A stretch of 64,000 nucleotides of DNA. Origin: Candidatus Acididesulfobacter guangdongensis. GTDB lineage: Bacteria; SZUA-79; Acidulodesulfobacterales; Acidulodesulfobacteraceae. Under the pieces are notes generated by a model. The model was given only the letters and a program-made list of their open reading frames with translations, was not told the origin of the DNA and searched no databases. This document shows, piece by piece, positions 1 through 64,000 of this stretch. The DNA is taken from the NCBI GenBank assembly GCA_004195045.1, contig SGBC01000003.1:1-64000 (forward strand), given 5' to 3'. Positions within the stretch are counted from its first letter, which is position 1. The number at the start of each line of letters is the position of its first letter. The position numbers and the translations under genes were made by a program.

Positions 1-1
1 C

Positions 2-172
2 GGATATTATGGGATTGAATCATTATATGGTCTTGATCTGCTGTATGATTGCCAAAATAAGTCTGAATTAATTTTTCACTCAATAAATGACGCAGAAAAT
101 ATAGACGTTCGAGGTCAGACTGTTTTATCCGACTACAAAAACGTTAATGGCTATGCCGGCTCTGCAATTTAA
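2..172 (+). CDS. C-terminal 56 residues of an unidentified gene (cut by window start)
   Basis: An open frame runs from the first bases of the window to a TAA at 170-172. The product has ordinary amino-acid composition (a Tyr/Leu-rich start, then SINDAENIDVRG, ending NGYAGSAI). The next gene begins inside it, a 26-nt overlap of the kind seen throughout this conjugation cluster, so it is probably the gene preceding the TraF-like gene in the same transcript. I do not recognise the family from this tail. No Cys pair or catalytic motif is visible. Confidence 0.4.
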   Translation, partial: GYYGIESLYGLDLLYDCQNKSELIFHSINDAENIDVRGQTVLSDYKNVNGYAGSAI

Positions 173-743
173 AAAACTTTTAAAAAAATTTAAATATGAA
201 TCTATTTCTTATCCTACGGAGCAAAATGTTTATAATTATATAAAAATTCAGTCCGTAGCCGGCGACAGGGCAAGGCAGTATGCTTATATGTGGCGTTACG
301 TTATGACTAAATATCCGTCTTTGAATTATATGAATACTCACGTAGGCGGTTCTTCGCAATATAGGAATATTATTTCGTATCAGATTAATCACAATAAAAA
401 AATAGAAATTTATAAAAAATTAAGAAAACGAATGGGACTTGTTTTATTTTATAATCCAAGCGACCCATATTCGTTGCAAGAATTATTGCAGTTAAAAATC
501 GTAGCCAACGAATACGGTTTTTTCTATACGAAAGTTAATGCCGAAAATCACCCTAACGAAGTTAAGAGGATGGGCATTATAAAATTACCGGAAATAATAA
601 TGATTTATAAACATTCAGACGGTAAATTATCGCATTATCCCGTTACTATAGGATTAAGGACACAGGTTAAAATAAAACAAAATATACTCTACGATTACGA
701 AGCTTTCGTAAAACACAAACTTAATTATGGAAATAAATATTAA
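147..743 (+). CDS. TraF-like conjugation protein with thioredoxin-like fold, cysteine-free
   Basis: The 198-residue protein resembles type-F conjugative TraF. The N-terminal third carries the family pattern PTEQNV..Y...Q, then a W and P-L-(N/D) motif (residues 23-62). The C-terminal part (about 95-160) has the thioredoxin-like run GLVLFYNPSDPYSLQELL followed by KLPEIIMI, the cis-Pro region. TraF proteins assist pilus assembly in the periplasm. Two things are odd: the position where related proteins have CPYC reads SDPY, and the whole protein contains no Cys; no signal peptide is visible either. It is therefore unlikely to be a thiol oxidoreductase. It overlaps the upstream partial gene by 26 nt and traW by 17 nt. 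An alternative start is the ATG at 153. Confidence 0.7.
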   Translation: MAMPALQFKKLLKKFKYESISYPTEQNVYNYIKIQSVAGDRARQYAYMWRYVMTKYPSLNYMNTHVGGSSQYRNIISYQINHNKKIEIYKKLRKRMGLVLFYNPSDPYSLQELLQLKIVANEYGFFYTKVNAENHPNEVKRMGIIKLPEIIMIYKHSDGKLSHYPVTIGLRTQVKIKQNILYDYEAFVKHKLNYGNKY

Positions 744-1521
744 AGAAAAAGCTAAAAAAGCAGGTAAGGTCGTAAAAAAAACGGTTTTTACTCTAAATTT
801 AATCGTAACTGTTATTTTTTTTGCTTTTATAGTAGCGCTTATTATCGTTAATCTTATAAAGGGCGCACAAGGCGAAACGATAAATTTAGGCGTTTACGGT
901 AAAACTTACAGGTTCAGGGAAAAAAATCTACTGTCTGTTATAAAAAATAAAGCTAAAAAAATTAATTGGCAGGAAGTTATAAAACGCTCTCATATAAAAA
1001 GGCAGGTAGAAAACTACCAGCCTTACAATCAGGAAGTTTCATTGCCCACTGCGTTGAATACCAAAGTTTTTGAGCCGTCTATGTACTATACTTTAAAGTT
1101 TAATATAAGAGATTCTAAAGGAAATATAATTTACCCGAAAGGCTTCAGGTATAAAATTACTAATTATATATTTTTACCGAATTTCTTAGTCGTAATAAAC
1201 GGAGATTCTAAAAAGCAAATAGAATGGTTTAAGCATTCCAAATTTAGAAACAACATAACGGTAATGCTTTTAATAACCAAAGGCGACTATTATAAACTTG
1301 AAAAAAAACTCGGCATTCCTGTTTATTTTTATATGAAACAGTTACAAAAAAGGTTTAAGTTAAAAGCCGTCCCAAGCGTAATATGGCAGAAAGGAACTAC
1401 GATTTACGTTAAGCAATACGGCAAAAATGCGGTTTATCAAGTTATTAAAAATATTAAAATTCATAAAAAAAACAATAAAGCGTTGCAAGAATCAGGATTA
1501 TTAAATCCAGATTACAGGTAA
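727..1521 (+). CDS. traW: Type-F conjugative transfer protein TraW
   Basis: The 264-residue protein has one N-terminal membrane segment (about 21-44) and a periplasmic domain with the TraW signature. That signature is FEPS..., then DSKGNIIYPKG, FLVVINGD..Q..WF, GIPVYFY and KAVPSVIWQKG near the C-terminus. TraW works with TraU, TrbC and TraF in F-pilus assembly and DNA transfer in the envelope. It overlaps the preceding gene by 17 nt and lies 5 nt before traU, so the three are surely co-transcribed. It is longer at the N-terminus than most TraW proteins because of a charged cytoplasmic leader and an uncleaved-looking membrane anchor in place of a signal peptide. Confidence 0.75.
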   Translation: MEINIKEKAKKAGKVVKKTVFTLNLIVTVIFFAFIVALIIVNLIKGAQGETINLGVYGKTYRFREKNLLSVIKNKAKKINWQEVIKRSHIKRQVENYQPYNQEVSLPTALNTKVFEPSMYYTLKFNIRDSKGNIIYPKGFRYKITNYIFLPNFLVVINGDSKKQIEWFKHSKFRNNITVMLLITKGDYYKLEKKLGIPVYFYMKQLQKRFKLKAVPSVIWQKGTTIYVKQYGKNAVYQVIKNIKIHKKNNKALQESGLLNPDYR

Positions 1522-1526
1522 AATAT

Positions 1527-2552
1527 ATGTTAAAATATTTAAGAATTGTACTATTATCTTTTTTTATAGTCTTCGGCTTCAGTTTAAAATCTTATGCCGG
1601 AGTTTGCAAAATAGGCGATACTATCTTTACCGAACCGCCCGCCGGTATTTTTACGTCAGTCGATTGGGCGGGGATATTTCCGATAAGAATAGGCGGAAGA
1701 ACGGTAGTCCCCGGCATACCTGATGACCAAGATTATTTACCGCCAGCCTGTCTTTGCCAAAGATTACCGCCGCCCGCTCCGCCAATTCCGGGGATAACTT
1801 TTTCTATGTGGCAGCCGGCGCATATAACCGAAGTAGTTCAAGAGCCTTATTGCTTTCAGGCGTTTGGGGTAGCAATTCCTAATCCTACCGGAGTTTATGG
1901 TTATGGCGACCAGTCTAAACACCCAACACATTATTCGTTTTATCAGGCGCATTATTATAATTTTCCTATTTTAAATATTTTAGGCATAGCTCAAGATTTA
2001 ATATGCTTACAAAGCCCTTTAGGTTCTAATATCAATATACCTTTTATATCAGAGCCCGACCCTATGTGGCAGTCTGATATATTAGCCACTTTCGGAAGTC
2101 CCGAAGCCGTCCTTTTCGCAAATCCGATAGCTCAGATGTCCTGTGTGGCGGATTCCGTCGCAGCTCAAATTTATCAACCGTTAGATCCTATGTTTTGGTG
2201 TATGGGTTCATGGGGCGGGGTGTTTCCTATCGACGGCGATATAGGCGGTTCCAACGATCCCGTTCAAAATGCCGCTGGAATAGCGGCTAAAACGCAGTTT
2301 TTAATGCACGAGTATTTAGATCAGTTCGGCACTGTCGGACCGCCTACTTATATGGGCGTATGTCAAGATTATCCAGATCCTATATGGATACAATCTGCAG
2401 TAAGATACGATTTATCAATGCCGGTGCCTGAGCCTGTTGTTCAACCTATAGGACAGACCGGTATAGTTTGGTCTATGTTAAAAGATTTGCCTGCTTTGGG
2501 AGGTAATTATGTATTTACTACGTTTACGGAGCAGGACTGCTGCGCTTTCTAA
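1527..2552 (+). CDS. traU: Conjugative transfer protein TraU
   Basis: The 341-residue protein has an N-terminal signal peptide (cleavage likely near residue 24, SYA|GVC). The mature domain carries the TraU pattern: a Cys soon after cleavage, DWAGIFPIRIGG, PxCxC, then WxPxH..E. Ten Cys residues are present (V-C-K, ACLC, YCF, ICL, SCV, WCM, VCQ, DCC at the end), fitting the disulfide-rich periplasmic TraU family, which is needed for DNA transfer. Its dependence on disulfides stands out because the TraF-like neighbour has no Cys while a CcdA gene lies downstream. It is 5 nt after traW and 5 nt before the HD-GYP gene. Confidence 0.88.
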   Translation: MLKYLRIVLLSFFIVFGFSLKSYAGVCKIGDTIFTEPPAGIFTSVDWAGIFPIRIGGRTVVPGIPDDQDYLPPACLCQRLPPPAPPIPGITFSMWQPAHITEVVQEPYCFQAFGVAIPNPTGVYGYGDQSKHPTHYSFYQAHYYNFPILNILGIAQDLICLQSPLGSNINIPFISEPDPMWQSDILATFGSPEAVLFANPIAQMSCVADSVAAQIYQPLDPMFWCMGSWGGVFPIDGDIGGSNDPVQNAAGIAAKTQFLMHEYLDQFGTVGPPTYMGVCQDYPDPIWIQSAVRYDLSMPVPEPVVQPIGQTGIVWSMLKDLPALGGNYVFTTFTEQDCCAF

Positions 2553-2557
2553 ATGCT

Positions 2558-3241
2558 ATGTTTACTTTCAATAAAAACGTTTATAACGAAAAAGAAATTC
2601 GGTATTTTTCGAGTTTAATTAATTATATAGAAAATTTTCAAAAGAATAATATGGAATATTCAGAGATTCAAAATCAATTCGTCGATGTATTTCTTATGGC
2701 GTTAGGCGCAAGGGACGCCTATACAAAAGAACATTCCAACAGACTTTCTTTTCTTGCGAGGGAAATAGGCAGAGAGTTAAAACTTCCGCCCGTTGAAATT
2801 AAAAAAATAGTTTTAGCGGCGAAGCTGCACGATATAGGAAAAATCGGCATAAGCGATACTATTTTATTAAAACCGTCGAAATTGACGGACGAAGAATTTG
2901 ACGAAATCAAAAAGCACCCTGCAATAGGCTTCGATATGCTTAAAAATCTTAGCATTTTTTCGCATATCTCCGATTATATACTTTATCACCACGAAAAATT
3001 TGACGGTTCGGGTTATCCGGAGAAAATAAGCGGCGACGATATTCCGTTCGGCGCAAGAATTATAAGCATTGTGGATACGATAGATGCCATATTAACAAAA
3101 AGATCTTATAAGGAACCGAAACCGGTCGAATATGCCATTCAGGAGTTAAAGAAAAATTCGGGAACGCAATTTGATCCGATGATAACTAAATTCGCTATAA
3201 AAGTTATAGAGGAGAATAAAGATGTCTTTCAGACAAAATAG
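2558..3241 (+). CDS. Stand-alone HD-GYP domain protein (likely c-di-GMP phosphodiesterase)
   Basis: In the 227-residue soluble protein, nearly all of the length is an HD-GYP domain. Metal-ligand candidates are H59, H91-D92 (LHDIGKIGI), H120, H144-H145-E146 and D173. The signature HHEKFDGSGYPEKI is intact (144-157), so hydrolysis of cyclic di-GMP to GMP or pGpG is expected. There is no receiver, PAS or membrane segment; the first 40 residues are a short helical leader. It is embedded between traU and a cytochrome c gene, overlapping the latter by 20 nt, so translation of the two is probably coupled. A nucleotide phosphodiesterase is not a core part of F-type systems and is probably cargo or a regulator. 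Confidence 0.85.
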   Translation: MFTFNKNVYNEKEIRYFSSLINYIENFQKNNMEYSEIQNQFVDVFLMALGARDAYTKEHSNRLSFLAREIGRELKLPPVEIKKIVLAAKLHDIGKIGISDTILLKPSKLTDEEFDEIKKHPAIGFDMLKNLSIFSHISDYILYHHEKFDGSGYPEKISGDDIPFGARIISIVDTIDAILTKRSYKEPKPVEYAIQELKKNSGTQFDPMITKFAIKVIEENKDVFQTK

Positions 3242-3650
3242 AAACGATTCACTATATCCTTATCTCATTAATATCATTAATATATTGTTATCTAAAAAAA
3301 GCAACAATACTAACACGAAAATCAAAGGAGCATTGTTAATATTGCTTTTTATATGCCTTATTTTTCTTTTTTACTTTATTTTTTTAAATCAAGCACATGC
3401 CTTTAACAGTCAAGATGTAAAAAAGGGCAAGCAAATTGTAATTCAAAGCGGTTGCGTAAAATGTCATAGTTTTGTTAAAGGCAAAAGAATTGACAGAATA
3501 GTATCCCTCGCTGGTTGGGGAGATAAGCATTTAACACTTAAGCAGACCGAAAAAGCGATACGTTCCTGTAAGGCGGATATATATTGCTCGCAGATATTGA
3601 CAGATAAACAGGTTAAATATGTCGCTCGTTATCTTAATTCGTTGAAATAG
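3222..3650 (+). CDS. Membrane-anchored mono-haem cytochrome c-like protein
   Basis: The 142-residue protein has a cytoplasmic leader, one membrane segment (about 36-56) and a periplasmic domain with a single CVKCH haem-binding motif (C78, C81, H82). After the motif come WGDKHLTLKQTEKAIRSC and a C-terminal helix KQVKYVARYLNSLK, typical of small class I cytochromes. There is no Met in the mature protein, so the usual His/Met ligation is impossible; H103 is a candidate second ligand. Two extra Cys (C116, C122) sit where the Met loop would be and could form a disulfide. The gene starts inside the HD-GYP gene. Electron partners are unknown; CcdA four genes later could support haem attachment. Confidence 0.75.
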   Translation: MSFRQNRNDSLYPYLINIINILLSKKSNNTNTKIKGALLILLFICLIFLFYFIFLNQAHAFNSQDVKKGKQIVIQSGCVKCHSFVKGKRIDRIVSLAGWGDKHLTLKQTEKAIRSCKADIYCSQILTDKQVKYVARYLNSLK

Positions 3651-3659
3651 GAGGTTATT

Positions 3660-3842
3660 ATGTCAAAAAAAGAAAATTTTATTGGTAATTTTAAAAATAC
3701 AGAAAAGTCAAAAGATAAAACTTATATCAATACTTATGTTGATAAAAATAAAAATATATATCCTTTTGAAAAAGAGAAAGCCAATAAAATTAAGATAAAA
3801 CAGGCGTTAAAAGAGTTTTCAAAAGACAATTTAATTGATTAA
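3660..3842 (+). CDS. Small Lys-rich hypothetical protein
   Basis: The 60-residue, strongly basic and hydrophilic protein (repeated Lys/Asn/Asp) has no Cys, signal peptide or membrane segment. It begins 9 nt after the cytochrome stop with a good ribosome site (AGGAGG just upstream) and ends 20 nt before the TraC-like gene, so it fits the operon. No family is recognised. A small adaptor or chaperone for the neighbouring TraC-like protein would be a guess only. Confidence 0.5.
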   Translation: MSKKENFIGNFKNTEKSKDKTYINTYVDKNKNIYPFEKEKANKIKIKQALKEFSKDNLID

Positions 3843-3862
3843 AAATATAAAAGGGGGCGGCA

Positions 3863-4903
3863 ATGTTTAAATCATCTTTTACGTTAGATTTGTTTAAATC
3901 TAATACTAGCTATAACGGATATATTCTTGGCGGACAAAGTAAAAATATATTAATTAACAATATAATTATAGATTACCTGCGCAATAGAGATACTAAAATA
4001 TTTATTTTTGATAGCAATAAAGAACATATTAGATTAGTAGAGAATTTAGGCGGAGATTACATAAGCATCAATTCTAAAAGCGTGTTTTCCGTTAATCCTT
4101 TTTCTATAATTAAGACCGAAGAAGATTTTATGAAATATAAGGACTATTTAATAGATTTCTTATACGCTATAGGAGTTACATCTAAAAACTTAGATAAAGA
4201 TTTAAACGAACATTTTAGATTATATATGATAAATGCTTTATATGCAGTACAATACGAATGCAAAGATTTTGAACTAATAGATATATATAATTGGCTATCA
4301 AGACAAAACGATGAAACATTGCAACCATATATAGACAATCTAATGCCTTTTTGTCCTGAAGGTAAATACGGCAAGTTTTTTTCCGGAGAATTAACGTTAA
4401 ATTTTGGAGATAGTTTACTTTCGGCGATAGATTTCAGCGATTTAGCCTACGATCCTAAACTTAAAGCCTCTATCCAAGCGGCGGTAATGTTTCATATAGA
4501 GAGAATTTTTTACGATTATAACCGCTCTGTTGGGAAGACATTAATATTTATCAATCAGCTTAAAGAATTTGTTAAAGATTTACCGAATGCGCATGTTTTC
4601 ATAGACCGATTATACCGTGAAGCAAGAAGGAATTATATTTCTGTCGTTACGGTAATAGAATCGGTTAAAGATATATACGATAACGATAAAATATCGCAGA
4701 TTGGAAGAGCTATTATATTAAATTCAGAATGGAAATTTTTTTTAATGCAGGTTAAAACTGAAAACTCCTCAAATGAAATGAGTAATAAGTTTTGTTCTTA
4801 TATTTCAGATACGGAATTTACTTTAATAAAATCCTTACAATATAACGATGTTTATATCAAATCTAACGATAATTCAAATAGCGGAATTTTGATAAAATTT
4901 TAA
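3863..4903 (+). CDS. Degenerate TraC/VirB4-type ATPase, C-terminal half only
   Basis: The 346-residue protein aligns by eye with the ATPase half of TraC/VirB4: NPF (78-80), GKYGKFFSGE (168-176), a family helix REARRN, then the VTVIESVKD and ILNSEWKFFLMQ stretches near the end. The nucleotide site is ruined. The P-loop position reads LGGQSKNIL (22-30) instead of GGSGSGKS, and the Walker B position reads TLIFINQL (226-233), with Asn-Gln in place of Asp-Glu. The N-terminal domain of the roughly 800-residue family is absent. The frame is otherwise intact with a strong ribosome site (AAGGGGGCGG), so it looks like a maintained, non-hydrolysing paralogue and not simple decay. It follows the Lys-rich gene and precedes ccdA. 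Confidence 0.72.
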   Translation: MFKSSFTLDLFKSNTSYNGYILGGQSKNILINNIIIDYLRNRDTKIFIFDSNKEHIRLVENLGGDYISINSKSVFSVNPFSIIKTEEDFMKYKDYLIDFLYAIGVTSKNLDKDLNEHFRLYMINALYAVQYECKDFELIDIYNWLSRQNDETLQPYIDNLMPFCPEGKYGKFFSGELTLNFGDSLLSAIDFSDLAYDPKLKASIQAAVMFHIERIFYDYNRSVGKTLIFINQLKEFVKDLPNAHVFIDRLYREARRNYISVVTVIESVKDIYDNDKISQIGRAIILNSEWKFFLMQVKTENSSNEMSNKFCSYISDTEFTLIKSLQYNDVYIKSNDNSNSGILIKF

Positions 4904-4919
4904 AAGGAGTAGTATTGAT

Positions 4920-5687
4920 ATGCAATTGTTATTTACGCCTAACGTATCATTTTTATTAGCTTTTTTAGCAGGATTATTTTCTTTTATAAGTCCGTGCGTT
5001 TTTCCGTTAATACCATCATATCTGTCTTATATATCCGGTTTGTCGGTTAAAGAACTGACAGGCGATGAATCGTCAAAGGACAAGCCTAAGATTAAATTTA
5101 CTGCGGTTAAACATTCATTGATGTTTATCTTAGGATTTACTATTGTATTTGTTCTGTTAGGTATATTTTCAAGCGCCGTAGGCAGTTTATTACATTCAAT
5201 ATGGCTGATGCGGATAGCAGGAATATTTATAATAATTATGGGGCTATTCATACTCGGAGCTTTTAATAAAATAAAATTTTTATCGTTTATGAATGCTGAT
5301 GTTAATATTAACATAAAAAATAAACCGTTAGGTTTAATCGGTTCCGCTTTGGTAGGCGTAGTGTTCGCCGCCGCTTGGACGCCGTGTATTGGACCGATAC
5401 TTGCGTCTATTCTTTTTATAGCTTCAACTATGCACAATACGACGGCGGGAGCCGAATTATTATTTATTTACGCTATGGGGCTTGCCGTTCCCTTTTTTAT
5501 AAGCTCCGTATCGTTAAATTTATTCTTATCGGCGTTTAAAAAGATAAGACCTTTCATAAAGACCATATCGGTTATAAGCGGGGTAATTTTAATTGCCGTC
5601 GGCATACTGATATTTTTTAATTATCTGTCGATAATATCTTTATATTTCGGCAACGCTTTCCATTATAATATACCGTATAACGGGTAA
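4920..5687 (+). CDS. ccdA: CcdA/DsbD-family transmembrane thiol-disulfide transporter
   Basis: The 255-residue protein has six to seven hydrophobic segments and the two family Cys motifs: FISPCVFPLIPSYLSYISG (C26) and AAWTPCIGPI (C156). CcdA passes reducing equivalents from cytoplasmic thioredoxin to periplasmic acceptors, most often for cytochrome c maturation or disulfide correction. In this cluster the likely clients are the adjacent CVKCH cytochrome and the ten-Cys TraU. No periplasmic thioredoxin partner with a CxxC motif is visible nearby, since the TraF-like protein lacks Cys. It lies 16 nt after the TraC-like gene with the ribosome site AAGGAG. Confidence 0.88.
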   Translation: MQLLFTPNVSFLLAFLAGLFSFISPCVFPLIPSYLSYISGLSVKELTGDESSKDKPKIKFTAVKHSLMFILGFTIVFVLLGIFSSAVGSLLHSIWLMRIAGIFIIIMGLFILGAFNKIKFLSFMNADVNINIKNKPLGLIGSALVGVVFAAAWTPCIGPILASILFIASTMHNTTAGAELLFIYAMGLAVPFFISSVSLNLFLSAFKKIRPFIKTISVISGVILIAVGILIFFNYLSIISLYFGNAFHYNIPYNG

Positions 5688-5696
5688 GAGGTAACC

Positions 5697-5867
5697 ATGA
5701 GATATATTTTACTTGGCTCGGATGCTCCGAAAGTATACGTTAAAGATTGCAAAGAATCAAAATCGGAAATATGTCTTATCAAGGATACTGATTTCTTGAG
5801 AACTGAGTTGTCTTGCTCAGACTGTTTATATAATAGTATATGTTTTTTGTTACAAAAAAAATTTTAA
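5697..5867 (+). CDS. Small five-cysteine protein, unknown
   Basis: The 56-residue frame starts at the ATG at 5697, seven bases after AAGAGG, and ends with TAA at 5865-5867. It follows ccdA by 9 nt and precedes the next gene by 18 nt. The product has five Cys (C18, C26, C40, C43, C50), including a C-S-D-C pair, and no membrane segment. A zinc or iron-sulfur knuckle, or a thiol partner of CcdA, are possible but not shown. The tight spacing and the ribosome site argue that it is a real gene despite its length. Confidence 0.5.
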   Translation: MRYILLGSDAPKVYVKDCKESKSEICLIKDTDFLRTELSCSDCLYNSICFLLQKKF

Positions 5868-5885
5868 AAAAAGGAGAAAATATTA

Positions 5886-6095
5886 ATGTCTATAAATCAA
5901 AATCAAAAAATGTCGGTTGTTAATATAGCTGACTTAACCGTAATGCGGATACAAAAACTCAACAATATCGTTGAGGCTTTAAAAGATTATTTAACCTTGC
6001 CGGATTTAAGCAAACGTGAAAAAATAGATCTATATAATCAAAGAGAATCTCTCGTTGATGTTATAACATTTCTTAAGGAGTCCCGCTATGCCTAA
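5886..6095 (+). CDS. Small helical hypothetical protein
   Basis: The 69-residue soluble protein is predicted helical throughout (IADLTVMRIQKLNNIVEALKDYL, then a KREKIDLYNQRESL helix) and may form a short coiled coil. It has a strong ribosome site (AAAGGAG) and overlaps the start of trbC by 8 nt, which ties its translation to trbC. No Cys and no signal peptide. No family recognised. Confidence 0.5.
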   Translation: MSINQNQKMSVVNIADLTVMRIQKLNNIVEALKDYLTLPDLSKREKIDLYNQRESLVDVITFLKESRYA

Positions 6096-6948
6096 GAAAA
6101 TATTTTTTTTATTTTCGGTATCTATTTTATTTTTCGCTTTCAACGTTCCGGCTTTTGCCGGAGAATCTTGGATAGGTAAAGCTAAACATCCTAATTATAA
6201 AGGCACTATAAACTTGCCGCATTATTCGGTAAATATGAATAACTTGACTAAAGAATTATTAAATATTAAAAAGCAGGAAAAGAAAGAAAAAAAAGTAAAA
6301 TATTCTAAACCGAATGCCGAAGTGAATGCGGCGGTTAAATCCACTTTAAGCACTTTAGCTACTAAATCGTTTAACCGCAAAATAAGTTTCTTAGCAAAGC
6401 AGATGCTCGGTAAGGGCGAGTTTGGCAAATACGTGTCTAAATCTATTAAAAATAATTATCTTAAAGTTTTAAAAAACAATAAGCCTTTCAATATGGCGGG
6501 CGGTCATAGGCTTTTTTTAGTTATATCGAGTTCTATTCCTTTTAAAACTTTAAGGCGTTATGTTTTTCAAATAGCGAATAACGACTTGCCTATTCAAATG
6601 GTTTTAAGAGGGCTTTTGCCCGGTTCAAATAACGGCAGGGATTTTATGCCTACAATAAAATATATTACAAGGCTTATTAAATACAAAGGCAAAGCAGGAT
6701 ATTACGATATGCATGTTGACATCGACCCGTTAATTCCGTCCAAATATAATATAAAGGTAGTTCCCGCATTAATTTACGACGTCAATTATAATCCCCAAAC
6801 TTTTACGACGATAGGAGATAAGGCTTACGTCGTTTACGGAGACGTCGATTTAGAATATGGTTTAAAACAAATTGAGAATAAGACTAATTCAAAATATATC
6901 AAGGAAGTTCTAAATCGGTTTAAGGCAAATTCTCTTTTTAATCATTAA
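6088..6948 (+). CDS. trbC: Type-F conjugative pilin assembly protein TrbC
   Basis: The 286-residue protein has a signal peptide (cleavage near residue 24, AFA|GES). Its C-terminal half carries the TrbC pattern: RLFLVISSSIPFKTLRRYV, then MVLRGLLPGS, HVDIDPLIPSKYNIKVVPALIYD, and VVYGDVDLEYGL. TrbC works in the periplasm with TraW during F-pilus assembly. The middle region (about 55-100) is Lys-rich and unconserved. The start ATG lies 8 nt inside the previous gene behind AAGGAG. The transcript probably ends shortly after, since 381 bp containing a terminator follow. Confidence 0.82.
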   Translation: MPKKIFFLFSVSILFFAFNVPAFAGESWIGKAKHPNYKGTINLPHYSVNMNNLTKELLNIKKQEKKEKKVKYSKPNAEVNAAVKSTLSTLATKSFNRKISFLAKQMLGKGEFGKYVSKSIKNNYLKVLKNNKPFNMAGGHRLFLVISSSIPFKTLRRYVFQIANNDLPIQMVLRGLLPGSNNGRDFMPTIKYITRLIKYKGKAGYYDMHVDIDPLIPSKYNIKVVPALIYDVNYNPQTFTTIGDKAYVVYGDVDLEYGLKQIENKTNSKYIKEVLNRFKANSLFNH

Positions 6949-6970
6949 AAAACGGCTTTCGTATTTAAGT

Positions 6971-7033
6971 TTTAAAGGCGTTAAAATTAATTTAAGTCTT
7001 GTTATATTAAAAGTATAATTAAACGCCTTTAAA
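6971..7033. repeat. Inverted repeat with perfect 12-bp arms downstream of trbC
   Basis: TTTAAAGGCGTT at 6971-6982 is the exact reverse complement of 7022-7033, with a 39-nt AT-rich loop. There is no T-run after the right arm. It may be an mRNA-stabilising hairpin or protein-binding site at the end of the conjugation transcript. Confidence 0.5.
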
Positions 7034-7165
7034 CGCAAATTAAGAGCATTATTTTTGGTTTTCAAGAATTAAACAGTTTACGTGGATAAGTTTTTTGAAA
7101 GCAAGTATATAAAAATTAAATTTTTAAAAATTTCACAAGCTTAATCAAATTGCTTAATTTTTAAT

Positions 7166-7188
7166 CCGCCCGAAAAGGCGGTTTTTTT
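7166..7188 (+). terminator. Rho-independent terminator
   Basis: Stem CCGCC/GGCGG with loop CGAAAA, followed by seven T. It lies 217 nt after trbC and before the operator-like sites, so it probably ends the conjugation operon. Confidence 0.75.
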
Positions 7189-7204
7189 AACGCTTTTTTG
7201 AAAA

Positions 7205-7231
7205 GTTTACAATATACAATATATTGTAAAC
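7205..7231. promoter_or_regulatory. Perfect palindrome, operator-like site 1
   Basis: Two exact 12-bp arms (GTTTACAATATA and its complement) flank a 3-bp centre. The half-site core TTTACA/TGTAAA recurs in a second palindrome 39 bp downstream. A TATAAT box (7257-7262) lies between the two, so a dimeric repressor binding both could close the promoter of the secreted-protein/integrase unit. Confidence 0.6.
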
Positions 7232-7269
7232 TTTTTTATTGATTTTTAACTTCGCTTATAATAAAAATA

Positions 7270-7292
7270 TTTACATTACAATAAAATGTAAA
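7270..7292. promoter_or_regulatory. Operator-like site 2 with the same TTTACA/TGTAAA core
   Basis: TTTACATT (7270-7277) and AATGTAAA (7285-7292) form an inverted repeat around a 7-bp centre. It lies just downstream of a TATAAT box and 38 bp before the ATG at 7330, a typical repression position. The shared half-site with 7205-7231 suggests one regulator for both. Confidence 0.55.
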
Positions 7293-7329
7293 CTTTTTTA
7301 AAATTAAAATTCAAGGAGGATTTAAAAAA

Positions 7330-7716
7330 ATGTTCAAATCGAAAAAATTATTTGTAATTTTATTTTTAATCGCCGGTTTTTTATTTTTATTTGGCAACGT
7401 TCAAAAAGCTTCTGCCGTGGAACATTCAAGCGGTATTTTTATTTCGACGCTTCCTCGTATTGCCAATAATAAAATCATAAAAGACTATGGATTTATAGCA
7501 ATAGTCAGAAATGCAGGGAATAACGACATAATGATTAGCGTTAACGGCAATTATACAGAAATGCCGATATTATTCGGCGGTCCGATTCTTCCGGTGAATA
7601 CTTTCAATGTGATAAATCAAAATAAACCTGCCGGCGCTAATGCTTGCATTAACTTGAAATTTCAGCATGGCGATTACGTTTCTTGCGAATACGTAACTCT
7701 TTCATTTAGGAAATAA
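7330..7716 (+). CDS. Small secreted protein, unknown
   Basis: The 128-residue protein has a clear signal peptide (hydrophobic 8-24, cleavage likely after ASA at 29). The mature part is about 99 residues with two Cys (near residues 106 and 118) that could form one disulfide. It is rich in beta-prone residues (FIAIVRN, IMISVNGNY, YVTLSF), so a small beta domain is likely. The ribosome site AAGGAGG is strong. It lies directly behind two operator-like palindromes and 5 nt before the integrase gene, so the two are probably one regulated transcript. No family recognised; exclusion or surface cargo of the element is a guess. Confidence 0.6.
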   Translation: MFKSKKLFVILFLIAGFLFLFGNVQKASAVEHSSGIFISTLPRIANNKIIKDYGFIAIVRNAGNNDIMISVNGNYTEMPILFGGPILPVNTFNVINQNKPAGANACINLKFQHGDYVSCEYVTLSFRK

Positions 7717-7721
7717 ATATC

Positions 7722-8375
7722 ATGCAGGAATCTATCCTATTTTACGAAGAAATTAAAAAAGGCAAAAAATCGGTTTTAAAAGAAACGACTTTAAAGAAGC
7801 CTAATGAAACTATTAAATTTTTCTATAAAGACGAAATTAAGTTATTAATGGAAAATACGGACAACGGTTTTCATAAACTTTTATTTCTTTTTATTTACGA
7901 AACGGGCTCCAGAATATCCGAGGCTCTATCCGTAAAATACTCAGATATAGACGAATCTACATCTAAAGTTAAAATACCGGTTCTTAAACAAAAAAGAAAG
8001 GTATGGAAATTTTTAAAAATTTCAGACAAATTATTGTCTTTAATATTATCAAGACGGTTAAAAGGGTTTGATAAAAACGATTATGTGTTTGCGAGATTTA
8101 AGGGTAAAAGATATATATCAAGACAGGCGGCGGATAGAATCTTTGCTAAATACGTCAAGAATATTTTGGGCAATGGTTATTCCGACAGGGCGCATCTTCA
8201 TGCCTTGCGTCATTCAAGAGCTGTCCACTTGTTGGATAACGGCATGAATATAATGCTATTAAAAAATTTCTTAGGTCATAGCAATATATCTAATACATTG
8301 ATTTATCTTAAATATAGTTCCAAAGATTTGGATAATGCTATAGAGCAGGCTAATAATAATTTGTTTTTTGAATAG
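7722..8375 (+). CDS. Tyrosine recombinase (integrase), short form
   Basis: The 217-residue protein carries the catalytic domain of the tyrosine recombinase family: R64 in TGSRISEAL, H160-x-x-R163 in HALRHSR, H186 in LGHSNIS and nucleophile Y195 in TLIYLKY. It performs site-specific strand exchange. The N-terminal core-binding domain is nearly absent: only about 35 residues precede the catalytic domain, against about 100 in XerC-like enzymes. It lies within 430 bp of the tRNA-Val att repeat and reads toward it, so it may serve integration or excision of the element, although tRNA-directed integrases are usually longer. It could instead be an accessory invertase or resolvase. Confidence 0.8.
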   Translation: MQESILFYEEIKKGKKSVLKETTLKKPNETIKFFYKDEIKLLMENTDNGFHKLLFLFIYETGSRISEALSVKYSDIDESTSKVKIPVLKQKRKVWKFLKISDKLLSLILSRRLKGFDKNDYVFARFKGKRYISRQAADRIFAKYVKNILGNGYSDRAHLHALRHSRAVHLLDNGMNIMLLKNFLGHSNISNTLIYLKYSSKDLDNAIEQANNNLFFE

Positions 8376-8518
8376 CGCAACTTTTGGATTTTATTGATTA
8401 ATCTAGCTATTTGTAACGTATTTGTAATATAAATTTAACCGTTTCGTTATATAATTTTAATAAACTTGCAATATTTCTTTGGTACAATTATCTTTATATT
8501 AATTTAAAGGAGGTTATA

Positions 8519-8752
8519 TTGATGTTTATTGCGGAATTAATTTTTTTTACGGTTGAAATATTTTTCTTGATTTATCTAGTTATAAAGAGAAAAGATATAG
8601 TAAAAGAAATGCGGAAATTACGATTGGAAAGACAGTCGGTTATAAATTTAAAAGAAGCGATAGAAGAAGATTTTATACCGGAAATAGAAATGAGAAAAAA
8701 TAAAATAATCGATGAGTTTACGCAAAAGTTATATAACTATCATTTTAATTAA
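8519..8752 (+). CDS. Small membrane protein with coiled-coil tail, unknown
   Basis: The 77-residue protein has one N-terminal membrane segment (about 3-23) followed by a charged helical tail (KRKDIVKEMRKLRLERQS) likely to form a coiled coil. A perfect AAAGGAGG ribosome site lies 9 nt upstream; the ATG at 8522 is an equal alternative start. It is the last gene of the element, 47 bp before the att repeat. No family recognised. Confidence 0.55.
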   Translation: MMFIAELIFFTVEIFFLIYLVIKRKDIVKEMRKLRLERQSVINLKEAIEEDFIPEIEMRKNKIIDEFTQKLYNYHFN

Positions 8753-8799
8753 AAGTCCGAAAGGAAAAAATATGTAAAAAAAAATTGTACAATATAGGA

Positions 8800-8896
8800 C
8801 ACAGTTTAAAAAATTAACTATTTTAAACCTACCGGAAAGTCTTTATTTATCTGGTAGGCACGGGCGGTCTCGAACCGCCGACCCCTACCGTGTCAA
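8800..8896. repeat. Att-site direct repeat, copy 1 (tRNA-Val 3' end)
   Basis: A 97-bp stretch is identical to 8986-9082. Bases 8852-8896 repeat the last 45 nt of tRNA-Val (minus strand). The rest is sequence downstream of the tRNA, including the inverted repeat GTTTAAAA/TTTTAAAC (8804-8828). Duplication of a tRNA 3' end is the mark left by tRNA-targeted integrases, so this is an attachment site at the edge of the conjugative element. Confidence 0.85.
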
Positions 8897-8907
8897 ATCT
8901 TTTTTAA

Positions 8908-8985
8908 AAAGGCTTTAATCAGGCTATTAAAGATATTGAAGAAGAACTATTGGAATTTGAAAAATCTTTTGACCACAAAAACGAC

Positions 8986-9003
<18 letters not shown>
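8908..9003 (+). pseudogene. C-terminal gene remnant between the att copies
   Basis: A 31-codon open stretch, without a start and preceded by an in-frame TAA at 8905, ends with TAA at 9001-9003 inside repeat copy 2. It encodes a charged helical tail (KDIEEELLEFEKSF...) such as integrases have at their C-terminus. Its stop lies 35 nt beyond the tRNA 3' end, where integrase genes of tRNA-targeted elements often finish. It is likely the scar of an earlier element. Family assignment is inference. Confidence 0.4.
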
Positions 9004-9113
<110 letters not shown>

Positions 9114-9286
9114 ATAAGGAATATAAAATATTTTCGTCTATAAAGAAATGAGAAAAAAATAAATACAATATAACGAATATCTGTAACTATTCTACAAATA
9201 CAATAAATACCAATAAATACAATAAATACTCAATGAATAATAACAACATCAATTTTAAATTAGCAAATTAATTTTGTCAAGTTAAT

Positions 9287-10822
9287 TTATTTTTTTGTTA
9301 ATTTATTTTTTAATGCCAATGCAAAAACAGCGCCAAGCAGTGTCATTATTCCGCCAAACAAAAAAATATAATCATAGGCTGCAACATTTGCAAATCCTTG
9401 AGCTATACGGTCTATCATAATTAATGAAGGATTTTCTCTTAAATGTGAAATAATGCCGGGATTAATTTTATCTAAGATATTTCCTTTTATTTCTCCCATA
9501 AATTCTATAAACAAGTGATTATTATATGTGAGAGTATCGGCATATTTATTTAAATAGAATACCTGTTTAATTACAAGAAGATTATCAAATAATGCAACGC
9601 CGACACCTGCAAATATTCTCATAGTAACAGGGAGCAAAGACGATGCTTCCGGTATAAAAGAGTCCGGCACGGCATTTAATCCTTCGGTCATAATCGGTGC
9701 GTATAAAAAACCAAACCCGATACCCCTCACTATTTCAGGCAAAATTATAGCAGCCAGGTTAGACTGCAGAGATAAATTGCTATACATTAAAAAAGATATA
9801 GCCGATAGAGCCATACCTATTATGATAAGTATTTTATTTCCTGTTTTATTGGACAGTCTTCCTGCTATAGGCGCAAATATAGCTACCGCAATAGCCTGCG
9901 GCATAATAATCAAACCTGCGTTAAACGGAGTGTAGCTCATAACATTTTGCAGATATACCGGAACAAAAAGCATAATTCCGAAAAGCGCCATAGCCCTTAC
10001 TCCGTTTATAAGAGTTATAACTGAAAAATTAAAAAATTTAAATATATTAAAATTAATGAGCGGATGTTTAATAAACGGTTCAACCGCTAAAAATGAAATA
10101 AAACCTATTGCGCTCATAAGTTCGCTTATATGTATAAATGCAGAATTCCATTCTTTAATTTCTCCCTCGTTAAAAACTACCATTAAAAAACCTATGCCAA
10201 TTGAAAAAAGTATAAATCCAATAAAATCAAATTTTCCGCTGTATGTATTTTTGACATAATCGTCTTCTAAAATTATAATAATACCGATTAACGATATAAT
10301 GCCGATGGGTATATTTATAAAGAAAATCCATCTCCATGTGATATATTCAGTAATAAATCCTCCCAGAGTAAGACCCACAGCCGGCGCTACCATGGAACCA
10401 ATTGCCCATATTCCCATGGCCTTCGCTCTTTCATGGGGTTTAAAGATTTTTGACATCAAAGCAAGTCCAAGCGGCATAATACCCGCTCCGCCTATGCCCT
10501 GTAAAATTCTAAAAAATATTAATTCATTTAATGAAAAAGATAATCCGCAAAGAATTGAAGAAAGAACAAATATTATAATGCATATTATCAGAGGAATTTT
10601 AAGGCCGAATTTTTTTATGACATATATCATAGGCATAATAAAAATTGCCGATGAAATAGTGTAAGCTATCATAATCCAATTAGTATTGGTAAGATTTTCT
10701 CCCAGAGACGACATGATGCGTGGTATGGCGATAGTAACAATGCTCATATCAAGCATTACCATAAAATAAAATGATACAATCAGAGCGAGTATTAAATACT
10801 TATATGATTTTGTATATTCCAT
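9287..10822 (-). CDS. DHA2-family (EmrB/QacA) MFS multidrug exporter
   Basis: The 511-residue protein has about 14 hydrophobic segments, the usual number for the DHA2 group. Motif D1 reads LDMSIVTIAIPRI in helix 1, motif A-like charges follow helix 2, and the antiporter motif C region reads APAVGLTLGGF in helix 5. Proton-driven export of drugs or bile-type compounds across the inner membrane is expected. The gene is alone on the minus strand. No membrane-fusion (EmrA) partner is adjacent, so it may act as a single-component pump. The substrate cannot be read from sequence. Confidence 0.85.
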   Translation of the reverse strand: MEYTKSYKYLILALIVSFYFMVMLDMSIVTIAIPRIMSSLGENLTNTNWIMIAYTISSAIFIMPMIYVIKKFGLKIPLIICIIIFVLSSILCGLSFSLNELIFFRILQGIGGAGIMPLGLALMSKIFKPHERAKAMGIWAIGSMVAPAVGLTLGGFITEYITWRWIFFINIPIGIISLIGIIIILEDDYVKNTYSGKFDFIGFILFSIGIGFLMVVFNEGEIKEWNSAFIHISELMSAIGFISFLAVEPFIKHPLINFNIFKFFNFSVITLINGVRAMALFGIMLFVPVYLQNVMSYTPFNAGLIIMPQAIAVAIFAPIAGRLSNKTGNKILIIIGMALSAISFLMYSNLSLQSNLAAIILPEIVRGIGFGFLYAPIMTEGLNAVPDSFIPEASSLLPVTMRIFAGVGVALFDNLLVIKQVFYLNKYADTLTYNNHLFIEFMGEIKGNILDKINPGIISHLRENPSLIMIDRIAQGFANVAAYDYIFLFGGIMTLLGAVFALALKNKLTKK

Positions 10823-10914
10823 TGAAATATATTAAGTTAAAATAAGATAAAAGAATAACTATTAATTAAGAACAGCAGCAATAAAAAGAACAGCTTTATT
10901 TAATAAATAATAGT

Positions 10915-11070
10915 TAAATAATTAAATTAAACAATTAAACAATTAAACAAAATAGTTAAACGATTAAACAATTAAGCAATAAAGTAATAAAACAATTAGG
11001 TAATACAAAAACAATTAAATAACTAAATAACTAAATAATTAAATAACTAAATAATTAAATACTAAATAAT
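10915..11070. repeat. Degenerate microsatellite tract
   Basis: About 155 bp of 8-9 bp units based on CAATTAAA and, further on, TAACTAAA/TAATTAAA. The copies drift, so this is slippage-type repeat DNA and not a CRISPR array or iteron set. Confidence 0.6.
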
Positions 11071-11261
11071 TAAAATCTGTATGATTACATCATCGTAATA
11101 TAGCATACTAAATAAATATTATTATATTATAATGACTTTAAAGTCATTAAGTCAATCTAAAAAATATTAATCTAAAAATAAAACAACTTAAGTCGTATTG
11201 TTTTAAGGCATATTTCTCAAAATATATTTAAGATTTAAAAATTTAAAAAGAATTAAATAAA

Positions 11262-11302
11262 AATATGACAAAATGGCAGATATTTTGACAAAATGTCATA
11301 TT
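11262..11302. promoter_or_regulatory. Direct and inverted repeat upstream of the sulfur genes
   Basis: TGACAAAATG occurs at 11266-11275 and 11286-11295, 20 bp apart (two helical turns). The block is bounded by the inverted arms AATATGACA/TGTCATATT. It contains a TTGACA (11285-11290) that could be a -35 box, though no good -10 follows at 17 bp. It lies 248 bp before the DsrE-like gene. A binding site for a dimeric regulator of the sulfur genes is inferred. Confidence 0.35.
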
Positions 11303-11549
11303 AAATTAAAAAATAAAAGATTATAGCAGAACTATTAATTTTAATAATTATTTAATTTATTGAGAATAATCAATAACGGCAAAAGATTACAAACACAGTT
11401 AATAAATTTAAGATAAAATATTACATTAGGCATATTTTTTGCAACAGCAATATCTAAATAATTAGCGGCAAAATAGCAGTAAATTGTAAATAGTTTAAAA
11501 CAAAATAGCATTAAATAATTCAACACAACAAAATAATAGGGGGTTATGT

Positions 11550-11948
11550 ATGAGTGAATTTAACAAGTTGGCAATTATACTTGAATCTGAAGATTATGAA
11601 AAAGCGCATGTTGCAGCTATGATAGCTTCAGTAGCTGCCGTTTCGTCCATTGAGGTATCAATATTTGTAACCATGAATGCTATCTACAATTTTTTGAAAG
11701 TAAATGTAAAAGAAAATAAATTCACAGGCGGTAAAATATTTGAGAAATTGAAAGAGAAAAAAGCGCAAATGTTTTATGATATGCTTGATCAGGCTAAAAT
11801 GTTCGGAGGATTAAAAATTTATGCCTGTTCTATGGTTATGGATTTACTTGATTTAAAAAAAGAGGATCTTATAGATATTATAGACGATCATCTTGGACTT
11901 GCAGCTTTTCTCGGTATTATGGAAGGAGCGCAGACAATTACTTTTTAA
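11550..11948 (+). CDS. DsrE/DrsH-family sulfur-carrier protein
   Basis: The 132-residue protein fits the DsrE-like (DrsH/peroxiredoxin-like) family in length and pattern: an N-terminal strand KLAIILES, an Ala-rich helix AAMIASVAAVSS, a strand EVSIFVTMNA and the family motif KIYACSMVMDLLDLKKEDL with C93 as the likely persulfide-carrying Cys. Such proteins relay sulfane sulfur together with TusA, whose gene follows at 151 bp, and near SQR. The ribosome site is GGGGG, 8 nt upstream of the ATG. The hydrophobic first helix region may also associate with the membrane, as in DsrE2 proteins, but the protein is shorter than those. Confidence 0.8.
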   Translation: MSEFNKLAIILESEDYEKAHVAAMIASVAAVSSIEVSIFVTMNAIYNFLKVNVKENKFTGGKIFEKLKEKKAQMFYDMLDQAKMFGGLKIYACSMVMDLLDLKKEDLIDIIDDHLGLAAFLGIMEGAQTITF

Positions 11949-12099
11949 TTTTATAAATTTTGAGTTATACTGTTAAGTATAGTGTTATATAATATTAAAA
12001 TTAGTTTTATATTAAAAAATGTTTTTAATATAGAAATATAGAAATATAGAAATATATAAATCTAAAAAAAATAAAAATATAACGAATGGAGGTTTTTTC

Positions 12100-12354
12100 A
12101 TGGCAGATTTAAAGGATATTAAAGCTGATGTTGTAGTTGATGCAAGAGGCACATATTGCCCGGGACCATTAATGGAATTAATTAAAGAAATGAGACAGCA
12201 GCCGGTGGGTGCGGTCATAGAGGTTATATCCGGAGATGCCGGAAGCGCTAAAGATGTTCCTGAGTGGCTAAAAAAAGTTAATCAGGAATTTTTAGGCGTG
12301 TTAGAAGAAAATAACTACTGGAGAATTTTCGCAAAAAAAACAAAAGAAATGTAA
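12100..12354 (+). CDS. tusA: TusA-family sulfurtransferase
   Basis: The 84-residue protein is a full TusA domain: strand VVVDARGTYCPGPLMEL with the catalytic C20 in the CPGP motif, then GAVIEVISGDAGSAKDVPEWLKK and a C-terminal strand. TusA carries protein-bound persulfide between sulfur-oxidising or thiolation enzymes in the cytoplasm. Together with the DsrE-like gene upstream and the SQR gene 188 bp downstream it suggests a sulfane-sulfur trafficking set and not the tRNA-thiolation role alone. A strong GGAGG ribosome site precedes the ATG. Confidence 0.9.
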   Translation: MADLKDIKADVVVDARGTYCPGPLMELIKEMRQQPVGAVIEVISGDAGSAKDVPEWLKKVNQEFLGVLEENNYWRIFAKKTKEM

Positions 12355-12542
12355 ATTTAAAAATGCAGATTAAATAAAAATTGAAATATGTTAAATAAAA
12401 ATTTAGTTCTAATAAATAAAAGCGCAGGTCAGATAATAAGATAGATTGATTTAGATTTATTTAAATTTATTAAATAAGATTAAATAAAATAAACAGCAGT
12501 TAAAGAAATTTAAAAAAATTTAAAAGCAAAACGGAGGACATC

Positions 12543-13682
12543 ATGTCAAAAAGGGTTGTAATTGTAGGCGGTGGAGTAGGCGGGACTATCATAGCGAATC
12601 TTCTTGCTAAAAAAATGAGACAGGAAGTCAAAAAAGGCGACGTTATTATAGACGTTGTTTCAGATAGCCCTATTCATTTTTATCAGCCGGGTTTACTTTA
12701 TATGCTTATAGGACTTAAAAATCAGGAGGAACTTACAAGGGACGAACGAAAACTTCTTGACCCTATGGTTGAGTTACATCTTCACCCTGCCGTGAAAATT
12801 GATAAGGATAAAAACGAAGTTCATTTAAAAAACGGAGTAATTTTAAGTTATGACATATTAGTTATCGCCACCGGTTCAAAACCGGCTCCTGAAGTAATTC
12901 CCGGATTGAGAGAAGGCGGCAACTGGTTTTACGAATTAGACGCATGTCTTAAATTAAGGCATGAACTTATGAATTTTAAAGGCGGTAAGATAGTTCTCGC
13001 TATCGGTTTGCCCCATAAATGCCCCGTTGCTCCTTTAGAAGTAACGTTTATGCTTGATGACTGGTTTAGACAGAAAGGCGTGAGAGATAAGGTTGAATAT
13101 ACCTATACATATCCTATCGGGAGATTGCACGGTCTGGAATCGGTTGCTAATTTTGCGGCTAAAACGTTTCCCGAAAGAAATATAAAGTCTGAAACGCTGT
13201 TTAATATGAAAGAAGTTGACGTCAACAAAAAAACTATAACGAGTTTAGAAGGCGTTAGTTTGAAATACGACCTTTTAATTACCATTCCGCCGCATAAAGG
13301 CGCTCAAGTTATAGAGGATTCCGGACTTGGTCAGAACGGGTTCATACCGACGGACAGATATACGCTAAAAATGGAAGGAAGCAATAACGTTTATGTTGTG
13401 GGCGATACTACCAATCTTCCTATCAGCAAAGCAGGTTCAACCGCCCATTTTGAATCAGATATCATCGTTGAGAATATAGCTTCCGAAATAAGAGACGGCT
13501 TAACCCCGTTCAGATATGACGGAAAGGTATTCTGCTTTATCGAAACAAGTCTGACGAAAGGCACTTATATAATGTTTGATTATAATAATCCGCCGAATGT
13601 TGTTCCTCCTTCATCTCTTATACACTGGTTTAAATTAACCTATAATAAAGTTTACTGGCTGACCCCTATGGGTATCCTGTAA
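12543..13682 (+). CDS. sqr: Sulfide:quinone oxidoreductase family flavoprotein
   Basis: The 379-residue protein has an N-terminal FAD motif VVIVGGGVGGT (5-15), a second dinucleotide region VIATGSKPAPEVIPG, and the terminal FAD motif NNVYVVGDTTNLP. Three Cys stand where SQR enzymes have their three redox Cys: C135, C160 (LPHKCPVAPLE) and C331 (GKVFCFIE). The C-terminus is amphipathic (SSLIHWFKLTYNKVYWL), as for monotopic membrane binding. The expected reaction is sulfide oxidation to sulfane sulfur with quinone reduction. The TusA/DsrE neighbours would accept the sulfur. The subtype (I-VI) is not decided here. Confidence 0.85.
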   Translation: MSKRVVIVGGGVGGTIIANLLAKKMRQEVKKGDVIIDVVSDSPIHFYQPGLLYMLIGLKNQEELTRDERKLLDPMVELHLHPAVKIDKDKNEVHLKNGVILSYDILVIATGSKPAPEVIPGLREGGNWFYELDACLKLRHELMNFKGGKIVLAIGLPHKCPVAPLEVTFMLDDWFRQKGVRDKVEYTYTYPIGRLHGLESVANFAAKTFPERNIKSETLFNMKEVDVNKKTITSLEGVSLKYDLLITIPPHKGAQVIEDSGLGQNGFIPTDRYTLKMEGSNNVYVVGDTTNLPISKAGSTAHFESDIIVENIASEIRDGLTPFRYDGKVFCFIETSLTKGTYIMFDYNNPPNVVPPSSLIHWFKLTYNKVYWLTPMGIL

Positions 13683-13818
13683 TTGAGCCGGAATAAATAA
13701 TTAAGAAGCATAAACCGGAAACCGGTTCGCAGAAGCAGCACAAGAAGCATTCAGTGTTATAAACAGCAGAAGCGGTTTTCGGTTATGTTCCAACTAACTT
13801 ACGATTTTGGAGGCAATT

Positions 13819-14931
13819 ATGGCTGAAAAAGAAAAAATAGATGCCGCATCGGTACTTATCAGAAAACTTGAAGAGAAGCCCGAAGCGTTAAATCATTTAT
13901 TAAATATTATAGACAGATTAGATGCAATAGACGATATTACCGCTATATTAACCGCAGGAAAAGATTCGGCTACCGATGCCATGATTCAGCGCTTAGCCGA
14001 TAACGTTACGACCGGTTTTTCGGTGATGGACAGTTTTTCAGGCGAAGAGCAGCTTTCTATGATTAGAACTGCCGGAGATAAGTCGTCAAGTATTAAAAGC
14101 GCTATAGAGACATTAGATGAATTAGAACGTTCAGGCACGCTGCAGACACTAAAAGAAATGGGCAATCTCGCTGCAAGTTTTACAAAAGGTTCAACGGATA
14201 TGATGATTGAAAGAATGGCATCAACGGCTGAAAAACTGACGGAAGTTGCAAGCGTATTGACGGAAGATAATATGTCAAATCTAGTTAAAAAAGCAGCTAT
14301 GGTTTCTCAGTCTTTAGAATCATCCCTGTCTAAGATTGACGAATTAGAACGTTCGGGAACTCTCCAGACTTTAAAAGAAATGGGTGACTTTGTTGCCGGT
14401 TTTGCTAAAGGCACCACGGATATGATGATTGAAAGAATGGCATCTACGGCGGAAAAACTCACGGAATTATCCACGCTTGTTTTAGATTATGATTTAAAGC
14501 CTCTTTTGGATGCCGCCCAATCGTTAAATGACAGCGGCACTATTCCAGAACTTATCGATTTTGCAAACGCATTGGCCGGCGCAAGAAAAATGATGACGGA
14601 CGGGCTTCTTGACAGAATAGTACAGGGAGGCGAATCTTTTATTGAAGCGGTATTGACTCAGGTGAATATCAAAGAGCTCATTAAATCTTTTGACAACTCG
14701 ATGGTTGATACGATAGAAGAAGAAAAACAGGATAAATATCAGAAGAAAGGAGGGATATTATCTTTATATTCGCTGACTAAAGACCAGGATATTATGCACG
14801 GACTTAAGTTTATGATGATTTTATCTAAAAATTTAGCTAAAGAACTCAAAACTCATGGAAAAGATATATATAATAATATTCCTAATATAGTATCTGCGGA
14901 AGAAAAAATTGAGCATAACGATTATAATTAA
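13819..14931 (+). CDS. DUF1641 protein with an internal 74-residue duplication
   Basis: The 370-residue, helix-rich soluble protein ends in a DUF1641-type region (DQDIMHGLKFMMILSKNLAKEL, near 320-345). DUF1641 genes commonly sit beside SQR-like flavoproteins or formate dehydrogenases; the function is unknown. Residues 100-142 and 174-216 are near-identical repeats (LDELERSGTLQTLKEMG..., ending MMIERMASTAEKLTE) with a 74-residue period, so the protein is about twice the usual family size. The start is the ATG at 13819, 5 nt after GGAGG at 13809-13813; the TTG at 13807 overlaps that site and is unlikely. It lies 136 bp after sqr. Confidence 0.75.
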   Translation: MAEKEKIDAASVLIRKLEEKPEALNHLLNIIDRLDAIDDITAILTAGKDSATDAMIQRLADNVTTGFSVMDSFSGEEQLSMIRTAGDKSSSIKSAIETLDELERSGTLQTLKEMGNLAASFTKGSTDMMIERMASTAEKLTEVASVLTEDNMSNLVKKAAMVSQSLESSLSKIDELERSGTLQTLKEMGDFVAGFAKGTTDMMIERMASTAEKLTELSTLVLDYDLKPLLDAAQSLNDSGTIPELIDFANALAGARKMMTDGLLDRIVQGGESFIEAVLTQVNIKELIKSFDNSMVDTIEEEKQDKYQKKGGILSLYSLTKDQDIMHGLKFMMILSKNLAKELKTHGKDIYNNIPNIVSAEEKIEHNDYN

Positions 14932-15324
14932 TTTAATACTGTTTTATATTTTATATTAAAATAAATAAAAATTTAACACAAAAAAATTAATATAATTTAT
15001 CAGAAATTAAGTAAGAGCTACTCCCTACTATTATTGTTGCGGGAGTAGCTCACCTTTTTATAATTATTTTTGTTGCATCTGTATATAATTTAATTGATTT
15101 AGCGTAACGATAGCGTAGCAGTTAGCATAATAATTACTGACACTCAATTTCGCCGTCTTCGTTAACGGTAACATAGTTGAATTGTGAACTTATAATATAT
15201 TTCTCTTTATAGTATACAACGACAATAAATATTAAAAATAATTTAACATTGCAATTGCAATAGATATAAAAATGTAATATTATATTATCAATAACAATTA
15301 GTAATATAATGGCGATGATAAACC
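14932..15324. other. Intergenic region before tRNA-Val(CAC)
   Basis: Apart from the hairpin at 15015-15051, I see a possible minus-strand small frame. It has a hydrophobic stretch, ends ...VNEDGEIECQ and has a TTA stop complement at 15134-15136, but no ATG and no ribosome site, so it may be a decayed small membrane protein. No RNA family is recognised. Confidence 0.35.
15015..15051 (+). terminator. Strong hairpin after the sulfur genes
   Basis: A perfect 11-bp stem (GAGCTACTCCC with its complement at 15041-15051) and a 15-nt loop, followed by ACC and five T. It lies 84 nt after the DUF1641 stop and probably terminates the sulfur transcript. Confidence 0.65.
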
Positions 15325-15399
15325 GGGCGCATAACTCAGGGGTAGAGTGCTACCTTCACACGGTAGAAGCCGGCGGTTCGAGACCGTCTGCGCCCACCA
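15325..15399 (+). tRNA. tRNA-Val (anticodon CAC)
   Basis: The 75-nt gene has an encoded CCA. The acceptor stem GGGCGCA pairs with TGCGCCC, the anticodon stem is CTACC/GGTAG with loop TTCACAC (CAC, reads GUG), and the T-loop is GGTTCGAGACC. It shares the anticodon-stem and T-arm sequence with the tRNA-Val at 9038-9113. No att duplication is seen near it. Confidence 0.95.
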
Positions 15400-15660
15400 C
15401 TTAAAAACCTTGTAAATCCTTTTTTTCACCGACGGAAAAGTCAGGTCGTTACTTTTTATTAAAATAGATATTCTATATTAGTATTTTATGTTATATTATA
15501 TGAAAAGGTAAATTATAACCAAAAAGTGTCTTAATTTACTCCAACAATATGGGGGTTAGACCATTGATAATTTCATAGGAAGTATACTGCACTCATTTGT
15601 CAAGACCGATTTTTTATTTTCTTACTTCCTTTTTTTTAATTCTTTTTCATTATCATTTTA

Positions 15661-15822
15661 ATTATAATTAAATTTATTATTTTTAATTTATTATTTTTAA
15701 TTTGCTAATTTTTTAATCTTTTTTCATTATTTTTCTTATTAGCTAATAAGAAAAAATTTTAACAGATTTTTGTAATTATTGTAATGCGGAAGTTCAATTT
15801 TAAAAAAGCTGTCTTAATTTAT
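15661..15822. repeat. Long inverted-repeat arm A (partner at 18534-18678)
   Basis: This block matches the reverse complement of 18534-18678 at roughly 85-90% by eye, with a 17-bp local duplication (TTTATTATTTTTAA units) in this arm. It contains the perfect 16-bp palindrome CTTATTAGCTAATAAG (15735-15750) and ends 67 bp before the secreted-protein start, just ahead of CTTATAAT, a possible -10 box. A shared promoter/operator is the simplest reading. Confidence 0.75.
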
Positions 15823-15889
15823 GGGTTTCTTATAATTTTAAGCGAAATAAACGAAAAATAATAAAATAAAAGATAGAGGAATACTAATT

Positions 15890-16408
15890 GTGAAAAAATT
15901 ATTATTAGCTTTTATTTTTATATTTATATTTTCAACGCGAGCTTTTTCTTTCGGCATTTTCAACATCCCTTACAATAAATCCGATTCTAACTTTAACAAA
16001 TTAGCCATGCGGGTTTATAACTCAAACGCTCCATATATTTACACTTACGGAGCCTATACCTATAATGCAATACCGATAACAACGACTATGTCCGGTTGTA
16101 AGCTGATAAGCATAATAAGACAAACGCAGGGCTTTCCCAAGCCTGCATACTGGGCTATTGAAAATTATAAGATTTGCAGCGGTAATATCTCCGAAGTCAA
16201 AAATACCAATCCGGCAGGTTGGAATAACTTGCCAAACGGAATAAAATCTGTTATAAATAACGTAATAGCGGAGGCAAGACAATACGGCAAGGCTGCCGCT
16301 AATTATTACGGATACAGAGTTATAGGGAAGGCGCAGGCCTATAACGGCAATGCGGTTTATATATATGTGTTAAACGGGATAAAATTAGAGGCGATGATGA
16401 AATTCTAA
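15890..16408 (+). CDS. Secreted protein of unknown function
   Basis: The 172-residue protein has a GTG start behind GAGGAA, a signal peptide with cleavage near residue 20 (AFS|FGI), and a Tyr/Asn/Ala-rich mature region. Two Cys (in SGCKL and KICSG) could pair. Repeated aromatic strands (YIYTYGAYTYNAIPI, AVYIYVLNGIK) suggest a beta-rich extracellular or periplasmic domain. It stands alone between inverted-repeat arm A, which probably carries its promoter, and the rubrerythrin gene. No family recognised; the putative operator palindrome upstream suggests regulated expression. Confidence 0.6.
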   Translation: MKKLLLAFIFIFIFSTRAFSFGIFNIPYNKSDSNFNKLAMRVYNSNAPYIYTYGAYTYNAIPITTTMSGCKLISIIRQTQGFPKPAYWAIENYKICSGNISEVKNTNPAGWNNLPNGIKSVINNVIAEARQYGKAAANYYGYRVIGKAQAYNGNAVYIYVLNGIKLEAMMKF

Positions 16409-16524
16409 TTAAAAACACAATAACCCTAAAAATTAATAAAAAATAAAATAAATTTGTGAACAGAAATTTTTAATGTCCGAATAGCAAAAAAGATTATATA
16501 ATTTTAAAAAAAGGAGCCGAATCA

Positions 16525-17031
16525 ATGAGAAAAATGACTGAAGACGATTTAAAATCCGCTTTTGCAGGGGAATCGCAAGCCCACATAAAATATTTAATAT
16601 TTGCAGAAGTTGCGGAAAAAGAAAATAAGCCTAATCTTGCCAGATTATTAAGAGCCATAGCGCATGCTGAATTTATTCACGCAAAAAATCATTTCAGAGC
16701 TCTGGGTAATATTAAAAAATCAGATGAAAATCTCGTAAACGCGTATAACGGCGAAGATTATGAAGTAGAAGAAATGTATCCAGTATTTAACAATACAGCT
16801 AAATTCCAAAATGAAAAACAGGCTGAAATTTCAACTCATTTTGCCTTAGAGACTGAAAAAATACACAGGGACATTTACAGTAAGGCGATAGAATTAAATA
16901 AACAGGATAAAGATTTTACGGACCAGCATATTTTTATTTGTCCTGTATGCGGTCATACGCATTTAGGCGATGAAGCGCCTGATAAGTGCCCTATATGCGG
17001 AAGTCCAAAGGATAAATATATAAAATTTTAA
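16525..17031 (+). CDS. Rubrerythrin
   Basis: The 168-residue protein has the classic two-domain layout. A four-helix ferritin-like di-iron domain carries E16, E49-x-x-H52 (AEFIH) and E111-x-x-H114 (EKIH). A C-terminal rubredoxin-like [Fe(SCys)4] domain carries C139-x-x-C142 and C155-x-x-C158. It reduces hydrogen peroxide in anaerobes and microaerophiles, in the cytoplasm. The ribosome site is AAAGGAG; a TATAAT box lies at 16497-16502 with a weak -35. No rubredoxin or reductase gene is adjacent. Confidence 0.95.
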   Translation: MRKMTEDDLKSAFAGESQAHIKYLIFAEVAEKENKPNLARLLRAIAHAEFIHAKNHFRALGNIKKSDENLVNAYNGEDYEVEEMYPVFNNTAKFQNEKQAEISTHFALETEKIHRDIYSKAIELNKQDKDFTDQHIFICPVCGHTHLGDEAPDKCPICGSPKDKYIKF

Positions 17032-17085
17032 CTGTAATTGTATAAGTTAACCATAATTGTATAAGTTAACTGTAATTGTATAGTT
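17029..17085. repeat. Three 19-bp tandem units at the rubrerythrin stop
   Basis: Units begin at 17029, 17048 and 17067 with the pattern TAACTGTAATTGTATAAGT. The first unit overlaps the stop codon, so the array grew directly from the gene end. The rest of the 245-bp gap to the RND remnant is AT-rich filler. Confidence 0.7.
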
Positions 17086-17276
17086 TAATTATTTTAATCA
17101 GTTTAATTAGTTAAGATAAAATTGGTGAAAATTTAAAAGTTAAATAAAATTAAATTAAGTTAAATTAAATTAAATTAATAATTAAAGCGAACAATATTTA
17201 AAACCTGCTAAAATCATTTATAAAATAAAAGGAAGCTTCAACTTTTACTTTTACTTTATTAGATAAAGCGAATTAT

Positions 17277-18505
17277 TCAGGTTCGTTTATTGATTTTATT
17301 AATAAATAGCCCGCTATATATAACCGGAGCCAGCCACAACGACATAAAAACAGATATCAGCAGTCCGCCCATAACGGCAATGGAAAGGGGTTTGAGAAGA
17401 TCTGTGCCCCTTCCAATGCCTATTGCTAAAGGTAAAAAACCAAAAATATCCGCAAGCATAGTCATTAATATCGGGCGAAGCCGCTCCCGAGCCGCAAGGA
17501 AAACAGATGAAGGGCCTGGAGACGACGCGGCTGCGCCGCTAATTTGCCTTGACCTTGCGAAAATAAGAATTGCATTATTTGTAGAAATAGCAAAAACTAA
17601 AAGAATACCCATAAATGCAGTGCTGTCAAGTTCTATACCTGCAATTAACAAAGCGGCAAGCGCGCCTGCCGCCGAAAGCGCAATTGCTGTCATTGATGCA
17701 ATTGCAGCACGCTGGCTTGCAAACTGAAAACCAAAAAAAACAAACATAAGGAAAAGCGCAAACACAAGCATTATAGCCATCTGTTTAAAACTCTTTACCT
17801 GAGTACGGTAATAGCCTCCCATAACAGCGGTAACCGATGGCGGGAGATGCATAGAACTTATAATGGAGCGGGCTTTAGCCGCGCCTTCTGCAAGACCTTC
17901 CCCTTTAACAGGCTGAATAAAAATGTAGGCATAAGGAGCCATATCCTGACGCGTTACAAAAGGAACCGCTTTTTTAATTTTTATATTAGAAATATAGTTT
18001 AATCTGGTGTGTGTTCCATTTCTTAGAGTAAAAGGCCACTTTTTTAAATCTGATAACGTGACTGATTTCTTTTTAAGAAATACGCGAATAGGTAAGACCT
18101 GTTCGCCATAAAGCATAAATCCGGCATTTTGTCCCCATAGCAGTCTTTTAATTTTATCTGCGATAACCGGCGGCGATAAACCGTAAGCAGCGGCAAACTC
18201 AGATGGAACAATAGTAACTTCCGGTCCTGCCGAAGGCGATTTGAAGTTAACATATTGAAAATGCCGGGTTCCCCTTCAGCCGCCGCTTCCAGAGGAGCGG
18301 CTACCTTAACTAGCATAAATTTTACAGGCAGTCTGTCGCTATGAACCAAAACAGAAATCCTAGGAAAATTTACATCTGGAAAAATGCTTTGAGGCATGCT
18401 GTTAATATAAATCCATCCGATGCCTATAATCATTAAAGACAACAGAATTACCGAAAATTTGTTTTTTAAAAGAAAATTAAGATACCTGTTTAATGTCTTA
18501 TCTCC
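17277..18505 (-). pseudogene. RND-family exporter remnant (internal deletion and frameshift)
   Basis: The minus strand starts with an RND N-terminus: helix 1, then PQSIFPDVNFPRISV, then PLEAAAEGEPGI, ending near 18268. The frame then shifts. From about 18255 another frame continues with mid-protein RND sequence (SPSAGPEVTIV, then YGLSPPVIADKI), membrane helices with the family pattern GIELDSTAFMGILLVFAISTNNAIL, and an intact C-terminus. Full RND pumps exceed 1000 residues; only about 400 remain, so most of the first half is missing. No membrane-fusion partner is adjacent. Its upstream region is inverted-repeat arm B. Confidence 0.8.
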
Positions 18506-18533
18506 ACTAAAATACCGGATATATAATGAACCA

Positions 18534-18678
18534 ATAAATTAAGACAGCTTTTTAAAAATTAAACTTCCGTATTACAATAATCATAAAAATATGTTAAAAT
18601 TTACTATTATTAGCTAATATGAAAAATAATAAAAAGATTAAAAAATTAGCAGTTAAAAATAATAAATTTAACTATAAT
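18534..18678. repeat. Long inverted-repeat arm B (partner at 15661-15822)
   Basis: This is the reverse-complement counterpart of arm A, with the core palindrome TATTAGCTAATA (18608-18619). Read on the minus strand it ends just upstream of the RND remnant start, where TTATATATCC follows at the place of arm A's TATAAT. The remaining gap to 18855 shows no gene. Confidence 0.75.
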
Positions 18679-18855
18679 CAAGATGAAATTGCAGCAATTT
18701 TTTACACTCTAAAGTTGAGAATACTTTATTTTTATTTCTTTTTTGGTATCTTAATTAATAATCTTAATAATCTTCGCTAATCCTAATAATGCCGATAATC
18801 TTAAAAAGTTATAAACGCGGTTTGGAATTAGCAAACAGCAAAGGAGAATAGAATA

Positions 18856-19287
18856 ATGACGACATTAAATGAACAAATAAAATCAGACTTTTTAATCGCC
18901 AGAAAAAATAACGATAGTACAAAAAAGAATATACTTACTATGATCCTCAGCGACGCGCTAAAACTCACAAAAGAGAAGAATCACGGCGACACTGTAAGCG
19001 ATGACGATATTATCAAAATAATAAAATCATGGATCAAAAAAACTGAGCAGTCTATCGAAATATTGACAGCCGGCAACAAAGATATATCGGAGCCCTCTAA
19101 AGAAAAAGAGATACTCTTATCGTATATTCCGAAAACATGGTCTAATGAAGAAACCAAATCGCATATAGAACGGATTTCAAAAGAAAAAAACAGCAAAGAA
19201 ATAAGCGTTATAATGAAAGAGCTTAAAGCTAATTACAATGGTTTGTACGACAATAAAATTGCATCCGAACTTATAAAAAGCTTATAG
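18856..19287 (+). CDS. yqeY: YqeY/GatB-like domain protein
   Basis: The 143-residue protein matches the YqeY family in length and pattern: TLNEQIKSDFLIARKNNDSTKKN at the start, then VSDDDIIKIIKSWIKKTEQSIEIL, EKEILLSYIPK and a C-terminal VIMKELKAN motif. The domain resembles the tRNA-binding tail of GatB; its role in bacteria is not settled. AAAGGAG lies ahead of the ATG. It is alone between arm B and a palindromic repeat element. Confidence 0.85.
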   Translation: MTTLNEQIKSDFLIARKNNDSTKKNILTMILSDALKLTKEKNHGDTVSDDDIIKIIKSWIKKTEQSIEILTAGNKDISEPSKEKEILLSYIPKTWSNEETKSHIERISKEKNSKEISVIMKELKANYNGLYDNKIASELIKSL

Positions 19288-19335
19288 CTTAAACTCTATA
19301 CGCAGGCAAATTTATTTAAGCTAATTAATATTTAA

Positions 19336-19509
19336 CCTTAATCCTGCAATAGAAAATATTTATAAATCCTGCAATAGAAAATATTTATACATTTCTTTGC
19401 TCGGTTAAGCAACATATATGGAAAAGGTGTCAGATTTTATTTTTTTGCATATGGAGTAGCTCAATTAACAAAGAAAATATTTGCAAAAAATAGATCTGAC
19501 ACCTTTTCC
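19336..19509. repeat. Dispersed palindromic element, copy 1
   Basis: The left outer arm TTAATCCTGCAATAGAAA occurs twice in tandem (from 19338 and 19365), followed by ATTTCTTTGCTCGGTTAAG. The inner arms GGAAAAGGTGTCAGAT (19420-19435) and its complement (19494-19509) enclose 58 nt that begin with TTTTATTTTTTTGCAT. The right outer arm is missing. The 48835-48955 copy has nearly the same inner segment. Confidence 0.8.
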
Positions 19510-19553
19510 TTTAACCGGTAAAAATCGGGTTTTTGTTTTTACGTGGAATGGAA

Positions 19554-19844
19554 TTAATATTTAATAATATAATCGTAATCTAGCAGTTTTTTTGCTATCA
19601 TGGTATTGCTTAAAAATATAAACTTATTATAAAAAGAACTATCGTCTTTAAAATTGTAAAAGTATCCCACTGATTCAATCATATTAAGCATTTGAATGTT
19701 TTTAAATATCAGCGGCTCCGCAACGGTATTTAATCTGTTATCTAATAAAAAAATATCTACCGCATCGTCCAGCAGAGTTAGTCCGGCAGCTACCCTCAAA
19801 GCTTCTGCCTGTCTGTTTGAAATTATAACGGCAATTTTTTTCAT
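19554..19844 (-). CDS. Small protein with DsrE-like N-terminus
   Basis: The 96-residue protein opens with strand KKIAVIISN, then helix RQAEALRVAAGLTLLDD and strand VDIFLLDNRL, the beta-alpha-beta start of the DsrE/YchN-like fold. The C-terminal part (FKDDSSFYNKFIFLSNTMIAKKLLDYDYIIKY) is Tyr/Phe-rich. No Cys is present, so it cannot carry persulfide itself. It lies 132 bp downstream of panD on the same strand, possibly co-transcribed. The family call rests on the first half only; an unrelated small alpha/beta protein is possible. Confidence 0.45.
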   Translation of the reverse strand: MKKIAVIISNRQAEALRVAAGLTLLDDAVDIFLLDNRLNTVAEPLIFKNIQMLNMIESVGYFYNFKDDSSFYNKFIFLSNTMIAKKLLDYDYIIKY

Positions 19845-19976
19845 TCTATCTTTTTCATTCTATTGCGGTATCAATAAAACTATAGTATTAATAAAAAAAT
19901 CCGGAACAACTTGAAACTGTTTAATGTATAGGATATTAATACAATTGTGTTAATAAAACAAAAAATAGCTGAAAAA

Positions 19977-20333
19977 TCAAGACTTTTTAATTATTTTATT
20001 TTTATCTGTGACGTAAACAAGTTTTGGTGTAAATCCAGAAACCTCTTCGTCGTTGTATAAAGCGAATGTAGCAATGATAATCAGATCGTTAATCTGCACA
20101 AGTCTCGACGCAGCCCCGTTAACTATAATGTCACCGGAATTTTTCGGAGCTACAATGGCATATGTGTCAAATCTGCTGCCGTTGTTGACGTCCCATACGC
20201 TTACTTTTTCATACGGCAGTATATTAGCTTCGTCCATTAATCCTTTGTCTATTGAAATTGAACCCTCATATTCAAGATTAGCATCGGTAATTCTGACCCT
20301 GTGGATTTTTGATTTTAAAAGGAATCTCTGCAT
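19977..20333 (-). CDS. panD: Aspartate 1-decarboxylase (pyruvoyl enzyme)
   Basis: The 118-residue proenzyme begins MQRFLLKSKIHRVRITDANLEYEGSISID, the PanD N-terminus. Cleavage before S25 in the GS motif creates the pyruvoyl group. W47 and the segments RFDTYAIVAPKNSG and NGAASRLV also match. It makes beta-alanine from aspartate for pantothenate and CoA synthesis. Length is normal for the family. No other pan genes are in the window. Confidence 0.93.
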   Translation of the reverse strand: MQRFLLKSKIHRVRITDANLEYEGSISIDKGLMDEANILPYEKVSVWDVNNGSRFDTYAIVAPKNSGDIIVNGAASRLVQINDLIIIATFALYNDEEVSGFTPKLVYVTDKNKIIKKS

Positions 20334-20416
20334 TTATATATTATTTTGTTTATTTTATATTGTATGTTATGAGTATGTTATGCGTAGCGCTGCGATATTT
20401 TTAATTATTTATTGCA

Positions 20417-20519
20417 AATAGTTTTTATATTAATAAGATTTATATTGTATTTATATTTAAGCAAGAAATTGTTAATAGCTTTTATGTTAATAAGATTTAT
20501 ATTATATTTACAATTAAGC
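20417..20519. repeat. Two direct 46-bp repeats upstream of panD/FxsA
   Basis: 20417-20462 and 20474-20519 share about 40 of 46 bases (AATAG.TTTTAT.TTAATAAG..., ending TTAAGC). They fill the gap between panD and the FxsA gene. No coding or hairpin role is seen. Confidence 0.65.
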
Positions 20520-20536
20520 GGAAATACGAACAAGAT

Positions 20537-20995
20537 TTAAAACTTTCTGAATATAATAAAATTTTTTTTAAGTGTTTCCTCGTCTTCGGTATAAGTATTA
20601 TTCGGTCCGTAATAACTAAAAGAATTCTTAAATTTATTCTTAAAATATTTAAATATAAGATACAATAAAAAATAATTTAAAAACGGTATTAAAAATAATA
20701 CGGCCAAAGCATCCGTCAAGAAACCGGGCATTAAAAACAACAGCCCCGCTATAAAAAAAGATGCTGTTTTCAATAAATTTTTTGATGGAGATTTACCGTT
20801 GCTGAAATCTATTAATGAGTTCTGAAACGAATTGCTTTTTATTTTTTTAGATATTATATAGCCTATAATGCTAAATCCTATTAAAAGCAAAAAAGCGTAA
20901 AAGAACCCTATTCTGAAAGCAACTTCAACAAAAATGTATACTTCAACAAATATATAAATTAAGGCTATAAAAAAAAACTTTGCAATAATTCCCAT
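20537..20995 (-). CDS. fxsA: FxsA-family membrane protein
   Basis: The 152-residue protein has three to four membrane segments and the FxsA family layout: an N-terminal EVYIFVEVAFRIGFFYAFLLL helix, then IIGYIISKKIK, and the signature FLMPGFLTDALAVLFLIPFLNYFL. In E. coli FxsA prevents exclusion of phage T7 when overproduced; the normal role is unknown. The cytoplasmic tail is polar and Asn/Lys-rich. Its upstream flank (20996-21045) leads to palindromic element copy 2. Confidence 0.85.
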   Translation of the reverse strand: MGIIAKFFFIALIYIFVEVYIFVEVAFRIGFFYAFLLLIGFSIIGYIISKKIKSNSFQNSLIDFSNGKSPSKNLLKTASFFIAGLLFLMPGFLTDALAVLFLIPFLNYFLLYLIFKYFKNKFKNSFSYYGPNNTYTEDEETLKKNFIIFRKF

Positions 20996-21506
20996 AATTA
21001 TTAATTGTATATTTTTTTTGTTATTAAGTCAAATTTAAGGAACTGCCTTAGTCCTGTAATAGAAAATATTTATGCATTTCTTTGCTCGGTTAAGAAAAGA
21101 TAACTTTCTATTGCAGGATTAAGGAACTGTTTTGCTCTATGCCGCATATATCCGTATTTGCAAGATTTGTTAAAATTTTGCTATTTACAAAATATAATAA
21201 TTATGTAATATATAATAATGTATGATTAATATGTAATATATAATAACTTAATTAAATAATAGGCGGCGAACGGTATTGCAGTGCTCTTAATATTGCAATG
21301 CGTTTCTGCTGTTATCTTGCTTGTTATTCATTGCTTGTTGTTTATCGTTTATTGTTTATTATTTATTGTCTATTGTCGTTTATTAACTGTTAGTTGCTAT
21401 TTATCATTATTGTTCATTTATTTGAATTATCTGCCGGTTATTTTAGGCAGTTATTTTATTCCATATAATAATTTTTAAGATTTAATTCAAAAGGAGAAAT
21501 TAAATT
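20996..21506. other. 511-bp intergenic region
   Basis: It contains palindromic element copy 2 (21046-21124), then AT-rich sequence and, at about 21290-21420, T-rich degenerate repeats (TTGTTTATTATTTATTGTCTATTG). A 65-codon frame there encodes only a hydrophobic repeat product without a ribosome site and is not called. Confidence 0.55.
21046..21124. repeat. Dispersed palindromic element, copy 2 (outer arms only)
   Basis: The left arm CCTTAGTCCTGTAATAGAAA and right arm TTTCTATTGCAGGATTAAGG (21105-21124) enclose the shared ATTTCTTTGCTCGGTTAAG core. The inner GGTGTC palindrome is absent. TTAAGGAACTG occurs on both sides (left ending at 21045, right 21119-21129), as a target duplication would. 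Confidence 0.75.
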
Positions 21507-22403
21507 ATGTTTTTTAAGAATTTGTCTTTAAAATCAAAGTTTACTTTTATAATGGTAATAGTTGGATTTATAGCCAACGTAACAGTGGCGGTTGGCGCTT
21601 TTTATTTTATACAGCATTTTAAGGAAAAAACATTGATGCATGAAGCGAAAATGATATTGTACTCAGAAAAAGCATCAAGGGATTACACTTCTCAAACTCT
21701 TAGACCGGCGGTGCTGGGAGCAACGCCTAAATTTGTCATGCAGGCTGAGTCTGCCACATTTGTATCTTTAGGTATAGCTAAAATATTAAATAAATTTATG
21801 CCTGATTATGTTTACTCCGAACCTACATTAAATCCTTTAAACTTGAAAAACAAAGCAGACAAATTTCAGTCTGAGATTATACAGAAGTTCAAGGCAGACC
21901 CGTCTATCAAATCTATAAACGGTTTTCATGATTTCAAAGGACATTCTTATTTTTACGTCATGGAACCTGTGGTTGTAAGATCCGGCTGCATGCTGTGCCA
22001 CGGCAATCCGCAGGATGCACCTAAAGCTATTGTTGCTAAATACGGCAGTACGCACGGTTTTCACTGGAAAATAGGTCATATTGTAGGGGCTCTGAGTGTA
22101 ATTATACCGACAAGAGATATTAACAGAACGGCATTAAAAAACGCTATATTAATTGCAGTCGCAATTTTTGTATTGCCTTTCATTGCTCTTATAATAGCTT
22201 TATTTTTTATTAATAAATTTATTATTAAACCGATTCATGAAATGACTAAATTAGCTGAAGACGTATCTACCGGAAAATCCAATGAAGATTTTACCGTGAA
22301 AAGCAATGATGAGATAGGAGCTCTTGCAAAATCCTTCAATAGGCTTAAAAAGAGTTATATAAAAGCTGTTGAAATGTTGGCCGATAAAAATAGAAAAGAA
22401 TAA
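21507..22403 (+). CDS. Tll0287-like (DUF3365) haem sensor protein with HAMP domain
   Basis: The 298-residue membrane protein has helix 1 (about 13-33), a periplasmic Tll0287-like/DUF3365 domain containing the haem c motif CMLCH (about 157-161), helix 2 (about 208-236) and a HAMP domain (KPIHEMTKLAEDVSTGKSNEDF...DEIGALAKSFNRL). It resembles the sensor half of a chemoreceptor or histidine kinase, but the chain stops right after HAMP with no signalling domain. It may act by pairing with another HAMP protein. The ribosome site is AAAGGAG. It is alone between intergenic repeats; redox or gas sensing is inferred from the haem. Confidence 0.85.
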   Translation: MFFKNLSLKSKFTFIMVIVGFIANVTVAVGAFYFIQHFKEKTLMHEAKMILYSEKASRDYTSQTLRPAVLGATPKFVMQAESATFVSLGIAKILNKFMPDYVYSEPTLNPLNLKNKADKFQSEIIQKFKADPSIKSINGFHDFKGHSYFYVMEPVVVRSGCMLCHGNPQDAPKAIVAKYGSTHGFHWKIGHIVGALSVIIPTRDINRTALKNAILIAVAIFVLPFIALIIALFFINKFIIKPIHEMTKLAEDVSTGKSNEDFTVKSNDEIGALAKSFNRLKKSYIKAVEMLADKNRKE

Positions 22404-22683
22404 AATCAAAAATTATTACTTAAATGAATTGAAAATTTTTTTATTTAAGATATAATTTAACTGTGCGATGAAGATTAATTTATTGCAACTTCTTAATTAT
22501 TTTCTTGAATATTCTTGATTATCCTTAATTGCTCTTAGTTGCTCTTAGTTGCTTTTAGTTAGTTGTTCTTAATTATTCTTCATAATTAAATTAATAGTCT
22601 GAGAGTTTTATCTTGCCTAATTCTTGAGATTTAAATTTTGCCATTTGTTTTAATATTTAATCTTACTTATAAAAGGTGCAGAA

Positions 22684-24063
22684 ATGGATATTTACGAAAG
22701 AAATGACGGTGTTTTTTTAATTTTCGACGATAAAATTGTTGAAAATTTCAGTATTAAAAAAAAGAAGAATATATATTCTAAATTAAAAGACAAAAAAAAA
22801 TATTCATCTGTGCTTAATAATCTTCATATTACTGCAGATGAAGACAGTAAACTTCATAATAGAAGGAAAATAGCCAAAACATTCAACCCCTCATTAGGCG
22901 GTATTCTGCTAATAAAAAATGAAAAAATACGTGAATTGGAAGACGATGCGCTGCTTGACGAATTTGACAAATTGTGCAGACTTATAGAAAATGATTACGG
23001 TTTGAATATTTTTAACTATATGCTGAATGAAATTTATGAAGAAAAAAAGCAGGAAAAATATTTTGAAATAGAAACTTTTAATTACAATTTTATATCGCAT
23101 AGAACGGTAAAAAGTAATTTGGCATCAGATTTTGTGAAAGAACTGAATAATTTTATAGAAGAGAATTTTTTTAAAAATATTAAAGAAAATATTAAAGAAA
23201 ATATTAAAGAAAATACTAAAAAAACAGATACTAAAAATAAAGATAAAGATAAAGAAAAATATGCAAAAAAAGATGAAAAAGCCGAAACAGAGACCGCAAA
23301 AAATGGTGCAGAATTAAAATTAAAATCTGCCGCAAAGCTGCAGAGTTCCGCAAAACTCCAGACAATGTCCAGGACAAAGCCGGAACCTGAAATAATGGCT
23401 AAAACAATAAAAACCCCCGAAGCAAATATGCAGACAGAGTTTAAGAAAAAATCAGAGCCTGAAACATTGTTAGAAACAACGAATACCGCCGCTGCAGAAA
23501 ATACCGGACTAAAAGTTTTAACGGATATTCACTCCGAAATCGACTTAATATCTCTAAGCTGGAGTTCGCTAAGTCCTAGAGATACTGCGCCCGTTCTTGA
23601 AGAAGGCACTCCCGTCGAAATTAATAATTCAAGCTGGATAAGAATGTATTTTCAAAAGCCCAGGGTAAGAAAGGTGGTATGGAGACTTAGGGATAAACCG
23701 GATGCCGATAATTTAAAACCGCTGCTAAGGGTATATGCAGACGGAAACATGCTGTGGTATGAGACACTGGATTCCGTTGCCGGCGATAAATATATAATTC
23801 TTTCGGAAGAGATTGAACTGTCAAGAGTGTGGGCAGAAATAGGCTATGTTGACGAAAAAAATGAATTTATATTTATCGCAAGAACTCCGGTGTGGCCTCC
23901 AGAGTGTCTGTTTAAATCTTCCCCAGTTAGATATTCTCTAAAAAAATCATTAAATAATAAAATATGTCTTATAGGCGCAACGGAAAATCTGCCTGAGCAG
24001 AATAATATAGAAAATACAGCGTTTACATCGTCAGGAGGCGGATTCTACGGAATTAATAAATAA
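22684..24063 (+). CDS. Unknown protein with low-complexity middle, upstream of the glycogen genes
   Basis: The 459-residue soluble protein has three parts. An N-terminal region (1-160) is of unknown fold. A Lys/Glu-rich linker (about 160-265) contains in-frame 12-bp repeats (KENIKENIKEN). A C-terminal domain (about 285-425) includes SPRDTAP, VRKVVWRLRDKPDADNLKPLLRVY, SRVWAEIGYVDEKNEFIFIART and a VWPPE stretch. The last part weakly recalls DUF4912-type domains, which share an EiG...F...iArT pattern, but I would not assign it. It lies 163 bp before the GH57 branching enzyme on the same strand, so a link to glycogen metabolism is likely. Confidence 0.55.
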   Translation: MDIYERNDGVFLIFDDKIVENFSIKKKKNIYSKLKDKKKYSSVLNNLHITADEDSKLHNRRKIAKTFNPSLGGILLIKNEKIRELEDDALLDEFDKLCRLIENDYGLNIFNYMLNEIYEEKKQEKYFEIETFNYNFISHRTVKSNLASDFVKELNNFIEENFFKNIKENIKENIKENTKKTDTKNKDKDKEKYAKKDEKAETETAKNGAELKLKSAAKLQSSAKLQTMSRTKPEPEIMAKTIKTPEANMQTEFKKKSEPETLLETTNTAAAENTGLKVLTDIHSEIDLISLSWSSLSPRDTAPVLEEGTPVEINNSSWIRMYFQKPRVRKVVWRLRDKPDADNLKPLLRVYADGNMLWYETLDSVAGDKYIILSEEIELSRVWAEIGYVDEKNEFIFIARTPVWPPECLFKSSPVRYSLKKSLNNKICLIGATENLPEQNNIENTAFTSSGGGFYGINK

Positions 24064-24096
24064 GTGTCCTCCTTGCAATAAAATAAGATGATAATT

Positions 24097-24171
24097 AAGA
24101 TAAGAATTTAAGATAAGAATCAAGATAAGAATTTAAGATAAGAATCAAGGTAAGAATTAATGTAAGAATAA
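24097..24171. repeat. Tandem AAGATAAGAAT repeats
   Basis: A 25-bp unit (AAGATAAGAATTTAAG then ATAAGAATC) is repeated about three times with drift in the gap before the branching-enzyme gene. It looks like simple slippage repeat DNA. Confidence 0.65.
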
Positions 24172-24226
24172 CAGGGCGAAATAATAAAATAAATAGAAAT
24201 AATATGAGGAGTGAGATGATATTATC

Positions 24227-25867
24227 ATGACTGCAGAAAAATCTAAGTGGGTACCCGTTTTACATTTTCATCTTCCTTTCGTAAGACATCCTGAAATGCC
24301 TAAATATTTAGAAGAAGAATGGTATTTTGAAGCCGTAACTGAAACATATTTGCCGTTATTGGAAGCCTTTGACAATCTTGAGAGAGACGGCATAGATTAT
24401 AATCTGACCATTTCTTTAACGCCGACTCTTTTAACGATGATGGCTGACCCGCTGCTTTCTGAGAGGCTGCTCAATTATGTCGATGCGAGGGTAAAGGTTC
24501 TTGACGAAGAAGCATTTAGAACCCAGACCGACCCTGATTTTCATCCAGTAACATTATTTTACAGGGAAAGATATAAGAACTGGGCTAGCAAGCTGAATAA
24601 TGGCGGCGGACAGTATTTAATAAACCAGCTGCTAAAACATAACAAACTTGGTCACGTCAAAATAATAACTTCTGCAGCAACGCACGGCTTTTTATTATTT
24701 ATGGTCGGCGAACCGGAAACTATAATTGCTCAAATACAGGTAGGTGTTGAAACCCACGAAAAATTGCTTGGAATTAAACCTTCTGGGATATGGCTGCCGG
24801 AATGCGGCTATACTGCAGGTTTTGATGCTATTTTAAGCAGATACGGAATATTTTATACATTCTTAGACCAGCACGGAATAGAAATGGCTTCACCTGAACC
24901 GCCAAACGGATGTTTTTCGCCTGTCGTTACGCCTTTTGGGCTTGTAGCTTTCGGAAGAGACCCTGAAAGTTCAAGACAGGTCTGGTCAAGTAAAGAAGGG
25001 TATCCTGGAACCCCTATTTATAGAGAATTTTATAGAGATATCGGATTTGATCTTGATCTGCCCCATCTGACTCCGTTAAAGCATGGAAGTATTAAGACGT
25101 TTACCGGATTGAAATATTATGCCATTACCGGAACCGGAACTTATAAAGAAGCCTATAGACCCGGCGCCGCAAAGAGAAAAGCCTTGGAACATGCCGAGCA
25201 GTTCGTATATAACAGAGTATTGCAGGGAAATTATTTAAAAAATGCCATAGGTGAACCGCCTGTTATAGTTTCTATGTATGATGCCGAATTGTTCGGACAC
25301 TGGTGGTTTGAAGGTCCGTGGTGGCTGGAATCTGTTTTCAGAAAGTTAAATAACAACGGCAATATAGAATCTGCATCTGCAGAAGATATATCTAAAGAAA
25401 CTCTTTCTAAAGTAAAATCTAAAGATGGTATTCTTTATAGCCCGGCAGAGCAGGTATGGATTGCTCAACCTGCCACTTCTACATGGGGAGGCGGAGGTTA
25501 TAGCGAAGTCTGGCTAAACGGTAAAAACGATGAAATCCAGCAATTTTTATCGGATGCGGCAATAGAATTAATAGATATATGCAAAAACAGATATCATGAG
25601 GTAATTTACGGCGAAGCGCTTAATCAGGCTGCCAGAGAATTAATGCTGGCAGAATCCAGCGACTGGCCGTTTCTGCTTTCTACCGGACAGGCTGTAAGCT
25701 ACTCGGAAAGGCGTGTTAAAGCGCACTTGATAAGAGCAGGAAAATGCATATCTATGGCAATAGGAGCCGAGCCGTTTGACCAACAATGGTTTGATGATAT
25801 ATGCTATAAAGACAATATATTTCCGTGGATTAACGCTAAAGAACTTTATGGCAAAGATGTTTGTTAA
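24227..25867 (+). CDS. GH57 1,4-alpha-glucan branching enzyme
   Basis: The 546-residue enzyme has the length and motifs of GH57 branching enzymes: VLHFHLPFVRHPE (motif 1, 11-23), the nucleophile E192 in GIWLPECGY, the acid/base D352 in MYDAELFGHWWFEGPWW, and a late AESSDWPFLLSTGQAVSY motif in the C-terminal helical domain. It makes alpha-1,6 branches in glycogen. It heads a run of three GH57 genes and glgA. The ribosome site is GAGGAG. Its stop codon falls in a 15-bp tandem repeat (25853-25897), so the last five residues (KDVC and stop) are part of the first unit. Confidence 0.88.
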   Translation: MTAEKSKWVPVLHFHLPFVRHPEMPKYLEEEWYFEAVTETYLPLLEAFDNLERDGIDYNLTISLTPTLLTMMADPLLSERLLNYVDARVKVLDEEAFRTQTDPDFHPVTLFYRERYKNWASKLNNGGGQYLINQLLKHNKLGHVKIITSAATHGFLLFMVGEPETIIAQIQVGVETHEKLLGIKPSGIWLPECGYTAGFDAILSRYGIFYTFLDQHGIEMASPEPPNGCFSPVVTPFGLVAFGRDPESSRQVWSSKEGYPGTPIYREFYRDIGFDLDLPHLTPLKHGSIKTFTGLKYYAITGTGTYKEAYRPGAAKRKALEHAEQFVYNRVLQGNYLKNAIGEPPVIVSMYDAELFGHWWFEGPWWLESVFRKLNNNGNIESASAEDISKETLSKVKSKDGILYSPAEQVWIAQPATSTWGGGGYSEVWLNGKNDEIQQFLSDAAIELIDICKNRYHEVIYGEALNQAARELMLAESSDWPFLLSTGQAVSYSERRVKAHLIRAGKCISMAIGAEPFDQQWFDDICYKDNIFPWINAKELYGKDVC

Positions 25868-25897
25868 AAAGATGTTTGTTAAAAAGACGTTTGTTAA
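25853..25897. repeat. Three 15-bp units over the branching-enzyme stop codon
   Basis: AAAGATGTTTGTTAA at 25853, 25868 and (with one change) 25883. Each unit keeps frame and ends in TAA, so contraction or expansion would not change the protein. Confidence 0.8.
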
Positions 25898-25917
25898 TTT
25901 ATAATAGATATATTTAG

Positions 25918-25962
25918 GGAAAAGGTGTCTGACACCTTTTTCTTTCGCTATTGCAGGATTAA
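25918..25962. repeat. Dispersed palindromic element, copy 3 (short)
   Basis: The inner arms GAAAAGGTGTC and GACACCTTTTTC meet around a single T, followed directly by the right outer arm CTATTGCAGGATTAA. It may double as a terminator of the branching-enzyme transcript. Confidence 0.75.
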
Positions 25963-26131
25963 AGATATAATAATAATACAACAAATATTAATACAATAAT
26001 ATACACAATAATAATACAATAACAACAATAAAATAACGCGGTATATATAATATATATAATATTACGGAGGCGTACGGATTTAAATTTATAAGTAATAATT
26101 ATATGTTTAAACTGACGGTGTTAACTGATTA

Positions 26132-27928
26132 ATGAACCTAATTTTATGGTGGCATATGCATCAGCCTGATTACAGAACTCATGATAATGAATTTATGCTC
26201 CCGTGGGTTTATCTTCATGCTATAAAAGATTATATAGATATGCCTCTAAACATCATGTCCGTGGAGGGTATTAAGGCAAATATAAATATAACGCCGGTGC
26301 TGATTGACCAGTGGCAGGACTATAATTTCCAATTGGAGTCAGCCTTACGGGAAAAAAACGCGCAAAAAATTGAAAATCTTCTGCCTGATAAATTTCTTAA
26401 GCCTTTAGCTATCGATAAACTTACGGATGAATGGCGAATGTGGATGGTAAAATATTATAAATGGGCAAACAAAGAAAGGATGATCGAAAGATTTGAGCCG
26501 TACAAAAGGTTAGTTGAACTTTCGTTGGACGACTATAAGCTGCATTATTTGAACGATTCATATTATTTTGATCTGACGGTGTGGTTTCATCTTGCATGGT
26601 GCGGAGAGTGGATTAAAAGATATGACCCTGTGATAAGACAACTGATAAATAAGGAATACGGATATACATATCACGATAGAATGCTCTTATTAAACAGGAT
26701 ATCCGAATGGCTGAAATACGGACTGTCTTTATACGGGCAGCCTTATATAAGAGGAGCAGAAACCTCTCCGCCGCATCCCGATTATCCTCATCTGCTGATA
26801 GATAAAACTATATTGAGCGATCTCTCTAAAAAAAAGAAGGGAGAATATGAAGTTACTTTCACGCCTTTTTATCATCCGATATTGCCGCTTTTGCTCGATA
26901 TTAACGCGGGAAGCGTCATTGCGCAAATCACGGGAATACAATACGAATCGGTCGAATTAAACGCATATCCCGATGGATTAATGAGCGCAAAGGAAAATAT
27001 AAAAAGAATTGATAATTATTATAGAAAGAACGGTAAACTTTTTAATATAAAAGCAGTTTGGCCTTCTGAAGGTGCCGTATCGGCTGAAACGCTCAATTTA
27101 TTTGCGGAAGAGAAAATTGATTTTTGCGCAAGCGGCGAAGAAGTATTAAGCAATTCTCTAGGGGTTGATGTTCATAAACCTGTTTCGATGGAAGGTCGCA
27201 ATATAATCCCGCTTTATAAAATTTATAAATGGAAAAATTCATCCATGAAAATGGTATTTAGAGATTCCGGCTTGTCGGATATTATTGGTTTTACGTATGC
27301 CAAATGGAGAGGCGACGATGCCGCAAACGATTTTGTAAACAGGCTCAAAGAAATAGACATGGCTGACAAAAATGCAGTCGTTTCAATAATTATGGACGGT
27401 GAAAATGCATGGGAATATTATTTTGAAAATGGATTCTATTTTTTGAAAGATTTATATGAATTGTTTGCGCAAACTAACGAAATTAATATGCTTACGGCAA
27501 AAGACGCTTTTGAAGCGGAGGGAACACTAATTTTAGATAGTATTTACCCCGGTTCATGGGTTAACGGAAACTTGCAGATGTGGGTAGGAGAAAAGCAAAA
27601 AAATTGTGCATGGAAGCTTCTTGCAAATGCAAAACAAGAATTTTTGGAATGGAAAAAACACGTAAAAAATGAAACTAAAATTAAAAAAGTTGAGGAACAG
27701 ATATCAAAGAGCGAAGGATCAGACTGGTTCTGGTGGCTTGGCGAGGATAATCCGCTGCTGTCCCAATCAATGATGGAAAAAGTTTTCAGACAGCATCTAA
27801 AAAGCGTTTATATTCTGATGGATAAGAATCCGCCTGCTATTTTAGATGATACTTTAGTTACTTCAAAAGTTATTTCAAATATAAATATCGCAGAAATGGG
27901 AGGAATTATGAAGAGGGGGAAATCGTAA
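26132..27928 (+). CDS. GH57 glycoside hydrolase, alpha-amylase-like
   Basis: The 598-residue protein begins NLILWWHMHQPDYR, the GH57 motif 1. The nucleophile region reads VWPSEGAVSAET, the acid/base region IIMDGENAWEYY, and the C-terminal helical region ends with SEGSDWFWWLGED. This set matches the GH57 group annotated as alpha-amylase or alpha-glucan-acting enzymes in glycogen clusters. It probably attacks alpha-1,4 bonds in glycogen or maltodextrin; exact specificity is not readable. There is no signal peptide, so it is cytoplasmic. No clear ribosome site precedes the ATG. It abuts the next GH57 gene with zero spacing. Confidence 0.85.
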   Translation: MNLILWWHMHQPDYRTHDNEFMLPWVYLHAIKDYIDMPLNIMSVEGIKANINITPVLIDQWQDYNFQLESALREKNAQKIENLLPDKFLKPLAIDKLTDEWRMWMVKYYKWANKERMIERFEPYKRLVELSLDDYKLHYLNDSYYFDLTVWFHLAWCGEWIKRYDPVIRQLINKEYGYTYHDRMLLLNRISEWLKYGLSLYGQPYIRGAETSPPHPDYPHLLIDKTILSDLSKKKKGEYEVTFTPFYHPILPLLLDINAGSVIAQITGIQYESVELNAYPDGLMSAKENIKRIDNYYRKNGKLFNIKAVWPSEGAVSAETLNLFAEEKIDFCASGEEVLSNSLGVDVHKPVSMEGRNIIPLYKIYKWKNSSMKMVFRDSGLSDIIGFTYAKWRGDDAANDFVNRLKEIDMADKNAVVSIIMDGENAWEYYFENGFYFLKDLYELFAQTNEINMLTAKDAFEAEGTLILDSIYPGSWVNGNLQMWVGEKQKNCAWKLLANAKQEFLEWKKHVKNETKIKKVEEQISKSEGSDWFWWLGEDNPLLSQSMMEKVFRQHLKSVYILMDKNPPAILDDTLVTSKVISNINIAEMGGIMKRGKS

Positions 27929-30529
27929 TTGACAAATTTTTTATTAGGTTTTCACTGTCATCAGCCTGTGGGCAATTTTGAATCCGTATTAAAAGAGGTG
28001 CATAGCAAATCTTACAGTCCGCTTATAAGAACCCTTTTAAGATACGATTCCTGCAAATTTTGTCTGCATATATCCGGTTATCTGCTTGAATGGATTGTTA
28101 AGAATGACCCCGAACTGATAAAGCTCATAAGAGAAGGCGCTGCTCATAACAAGGTTGAAATGCTAGGCGGTGGCTATTATGAACCGATACTGGCGTCCAT
28201 TCCTCTAAGCGACAGAATGAAACAGCTTGAAATGTTAAATAAAGCAATTAAAAAATATTTTGGCGTTTATCCTAAAGGCGCATGGATTACCGAAAGAATC
28301 TGGCAGCCGGATATCATTGAATCTCTTAATGAAGCCGGTATGAACTATGCTTTTTTAGATGATTTTCAATTTTTTCAATCAGGCGTTGATTTAAATAATA
28401 TAGATAAAATTTTTTTAACCGAATATAATGGAAAATATCTTAATTTATTTCCAATTCACGAAAGGTTAAGATATAAGATTCCTTTTGCCGAACCGGATGA
28501 ATCGATTAACGAAGTTTTGCATATTAACGGCAGGCTCTCTAACCTTTCAGTCATGGTGGACGACGGCGAAAAAATGGGAGGCTGGCCGGACACATACGAA
28601 TGGGTTTACGGCAGGAAATTTGAAGATTCCGAACAGCATCACGAATATAACAGCAATGATGGAAACGATGGAAACGGCGATAAAAATAGCGGTGGAAACA
28701 GCAATGGTAACGGCAACGGCGGCAATAAGAATGCTAATGATGGCAGCGGCAACAATAATAACAGCGGAAACGGCAATACAAATGATAATTCCAGTAATAA
28801 AAACGGATGGCTGCATAAATTTTTGATTAATATAAACAATCCGTCAAGCGGTATTAAAATGAAGCTTCCTTCTGAACTTATCAGAGAAACTTCTTCCAGA
28901 CAGCTCGTATATCTGCCTATGTCAAGCTATAGAGAAATGGGTGAATGGACTTTGCCTGTAGAAAAAAGATTTAAATATATTTATACAAAAGAAAAATATC
29001 CCGACGCTGCATTAGCAGGGGGGATATGGCACAATTTTTTTATTCATTATCCTGAATCCAATCTGCTGCATAAAAGAATGCTTTATTTAAGCAGTAAAGT
29101 TAATAGCTTAAAAATAAAATTTCCAGAAATACAGGACCTTTCAGATTATAAGAATTTAAAAATAGAATTATTTAAATCTCAGGCAAATGATGCTTACTGG
29201 CACGGTGTCTTTGGCGGAATTTATTTGCCCCACTTAAGAAGAGCTATACAAAATTCATTGATTAAAGCCTCAGTGTATTATGATTTAATAGTCGATAAAT
29301 TAATGCCGACGCATGGTGATAACTATAATAATTTTACTCATAATAACTATATCGGTAATGACGATAAAAATTATAATGACAATAACAGCAGCAATAGCAA
29401 TAACAATCGTAGTAGCAACAGCAACAACAATACTGATAATAAAAATAAAATAGATATATTTGATTTTGATGCAGACGGTGAGTTAGAATATCAGGTAAGA
29501 AATAAATTCTGGCAGGCGGTATATAAACCTTCCGTAGCTCATCTTATTGCTCTTGATTATATTGCAAAAGGCATGGCTAATCCTTTTGGAGATATTTTCT
29601 GTCTGCATGACGAATATGATTTGCATATTATTAAAGATAAACTGAATTTACAAAATAATCCTGGAGAAAATAAAAAGACAGAAGAAGATGAAGCTCATGT
29701 TCCGCACACTATTCATGATAATATGAAAATCCCGGACGGTTTAACAGCCAAAGATTTAGTCACCAAAAATGGGTTGATGCCGCATTTTCAAATACTTTAT
29801 AACGGTTCAGATCTGAATTTTAATTTGAAATCAATAAAAAATAACAATGGTGTTTTTGTCATAAAATCTGAAGGATTTTTAAGGGAAGACAAAGAAAACT
29901 CTGAAGAAATAAATGGCGATAAAAACGGTATTGAAAAAGAGATTAATAAAAACAGCATTGCATTTCAAGAAAATGTTAAAAATAAAATTTTGCTCAATTT
30001 AGAAATAACAATATCCGATACCATAAGGTATCACGTTGCTATTAATAATAATTATAGCAGTAATTATAGCAATAATGATAAAAATAATGATAAAAATAAT
30101 AGCAACAAAAATGATAAATATTCATTAAAAGATTTGTCAATGTTCTTCAGGTTTTCGTTTTCCGGCGGCGACGGTCCTGCTACCTATATTAAACCTGACG
30201 ATAAAAATATTTACGGCTTGCGTGAAAATCTTATAAATATACCTGTCGATTCGCCTGTAGAATTGGGCGATTCTTACTGGGGAGGCAATCTAAAGGCATT
30301 TGTCAGCACAAACGGATACGCAAATTATAAAGCAAATAAAGATAATGCCGTAAATATTGATTTTACGCCGCTGTTAAATTATTCTCCTATTACGACTCTT
30401 TCGCTTTATGAAGGCGGATACGAAAAAATATTTCAGGCATCGGAACTCAATATTTTGTGGGATATGGAAAAAAGTGTTATTTCAGACATAAATGTTGAAT
30501 GGAAATTGGAAAAAAATAAAATAAAATAA
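27929..30529 (+). CDS. GH57 4-alpha-glucanotransferase-like enzyme with Asn-rich inserts
   Basis: The 866-residue protein starts at a TTG immediately after the previous stop. GH57 motif 1 is GFHCHQPVGNF; the nucleophile E122 lies in AWITERIWQP and the acid/base D211/D212 in VMVDDGEKMGGWPD. The C-terminal part has the beta-sandwich of the 4-alpha-glucanotransferase type (FFRFSFSGGDGPATYI, ELNILWDMEKSV). Three Asn/Ser/Gly-rich inserts interrupt the fold: residues about 240-292, 464-508 and 705-730. They are in frame and composed of near-repetitive AAY/GGY codons. Without them the length would be normal for the family (about 660-740). The substrate is probably maltodextrin from glycogen turnover. 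Confidence 0.82.
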   Translation: MTNFLLGFHCHQPVGNFESVLKEVHSKSYSPLIRTLLRYDSCKFCLHISGYLLEWIVKNDPELIKLIREGAAHNKVEMLGGGYYEPILASIPLSDRMKQLEMLNKAIKKYFGVYPKGAWITERIWQPDIIESLNEAGMNYAFLDDFQFFQSGVDLNNIDKIFLTEYNGKYLNLFPIHERLRYKIPFAEPDESINEVLHINGRLSNLSVMVDDGEKMGGWPDTYEWVYGRKFEDSEQHHEYNSNDGNDGNGDKNSGGNSNGNGNGGNKNANDGSGNNNNSGNGNTNDNSSNKNGWLHKFLININNPSSGIKMKLPSELIRETSSRQLVYLPMSSYREMGEWTLPVEKRFKYIYTKEKYPDAALAGGIWHNFFIHYPESNLLHKRMLYLSSKVNSLKIKFPEIQDLSDYKNLKIELFKSQANDAYWHGVFGGIYLPHLRRAIQNSLIKASVYYDLIVDKLMPTHGDNYNNFTHNNYIGNDDKNYNDNNSSNSNNNRSSNSNNNTDNKNKIDIFDFDADGELEYQVRNKFWQAVYKPSVAHLIALDYIAKGMANPFGDIFCLHDEYDLHIIKDKLNLQNNPGENKKTEEDEAHVPHTIHDNMKIPDGLTAKDLVTKNGLMPHFQILYNGSDLNFNLKSIKNNNGVFVIKSEGFLREDKENSEEINGDKNGIEKEINKNSIAFQENVKNKILLNLEITISDTIRYHVAINNNYSSNYSNNDKNNDKNNSNKNDKYSLKDLSMFFRFSFSGGDGPATYIKPDDKNIYGLRENLINIPVDSPVELGDSYWGGNLKAFVSTNGYANYKANKDNAVNIDFTPLLNYSPITTLSLYEGGYEKIFQASELNILWDMEKSVISDINVEWKLEKNKIK

Positions 30530-30642
30530 AATAAAATAAATTGAATTAAAATAAATTAAATTAATTGCGGACATTTGATCAGAGATATAGAGATATACTG
30601 ATGCATATCTGACGAATAAATACTTAAATAAGGATTATAAAA

Positions 30643-32151
30643 TTGAATAATTTTAATGATGAAATATGGTTTGTTGCTCCCGAAATGGCTCCATTAGTAA
30701 AAGCCGGCGGTTTAGGCGATGTCATCGGAAGTCTTCCTAAGTATCTTATGAAATTAGGCATGAATGTCAAGGTAGTGATACCTGCTTATAAATTTATTGA
30801 TTATGCACAATTTGTGCAGTTTGAAGAAAATTTGCCTGCAGGAAGGGTTTATTTTGGAGATATTCCCTTTGATTTCGGCATAAAAAAAGCTAAAACTAAG
30901 GACGGAATTCCTCTTATTTTTGTCGAACAGGACCATTTTTTCGGAAGAGACGATGTTTATGGTCCGCACGGCGGAACAGTCGGCTATCGCGATAATTTGT
31001 GGAGATTTTCTCTTCTTGCTCATGCTGCCGTTCACTGTATGAAAATACTGGGTATTCCTAAAATAGTGCACTCTCACGACTGGTCAGGCGGACTTGTGCC
31101 CGCAATTATTAAGCAGACCTTTAACGAAAACGACAGACCTAAAATTGTTTTTACTGTGCATAATCTTGGATATCAGGGTGTATACCCGATTGACGACTTA
31201 TATGATATCGGGATTGATTTTAAATTTAATTCTTCGGATGCCTTTGAACATTTTGGGACATTTAACGCTTTAAAAGGCGGACTTCTTTTAAGCGATGCCG
31301 TTACTACGGTAAGTCCGTCATATGCCGATGAAATTACTATGCCTCATAGAGGATTCGGGCTTGACGGTGAGTTGAGGCATTTAAGGGAAAACGGAAAACT
31401 TTCCGGTATTCTAAACGGGATTGATGAAGAGTACTGGAATCCTAAGAATGACGGTTTTTTAAATGTTAATTTTAACGGAAAAGACAGACCTTATAATTTT
31501 AATGATTACGACAGCTGGAAAAATTTTAAAGAAGAAAATAAAAAAGCGCTGTTTTCAGAAATAGGGCTGAAATTTAAAAAGAACAGCAGCGGCAAGCAGC
31601 TTCCTGTTCTTGGAATAGTCAGCAGATTAACGGAAGAAAAAGGTATAGACGTTTTTATAGATACTCTTTTTAACTGGAATGACTTTCCATTTCATGTTTT
31701 AATTTTAGGAACGGGAAAACATTTTATAGAAAAAAAAGCATTATATCTGCAGGAATTTTATAAAGATAAAGTCTATGCTAAAATAGGCAGATTTGATGAA
31801 GCGCTGGCGCATAAAATTTACGCTTCATCCGATATTTTTATTATGCCTTCAAGAACTGAACCGTGCGGATTGTCTCAAATGATTTCAATGAGATACGGCG
31901 GTGTAATTTTGGCAGGCGATACCGGAGGTCTTCATGATACCGTTGTAGATTTGAATAGAGATAATGAACACGGCAGCGGAATAGCCGTTCAGCACATTGA
32001 CACGCATGCTATTTCATGGGCGTTAGACAGATTATATAATTTGTATTATGAAAAAGACTGGGGACAGTTTGTTATTAATAGCGCTAATTCCGATTTTAGC
32101 TGGAACGCTTCCGCATTAAAATATATAGATTTATATAATAAAATTTTGTAA
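30643..32151 (+). CDS. glgA: Glycogen synthase (GT5)
   Basis: The 502-residue protein starts at TTG (30643). The ADP-glucose loop is K20-AGGLGDVIGSLP, followed by HSHDWSGGLVPA, VHNLGYQG, the GT-B C-terminal domain with GIVSRLTEEKGIDV, and the donor-site motif PSRTEPCGLSQM. It extends alpha-1,4 glucan chains from ADP-glucose (bacterial GT5). It closes the block of three GH57 genes, so synthesis, branching and remodelling of glycogen are encoded together. No glgC is in the window. GT5 size is normal. Confidence 0.93.
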   Translation: MNNFNDEIWFVAPEMAPLVKAGGLGDVIGSLPKYLMKLGMNVKVVIPAYKFIDYAQFVQFEENLPAGRVYFGDIPFDFGIKKAKTKDGIPLIFVEQDHFFGRDDVYGPHGGTVGYRDNLWRFSLLAHAAVHCMKILGIPKIVHSHDWSGGLVPAIIKQTFNENDRPKIVFTVHNLGYQGVYPIDDLYDIGIDFKFNSSDAFEHFGTFNALKGGLLLSDAVTTVSPSYADEITMPHRGFGLDGELRHLRENGKLSGILNGIDEEYWNPKNDGFLNVNFNGKDRPYNFNDYDSWKNFKEENKKALFSEIGLKFKKNSSGKQLPVLGIVSRLTEEKGIDVFIDTLFNWNDFPFHVLILGTGKHFIEKKALYLQEFYKDKVYAKIGRFDEALAHKIYASSDIFIMPSRTEPCGLSQMISMRYGGVILAGDTGGLHDTVVDLNRDNEHGSGIAVQHIDTHAISWALDRLYNLYYEKDWGQFVINSANSDFSWNASALKYIDLYNKIL

Positions 32152-32382
32152 AATACATATAGATGCGATGGCAGATAATCCTAACAAATAATCTGAAATA
32201 CTGTTTATTGTATTGTATTGCATTGTATTGCATTGTCTGTCTGACGATAATATTTGACTGGAATATTTCTCTTTATCGAGTTTCGATGTTTATATAAATA
32301 CAACAAATAACATAATAATACTATTATAATGTTCCGCCGCCGATAATCCCATTAATTCTTAAAATGTGCGATTCGGCTGCAA

Positions 32383-33870
32383 TTGAAGCTAAAATTAATG
32401 AACGCTATTCTTATTGCAAAAATTGCAGCTATTTTATGTGCTGGTTTATTTTTAGTTTTTTTAGCCTTAAAAAAACCTTCATTAAGCGATTTTTTTGAAA
32501 AAGCGTCGCTTGCCGGTATATTTTTATTTGCCCTTTTCATACCGATAAAAGACGGATTTGCAATTTTTGGGATTGTTTTTGCAATTATTTTTTTTATTGC
32601 GTTCCGCATTTCTCAAAGGGATTTTAAATTACCGTTTACAGTTTTTAATAAGCCTATTATTATATATATATTGATAGTTATTCTTTCCTTTCTATGGACT
32701 TATAGTTTTAGCGACAGTATAAATGAAGGCGGGGAGATTTTATATTTTTTTGCATTTTTCTTTGCAGCTGCAGAATTACTGAACTCACGCAAAAGAATTA
32801 TGTTTATACTTTATACGTTTGCTTTTTCGATAACGGTCGCTATTTTCTACGGTTTTTTTCAAGGTATTTTTATTAATGCGCTTCATTCCGCAAATAGAGT
32901 AACCGGACTTATAGGCAACTGGGACGGTTATCCGGTTCAGGCTTCATACGGGATAGTGTTGTTTATTTCTTTATATATGCTGAAATTTATAGGAATCAAT
33001 AAAATAGATAATATAAATAATATCAATAATATCAATAATATAAATAATATAAATAAGATAAATAATATAGATAAGACAGGCGGTATAGACAATAAGACAA
33101 AAATTATAAATAGCAAAATTATAAATAGCAAAATTATACAAAATTCTTTAATAAGTGTCATAATTTTTGCGGGTTTAATTTCTATCATTCTTTCTAAAGC
33201 AAGGTCTGCATGGATTGGAGTTTTTCTCGGTATATTTATTATAATGTTCTTAAGATCAAAAAAAATATTCATTACGGCGTTAATAATAATTCTTATATTT
33301 AACGCAGGTTTTTTATATGCCTCTAAAAGTTTTAGAAGCAGAATATTTGCGATGTTTAATCCTCAAATTTATTTATGCGAGGTTAAAGGACATGGAGATA
33401 TAGAAAGCCATATAGCTTTGGTAGAATCTGCCGCAGCCGTTTTTTTTGAGCATCCGTTAACCGGTGTCGGCGTTGGAGCATTTTCAAAATATTTTAATAC
33501 TCATAAAAATGTGCATTTTCCGGATTACTACAATCCTAAAACCGGAAAAAAAGAGTATGATACTTATGATAATTGGCCGGAAAACGGCTATATGCAGACA
33601 CTGGCAGAAACGGGAATATTCAGTTTTATAGTGTTGATGTGGTTGTTTTTTCTGGGATTAAAAGAACCGATTAAATTATATGTAAACTCTGAAGACGCAT
33701 TTGTAAAAAAAATATCGGTCATGACTGCGGGAATGAGCATGGTTTTCTATGGTTCTTTCATCGGAATTTCTAATATGTCCAATGACCAGCTGACGGATCT
33801 CTGGCTTTTATTCCTTGCAATTTTCGCTTCCGTTTTAAATATGTCTAAAAATTCCGGCAAGAATCATTAA
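32383..33870 (+). CDS. O-antigen ligase/polymerase-like membrane protein
   Basis: The 495-residue protein has about ten membrane segments and the Wzy_C-type region: SKARSAWIGVFLG, a large periplasmic loop with HPLTGVGVGAFSKYF, and ENGYMQTLAETGIFSF. It probably ligates or polymerises surface glycan units at the periplasmic face. An Asn/Ile-rich insert (about 205-251, NIN repeats from AATATCAAT-type units) lies in a loop between helices. The start is uncertain: TTG at 32383 or ATG at 32398; neither has a good ribosome site. It lies 16 bp before the sugar transferase gene. Confidence 0.8.
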   Translation: MKLKLMNAILIAKIAAILCAGLFLVFLALKKPSLSDFFEKASLAGIFLFALFIPIKDGFAIFGIVFAIIFFIAFRISQRDFKLPFTVFNKPIIIYILIVILSFLWTYSFSDSINEGGEILYFFAFFFAAAELLNSRKRIMFILYTFAFSITVAIFYGFFQGIFINALHSANRVTGLIGNWDGYPVQASYGIVLFISLYMLKFIGINKIDNINNINNINNINNINKINNIDKTGGIDNKTKIINSKIINSKIIQNSLISVIIFAGLISIILSKARSAWIGVFLGIFIIMFLRSKKIFITALIIILIFNAGFLYASKSFRSRIFAMFNPQIYLCEVKGHGDIESHIALVESAAAVFFEHPLTGVGVGAFSKYFNTHKNVHFPDYYNPKTGKKEYDTYDNWPENGYMQTLAETGIFSFIVLMWLFFLGLKEPIKLYVNSEDAFVKKISVMTAGMSMVFYGSFIGISNMSNDQLTDLWLLFLAIFASVLNMSKNSGKNH

Positions 33871-33886
33871 CATAAATATATATAAT

Positions 33887-35266
33887 ATGATATCTCAAAA
33901 AAACAAAATATTGTCTAATTATCTTTATGTTGTAGATTTGTTTTTTATAGTAGCGGCGTACTTTATTGCCTATATTACCGCTAATATTATTGACCCTTTT
34001 ATTGTTGGATTTGGTTTGCTGCCGCTGTACAGCTATATCTGGATGCTCATTCCTATTGCAGTTATATTTTATTTTTATCTTATTATATTCAGTTTTCATA
34101 AAGATTTGTTTATTCGAAAAAATATCGCAGTTCAATTTTTAAAAAGTTTCGAATTGACTTTTGCGGCAATATTAACTTTTTACGGCATTTTGTTTATGCT
34201 GAGACTTCATTATGTATCAAGACTTTTTATCGGATATTTTGCGATTTACGTGTTTTTGTTTTTAGTTATTTCAAACTATATAAGTAAAAAAATATTAAAA
34301 ATATTCAAACAGCGCGATTATTCTTTAAGAACAATATTAATAGTAGGCGATATTCATTCATCGGAGAAAATAGAAAAAACAATTAAAAAAAACGAATATT
34401 TAGGGTTAAAATCGGCAGGCATAATAAACAAAGATAACATTCGGATTATTCCTGATTTTGTTATTAAAAATCCTGTAGATGAGGTGATATTTGATGTCAA
34501 TGAAAATGATTTAAACGGTATAAAAGAATTGACGCTTCTTTTAGAAGAAATGGGCATTACCGTTAAAATTGTTACAAAATTTATTCCTTTTAAGTATTCG
34601 AAAATATCATTCGAAAAAATAGATGATCTGCCCATGCTTTCATTTTATACTGCTCCTGAAGACGAAATACTTCTTCTTATAAAACGGTTTATAGATATTA
34701 TCGGCTCATTAGCTGGTATAATACTGTTTTTTATTCCTTCGATAATAATAGCAATATTAATTAAATTTTCGTCCAAAGGGCATATTATATACAAAAGCAA
34801 AAGAGTCGGTCTGCACGGAAGGCTTTTCACTTTTTACAAATTCAGAACCATGATTGAAACTAGCGATGCAATGAGGGAAGAATTAAGGAAAAAATTTAAT
34901 CCGGACGGAATAGAGGTAAAACTTAAGGATGACCCGAGATTGACATGGATAGGTAAAATATTAAGGAAAACCAGTTTAGATGAATTGCCCCAATTTTATA
35001 ACGTGCTGCGAGGCGACATGAGTATTGTCGGTCCAAGACCTCCTATGCCAGACGAAGTCGCTAAATATTCTATTGCTCAGAGAAGACGCTTGTCTATGAA
35101 ACCCGGAATTACGTGCCTATGGCAAATAAGCGGAAGGAGCAGGCTAAGTTTTGAAGATAGAGTTGTTTTAGATTTAAAATATATTGATAACTGGTCTTTA
35201 AAACTTGATTTTATTATTTTATTTAAGACTATACCTGCGGTTATATTCGCTCATGGAGCCATGTAA
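33887..35266 (+). CDS. Polyprenyl-phosphate sugar phosphotransferase (WcaJ/WbaP type)
   Basis: In the 459-residue protein, four N-terminal helices (to about 135) precede a nucleotide-binding-like cytoplasmic domain. A fifth helix (KRFIDIIGSLAGIILFF) leads into the catalytic bacterial-sugar-transferase domain, with FYKFRTM, DDPRLTWIGKILRKTSLDELPQ, the GDMSIVGPRPPMPDE motif and KPGITCLWQISGRS. It transfers a sugar-1-phosphate to undecaprenyl phosphate to start a surface polysaccharide. Adjacent to the ligase-like gene, it suggests part of an exopolysaccharide locus. The identity of the sugar is unknown. Confidence 0.9.
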   Translation: MISQKNKILSNYLYVVDLFFIVAAYFIAYITANIIDPFIVGFGLLPLYSYIWMLIPIAVIFYFYLIIFSFHKDLFIRKNIAVQFLKSFELTFAAILTFYGILFMLRLHYVSRLFIGYFAIYVFLFLVISNYISKKILKIFKQRDYSLRTILIVGDIHSSEKIEKTIKKNEYLGLKSAGIINKDNIRIIPDFVIKNPVDEVIFDVNENDLNGIKELTLLLEEMGITVKIVTKFIPFKYSKISFEKIDDLPMLSFYTAPEDEILLLIKRFIDIIGSLAGIILFFIPSIIIAILIKFSSKGHIIYKSKRVGLHGRLFTFYKFRTMIETSDAMREELRKKFNPDGIEVKLKDDPRLTWIGKILRKTSLDELPQFYNVLRGDMSIVGPRPPMPDEVAKYSIAQRRRLSMKPGITCLWQISGRSRLSFEDRVVLDLKYIDNWSLKLDFIILFKTIPAVIFAHGAM

Positions 35267-35639
35267 TTTTTTCATTGATTTTTTATCGGCTTTTTACTGA
35301 AAGCTGCGAAACTCAAACAAAGCACAGTGAAGCTCATTTATTGATAGGTAGTCCGCCTGTATTTGCAGCCGCGCTTCTTATATAAATTTTTATTCACTTT
35401 TTTTGTTTTTTATATTAGTATAATCAGAACGTAATATAAATAAATTATAAAAGCAATATTAAAACCTTAATCCGGCAATTGAAAAAATATAAGGAAAAGG
35501 AACGGAAAAGGTGTCAGACACCTTTTCCGTCTGACACCTTTTCCGAGCAGATAACTTTCTATTGTAGGATTGAAGTAAAAGTGATATGAATACACTGCAA
35601 AAGTAATAATATTAATATATAAAATTATATGGAGGATGC
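35267..35639. other. 373-bp intergenic region before aconitase
   Basis: It contains palindromic element copy 4 (35465-35576). The first 200 bp hold no gene or clear promoter. A GGAGG ribosome site precedes the aconitase ATG. Confidence 0.5.
35465..35576. repeat. Dispersed palindromic element, copy 4
   Basis: The left outer arm CCTTAATCCGGCAATTGAAA, then arms GGAAAAGGTGTC/GACACCTTTTCC around one A (35504-35528), a second right half GTCTGACACCTTTTCC (35529-35544), and the right outer arm TTTCTATTGTAGGATTGAAG. The extra half-site shows internal rearrangement. Confidence 0.8.
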
Positions 35640-37577
35640 ATGCAATCGCAAGGATTAAGTCTTACCTACAAAATTTTGAAATCTCATTTAATCAAGGGAA
35701 ATTTAAACCCAGGCGAAGAAATTGCCATAAAAATAGATAGAACTCTGACTCAGGATGCCACCGGAACAATGGCATATCTTCAGTTTGAAGCTATAGGAGT
35801 GCCGCGTGTGCAGACAGAGTTGTCAGTCAGCTATATTGACCACAATACACTGCAGACCGGTTTTGAAAATGCCGACGACCACAAGTTTTTACAGACATTA
35901 GCGTCAAAATACGGCATATTGTATTCGAAAGCCGGCAATGGAATCTGTCATCAGGTAAATTTAGAAAGATTCGGTGTTCCGGGGAAAACATTATTGGGCT
36001 CGGACAGCCATACTCCTACCGCAGGCGGCGTCGGCATGATTGCGATAGGCGCAGGCGGTCTTGATGTTGCAGTTGCAATGGGCGGGGGCGCTTTTTATAT
36101 GGCGGCTCCAAAGGTAGTTTTAGTAAAACTTTCAGGTAAATTGCAAGACTGGGTTTCAGCTAAAGATATAATCCTCGAACTTTTAAGAAGACTTACCGTT
36201 AAAGGCGGAGTCGGAAAAATTTTTGAATACGGCGGAGAAGGGGTAAAGAGTTTATCTGTACCTGAAAGAGCCGTTATAACAAATATGGGGGCAGAACTCG
36301 GGGCGACGACATCCATTTTTCCAAGCGATGAAAAAACTTTAGAATTTCTTAAAGCGGAAAACAGGACGGAAGACTATACGGCTATTTCCGCCGATGAAAA
36401 TGCGGTTTACGACGAAGTTATAGACATAGATTTATCGTCTTTGGAGCCTATGGCTGCGAAACCGCATATGCCTGACAATGTTGTTAAAGTTAAAGAATTA
36501 AAAGATATCAAAGTGGACCAGGCAGCTATAGGAAGCTGCACTAATTCGTCTTATGCGGATTTAATGACGGTAGCCGCTATCCTTAAAGGTAAAAAAGTGC
36601 ATCCTGACGTCAGCCTTGTGATATCCCCCGGTTCCAAACAGGTTTACGAAATGATAGCAAAAAACGGTGCTCTGGCAGAGCTTATTTCATCAGGCGCAAG
36701 AATACTTGAATCAACATGCGGACCGTGTATAGGTATGGGGCAGGCTCCTCGTTCAGGCGCAGTTTCTTTGAGAACATTTAACCGCAATTTTGAAGGCAGA
36801 AGCGGAACGAAGGATGCGAGTATTTATCTTATTTCCGTACAGACAGCCGCAGCTTCGGCACTAACAGGATATATTACTGACCCGCGCACGCTCGGAAAGG
36901 CTCCTGAGATTAAAATGCCTGAAAAATTTGATATTGACGATTCGATGATTTTACGGCCGTCAACAGAACCTGAAAATGTTGAAGTTTATAGAGGACCGAA
37001 TATTAAACCGCTGCCTATAAAAGAAAAACTGTCTGAAAGCATTAGCGGAAAAGTTTTGCTTAAAGTAGGAGATAACATAACTACAGACCATATTATGCCG
37101 GCAGGCTCAAAAATACTTCCTTTAAGGTCAAATATACCTGCAATTTCAAAATATGTTTTTGAATCGGTTGACCCTGCTTTTTCTGAAAGGGCGTTAAAGG
37201 AAAAAGGCGGATTTATTGTTGCAGGCGAAAACTACGGGCAGGGTTCAAGCAGAGAACATGCGGCGCTTGCCCCGATGTATCTCGGTGTTAAAGCCGTTAT
37301 TGCAAAATCTTTTGCAAGAATACATTTTGCAAATCTTGTCAATTTCGGTATATTGCCTTTGATATTTGACAATCCTGCCGATTATGATAAAATTAATCAG
37401 GGCGATTTATTTGAAGCTCAAAATATTTTAAGTGAATTAAATGAAAAAAAACCGGTTAAATTTATTAATAAAACTAAAAAAGAAGAATATATTTTTAAAT
37501 ATAATTTAACGGACAGACAGATTAATATAATAAAAGAGGGCGGTCTTCTTAACGAAACTAAAAATTCTAAAAATTGA
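35640..37577 (+). CDS. acn: Aconitate hydratase (short 645-residue type)
   Basis: The 645-residue protein carries the [4Fe-4S] ligands in GSCTNSSY and STCGPCIGMG and substrate-site motifs DSHTPTAGGVGMIAIGAGG and GENYGQGSSREHAA. It converts citrate to isocitrate in the TCA cycle. It is shorter than E. coli AcnA (about 890) and matches the compact aconitases common in Deltaproteobacteria and anaerobes, which are close to the 3-isopropylmalate/homoaconitate dehydratase fusions. The GGAGG ribosome site is strong. Its stop overlaps the NAD kinase start by 4 nt (ATGA-type junction), so the two are coupled. Confidence 0.9.
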   Translation: MQSQGLSLTYKILKSHLIKGNLNPGEEIAIKIDRTLTQDATGTMAYLQFEAIGVPRVQTELSVSYIDHNTLQTGFENADDHKFLQTLASKYGILYSKAGNGICHQVNLERFGVPGKTLLGSDSHTPTAGGVGMIAIGAGGLDVAVAMGGGAFYMAAPKVVLVKLSGKLQDWVSAKDIILELLRRLTVKGGVGKIFEYGGEGVKSLSVPERAVITNMGAELGATTSIFPSDEKTLEFLKAENRTEDYTAISADENAVYDEVIDIDLSSLEPMAAKPHMPDNVVKVKELKDIKVDQAAIGSCTNSSYADLMTVAAILKGKKVHPDVSLVISPGSKQVYEMIAKNGALAELISSGARILESTCGPCIGMGQAPRSGAVSLRTFNRNFEGRSGTKDASIYLISVQTAAASALTGYITDPRTLGKAPEIKMPEKFDIDDSMILRPSTEPENVEVYRGPNIKPLPIKEKLSESISGKVLLKVGDNITTDHIMPAGSKILPLRSNIPAISKYVFESVDPAFSERALKEKGGFIVAGENYGQGSSREHAALAPMYLGVKAVIAKSFARIHFANLVNFGILPLIFDNPADYDKINQGDLFEAQNILSELNEKKPVKFINKTKKEEYIFKYNLTDRQINIIKEGGLLNETKNSKN

Positions 37578-38428
37578 TGCTATCAAAAGAATTTAATAAA
37601 AATATAAAGAAAGTCCTTATTTCCTATAAAAAAGATGCTCAAGAAGCTTATAATGCTGCAGTTTTTATAAGCGAACTTATAGAGGACAAGAATATAAAAA
37701 CCGTTATAAGACCCAGCATGGATATATCCCCCGCTGATTTAATCGATACAGGTTTAGTTATTGTTCTCGGCGGCGACGGAACGCTTTTAATTACTTTCGG
37801 AAGCGTATTTCCCTTAGAAATTCCGATGATAGGGATAGATTTCGGAAGTCTCGGTTTTTTAGTTGAAATATCCGATAATAATAAAACAGAAGCGATTGAG
37901 AAATTTTTTGACGGCACGCTGGAATTCAGAGAGCGTATTGCTTTAGATATTACTGTGCGCAGAAACGGAGGCGGCATAATAAATTATGTTGCTTTAAATG
38001 AGGCTGTAATAGCCCGCGAACAAAGCATACACGCCAGAATTATTAATATCAAAGTGTGTATAAACGGTATATGGGTTAATGATTATAGATTAGACGGTCT
38101 CATAGTGTCAACCCCGACCGGCTCTACCGCTTACTCTTTAGCCGCAGGCGGTCCAATAGTTTTTCCTGATTTGGAGGCTTTTATCATAACGCCTATTTGT
38201 CCGCATATGCTTTCCAACAGACCGCTTATGATTAACTCAAACGAATTATTAAGGATAAGGTTTGCTCCCCAGGACAATAAACTTTTTATATCTGTCGACG
38301 GCAGGGATGGGATCAGGTTAGAAGACGGCGACGAGATTTATATTAAAAGACATCAGACAAAATTTTATCTGGCGGCATCTTTCAATATGAGTTACTGGGA
38401 TATTTTAAGAGCTAAATTGAGATGGTAG
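37574..38428 (+). CDS. nadK: NAD kinase
   Basis: The 284-residue protein contains the GGDGTLL motif, the NEAVIAR segment and the nucleotide-binding STPTGSTAYSLAAGGPIV, all family signatures. It phosphorylates NAD to NADP with ATP or polyphosphate in the cytoplasm. It starts at ATG (37574) 4 nt inside the aconitase gene. Size is normal. The pairing with aconitase is not a standard operon and may be lineage-specific. Confidence 0.93.
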   Translation: MMLSKEFNKNIKKVLISYKKDAQEAYNAAVFISELIEDKNIKTVIRPSMDISPADLIDTGLVIVLGGDGTLLITFGSVFPLEIPMIGIDFGSLGFLVEISDNNKTEAIEKFFDGTLEFRERIALDITVRRNGGGIINYVALNEAVIAREQSIHARIINIKVCINGIWVNDYRLDGLIVSTPTGSTAYSLAAGGPIVFPDLEAFIITPICPHMLSNRPLMINSNELLRIRFAPQDNKLFISVDGRDGIRLEDGDEIYIKRHQTKFYLAASFNMSYWDILRAKLRW

Positions 38429-38615
38429 ATTTAGTTTAAAATGACTATACGACTATGCATTACTGTAGCTTAAATTTAACGACAGTTGCAGTAAAGCCCA
38501 CAAGCTTATAGCAATGAGGATATAAGGCAATAAGTTTTAGCAGCGCTTTAATAAATTTTATTTCAAGTTTATATAAATAATAGAAATAAACGGCATTAAT
38601 GGATTTTATTCAGTT

Positions 38616-40316
38616 ATGTTAAAAAAATTATATATTAATAATTTTGCAACGATAGATTCTTTGGTATTAGAATTCGGTCGGAATTTCAATATACTGAGCG
38701 GGGAAACCGGCGCAGGCAAAAGCATAATAATAGAATCCGTTAATTTTTTATTCGGAAAATCAAAAAATGTCGGCAATGTTATAAGAACAGGCGAGAATGA
38801 AGCCTATATAAGCTGTATTTTTGATATTGGAGAGAAAGAAACATATAAAATTATAAATTCTGTTCTTGAAGAATGCGGCATAGGAACCGGCGACGATGAA
38901 ATTTTAATTAAAAGGACCGTGAGTTTATCCGGCAAAAGCAAATATTTTATTAATAATGAGCCCGCCAATAAAACAGTTATTGAAAAATTGAGCGAAATTT
39001 TAGTTAATATTTTTGGGCAGAATGATAAAAGATTTTTAATTTCAAATGAAAGCCAGCTTGCTTTTTTAGACGAATATGCCGGCAATCAGGCTTTGCTGTC
39101 CGATATTAAACAATTATACAAAGAAATAAATGAAATTAATTATCAATTAAATGAATTATACAAAAAAGCCGAAGATATTTCTAAGATAAAAACTATTAAT
39201 TCATATATAATTTCTGATGCCGAAAGACTTGAAATTTCATCGGAAAAAGACGAAGAGGATATAAAAGACGAACTTACAAGATTAGAAAATATTAATAAAA
39301 TTAAAGAAATAGTTTCGGCAGCATCGGATTTAACGGATAATGAAGAAACCGGTATTTTAAAAAATTTGAATACGCTTATTTCATTATTTGAAAAATTAGA
39401 AATAATAGACCCTCAGTTTAAAAGAGATAATAATCTAAAAAATGCTTTTGAAGCTAAACTTTTAATGGAAGATATATCGGCTGCTTTAGAAAAACGTTCT
39501 TCTTTTGATTATGACGAAGAAAGACTTAATATATTAAGAAATAAACTCGATTTGATTATAACAGTAGAAAATAAGTACGGTTTTAAAAATATAAAAGAGT
39601 TTCTGGAAGGATTTCAAAAAGCGAAAAATGAAATATATGACGCAAACCTTGTCGATGGAAAAATTGCCGAGTTAAAAAATAAACTTGAAGAGAAAAAAAT
39701 TGAATATCTTAATATTGACAAAAAGCTGCTAGAAAATCGTACGGAAACGTCAAAAAAACTTGCAGAGGAAATTACGGAAGAACTTTCTTTCCTGGGTATT
39801 AAGCCGGTGTTTGCTATAAATGTCGAGCATTTCAATTTTGATAAGGGTTATTCCGAAACAGGACTCGCAAAAATCGTATTTCTGTTTTCCGCTAACCCAG
39901 GAGAAGAACCGAAACCGCTCTCGATGATTGCTTCAGGAGGAGAACTGTCCCGAGTCAGCCTCTGTATGCTTAAGGCAGTTAATTCCAAAAAAAACGCAGG
40001 ATGCTTAATTTTTGACGAAATAGATTCAGGTATAGGCGGCGAAGTCGGAGATTTCATAGGAGATGCTTTAAAAAAAATTTCTGAACACAGTCAGGTTATA
40101 TGTATTACGCATCTTGCTCAGGTAGCTTCATGCGGACAAAAACATCTGTTTGTTTATAAAAGCGTTAAAAACGACAGAACGTACACATTAATAAAAGACC
40201 TTAATATAACCGAAAGAATTGTAGAAATAGCAAGAATGCTTTCCGGAGATACTGAAAGCGAGGCGTCTTTGGCACATTCTAAAGAAATTTTAAAGAAAAA
40301 AGGATTTATTGTCTGA
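38616..40316 (+). CDS. recN: DNA repair ATPase RecN
   Basis: The 566-residue SMC-like protein has an N-terminal ATPase half LYINNFATIDSLVL and Walker A GETGAGKSIIIES. A central coiled coil (about 150-390, Glu/Lys-rich) follows, then the ABC signature SMIASGGELSRVSL and Walker B GCLIFDEIDSGIGGEVG. RecN acts early in double-strand break repair. The nadK-recN order occurs in many bacteria. A 187-bp gap without features precedes it. Confidence 0.94.
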   Translation: MLKKLYINNFATIDSLVLEFGRNFNILSGETGAGKSIIIESVNFLFGKSKNVGNVIRTGENEAYISCIFDIGEKETYKIINSVLEECGIGTGDDEILIKRTVSLSGKSKYFINNEPANKTVIEKLSEILVNIFGQNDKRFLISNESQLAFLDEYAGNQALLSDIKQLYKEINEINYQLNELYKKAEDISKIKTINSYIISDAERLEISSEKDEEDIKDELTRLENINKIKEIVSAASDLTDNEETGILKNLNTLISLFEKLEIIDPQFKRDNNLKNAFEAKLLMEDISAALEKRSSFDYDEERLNILRNKLDLIITVENKYGFKNIKEFLEGFQKAKNEIYDANLVDGKIAELKNKLEEKKIEYLNIDKKLLENRTETSKKLAEEITEELSFLGIKPVFAINVEHFNFDKGYSETGLAKIVFLFSANPGEEPKPLSMIASGGELSRVSLCMLKAVNSKKNAGCLIFDEIDSGIGGEVGDFIGDALKKISEHSQVICITHLAQVASCGQKHLFVYKSVKNDRTYTLIKDLNITERIVEIARMLSGDTESEASLAHSKEILKKKGFIV

Positions 40317-40377
40317 TTTTAAAATTTTTAAAGCTCAATTATAACTTAGTATAAAATAAAAACCAGGAGAAACTTTA

Positions 40378-40950
40378 TTGTATAAGTCCGGAAAAGAACG
40401 GTATGAAAAGGCAGGTATAGATATTTATTTTCCGTCAAAAATTGAAATAGAAGAGGACAATAATAAAATCGTAGTATTCAGAAAAGCTCTTATGTGCGAT
40501 GTCAAGAGCCTTTATAATCTGTTTTCCGAATATTCAAAAGCCGGAGAAATGCTTCCAAGGTCAATGATTGATATATATGTGCATTTGAGAGATTATTATA
40601 TTGCGGAGATTGAGACTGAGGAAGAAGAGGAAGGCAGAGGATATGAACTTGTCGGAGCGTGCGCTCTCAGCATTGTTTGGGAAAATTTGGCGGAAATAAG
40701 GTCTTTAGCCGTAAAAAAACCTTACACCAGAAAAAAAATAGGCACGGAACTTATAAGAAAATGTTTAATAGAAGCAAATTTTTTTAAAATTTCAAAAATT
40801 TTTGCTTTGACTTATAAGCCGCAGTTTTTTATAGCCAACGGATTTAAAATAATTGAAAAATCCGAACTCCCTCATAAAATATGGAGCGACTGTATAAATT
40901 GCGTTAAGTTTCCGGATTGCGACGAAACTGCGGTTATGATTGAACCGTAA
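40378..40950 (+). CDS. N-acetylglutamate synthase-type GNAT acetyltransferase
   Basis: The 190-residue protein starts at TTG behind CCAGGAG. The GNAT domain carries the ArgA-like signature: RKALMCDVKSLYNLF, AGEMLPRS, ENLAEIRSLAVKKPYTRKKIG (acetyl-CoA loop), KIFALTYKPQFFIANGF, and a C-terminal HKIWSDCINCVKFPDCDE Cys cluster. These short NAGS enzymes make N-acetylglutamate from acetyl-CoA and glutamate, the first step of arginine synthesis. ArgJ, encoded 5.7 kb downstream, uses the same pathway. The four Cys may bind metal. The 25 residues before the domain are specific to this protein. Confidence 0.82.
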   Translation: MYKSGKERYEKAGIDIYFPSKIEIEEDNNKIVVFRKALMCDVKSLYNLFSEYSKAGEMLPRSMIDIYVHLRDYYIAEIETEEEEEGRGYELVGACALSIVWENLAEIRSLAVKKPYTRKKIGTELIRKCLIEANFFKISKIFALTYKPQFFIANGFKIIEKSELPHKIWSDCINCVKFPDCDETAVMIEP

Positions 40951-41092
40951 TTAAATATTAAATAGACATAAATGTTATTTTGTAATATAATTTAAAATTA
41001 TTCAAAGTTTTATACGACTGATAATTTATTAATTTATGTTATTGCGCAATAGAACAAAATAAATATGATAAGTCTGGGAGGACATTAAAAGT

Positions 41093-41464
41093 ATGTTTAA
41101 TATTTTTGGCGGCGGAAATTCCGCAGATGAGATAAAACAGATTAATCCTGAAGAGGCGCTTAAAATCATAGAGAAAAATAAAGGAGAAAAAACTCTTATT
41201 TTAGATGTTCGCGAACCTCATGAATTTAAAGGCAATTTAGGACATATTAAGAATGCGCAGCTCGTTCCGTTAAAACTGCTGCCGCTTAAAGTAAAAGAAC
41301 TTGAAAAGCATAAAGAGGACGATATTATTGTTGTCTGCCACAGCGGTGCCAGAAGTTATTCGGCTTGCAATATTTTAAAAAGACACGGATTTAAAAATGT
41401 GCATAATCTGAAAGGCGGAATGATACTCTGGAAAAAATTAGGAATGGATTCGCATAATGATTAG
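41093..41464 (+). CDS. Single-domain rhodanese
   Basis: The 123-residue protein is one rhodanese domain: LILDVREPHEFKGNLGHIKNAQLVP and the active-site loop VVCHSGARSYSA with C82. It transfers sulfane sulfur to thiols or cyanide, in the cytoplasm. The loop length (CHSGARS) is that of sulfurtransferases and not of arsenate or phosphate-type relatives. It is not next to the TusA/SQR set, but could feed the same sulfur pool. The ribosome site is GGGAGG. Confidence 0.9.
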   Translation: MFNIFGGGNSADEIKQINPEEALKIIEKNKGEKTLILDVREPHEFKGNLGHIKNAQLVPLKLLPLKVKELEKHKEDDIIVVCHSGARSYSACNILKRHGFKNVHNLKGGMILWKKLGMDSHND

Positions 41465-41652
41465 GCTATTAAATAAAAATATTATTGTATATCATATTGT
41501 ATAAAATGCATGTCAAAAAATAATAATACGGCATAGCTATATTATCAATTAACAATTATCAATTATTAATGATTAATTTTATATATTATTTTTTATATAT
41601 TACTTATAATAACATATAATTATTACCGGTGAATTATTTATAATAAAAAATT

Positions 41653-42486
41653 ATGAAAACAATTAACGATACCGAATCTGCAAATAATGATTTTTATGTT
41701 TTTGTTGTTTCAGATTCAACTGGCGAAACGGCGGAGAAGGTTGCAAGAGCTGCATTGTCTCAGTTTGATGTCAGCAATGTGCGGCTAAAAAGATTTTTAC
41801 TTGTTGATTCTGCACAAAAAATAAGAGAAATCATAACTGAAGCATCTAAAAAAAAAGCTATTATAATTTTTACGCTTGTTGAAGACGGACTCAGAAATAC
41901 TATGCTGCTTGAATCTAATAGCAGTTCAGTAATAAGCATAGACATAATAGGACCTGTTCTAAATTCTATCTCAACGGTATTAAATAAATTGCCTGAGCGG
42001 AAGCCCGGTCTTATCCATCGGGTTAACGACGAATATTTCAGAAGGGTGGATGCTTTAGAATTTGCGGTAAAGCATGACGATGGTCAAAGAATAGACGAGA
42101 TTGTAGATGCCGATGCTTTAGTCTTGGGTATATCCAGAACATCAAAAACTCCGCTCTGTTTATTTCTGGCGCAGAGGGGTTTTAAAGCGGCAAATATCCC
42201 AATAATTGACCATCAGGAGATAAACGAATTAATTTATAGCATCCCGAAAGAAAAAATATTCGGGTTAATTTCGAGTCCTGAAAGAATAATGAGTTTGAGA
42301 AAAGAAAGACTTAAGAGGATGGGGATACCTTTTTCTTCGGATTATGTCATTAAAGATTCAATTGAAGAAGAGATTGAGTATTCCAAGTCTATTTTTACAA
42401 AATTATGTATTCATTTTATTGATGTAACCGATAAATCTATCGAAGAAGTCGCCGCAGATATAATATCTTCAATAAATAATAAATAA
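41653..42486 (+). CDS. ppsR: DUF299 bifunctional kinase/pyrophosphorylase (PEP synthase regulator type)
   Basis: The 277-residue protein begins with the DUF299 pattern YVFVVSDSTGETAEKVARAAL. Later come the P-loop GISRTSKTPLCLFLAQRGFKAANIPI and a C-terminal IDVTDKSIEEVAADII. Members switch PEP synthetase (bacteria) or PPDK (plants) off and on by ADP-dependent phosphorylation and Pi-dependent dephosphorylation. No ppsA or ppdK is in the window, so the target is elsewhere. Family membership is clear; the target enzyme is inferred. Confidence 0.9.
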   Translation: MKTINDTESANNDFYVFVVSDSTGETAEKVARAALSQFDVSNVRLKRFLLVDSAQKIREIITEASKKKAIIIFTLVEDGLRNTMLLESNSSSVISIDIIGPVLNSISTVLNKLPERKPGLIHRVNDEYFRRVDALEFAVKHDDGQRIDEIVDADALVLGISRTSKTPLCLFLAQRGFKAANIPIIDHQEINELIYSIPKEKIFGLISSPERIMSLRKERLKRMGIPFSSDYVIKDSIEEEIEYSKSIFTKLCIHFIDVTDKSIEEVAADIISSINNK

Positions 42487-42518
42487 ATTATTTTTTTGAA
42501 AAAGGGGAATAAAATTTA

Positions 42519-43868
42519 ATGAATTTTGATAAAGCTGTTTCTATGACTCAGGACTTTGCAAATGCTAAAGGTCTGGAGTATGAAATTTATTTATTTGATG
42601 CTAAAATTTTAAAAATGGAAGCCGAAGATTCTAAAATATCAAGTTATACAGATGCCGTATCAAACGGATTTTCATTAAGATTTAAAAAAAATAATAAAAT
42701 AAGTTTTTCATATTGTTCAGGTTTAGATGAAGACAAAGCCGCTAACTCATTAAATAACTGTTTCAGTTTACTCGGATTAACGGAAGATAACGCTGATATT
42801 GCTTTTAGCAGCGCTAAAATTGATGAAAATAATCTGAGTAAAAATAATTTAGGTATTTATAGCGATAATTTTTTCAATATTAACATAGAAGACAAAAAAA
42901 ATAATCTTATAGAAATGGAAGAGGCAGCCTATTCTTTTGATAAACGAATATACAAAGTAGATAAACCGTCTTATAGCGAAGTGCTTATTTCTAAGCGCTT
43001 AGTCAACTCCTGCGGCATCGATATGTCTTCAAAAAAAACACATTACGAGATTTTTTTATCGGCTGCTTCAAAAAATAATGACGAAAATGCTTCGGGTTAT
43101 GATTTTGACGCTTCTTCAGAGTTTAATTCCCTGAAGTTTAAGAAAGTTGCTATGAACGGAGCTAAAAAAGCAATCGACCAGCTTGGGGCAAGGATTGTAG
43201 AAAGCGGAAAATACCGTATTCTTTTTGACAATATAACATCGTCGGAGCTGCTTTCTATTTTAAAACAGTCTTTCTATGCAAGCAGCGTATATAAGAAAAA
43301 ATCGCTGCTTGAAGGAAAAATAGATTCTAAAGTTTTTTCTGAAAAATTGACTATAATAGACGACGGTACGCTTTTCGGCGGTTACGGAACCGATATTTTT
43401 GACGGTGAAGGAACTGCAATGCAGAAAAAAATACTCTGCCATAACGGAGTTATAAAAACTTATCTGTACGACATAGAATATGCAAATAAGTTTAAAACTA
43501 AATCAACGGGAAATTCACGCCGTTCATCTCATAAAGAGCTTCCTGAATTAGGAACTACCAATTTTTTTATTGAAACTGGCAAAAAATCTTTTATAGATAC
43601 CTTAAATTCTATAAAAGACGGATTGTATATAACCGAACTTATGGGTCTTCATATGGCTAAGCCGTACACAGGCGAGTTTTCTCTCGGCGCCTCAGGTTTT
43701 TTTGTAAAAAACGGTCAGTTTGACTTTCCGGTAAAAGGTATTGTTTTAAGCGGAAATATAATAAATTTGTTTAATAACATTATTGAAATAGCTGACGATA
43801 TACGTTTTATGGGCAATATCGGGTCTCCTTCAATTTTAATTGACGATGTTCAGGTATCGGGGAAATAA
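42519..43868 (+). CDS. pmbA: TldD/PmbA-family metallopeptidase subunit (PmbA/TldE type)
   Basis: The 449-residue protein shows the PmbA layout: N-terminal TQDFANAKGLEYEIYLFDAK, a central FDNITSSELLSILKQSFYASSVYKKKS segment, IIDDGTLFGGYGTDIFDGEGTAMQKK, and the C-terminal GEFSLGASGFFVKNGQ with MGNIGSPSILIDDVQVSGK. There is no HExxxH zinc motif, so this is the non-catalytic partner type. With TldD it processes ribosomally made peptides and degrades CcdA antitoxin in E. coli. No tldD is in the window. It is followed by secA after 14 bp. Confidence 0.9.
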   Translation: MNFDKAVSMTQDFANAKGLEYEIYLFDAKILKMEAEDSKISSYTDAVSNGFSLRFKKNNKISFSYCSGLDEDKAANSLNNCFSLLGLTEDNADIAFSSAKIDENNLSKNNLGIYSDNFFNINIEDKKNNLIEMEEAAYSFDKRIYKVDKPSYSEVLISKRLVNSCGIDMSSKKTHYEIFLSAASKNNDENASGYDFDASSEFNSLKFKKVAMNGAKKAIDQLGARIVESGKYRILFDNITSSELLSILKQSFYASSVYKKKSLLEGKIDSKVFSEKLTIIDDGTLFGGYGTDIFDGEGTAMQKKILCHNGVIKTYLYDIEYANKFKTKSTGNSRRSSHKELPELGTTNFFIETGKKSFIDTLNSIKDGLYITELMGLHMAKPYTGEFSLGASGFFVKNGQFDFPVKGIVLSGNIINLFNNIIEIADDIRFMGNIGSPSILIDDVQVSGK

Positions 43869-43882
43869 CGGGTAAATAAAAT

Positions 43883-46486
43883 ATGGCTATAAATTTGCTT
43901 AAACAAATCTTTGGAACAAGTAATCAAAGAGAAATAAATAGAATAAGACCTATAATTGAACAGATAAATTCTCTTGAAGAGAAATATGCGGCTCTTACGG
44001 ACGATGATATTAAGGGCATGACCTTTAAATTCAGGGAACTTCTTAAGGATTTACCCGATGCGCAGCAGAATGAAAAATTAAATGAAATATTGCCTGATGT
44101 CTTTGCGATAGGCAGAGAAGCATGTAAAAGAGCGTTAAAAATGCGTCCTTTTGATGTTCAGCTCATAGGTGGCATCATTCTCCACCGCGGCAAGATAGCG
44201 GAAATGACGACCGGCGAAGGAAAGACCTTAGTTGCCGTTCTGCCGGTGTATCTCAACAGCCTTACTATGAGAGGCGTTCACGTTATTACGGTCAACGACT
44301 ATCTTGCCAAAAGAGATTCCGAATGGATGGGAATGGCGTATAAATTATTAGGATTAAGTGTCGGTGTAGTAACCAATGAGGTCAGCGACGAAGACCGGAA
44401 AAAGGCTTATTGCTGCGATGTTACTTATGGAACTAACAACGAATTCGGTTTTGATTATCTGAGAGATAATATGAAATATTCGCTCGACGATTATGTTCAG
44501 CGGGAATTAAATTATGTTATAGTTGACGAAGTTGATTCGGTTCTTATCGATGAAGCGAGAACGCCGCTGATAATTTCTGGAGAAGCCGAAGAAGCAACGG
44601 AAATGTATTATAAGGTAGATAAAGCGGTTTCTTTTTTAAAAGAAAATGAAGATTATACGGTTGACGAAAAGCTTAAGACTGCTATTTTAACGGAAAACGG
44701 CATTGACCTGATTGAAAAAACATTAAATATTAAAAATATTTACGACCCTAGGCATCTTGAAACGCTTCATGCCGTCAATCAGGCTCTCAGAGCCCATGCC
44801 TGTTATTCCAAAGACGTGGATTATGTGGTAAAAGATAACGAGATTGCCATTGTTGACGAATTTACCGGCAGACTTATGACCGGCAGACGTTTCGGAGAAG
44901 GTTTGCATCAGGCGATTGAGGCTAAAGAAAATCTTACCGTGCAGGGTGAAAATCAAACCCTTGCGACTATAACATTTCAAAATTTTTTCAGAATGTATAG
45001 AAAACTTGCAGGTATGACAGGAACTGCAGATACTGAAGCCGAAGAATTTAAAAAAATTTATAATCTTGACGTGGCGGTTATACCGACAAATAAGCCTATG
45101 GCAAGAAAGGATTATTCCGACCTTGTTTTTGCGACTGAAGCCGAAAAGTTTTCGGCAGTTGCTGATGAGATTACGGAATTATATAAAAAAAATCAGCCGG
45201 TTTTGATAGGTACCGTTTCAATAGAAAAGTCGGAAAAATTGGGCGCTTTGCTGAAAAAAAGAGGAATACCGCATGCTGTTTTAAATGCTAAAAATCATAT
45301 GAAAGAAGCTCAAATTATTGCTGCCGCAGGTCAGAAAAAATCGGTTACTATATCTACAAATATGGCAGGAAGAGGAACAGATATTGTTCTCGGCGAGGGC
45401 GTTACTGAACTTGGCGGTCTGCATGTTATCGGGACTGAAAGACATGAGGCGAGAAGAATAGATAATCAGCTGAGAGGACGTTCAGGAAGACAGGGCGATG
45501 TCGGGTCTTCACGGTTTTACGTTTCCCTTGAAGACGACCTCATGAGGATATTCGGTTCTGAACGGTTGTCGCCGTTTTTAGAAAAATTAGGTCTTAAAGA
45601 CGGGCAATCCATTGAACATCCTATGATATCAAAAGCAATAGAAAATGCTCAAAAGAAAGTTGAAGGTCATAATTTTGATATAAGAAAAAATTTGATTGAT
45701 TATGATAATGTAATGAATAAACAGAGGGAGATAATTTATTCCTACAGAAAAAAAATATTGCAGGCTGAAAATTCTGACGAGATGCTCGCAGAAATTATTT
45801 CCGATACCGAAACGATATTAGAAAACTATTTTGATACTTATATACCTTTAAAAGAACACAGTGAAAATTGGGATATAGACGGGCTTAAAAGTATTATAAA
45901 AGCAGAACTAGGCATTGATTTGTCATCATCATTGACTATTACTCCTGATAAAATTAACGAACTGAGAAAATTAGACAGAAAATTATTATTTGAAAAAGTT
46001 TTTCTTATGCTTAAGGAAATTCTAGAATTAAAACTTGGAGAATTTCCGGAAGATGAAGCTCTTAATATAGAAAAAGCGCTTTATTTGCAGGCTGTAGATA
46101 ATATATGGAAAGATTCGCTCACATCATTAGAGGCTTTAAAAGAAGGAATAGGTCTCAGGGGCTATGCTCAGCAAAATCCGTTAATAGAGTATCAGAGAGA
46201 GGCTTACGAGCTTTTTATTAATATGCAGATACGCATGAAAGAAGAAGCTATAAATTCAATCGCTACTATTCAAATAGAAGACGATATTACAGGAGAAGAG
46301 ATACTCGAAGGCGCCGGTTTCGGCTCAGGAAATATGATGCTGACGCACGGGAGCTTTATAGGCGAAGAAGATGAAAATACTGTTAAACAAAAACCTATAG
46401 TGAAATCTAAAAAAATAGGAAGAAATGAACCGTGTCCCTGCGGCAGCGGAAAAAAATATAAAAATTGCCACGGTAAAAATTTATAA
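43883..46486 (+). CDS. secA: Preprotein translocase ATPase SecA
   Basis: The 867-residue protein has Walker [12 protein letters not shown], motif [24 protein letters not shown], the preprotein-crosslinking region, and helicase motifs [14 protein letters not shown] and [13 protein letters not shown]. The C-terminal zinc motif is [14 protein letters not shown]. It drives secretion through SecYEG with ATP. Length is normal. The SEC-C zinc tail is intact, so SecB or ribosome contact is possible. It lies directly after pmbA and likely shares its promoter. Confidence 0.97.
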
Positions 46487-46539
46487 TCAAGCATCATTAT
46501 AATTAAGATAATATAAGGCTAATTAAGATAATATAAGGC

Positions 46540-46629
46540 ATACAACTATTAATTAATTAAAAATTGGAAATATCGGATTTGGAAAATATGTATCAGTTGA
46601 GAGAATACAACTATTAATTAATTAAAAAT
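46540..46629. repeat. Two 25-bp direct repeats between secA and argJ
   Basis: ATACAACTATTAATTAATT followed by AAAAAT occurs at 46540-46564 and 46605-46629. AATTAAGATAATATAAGGC is also duplicated just upstream (from about 46501 and 46521). The 200-bp gap has no gene. Confidence 0.65.
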
Positions 46630-46689
46630 CATTATTATATTATGGAGTTAAAGCAGCTCTGTAACATATTAAAATAGATGTAAAAATTT

Positions 46690-47910
46690 ATGAAAATAGA
46701 AAATTATCTTTTTTCGGCAAAGACATCAGGATTAAAAAAAAACGGACAGCTTGATTTGGCTCTGGTTTTTTCTAATATTCCATTGAGGGTCAGCGCCGTG
46801 TTTACAAAAAACAAGATTAAAGCCGCTCCGGTAATATTGTCGAAAAAAAATTCAAAAAATATTATAAGAGCTTTAATTGTCAATTCAGGCAATGCTAACG
46901 CCTGCAACGGAACAGACGGTATTAAAGATGCTAAAAAAGTTATGTCATTAGCCGCTGAAGCTTTAAACATTAAAGAGAACAATATTCTTATATGCTCAAC
47001 AGGCGTTATCGGTGAACGATTAGATACGTCAAAGATTGAAAACAGTTTACCGGAATTAGTGAAATCACTGTCGGAAGACGGAGCCGAACAGGTAGCCAGA
47101 GCGATAATGACTACGGATACGTTTCCTAAGGTAGTTGTAAAAAATATGACCATAAATAATAAGAATTATCATATAGTGGGTATGGCAAAAGGCTCAGGTA
47201 TGATAATGCCTAATATGGCAACTATGCTTGCCTTTATTATGACTGATTTGCCGCTCTCAAAAAATTTAGGAGACGCTTTATTTAAAGAATGTGTTAAATA
47301 TTCTTTTAATTCTATAACAGTTGACGGAGATACTTCAACAAATGATACCGCTTTCTTTTTATATCCTGACGCCGATATGTATTTTGCCAATAACGACGGA
47401 CCGGCGTACGGAAGCAGCGCTTTTAAAGGTATATTAGAAAAGGATATCAATTACGATATAGTAAAATATTCGGTAGGAGAAGTATGTTTAAGCCTCGCAA
47501 AGATGATCGCGGAAGACGGAGAAGGCGCCACTAAATCCGTAACGGTTGAAGCTATCAATGCTTACAGCGAATCATCGGCGAAAAAAATAGCTTTTTCCGT
47601 TGCAAATTCCCCATTAGTCAAAACTGCTATAGCCGGAGAAGATTTAAATTGGGGCAGAATAATGATGGCAATAGGTAAAGCGGGTGCAAGAATAAAACCT
47701 AATTATGTGGATATTTATATTAATAATTTTAAAATTGTCGAAAATTCAAAGTCTTTAGGATTTATAGGCGCTGAAAATGAGAAAAAAATTATGTCCCAAA
47801 AGGAAATAAATATTAAGATCGATTTAAAATGCGGACCCTCATTTTTCAAAGTCCTTACATGCGATTTTACAAATGAATATATTAATATTAACGCATCTTA
47901 CAGGTCTTGA
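46690..47910 (+). CDS. argJ: Arginine biosynthesis protein ArgJ (ornithine acetyltransferase)
   Basis: The 406-residue proenzyme has the self-cleavage site in MPNMATMLAF before T178 and the family segments IVNSGNANACNG, GMAKGSGMI and AEDGEGATKSVTV. ArgJ moves the acetyl group from N-acetylornithine to glutamate, and bifunctional forms also use acetyl-CoA. The NAGS-type gene at 40378 could prime the cycle, so ArgJ may be monofunctional here; sequence alone does not decide. No other arg genes are in the window. Confidence 0.94.
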   Translation: MKIENYLFSAKTSGLKKNGQLDLALVFSNIPLRVSAVFTKNKIKAAPVILSKKNSKNIIRALIVNSGNANACNGTDGIKDAKKVMSLAAEALNIKENNILICSTGVIGERLDTSKIENSLPELVKSLSEDGAEQVARAIMTTDTFPKVVVKNMTINNKNYHIVGMAKGSGMIMPNMATMLAFIMTDLPLSKNLGDALFKECVKYSFNSITVDGDTSTNDTAFFLYPDADMYFANNDGPAYGSSAFKGILEKDINYDIVKYSVGEVCLSLAKMIAEDGEGATKSVTVEAINAYSESSAKKIAFSVANSPLVKTAIAGEDLNWGRIMMAIGKAGARIKPNYVDIYINNFKIVENSKSLGFIGAENEKKIMSQKEINIKIDLKCGPSFFKVLTCDFTNEYININASYRS

Positions 47911-48042
47911 GCGTCTTAAAGAACATGGCTGAAAATAGCAGACCATTCGTATTCGTTATTTATCAATTAGTTATGGGTTAGTTTTATAACCGGATTGTCT
48001 ATAAGATAGTCCGCGTATGGCGGTTATTCACATTTTGTTCCT

Positions 48043-48759
48043 ATGAAAATTCCTGTATTATATTATCATAAAATAGATTATCCTAAAAGCACTGCGATAT
48101 TAAAAGGTCTGTATGTTAAACCCGAACAGTTTAAATTGCAGATGAAAGTTTTGAAAATTTTGGGATATCGGACTATTACCCCCTATGAGCTTCTTTTATT
48201 TACCAAAGGTCATAGATTGCCTTTCAAGAAACCTATTTTAATAACATTTGACGACGGTTATAAAAATAATTATACGTATGCTTATCCTATTTTAAAAGCC
48301 TTTGGTTTTACAGCTACTGTATTTATAAGTTCAGGATGTATAGGGAAAACAAATGCTATTATGGAAAAAAACGGAAAAGAAAATCAGGCTGAAGATTTTT
48401 TAGATAAAAAAAATATTATTGAAATGTCCAAAAACGGTATTACAATAGCTTCTCATGGCATAAATCATTATTTTCTTAATGAGTTGACCGATGACGGAGT
48501 GCTTGCAGGAGAGCTTTTAGCTTCCAAAGCAATACTTGAAGATTTAACAGGAAAAAAAATAGATTTTTTTTCATATCCCTACGGAGCTTACAATGCAAAA
48601 GTTATGAGGGAGACAAAAAACGCCGGCTATAAAGGAGCATTTACCACAAATAAAGGTAAAATTGCGGTTGGAGATAATTCATATGAATTAAAAAGAATAT
48701 CTGTAAACGGTCATAATACAATTTTTAATTTTTTATACAAGATAATTTTCATGTATTGA
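48043..48759 (+). CDS. Polysaccharide deacetylase (NodB domain)
   Basis: The 238-residue protein begins KIPVLYYHKIDYP and has NodB motif 1 ITFDDGYKNNY (Asp-Asp), motif 2 ASHGINHYFLNEL (the His ligands), then FSYPYGAYN with the substrate-groove Arg region KRISVNG. It would remove acetyl groups from N-acetylated glycans. No signal peptide or membrane segment is visible at the N-terminus, which is unusual for enzymes acting on the cell wall or an exopolysaccharide. It is alone. Confidence 0.85.
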   Translation: MKIPVLYYHKIDYPKSTAILKGLYVKPEQFKLQMKVLKILGYRTITPYELLLFTKGHRLPFKKPILITFDDGYKNNYTYAYPILKAFGFTATVFISSGCIGKTNAIMEKNGKENQAEDFLDKKNIIEMSKNGITIASHGINHYFLNELTDDGVLAGELLASKAILEDLTGKKIDFFSYPYGAYNAKVMRETKNAGYKGAFTTNKGKIAVGDNSYELKRISVNGHNTIFNFLYKIIFMY

Positions 48760-48834
48760 TTGTATTAATAAAATAGCTATAAACCGCAGTCATAAAACCG
48801 TTGCAGTAAGATATAATACAATTTTTAGATATAA

Positions 48835-48955
48835 GGAAAAGGTGTCAGATTTTATTTTTTTGCATATGGTGTAGTTCAATTAACAAAGAAAATATTTGCA
48901 AAAAAAATTAATCTGACACCTTTTCCGAGTGGATAACTTTCTATTACAGGATTAA
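48835..48955. repeat. Dispersed palindromic element, copy 5
   Basis: The inner arms GGAAAAGGTGTCAGAT (48835-48850) and its complement (ending 48926) enclose about 60 nt nearly identical to copy 1, including TTTTGCATATGG and TTCAATTAACAAAG. The right outer arm TTTCTATTACAGGATTAA follows. The left outer arm is missing. Confidence 0.8.
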
Positions 48956-49055
48956 AGACGAGATAATTTTCTTGCATTAATTCAATAAAAATGATAAAAG
49001 ATTATGTTTAGGTAAAAAAAAATTCAAATAAACCGTATCCGTTTATTATTTGTGC

Positions 49056-49083
49056 TTGAATTATTTTAATAAATAAATATAAA
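49056..49083 (+). promoter_or_regulatory. Candidate promoter of rpsB-tsf-pyrH
   Basis: TTGAAT (49056-49061) and TATAAA (49078-49083) are separated by 16 bp, about 30 bp before the rpsB ATG. In such AT-rich DNA chance matches are common. Confidence 0.35.
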
Positions 49084-49113
49084 CGGAGAGAACAAAGCAC
49101 AAAGGAGAAAAAC

Positions 49114-49983
49114 ATGCCGTTTACAGTCACAATTAAGCAATTGTTAGAGTCAGGGGTTCATTTCGGACACCAGACAAAAAGATGGAACCCTAAAATGAAA
49201 CCGTATATTTACGGTGCAAGGAACGGTATTTATATTATAGATCTTCAAAATTCCCTTCCTTATTTAAAAACCGCATACGAGAAAATTGTTGAGATTACTA
49301 AAGCAGGCGGCACTGTTCTTTTTGTCGGAACAAAAAAACAGAGCGTTTCAATAATAACCGAAGAAGCTCAGAGATGCGGCATGCCGTATGTTACGGAAAG
49401 ATGGCTCGGCGGTATGCTGACCAATTTTTCTACTATTAAATATTCTATAGTAAGATTAAATGAGCTTGAAGCCTTAAAAAATTCTGAAGAATTTTCAAAA
49501 TTTACAAAAAAAGAAATGGGAAGAATGGACAGAGATATAGAAAAACTTCAAAAAGTTCTCGGCGGAATCAGGCATATGAATAAAGTGCCGGATGGACTTT
49601 TTATCGTGGACACAAACCGTGAGGAGATAGCGGTGAAGGAATCGAATAGACTTAATATCCCGATAATCGGCATGGTCGATACAAATGCCGACCCAACCCC
49701 TGTTGACTATATTATTCCAGGAAATGACGATGCGATAAGGTCTATAAAATTAATAGCCGGAATTATAGCCGATGCCGTCATAGAAGGAAAATCGATGTAT
49801 GAGGCAAAACTTAACAGAACAAAAAATTCAGAAGCTCCTATTGCCGATATTAATGAACAAACCTTTACAGGGGCAGGCAATAATGCAAATGAAGATATTG
49901 ACGTTAGCAATAACAATAAAGAAGATATGAGAGAAGTTGCAAAAGAAGCTGCAGAAATTACTGAAATTGCTGAAAATATTTAA
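49114..49983 (+). CDS. rpsB: 30S ribosomal protein S2
   Basis: The 289-residue protein contains the S2 core: KQLLESGVHFGHQTKRWNPKM, YIYGARNGIYIIDLQ, VTERWLGGMLTNFSTIK, LFIVDTNREEIAVKE and GMVDTNADPTPVDYIIPGNDDAIRSIKLI. Beyond about residue 240 is an acidic, Asn/Ala/Glu-rich extension (NNANEDIDVSNNNKEDM) not present in E. coli S2. AAAGGAG precedes the ATG. It heads the conserved rpsB-tsf-pyrH-frr order. Confidence 0.97.
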   Translation: MPFTVTIKQLLESGVHFGHQTKRWNPKMKPYIYGARNGIYIIDLQNSLPYLKTAYEKIVEITKAGGTVLFVGTKKQSVSIITEEAQRCGMPYVTERWLGGMLTNFSTIKYSIVRLNELEALKNSEEFSKFTKKEMGRMDRDIEKLQKVLGGIRHMNKVPDGLFIVDTNREEIAVKESNRLNIPIIGMVDTNADPTPVDYIIPGNDDAIRSIKLIAGIIADAVIEGKSMYEAKLNRTKNSEAPIADINEQTFTGAGNNANEDIDVSNNNKEDMREVAKEAAEITEIAENI

Positions 49984-50088
49984 TACTGCGGCTAATTTTA
50001 TGCCGGTAAAATAAAATTACCGAAGATTATATAAAGATTGTATTAAGATTATATAAAACATTATCTATCAAAACGGAGGAAAATATAA

Positions 50089-50694
50089 TTGGAAAAGTCG
50101 CTCAATGTTGACGCAGGACTTGTAAAAAATTTACGTTCCATGACCGGAGCGGGTTTTGTAGATTGTAAAAATGCTCTTGTAGAATCAAACGGAGATATTG
50201 ATAAGGCAGTTGAAGCGTTAAGAAAAAAAGGGCTTGCAAGAGCTCAAAAAAAAGCATCCAGAGAAACCAAGGAGGGATTGGTTTTTTCATATATACATGC
50301 AGGCGGACGTATAGGCGTTCTTGTAGAAATAAATTGCGAAACAGATTTTGTAGCAAGAACGGATGAATTTCACGAACTTGCGAAGAATATTTCAATGCAT
50401 ATAGCAGCTGCAAATCCTCTGTTTTTAAAAAGAGAGAACGTTTCTGCGGAGGTTATTGCAAAAGAACGCGAGATATATAAAGACCAGCTGAATACAGTGG
50501 ATAAGCCGCAAGCAGTTAAGGAAAAAATAGTAGATGGAAAATTAGATAAATATTTTCAGGAGGTATGTCTGTATGAACAGCCGTTTATAAAAGAACCTTC
50601 TAAAAACATTTCTTCCTTAGTAGATGAAAATGTAGCAAAGCTTGGAGAAAATATAATAGTTAAAAGATTTGCAAGATTTCAACTCGGAGAATAA
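50089..50694 (+). CDS. tsf: Elongation factor Ts, short form
   Basis: The 201-residue protein starts at TTG behind ACGGAGG. The EF-Ts signature is intact: LVKNLRSMTGAGFVDCKNALVESNGDIDKAVEALRKKG (two overlapping motifs) and VEINCETDFVARTDEF. EF-Ts recycles EF-Tu by GDP exchange. At about 200 residues it is the short type with a single core subdomain, as in Thermus, compared with 283 in E. coli. It ends RFQLGE and is followed by pyrH at 21 bp. Confidence 0.96.
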   Translation: MEKSLNVDAGLVKNLRSMTGAGFVDCKNALVESNGDIDKAVEALRKKGLARAQKKASRETKEGLVFSYIHAGGRIGVLVEINCETDFVARTDEFHELAKNISMHIAAANPLFLKRENVSAEVIAKEREIYKDQLNTVDKPQAVKEKIVDGKLDKYFQEVCLYEQPFIKEPSKNISSLVDENVAKLGENIIVKRFARFQLGE

Positions 50695-50715
50695 AATAAA
50701 CAGGTGAAAAAATAA

Positions 50716-51456
50716 ATGAGCAATGAACTGCCTTATCATCGTATTTTACTAAAGGTCAGCGGAGAAGCGCTTGCAGGAGACAACGGCTGCGGTATAGACC
50801 CAAAGGTAATTTTTTTTGTTTCGCAAGAAATAAAATCTGTCGTCGACCTCGGCATCGAACTTGCCGTGGTTATAGGCGGAGGCAATATATTCAGGGGATT
50901 TAGCCAGTCGTCTAAAGGGTTGGGGATAGAAAGATCTTCAGCCGATTATATGGGCATGCTTGCAACCGTTATTAATGCGCTTGCGCTGCAGGCAGGATTG
51001 GAAGATATAGGCGTTATATCAAGGGTTCAGTCCGCAATAACAATGCAGCAGGTTGCAGAACCGTATATAAGGCGGAGAGCTATAAGACATCTTGAGAAAA
51101 AAAGAGTCGTTATTTTCGGCGCTGGAACCGGCAATCCTTATTTTACGACTGATACTGCTGCATCTTTAAGGGCAATGGAAATACATGCAGATGTTATATT
51201 AAAGGCTACAAGAATTGACGGAGTTTACGATATGGACCCGCTGCTTCATAAGAATGCTCTTAAGTTTTCAAAATTATCGTACATAGATGTTTTAAACAAA
51301 AATTTGAGAGTTATGGATTCAACTTCGATTTCAATGTGTATGGATAACAATCTGCCGATTATCGTATTTAATTTATTAACGGCGGGCAATTTGCTGAATG
51401 TCGTAAAGGGAAATGAATCTATAGGGACAATTATCGCTAAAAATTTAAATAATTAA
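50716..51456 (+). CDS. pyrH: UMP kinase
   Basis: The 246-residue protein has [71 protein letters not shown] and [11 protein letters not shown], all signatures of bacterial hexameric UMP kinase. It makes UDP from UMP and is regulated by GTP and UTP in other bacteria. It lies between tsf and frr, the standard order. Confidence 0.97.
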
Positions 51457-51574
51457 ATAGTAAAACAATTTGAGACAGAAGAAACAATTAACGCATAAGA
51501 CGTTTATATTAAATTCTGACAAAAGAAGTAATTAATATTTCAGACATTTATTTTTTATTTAAAGGAATGATTCT

Positions 51575-52135
51575 ATGGACGAAAATGAATTAATTTCGGT
51601 ACTGACGAAAGATATGATTAAGGCTGTAGAAGCTTATAGGAATGAGCTTTCCAGAATTAGAACCGGCAGAGCATCGGCTGCATTAGTAGACAATGTTAAA
51701 GTTGAGTATTTTGGAGCACTGTCTCCGTTAATCCGGCTAGCAACCGTTTCTATTCCGGAAAGCAGAACTATCATGATCAATCCATATGATATAAGTTCGC
51801 TTGCAAGTATAGAGAAGGCTATACAAAAACACGATCCATCGTTAAATCCTTCAAATAACGGCAAAAGTATTACAATACTTATTCCGCAGCTTACCGAAGA
51901 AAGAAGAAGAGATATCAATAAGCAAATCAGCAAGATGTTAGAATCCATGAAGCAGGAGCTGCGCAACATCAGACGCGCTGCCAACGATAAAATAAAATCT
52001 GCCGAAAAAGAAAAAGCGATAGAAGAAGATAAATCATTTAAACTGCAGAAGAAAGTTCAGGAGATAACGGATTCTTATATAGAAGAGATAACGAAAATTA
52101 CAAAAGCTAAAGAAAAAGATATTATGGAAATTTAA
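51575..52135 (+). CDS. frr: Ribosome recycling factor
   Basis: The 186-residue protein has the RRF core: MIKAVEAYRNELSRIRTGRASAALVDNVKVEYFG, LATVSIPESRTIMINPYD, IPQLTEERRRDINKQISKM and NIRRAANDKIK. With EF-G it splits post-termination ribosomes. Length is normal. It is followed by uppS with a one-base overlap of TAA/ATG (TAATG), so translation is coupled. Confidence 0.97.
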   Translation: MDENELISVLTKDMIKAVEAYRNELSRIRTGRASAALVDNVKVEYFGALSPLIRLATVSIPESRTIMINPYDISSLASIEKAIQKHDPSLNPSNNGKSITILIPQLTEERRRDINKQISKMLESMKQELRNIRRAANDKIKSAEKEKAIEEDKSFKLQKKVQEITDSYIEEITKITKAKEKDIMEI

Positions 52136-52863
52136 TGAAAGAAAAAATTATATTTGATAATTTGCCGCGTCACATTGCAATTATAATGGACGGTAACGGA
52201 AGATGGGCGGAAAGAAGAAATTTAGACAGGATAGAAGGGCATATTAAAGGAATTGATGCACTAAGAAATATACTGAAATCCTCATTAGAATTCGGAATTA
52301 AATATCTTACGGTTTTTGCATTTTCATCAGAAAATTGGCAGAGACCAAAAAAAGAAGTAGATTCTTTAATGCACCTTCTTGAGCAGTATATTTCAAATGA
52401 ACTTCCTATGCTCATTAAAAATAAAATAAATTTTAACATTATAGGAAATATTGAAAAAATTCCCTATTCGGCTAAAAAAAATATTTTAGACGCCATAGAT
52501 AAAACATCCGGTTATAGCGATATTTTTTTAGTATTGGCTTTGAGCTACGGTGCTCGTGAAGAAATAATAAATTCTGCCGCTAAATTAGCGTTAGATTTCA
52601 AAAAAGGCAAACTCAAAAACTTAGATTCAATAAATGATGATATTTTTTCTTCCTATCTTTATACTAAAAATATCCCAGACCCTGATTTATTAATCAGAAC
52701 CGGAGGAGAAGAAAGGATATCCAATTTTTTACTTTTTCAGATAGCATATACCGAATTATATTTTACCAAAACGATGTGGCCTGATTTTGGCAGAAAAAAT
52801 CTAATATCCGCTCTTAAAAATTACGAAAAAAGGATTAGGAGATTTGGGAAAATTAAAGTTTGA
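52135..52863 (+). CDS. uppS: Undecaprenyl diphosphate synthase
   Basis: The 242-residue protein has the cis-prenyltransferase motifs: catalytic Asp in HIAIIMDGNGRWAERR, FSSENWQRPKKEV, LALSYGAREEI, and the C-terminal DLLIRTGGEERISNFLLFQIAYTELYFT. It makes the C55 lipid carrier for peptidoglycan and surface glycans, including the polyprenyl-linked system at 33.9 kb. It overlaps cdsA by 20 nt. Confidence 0.96.
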   Translation: MKEKIIFDNLPRHIAIIMDGNGRWAERRNLDRIEGHIKGIDALRNILKSSLEFGIKYLTVFAFSSENWQRPKKEVDSLMHLLEQYISNELPMLIKNKINFNIIGNIEKIPYSAKKNILDAIDKTSGYSDIFLVLALSYGAREEIINSAAKLALDFKKGKLKNLDSINDDIFSSYLYTKNIPDPDLLIRTGGEERISNFLLFQIAYTELYFTKTMWPDFGRKNLISALKNYEKRIRRFGKIKV

Positions 52864-53671
52864 TTTTAAAAGATTTATCGCCGGCATAGCATTCGGTATT
52901 TTAATTATTCTATCTATTTTTTTGCTTAACAGCGCAGGATTTTTTTTTATTTGCGCAGTATTAATTTCAATTTCTTCGTATGAATTGTTTTTGATTCAGG
53001 ATTTAAATAAACCGGATTTTTTTATCATTCCTGCCTTATTGTCTATTGTCGTAGCCTATTCAAATATTTTTTTGCCTGCAAGTTTATTTATTCCCGTTTT
53101 TTTTGCGTCATCTTTTTTATTGCTGCTGAAAAATGTTTTATTCTTTAATTCAGAAAACGGGCGCAGTATTTATTTAGATATATTTTCTATTGTCTATGCG
53201 GGCTTTTTTTTATCATTTATCGTGAAAATATTTAATTTAACTGAAGGCAGACTGCTATTGCTGCTTCTGTTCGTTATAATATGGGCTTCTGATATATTTG
53301 CGTATTATGGCGGCAGGCATTTCGGAAAACATCTTTTATATCCGTCTTTAAGTCCAAAGAAAACGGTCGAAGGCGCTATATGCGGTTTTACCGGAGCTAT
53401 CGGCGCAGCAATTATTTTTAAAATTTTAGCAGGTAATAATTTTGAACAGGCAAATATTTTAATATATATTTTTATTGCCGGAATGGCTGCCATTGCCGGA
53501 ATGTTCGGCGATTTAGCCGAGTCTCTCATTAAAAGAATTGCCGGTAAAAAAGATTCAGGACGTATTATCCCGGGTCACGGCGGCATACTTGACAGGATAG
53601 ACAGTTTAATTTTATCAGCGCCTGTTTTTTATTATATGGTTTTTTATCTTACTTTAACTAACAATAAATAG
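52844..53671 (+). CDS. cdsA: Phosphatidate cytidylyltransferase
   Basis: The 275-residue protein has about eight membrane segments. The C-terminal signature region reads DIFAYYGGRHFGKH, SPKKTVEGAICGFTGA, then GMFGDLAESLIKRIAGKKDSGRIIPGHGGILDRIDSL. It makes CDP-diacylglycerol for phospholipids. It starts at TTG (52844) behind TTAGGAGA inside the uppS coding end. Confidence 0.95.
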   Translation: MGKLKFDFKRFIAGIAFGILIILSIFLLNSAGFFFICAVLISISSYELFLIQDLNKPDFFIIPALLSIVVAYSNIFLPASLFIPVFFASSFLLLLKNVLFFNSENGRSIYLDIFSIVYAGFFLSFIVKIFNLTEGRLLLLLLFVIIWASDIFAYYGGRHFGKHLLYPSLSPKKTVEGAICGFTGAIGAAIIFKILAGNNFEQANILIYIFIAGMAAIAGMFGDLAESLIKRIAGKKDSGRIIPGHGGILDRIDSLILSAPVFYYMVFYLTLTNNK

Positions 53672-53791
53672 CACTAAGCAATAATAGATAGATAGATATG
53701 ATATGAATATGATATGACAGATATGATATATATGGATAGGGAATAAAACAATCAAACAACAATAATTAAAATAAAACGGAATTTAACGGCA

Positions 53792-54961
53792 ATGGCTCCC
53801 ATCTCTAATTTAAAAAAAATATTTATAGCAGGTTCAACAGGTTCAATAGGCAGGGCAGCCGTGGAAGTAGCGTTGTCATATCCTGATAAGATTAAGGTAA
53901 ATGCAATTTCTGCGGGTCATTATTCTGAAATTTTATTAGAACAGGCTATAAAGCTAAAACCTGAATATTGTTTTATTTCTGATAAAAATGAGGCGTTAAA
54001 CGCAAGAATATATTTTAAAAAAAATTTTGTAAATGCCGCCGTATTTCATGAAGATAAAGATTTAAAGGAAATAATTGAATCGGACGGCATAGATATTGTT
54101 CTTAATTCTATAAGCGGTTCTTCCGGACTTTTAGCCTCGTATTACACTATACTTGCGGGAAAAGATATAGCTCTTGCAAATAAAGAATCTCTGGTCACCG
54201 CAGGCGATATTCTCATAAAACTGTCAAAAAAAACAAATTCCAAGATAATTCCGGTAGATTCGGAACATTCCGCTATCTTTCAATGTTTAAGCTGCGGTCT
54301 TAAAAAAGATTTAAAGAAACTTATTTTAACCGCTTCGGGCGGTCCTTTTCTTAATACTGAATATGAAAAATTAAGCAGCGTTACAAAAGAAATGGCTTTA
54401 AACCATCCTAAATGGAAAATGGGTGAAAAAATCACTATCGATTCATCTACTTTGGCAAATAAAGGGCTGGAAATAATAGAAGCGCATTATTTATTCGGCG
54501 TTGAGGAAAATGCCATTGATGTTGTCGTTCATCCGCAGGCGGTTATTCATTCTATGGTTGAATTCCATGACGGAACAATACTGGCTCAACTTGCCGATGC
54601 TGATATGAAAGGACCCATAGGTTATGCGTTGTCTTATCCGGAGAGATTAAACGGATTAATGAATTCTATTGATATCACTAAAATAGGCAGCCTGCAATTT
54701 TTTGAACCGGATTTGCAAAAATTTCCTTTCATTCTGCTTGCAAGAAATGCATTAAAAATAAAAAAAAGTATGCCGTGTGTTTTCAGCGAAGCTAATGAAT
54801 TTTTTGTAAAAAAATTTCTTGAAGGAAATATTAATTTTACGGGAATTGCCGAGAAAGTAAAAGAGGTTATGGAAAGGCATATCACTTTTGAAATAGATAA
54901 TATCGGCGATGTGCTGGAAGCAAAAAGGATAGCAAAAGAAATAGCAAAAGAATTAATATAA
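53792..54961 (+). CDS. dxr: 1-deoxy-D-xylulose 5-phosphate reductoisomerase
   Basis: The 389-residue protein has the NADPH-binding AGSTGSIGRAAVEVA, IALANKESLVTAG, IIPVDSEHSAIFQCL, LTASGGPF, HPKWKMGEKITIDSSTLANKGLEIIEAHYLFGV and HPQAVIHSMVEF. It makes 2-C-methyl-D-erythritol 4-phosphate, step 2 of the non-mevalonate isoprenoid path, which feeds uppS. In many Proteobacteria rseP follows dxr here, but no rseP is present. Confidence 0.97.
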   Translation: MAPISNLKKIFIAGSTGSIGRAAVEVALSYPDKIKVNAISAGHYSEILLEQAIKLKPEYCFISDKNEALNARIYFKKNFVNAAVFHEDKDLKEIIESDGIDIVLNSISGSSGLLASYYTILAGKDIALANKESLVTAGDILIKLSKKTNSKIIPVDSEHSAIFQCLSCGLKKDLKKLILTASGGPFLNTEYEKLSSVTKEMALNHPKWKMGEKITIDSSTLANKGLEIIEAHYLFGVEENAIDVVVHPQAVIHSMVEFHDGTILAQLADADMKGPIGYALSYPERLNGLMNSIDITKIGSLQFFEPDLQKFPFILLARNALKIKKSMPCVFSEANEFFVKKFLEGNINFTGIAEKVKEVMERHITFEIDNIGDVLEAKRIAKEIAKELI

Positions 54962-55268
54962 TTCGCATAGTTTAGATAGCTTACATAGCTTATTAACCTT
55001 AACCGCAGTTATGGAGCGTTACGTTACGGCGACAGGCTTAATCAGACAAATAAACTAGGCTATCTAATCCAAATTCATCATAATTATCAGCAGCATTACT
55101 ATATTTATGGGCAATAAAAAATGCTTATGGGGGCTGCAAAATAAAAAATAAAATGTAATAATATTAATGGGTTATAATTTTAGAATAATAAAAGCGGTGA
55201 AGTTGGGGTCAATTCTTTATTAGTATTAATCTACGAAAAAATGGCGTCTGTCCATAATTCTGATTAAT
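54962..55268. other. 307-bp gap after dxr
   Basis: No gene, hairpin or promoter I can support. Local AT-rich sequence includes GATAGCTTACATAGCTTATT near 54972. Confidence 0.4.
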
Positions 55269-55640
55269 TTAAAGTTCTTTAAACTCTAAATCTATCAAAT
55301 TGGTGATGAGCAGCGTCGCTTCCTTGTATTTTATTTCTAGAGGAGCATCTATTATGACGAGGTCTATTATTTTTATAATAGTATCTTTTAAATAAGCGTT
55401 AGCTTTTTGTTTAACTATAAAATTAGATATACTGCTTACTTTATTATTATTTTGCGATTGAACTGGCTCTAATTTTCCGGTTTCTTCATAAAGCGAAATT
55501 ATATCTAAAAATACCGACCTTAAAGTATATATCAAGAAAGGGTCTATCTCTAAATTTATAATAATTTCAGGCAGAAGCAATATTAAGTTTTCTTCTGAAA
55601 GGCCTGTTTGCAATATTTCTTTTATTTTATTTAGTTCCAT
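55269..55640 (-). CDS. Small helical protein, unknown
   Basis: The 123-residue soluble protein is rich in Leu/Ile/Glu with helical periodicity (NLILLLPEIIINLEIDPFLIYTLRSVFLDIISL, then a polar SQNNNKVSS linker and a second helical half). No Cys, no signal peptide. It is on the minus strand between dxr and the carbonic-anhydrase-like gene, with its own 5' gap. Codon composition resembles the neighbours. No family recognised; it may be a regulator or scaffold protein. Confidence 0.55.
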   Translation of the reverse strand: MELNKIKEILQTGLSEENLILLLPEIIINLEIDPFLIYTLRSVFLDIISLYEETGKLEPVQSQNNNKVSSISNFIVKQKANAYLKDTIIKIIDLVIIDAPLEIKYKEATLLITNLIDLEFKEL

Positions 55641-55684
55641 AGTATAAATTATAATTGATTATTATATTAAAAATAAAAACAGAA

Positions 55685-55753
55685 AAAAACAGAAAATAAT
55701 TTTTTAAATTTAAATTAATTAAAATAAAAACAGAAAATAATTTTTTAAATTTA
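55685..55753. repeat. Two 28-bp direct repeats
   Basis: AAAAACAGAAAATAATTTTTT plus AAATTTA occurs at 55685-55712 and 55726-55753 in the divergent gap between the unknown minus gene and the carbonic-anhydrase-like gene. Could be a binding site or simple duplication. Confidence 0.6.
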
Positions 55754-55801
55754 CCTTAGCCGTTATATATAATATAATATAATAAAAATGGAGGATTATA
55801 A

Positions 55802-56320
55802 ATGATTATTAGCAGTTATTTAAATAAAATTCCAAATATTCACGATTCTGTTTATCTTTGCGACAATATAACAATAATAGGCGACGTTGAAATCAAAAGA
55901 GATTCAAGCGTTTGGTACGGTTCGGTTATAAGAGGGGACGTAAATTATATAAAAATAGGCGAAAGAACAAATATTCAGGATAACAGCGTTCTGCATGTCC
56001 AGCACGATACCGGACCTCTAATTATAGGAAATAACGTTACCGTAGGTCATAGCGTTAACCTGCATGGGTGTTCTATAGGAGATAATTGTTTAATAGGAAT
56101 CGGAGCGATAGTCTTAACCGGAGCAGTAATAGGCAATAATTGCATAATAGCAGCCGGCACGGTTATAAAAGAGGGTTTTGTTGTTCCGGAAGGCAGTCTT
56201 GTCGCGGGAGTTCCCGGTATTGTAAAAAAAGGTCTTACGCAAAAAGATATAGAATCAATAAGTTCATCCGCTCAAAATTATATAAACTATGTTAAAAATT
56301 ACAGGAACGACAGTAATTAA
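55802..56320 (+). CDS. Gamma-carbonic-anhydrase-like (YrdA/PaaY family) hexapeptide protein
   Basis: The 172-residue protein is a left-handed beta-helix of hexapeptide repeats (IIGDVEIKRDSSVWYGSVIRGDVNYIKIGERTNIQDNSVLHVQ...) ending in a short helix. His residues at the metal-site positions are present in HVQHD and VGHSVNLHG. Homologues include YrdA, PaaY thioesterase and Cam carbonic anhydrases; which reaction applies is not clear. The ribosome site is GGAGG. It is 220 bp before ppx. Confidence 0.88.
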   Translation: MIISSYLNKIPNIHDSVYLCDNITIIGDVEIKRDSSVWYGSVIRGDVNYIKIGERTNIQDNSVLHVQHDTGPLIIGNNVTVGHSVNLHGCSIGDNCLIGIGAIVLTGAVIGNNCIIAAGTVIKEGFVVPEGSLVAGVPGIVKKGLTQKDIESISSSAQNYINYVKNYRNDSN

Positions 56321-56417
56321 GTCAAAAAAAGTTTGAGGTAACTTTGAGATAGCATTATTATAAGATTATAATAATAAATATTTTAATTATTGCGATAAAA
56401 AAATGAAAAAATAGGCA

Positions 56418-56455
56418 TTTGCCCGCTAATTAAAAAAATTGTAGCGGCGGGCGAA
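56418..56455. other. GC-rich hairpin between the hexapeptide-protein and ppx genes
   Basis: TTTGCCCGC (56418-56426) pairs with GCGGGCGAA (56447-56455), allowing one G-U. No T-run follows, so it is not a classical terminator; a mobile palindrome or RNA structure is possible. Confidence 0.4.
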
Positions 56456-56540
56456 CAAAATATTTAACCGGACTTCGCCGCTGTTAACGGCAACAACCTG
56501 ATATTACGGTGTTTATTATATTTATTACAGGGTATATATA

Positions 56541-57482
56541 ATGTTTGCTGCAATAGACATTGGAACCAACACAGTAAGATGCATTATCGCAGAATCAAAA
56601 AAAGACGTTCTGAGACCTCTGTTTGTCGATATGAAAATTGTCAGACTCGGAGAAAATTTTAAAAAGACAGGGATCATTAATCAATCTGCTATCGATAGGG
56701 CAATGAAAGTATTGGCGTATTACTCCGGCGTCATCCGCCGTTATAATATAAATCCCGAAGATGTCATTGCAACAGGCACAAGCGTTATGAGAGACGCCCC
56801 GAACGGACAAGCCGTAGCACATAAAATATATGACGAGTTTCGTATTAAAGTCAATATAATAGACGGTGAAAAAGAAGCTGAAATTACGTTATCCGGCATA
56901 GAAAATTGTTTCGACGGATTGAAAGATTTTTACGCTATTGACATAGGCGGCGGTTCTACCGAATATATCTGCTGCAAAGCCGGTCTGCCGTTATGGAAAA
57001 AAAGTATTAACATCGGAGCTATTCATCTTACAGAAGAATTTTTAAAATCTGACCCGCCTGAACCGGATGAAATATTAAATATGGAGTTGTATATAGAAAA
57101 TAGCATAAATATTTTGAAGAATGATTTATTAACTTCAGGATATAATTTTCGGCAGCCTCTGAGTCTTTTAGGCACTGCCGGCACGATAACGACTATTGCT
57201 ATGGTCGATATGCAGCTTGAAGATTACTCCAGAGAAAAAATCCACGGTTATAAAATAAATAGAGAAAATATTAAGAATATATATAAAATTTTTTGCAGCT
57301 CCGATAATAAAGAAAGATATAATATAACAGGTATTGAGCATGGAAGGGAAGATTTGGTAATTGCAGGCACCGCAATCTGTCTAAAAAGTATGGATTTTTT
57401 TAACGCTTCGCATATAACAGATTCTGAATGCAGTCTGCTTGAAGGACTTATAACTTATGATAAATCTATAGCAGATATCTAA
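56541..57482 (+). CDS. Ppx/GppA phosphatase
   Basis: The 313-residue protein has the ASKHA-fold phosphatase motifs: FAAIDIGTNTVRCIIAE (phosphate 1), DGEKEAEITLSGIENC, YAIDIGGGSTEYICC (phosphate 2) and LLGTAGTITTIAMV. It degrades polyphosphate or pppGpp. It is the short form without the C-terminal HD-like domain, so Ppx and GppA cannot be told apart here. It is followed by palindromic element copy 6, then guaB. Confidence 0.9.
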   Translation: MFAAIDIGTNTVRCIIAESKKDVLRPLFVDMKIVRLGENFKKTGIINQSAIDRAMKVLAYYSGVIRRYNINPEDVIATGTSVMRDAPNGQAVAHKIYDEFRIKVNIIDGEKEAEITLSGIENCFDGLKDFYAIDIGGGSTEYICCKAGLPLWKKSINIGAIHLTEEFLKSDPPEPDEILNMELYIENSINILKNDLLTSGYNFRQPLSLLGTAGTITTIAMVDMQLEDYSREKIHGYKINRENIKNIYKIFCSSDNKERYNITGIEHGREDLVIAGTAICLKSMDFFNASHITDSECSLLEGLITYDKSIADI

Positions 57483-57499
57483 GTATAAAAATTTGAAAA

Positions 57500-59025
<1,526 letters not shown>

Positions 59026-59099
59026 TTGCAGCCTGTATAATATTCTATAAATAAAATAAATAAAAAAATTATATCTTATAAAATAAATTATAATAAAAC

Positions 59100-60659
59100 A
59101 TGAAGGTAAATTCGTCAAAAGTATTAATAATAGATTTTGGTTCGCAATATACGCAGCTTATAGCGAGAAAAGTCAGAGAAAGCGGTATTTACTGCGAAAT
59201 ATATCCTTTTTCAAGCCGGATAGAAAAAATAAAAGATTTTAATCCGGCGGCCATCATTCTTTCCGGCGGTCCATCTTCTGTTTACGATAAAGGCGCGCCT
59301 CTAATATCAAATGAAATATTTAAAATAGATGTGCCTTTTCTCGGTATATGCTATGGCATGCAGCTTATCGCCTATTTATTATCCGGTGAAGTAAAACCCG
59401 CAAAAAACAGAGAATACGGTTATTCAAAACTGGAAATTGCAAAAAAAAGCAAATTATTTGCCGGATGCGGCGATGATGATCCGGTATGGATGAGTCATGG
59501 CGATATAATAGTTTCGCCTCCGAATGATTTTATTATTACCTCAAAAACTGAAAACGGCAATATCGCATCTTTCGAAAATGAGGAAAAAAAAATATACGGT
59601 CTTCAATTTCATCCTGAAGTTGCGCATACAATATGCGGACATAAAATATTAAATAATTTTCTATTTGATATTGCAGAAGTTAAAAAAAATTGGAAGTTAT
59701 CAGATTTCATTGAAGACAAGATTAAAGAAATTAAAACGGAAATATCTCCCGATACTAACGGTAATAATGCCGCCATATGCGCATTATCAGGCGGCGTAGA
59801 TTCTACTGTAGCGGCAGTATTAGTAAGCAGGGCAATAGGCGATAAACTTGTCTGCATTTTTGTAGATAACGGTCTTTTAAGAGAAAATGAAGCAAGGGAT
59901 GTTTTTAAATTTTATAAGGAAAATTTATCTTTAAACGTAAAATTGGTAAAAGCCGAAAAAATATTTTTAAGCGCCTTAAAAGGCATAAGCGACCCTGAGA
60001 AAAAAAGAAAAATCATAGGAAAATTATTTATTAATATTTTTGAAAAAGAAGCTGATAAAATAAAAAACGCAAAATTTTTAGTTCAGGGGACCCTTTACCC
60101 GGATGTTATAGAATCCGTCCCCGTTTATGGTTCTTCAAGCATAATCAAAAGTCATCATAATGTCGGCGGACTCCCAAAAAAATTTAATTTTAAGCTGATA
60201 GAACCGCTGAGAGAATTATTCAAAGATGAAGTCCGTTTAATAGGCAAAAAACTAAATATTCCGGATGCGATAACGGAAAGACAGCCTTTCCCCGGACCCG
60301 GGCTTGCAATAAGGGTTATAGGCGAAGTTACAGAGAATAGTTTGAAAATGTTGAGAAAAGCCGATACAATAGTAGCCGAAGAGATTAAAAAAAATAACCT
60401 TTATAACAAAATATGGCAGTCTTTTCCGGTAATTATTCCGGTTAAAACAGTCGGCGTTATGGGCGACAAAAGGAGTTATGAATCTTTAATCGCTATAAGG
60501 GCAGTGACGTCTTTGGACGGGATGACAGCAGATTTTGCAAAATTGGACTATGAAATATTAAGACAGATATCTTCAAGAATCATATCCGAAGTCAAAGGTG
60601 TCAACAGAGTCGTTTATGATATATCTTCAAAACCGCCTTCGACTATCGAGTGGGAGTAA
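59100..60659 (+). CDS. guaA: GMP synthase
   Basis: The 519-residue two-domain enzyme has a class I glutaminase domain ([15 protein letters not shown], nucleophile Cys in [20 protein letters not shown]). The ATP-pyrophosphatase domain carries the P-loop [14 protein letters not shown] and a dimerisation domain ending [10 protein letters not shown]. It converts XMP to GMP using glutamine and ATP. No clear ribosome site precedes the ATG; the transcript likely comes from guaB. Confidence 0.97.
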
Positions 60660-60849
60660 AAAGAGCGAAGCAGCAAAAAAACAATAAGTGTATAAGATGA
60701 GACAGATAGCGGTAAATATATTATAATTAAATAATAATAAATATAAATTAAATAAAAATCGATATGTTAAAACTTATATAGTAATTAATATTATCGATTA
60801 TAAATTAAAACTTAGTATAACCGATATAAACGAAAATAAAAATAAAAAA

Positions 60850-63800
60850 ATGGACATCGCCGTAATTAAAGCTAATAACGAAAACCCTGCCGCAGTAAAG
60901 GTTCCAGATGCCGCAAACAAAGCGGCAGCGGCTTTAAAATTTGCGCATCTCCATCTTCATTCGCAGTACAGTCTGCTTGACGGCGCAAATAAAATAGACG
61001 ATATAATAAATAAATCTATAGAATTTAATATGCCTTCCGTTGCCATTACCGACCACGGCAATTTGTTCGGAGCGCTGGAGTTTTATGAAAAAGCAGTAAA
61101 AAAAGGAGTAAAACCTATCATAGGATGCGAAGTATATGTTGCTCCAGGTTCGAGGTTTGCTAAAAATCAGAATGAGAAACATTCTTATCATCTGATTCTT
61201 CTTGCCATGAACGACGAAGGATATAAAAACTTATGCAAACTTGTATCAAAAGCTTATTTAGAAGGGTTTTACTATAAACCGCGCATAGACAAGGAAATTT
61301 TGCAGGAATATAACAAAGGGCTTTTTGCTTTAAGCGCCTGTCTTAAAGGCGAAATTCCGCAAAAAATTTTATCCGGAAATGTTGAAGAAACCGTTAAAAG
61401 CGTTCAATTTTTTTCTAAAGTTTTTAATAACGACAGGTTTTATCTGGAAGTCCAGGAAAATGGAATTAAAGAACAAAATATTATAAATAAAGTACTGCTT
61501 GAATTAGGACAGAAATATTCCATACCTGTGGTTGCGACAAACGATTGCCATTATTTATTAAAAGAAGATTATGAGGCTCACGATATTTTATTATGCATAC
61601 AGACCGGTAAAAAAGTAGATGATAAAGACAGGATGAGATTTACGACCAAAGACCTTTATTTCAAGTCTGCACATGAAATGTATGATGCATTTTCGGATTA
61701 TCCCGAATCCGTTTTAACAAATTCTGCCGATTTGTCCGATAAAATTAATTTCAATTTCAAATTAGGCGAATTTCATTTTCCGGCTTACAAACCAAAGAAA
61801 GTTGCTAATATTAGCGCAGATAGCGCTAATAATATATCATCAATATCGGCTGTTAACGGCGACGGCATTCCTGCTGCTGAAAATAGCGAAAATATGGAAG
61901 AATTGTTTGAACATGACGCCAGAGAAGGATTTGAAGAAAGAATAAACAGCAAAGAGGTCTATAAACCGCGCATAGAAGAATACAGACAGAGATTGGAGCG
62001 AGAAATAGACGTAATAAAAAAGTCTAAGTTTGCAGGATATTTCTTAATAGTTTCCGATTTTATCAAATATTCAAAAGAACACGATATTCCTGTCGGACCC
62101 GGAAGAGGTTCTGCAGCCGGAAGTTTAGTCGCATATTGTTTAAAAATTACAGATATTGACCCGATAAAATACGACTTGCTGTTTGAAAGGTTTTTAAATC
62201 CGGAAAGAATAAGTATGCCTGATATAGACAGCGATTTTTGCATTAACGGAAGAGACGAAGTTATAAAATATGTTGCTGCAAAATATGGAGAAAGCAATGT
62301 TTCGCAAATAATTACTTTCGGAACAATGCTTGCAAAAGGCGTCATCAGGGATACCGGACGAGCCTTAAATATGCCGTACAGCGACGTGGACAAAATTGCA
62401 AAACTAATACCTAATACGCTTAAGATAACTCTTGACGAAGCTATAAAAGAGGAGCCTAAGCTGAGGGAGATGATACAGAACGACGATAAAGTAAAAAAGT
62501 TGATTGAAATAGCAAAAAAACTTGAAGGTCTTACCAGGCATGCTTCGACCCATGCCGCAGGCGTTGTTATAGCAAATAAACCGCTTAATGAATATCTGCC
62601 TCTGTATAAAGGCTCTAAAGACGGCGATGTTGTTACAACCCAGTATACTATGGAAGGCGTTGAAAAAATAGGTCTTATAAAATTCGACTTCCTAGGTCTT
62701 AAAACTTTAACCGTCATGAAAGAAGCTATAAATCTTATTAATGAAGCAAATAAAAATAACGGCATAAAAGAAGAATTTGATATTTATAATATAGATTTAG
62801 CAGATTTAAAAACATCTAAACTTCTTTCAAGCGGTGATACGACAGGTGTTTTTCAGCTTGAAAGTTCTGGAATGAAAGAATTGCTTTTAAAGCTGGCTCC
62901 AAAATCGCTTGAAGATATTATCCCTCTTGTGGCGTTATACAGACCTGGTCCTCTCGGCAGCGGCATGGTTGATGATTTTATTAAAGCTAAAAACGGCGTT
63001 AAAAAAATTAAATATCTGCATCCGCTATTAGAGGATATTCTTAAAGAAACATACGGCGTAATATTATATCAGGAACAGATAATGAAGATTGCTATTAAAT
63101 TAGCTAACTTTTCCATGGGCGACGCCGATGTTTTAAGAAAAGGCGTAGGTAAGAAAAATGCAGAACTTATTGAAAAAATGAGGAACAAATTTATAGAAGG
63201 ATGCAAAAATAATAATATCGACAATAGCATTTCCGAAAAAATATTTTCGCTTATAACAAAATTCGGAGAATACGGTTTCAATAAATCCCATTCTGCCGCA
63301 TATGCTCTTGTAGCTTATATGACTGCATATCTTAAGGCTAATTATCCAGATTATTTTATTGCCGCATTGCTTTCAAGCGAAATGTCAAATACGGATAAAC
63401 TTGCAAAAATAATTAATGAATCTAATCAATCAATAATAATTGCGCCTTCCGTAAATTATTCTACAAAACATTTTACCGTTTTACCGCTGAAGAATCATCC
63501 CGATATTAAAGAAAATTTAATTAAAAATGCGTCAAAATATGCCGCAGATATTGTCTCTGCAGCAGTTGATCTAAACGAAAAAAATGTTATACAGATAGGA
63601 CTGGGAGCAATAAAAAATGTCGGAGACGCGGCTATCGAATCCATTTTATCTGAAAGAGAAAACGGTAACTATAAGGATTTACTTGATTTTTGTTCAAGGG
63701 TAGATACCAGAAAAGTTAATAAAAGAACTATAGAAAATCTAATTAAAAGCGGAGCCTTAGATATTAACGGCTATGAAACAAGAAGAAGCATGCTTAAAAA

Positions 63801-64000
63801 ATTGGAACAGGTAATGCAGGAAGCCGCTTCTATTAGACAAAAGAAATCATCTGATCAGTTTGAATTGCCGCTGCTGTTTAATATGGAATCGGATGACGGA
63901 CATTTTTCTTCTTCATTTAATAAGTTTAATAGCGGTTGGAGCAAAGGGTTTAATGAGGATATCCTATCTGCTGAAGATGCAGCAGCAATTCAGTATGACA
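60850..64000 (+). CDS. dnaE: DNA polymerase III alpha subunit (C-terminus beyond window)
   Basis: 1050 residues are visible without a stop. The PHP domain starts at HLHLHSQYSLLDGANKI, keeps its metal His residues and includes ITDHGNLFGALEFY. The polymerase palm has VGPGRGSAAGSLVAYCL and the catalytic Asp pair in MPDIDSDFCINGRDEVI, then FDFLGLKTLT. The fingers and helix-hairpin-helix region follow (NKRTIENLIKSGALDING). The first 29 residues precede the family start, and a low-complexity Ser/Asn/Ala insert (about 318-348) lies in the PHP-palm linker. The ATG at 60850 has no strong ribosome site. Confidence 0.95.
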   Translation, partial: MDIAVIKANNENPAAVKVPDAANKAAAALKFAHLHLHSQYSLLDGANKIDDIINKSIEFNMPSVAITDHGNLFGALEFYEKAVKKGVKPIIGCEVYVAPGSRFAKNQNEKHSYHLILLAMNDEGYKNLCKLVSKAYLEGFYYKPRIDKEILQEYNKGLFALSACLKGEIPQKILSGNVEETVKSVQFFSKVFNNDRFYLEVQENGIKEQNIINKVLLELGQKYSIPVVATNDCHYLLKEDYEAHDILLCIQTGKKVDDKDRMRFTTKDLYFKSAHEMYDAFSDYPESVLTNSADLSDKINFNFKLGEFHFPAYKPKKVANISADSANNISSISAVNGDGIPAAENSENMEELFEHDAREGFEERINSKEVYKPRIEEYRQRLEREIDVIKKSKFAGYFLIVSDFIKYSKEHDIPVGPGRGSAAGSLVAYCLKITDIDPIKYDLLFERFLNPERISMPDIDSDFCINGRDEVIKYVAAKYGESNVSQIITFGTMLAKGVIRDTGRALNMPYSDVDKIAKLIPNTLKITLDEAIKEEPKLREMIQNDDKVKKLIEIAKKLEGLTRHASTHAAGVVIANKPLNEYLPLYKGSKDGDVVTTQYTMEGVEKIGLIKFDFLGLKTLTVMKEAINLINEANKNNGIKEEFDIYNIDLADLKTSKLLSSGDTTGVFQLESSGMKELLLKLAPKSLEDIIPLVALYRPGPLGSGMVDDFIKAKNGVKKIKYLHPLLEDILKETYGVILYQEQIMKIAIKLANFSMGDADVLRKGVGKKNAELIEKMRNKFIEGCKNNNIDNSISEKIFSLITKFGEYGFNKSHSAAYALVAYMTAYLKANYPDYFIAALLSSEMSNTDKLAKIINESNQSIIIAPSVNYSTKHFTVLPLKNHPDIKENLIKNASKYAADIVSAAVDLNEKNVIQIGLGAIKNVGDAAIESILSERENGNYKDLLDFCSRVDTRKVNKRTIENLIKSGALDINGYETRRSMLKKLEQVMQEAASIRQKKSSDQFELPLLFNMESDDGHFSSSFNKFNSGWSKGFNEDILSAEDAAAIQYD

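Follow-up and report, generated by a model that had tools for sequence, protein, structure and literature searches.

A predicted F-type conjugation operon with HD-GYP, cytochrome c and CcdA genes between traU and trbC in Candidatus Acididesulfobacter guangdongensis

Introduction

Enzymes of c-di-GMP metabolism have precedents on conjugative elements, in the cyclases of SXT/R391 and in Acidithiobacillus ICEs (PMC6416229). In that description these are cyclases or GGDEF-EAL proteins, in the Acidithiobacillus case encoded near trb-type genes, and no phosphodiesterase gene lies in a traU-trbC interval. The papers searched on IncC or IncT conjugation genes make no mention of EAL, phosphodiesterase or c-di-GMP. 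Thiol chemistry also has ties to conjugation: TrbB of F depends on DsbD and has the cysteine-rich TraN, TraU and TraH as putative clients (PMC11315126), and transfer of Rts1 and SXT is reduced when DsbC-type proteins are lost (PMC10838148). Cytochrome c maturation is impaired by loss of DsbD or CcdA (PMC3420020), and the Shewanella cytochrome NapB is thought to reduce a thioredoxin-like protein (PMC8782879).

The locus described here lies at the left end of the first 64,000 nt of contig SGBC01000003.1 (C3), the stretch analysed and referred to as the window, from a 2.2-Mb, 99%-complete genome (G000). It is an F-type conjugation operon of known kind; what differs is an accessory block of signalling and redox genes.

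Organization of the locus

Between coordinates 147 and 6948 the + strand carries traF-traW-traU, a group of seven genes, and trbC, with gaps from traU through trbC of +5, -20, +9, +20, +16, +9, +18 and -8 bp. An earlier note on this DNA had placed seven closely packed genes between traU and trbC, and the open reading frames are located as it stated, co-directional and either overlapping or at most 20 bp apart. TraF, TraW, TraU and TrbC are all present and clustered (Pfam/NCBIfam), as in an F-type T4SS. The cysteine-rich traU (1527–2552; PF06834, 5e-76) and the F-type trbC (6088–6948; TrbC_Ftype PF09673, 1.9e-15) flank the block, and traW (727–1521) matches TIGR02743 at 2.3e-28, under its curated cut-off. 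The 5′-truncated traF (147–743; PF13728, 2.6e-29) belongs to a thioredoxin-like family and has no CxxC; it lacks the ~79-residue N-terminal part, including the signal peptide, that is present in traF of the related genome G011. Bases 1–127 of the window do not match the relatives' traF, and the contig start falls inside this gene.

Downstream of trbC on the same strand are a gene for a 128-aa apparently exported protein (7330–7716), 58% identical to the protein at the corresponding place in G013:C76, and a tyrosine recombinase gene possibly belonging to the element (7722–8375; PF00589, 2.4e-30), a similar gene being found near another F-type cluster of G011. Family searches of the window genome did not find TraH or the 767-aa cysteine-rich gene located ahead of traF in the relatives, nor was a cognate full-length TraC seen, the other VirB4 genes of the genome sitting in other secretion clusters; the window copy of the element may therefore not work.

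Genes between traU and trbC

The first gene of the block (2558–3241, +; HD_5 PF13487, 1.7e-37) encodes a stand-alone HD-GYP protein of the c-di-GMP phosphodiesterase family, with intact active-site motifs HDIGK and HHEKFDGSGYP (HD...GK and HHExxDGxGYP) and no sensor or membrane domain identified by Pfam. It is predicted to be a c-di-GMP-destroying enzyme carried by the conjugation operon. It begins 5 bases after traU in the window and up to 36 bases after it in relatives, the motifs being kept, and its overlap with the cytochrome gene is 20 bp in all four copies described below.

The cytochrome gene (3222–3650, +; Cytochrom_C PF00034, 1.7e-4, above cut-off) encodes a mono-haem c-type cytochrome with a CVKCH haem site (CxxCH) and an N-terminal, signal-like export-type helix, as in class I cytochromes. 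No Met is conserved in an alignment of nine homologues, so the usual Met axial ligand is absent, but H103 is kept in 8/9 and C116 and C122 are conserved; bis-His ligation, Cys ligation or a disulfide for the Cys pair are consequently all possible. The structure model is poor (pLDDT 65, with weak cytochrome matches only), so no ligand was drawn from it. Homologues occur away from tra genes in G016, G015 and G011:C1, and one adjoins an integrase in the vicinity of another G011 F-type cluster; a tblastn search against plasmids found nothing. A role as redox partner or haem sensor seems likelier for this protein than one in carrying respiratory electrons.

A 60-aa lysine-rich protein with a conserved C-terminal half (3660–3842, +; five homologues) follows, and then a truncated paralogue of the VirB4/TraC ATPase domain (3863–4903, +; TIGR02746 positions 419–738, 1e-36). 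Like the C-terminal RecA-like domain of VirB4/TraC ATPases, it is 30–35% identical to full-length TraC proteins of the same group, but it has no N-terminal domain, its C-terminus is shortened, and both Walker motifs are lost. Where relatives have YIVATxGAGKS and FIDEAH, the window protein aligns as YILG--GQSKN and FINQLK, and the G011 protein has GQGKN. The Walker A consensus GxxxxGK[ST] is thus replaced by GGQSKN with a 2-residue deletion, and the DE of Walker B by FINQ rather than FIDE, which bears out the suggestion in the earlier note that this TraC-like protein has no nucleotide motifs. The fold itself is that of VirB4 (AlphaFold pTM 0.74), the nine best Foldseek matches all being VirB4 and the match to Thermoanaerobacter VirB4 4ag5 having an E of 2.7e-12. 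A related-locus search of genome contigs with the dead TraC as query confirmed no relative.

CcdA is the membrane core of a thiol electron route, and the fifth gene (4920–5687, +) encodes a transmembrane thiol-electron transporter of the CcdA/DsbD type, over the Pfam cut-off (DsbD_TM PF02683, 1e-18) and with both membrane cysteines (SPC, TPC) present. The last two genes encode a 56-aa five-Cys protein (5697–5867, +), whose cysteines are conserved in the G013 orthologue, and a 69-aa helical protein (5886–6095, +) with a 77% identical orthologue in G013. Neither was assigned to a family in Pfam/NCBIfam or PHROGs; PHROGs and PADLOC searches of the small proteins returned nothing meaningful, and no phage or anti-defence role was assigned.

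Related loci

Among 118 genomes searched, traU is present only in G000, G011, G013 (three loci) and G021. Four copies in three genomes (G000, G011:C58, G013:C76 and G013:C82) have traU-HD-GYP-cytochrome c-60aa-CcdA in common, so the arrangement is not unique to one assembly. The shared order is HD-GYP, cytochrome, 60-aa gene, a variable position and CcdA, continuing with the five-Cys gene, the helical gene and trbC where these are assembled (the window and C76). The variable position holds dead TraC in G000 and G011 (G011:C58 reads traF-W-U-HD-GYP-cytochrome-60aa-dead TraC-CcdA), a 128-aa orphan in C82 and nothing in C76. The C82 orphan was considered as a relic of dead TraC and rejected, as it gives no match. 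In C82 the cytochrome gene is in addition followed by a TnpB-type insertion, and at G013:C78 a cytochrome-60aa-GNAT-CcdA cassette follows a traH-like gene without an adjacent HD-GYP gene.

Pairwise dN/dS values, which are affected by recombination, are 0.11 for HD-GYP, 0.16 for the cytochrome, 0.22–0.26 for the 60-aa protein, 0.32 (95% 0.20–0.50) for dead TraC, 0.10 for CcdA, 0.06 for the five-Cys protein and 0.20 for the helical protein. As these are well below 1, every gene of the block is under purifying selection, and together with the recurrence in four copies they indicate that the arrangement is not chance. Between G000 and G011, dS is 0.008 in traF, rises to 1.4 in the cytochrome gene and returns to 0.2 in dead TraC, a mosaic that is a sign of recombination.

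The element CcdA resembles the host's CcdA-TlpA/ResA pair, being 95% identical at the protein level to a second CcdA of the window genome that adjoins a TlpA-type thioredoxin; it differs in having no adjacent TlpA and in being part of a tra operon that also encodes an exported cytochrome. With a CcdA-TlpA pair already present in the genome, it could be redundant. The CcdA tree pairs the window copy with a ccdA-tlpA copy of G005 and the C78 copy with that of G000, and it places the C76 and C82 copies in a clade of their own. On this tree CcdA was captured into, or exchanged with, the element more than once from chromosomal ccdA-tlpA pairs.

The proposal that the seven genes are a co-inherited unit does not hold, since dead TraC is absent from both HD-GYP-bearing G013 copies, CcdA is polyphyletic, the cytochrome occurs alone elsewhere and divergence is mosaic. 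The search of related genomes that the earlier note had called for finds the genes often together inside elements, yet separable.

Two contigs of the relatives (G011:C2 and G013:C124) carry what would be the partner operon, with a pilin-like gene, TraL/E/K/B-like genes (by position), DsbC (CPYC), a TraV-like gene, full TraC, a TrbI-like gene, an S26 peptidase, a GGEEF protein, TraH and TraG. GGDEF, DsbC, S26, TraH and TraG are Pfam-confirmed in G011, as is GGDEF in G013, and the GGEEF diguanylate cyclase is apparently membrane-anchored. According to Pfam, the gene before the 767-aa cysteine-rich pre-traF protein is TraN. The traN within which G011:C2 ends shares 81% identity with the traN gene located upstream of traF on G013:C76, and for this reason C2 and C58 most likely belong to one cluster with ~3 kb between them unassembled. 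The relatives resemble F-type (MPF-F) systems in TraN, full TraC, DsbC, S26 peptidase, TraH and TraG as well as in the TraF, TraW, TraU and TrbC found in the window. Unlike those systems, they have a GGDEF gene placed after the S26 peptidase gene and before traH, and the window has seven additional genes separating traU from trbC. A degenerate HD_5 (HD-GYP-like) protein (L147 2055–2801) is also encoded in the partner tra operon of G011:C2.

Predicted c-di-GMP enzymes beside traU in other elements

A tblastn search with TraU reveals EAL genes beside traU in plasmids. pHRV44 (Nitrosophilus) and pCIG1485E (Campylobacter) both have the gene order traG-traF-traW-traU-EAL-trbC, in which EAL directly follows traU. 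These plasmids resemble the window in the order traF-traW-traU-phosphodiesterase-trbC, followed in theirs by a small gene and a thioredoxin-like gene, and they have HD_5 and annotated GGDEF/cyclase genes near the coupling-protein gene. However, their phosphodiesterase is EAL rather than HD-GYP, the HD pair is no longer present in their HD_5 proteins, and there is no cytochrome or CcdA. In Campylobacter coli F-type clusters the traU-trbC slot holds a helix-turn-helix gene (L063 2573–3235; L105 10902–11561).

Plasmids of Aeromonas and Edwardsiella and IncC plasmids have an EAL gene, with its EAL motifs kept, between a TraW/TrbC fusion and traU (e.g. NC_023291.1 58690–59361; L140 10001–10672). 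This IncC-type EAL gene is found in 847 plasmid records, 844 of them predicted conjugative, and among the matches listed the hits overlap a traW/trbC or traU annotation in 60/60 records. IncC and pAhD4-type plasmids are like the window in having a c-di-GMP phosphodiesterase-family gene directly beside traU and share DsbC in the cluster with its relatives, but the EAL fold precedes traU after the TraW/TrbC fusion and there is no cytochrome, CcdA or dead TraC. Elsewhere, an HD-GYP gene overlaps traC in a cluster from Nitrospirae, and another lies after traH in G019.

As a base rate, one EAL and four HD-GYP genes were counted in the 1.31 Mb of 80 species-level traU loci; three of them adjoin traU, two of the three being from one genome. 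With five genes in 80 species-level loci, it is not claimed that c-di-GMP genes are generally enriched near traU. A c-di-GMP enzyme beside traU recurs in independent lineages and is rare outside a few. The HD-GYP variant beside traU is known from one lineage only, in which the relatives are fragmented assemblies; the link to c-di-GMP is convergent, a different fold (EAL) having been placed independently at or beside traU in other phyla. The earlier remark that no described system has this combination survives for the full set, none having been found, and is weakened by the precedents for c-di-GMP enzymes on conjugative elements and by EAL at or beside the same slot.

Possible function of the block

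What the sequence shows is solid, and the composite function of the block, as read from these comparisons, stands at about an even chance. That even weight applies jointly to the whole of the preferred reading, which is that the traF-traW-traU-...-trbC operon in the window belongs to an F-type (MPF-F) conjugative element and carries an accessory block after traU and before trbC, that this conjugation system encodes c-di-GMP enzymes of its own and supports its cysteine-rich proteins by thiol reduction, and that the dead ATPase is an accessory.

During expression of the transfer genes, HD-GYP and the GGEEF cyclase would together control the c-di-GMP level, with HD-GYP bringing it down at the time the mating-pair proteins are produced. 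Lowered c-di-GMP might make the donor less sessile or less matrix-coated, or might relieve a c-di-GMP-sensitive step of pilus assembly. CcdA would take electrons from cytoplasmic thioredoxin and hand them to thioredoxin-like proteins of the periplasm, the recipient being the element's DsbC where present and otherwise host TlpA; this would support disulfide isomerisation in the cysteine-rich TraN, TraU and TraH and keep the cytochrome CxxCH thiols reduced for haem attachment. The dead TraC domain would be an exchangeable accessory protein, possibly binding and restraining live TraC. The link of c-di-GMP and redox state to conjugation put forward in the earlier note fits in that both kinds of gene belong to the transfer system and the partner operon of relatives adds a diguanylate cyclase and DsbC; no evidence was found for a direct coupling of redox to c-di-GMP.

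It is unlikely, though worth weighing, that the block is passive cargo with no transfer role, its HD-GYP, cytochrome and CcdA genes having been acquired singly because the traU-trbC interval tolerates insertions. Such piecemeal gain would account for the polyphyly of CcdA among chromosomal copies, the unrelated genes at the variable position, the cytochrome alone beside unrelated genes elsewhere, the helix-turn-helix gene in the same slot in C. coli and the small overall number of c-di-GMP genes near traU. Purifying selection on every gene speaks against it, as do the tight overlaps retained in all copies, the independent arrival of a phosphodiesterase of different fold beside traU in other phyla and the acquisition of one function, CcdA, more than once. 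A redox-gated c-di-GMP switch for conjugation, with the cytochrome and CcdA as an envelope redox sensor controlling HD-GYP, is considerably less probable still: the constant hd-gyp/cytochrome overlap and the unusual cytochrome (no conserved Met, a conserved Cys pair) would suit it, but HD-GYP has no sensor or membrane domain while the cytochrome is exported, no block protein obviously connects the two compartments, and the cytochrome-60aa-CcdA cassette also occurs after the traH-like gene without an adjacent HD-GYP.

Compatible with the preferred reading for the relatives, the chances are balanced that the window copy itself is what decay or truncation has left of a conjugative element and has lost the capacity to transfer. 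The contig begins inside traF with non-homologous sequence, and TraH and the cysteine-rich gene preceding traF are missing from a 99%-complete genome; on the other hand, all remaining open reading frames are intact, most of the per-site divergence from G011 is synonymous, and the missing part may be unbinned. Plasmid contigs are often left unbinned.

More broadly, and rather tentatively, the place beside traU in F-type systems may be a recurrent site for a phosphodiesterase of HD-GYP or EAL fold in this uncultured lineage, in Campylobacterota and in IncC plasmids, and local c-di-GMP removal may be a step of F-type pilus assembly or mating, joined here by an element-borne thiol-redox route and a pseudo-ATPase regulating TraC. 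With two unrelated enzyme folds beside traU, the suspected link between c-di-GMP and conjugation is directly testable on a laboratory plasmid. IncC plasmids are a main vehicle of drug resistance, and the phosphodiesterase-family gene beside traU in the 847 IncC-type records gives the question relevance to drug-resistance plasmids. If the thiol route operates as proposed, the CcdA/DsbC/cytochrome set would apparently be the first case of an F-type element with its own membrane electron source for periplasmic thiols.

Other secretion clusters and repeats

The window genome has three further VirB4-based secretion clusters with MoxR-like ATPases (C1:6-17k, C2:478-489k and C3:370-383k), of which one has two tyrosine integrases and ParA as neighbours and another lies near a type IV pilus locus that includes a GGDEF/HD-GYP pair. 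As a candidate for the other half of the system, the T4SS at the start of contig C1 was rejected, being a self-contained cluster of another type. Within window coordinates 8800–9082 a 97-bp sequence is present twice with 100% identity, the copies 186 bp apart, and related copies are located at 15326–15405 of the window and on contig C1.
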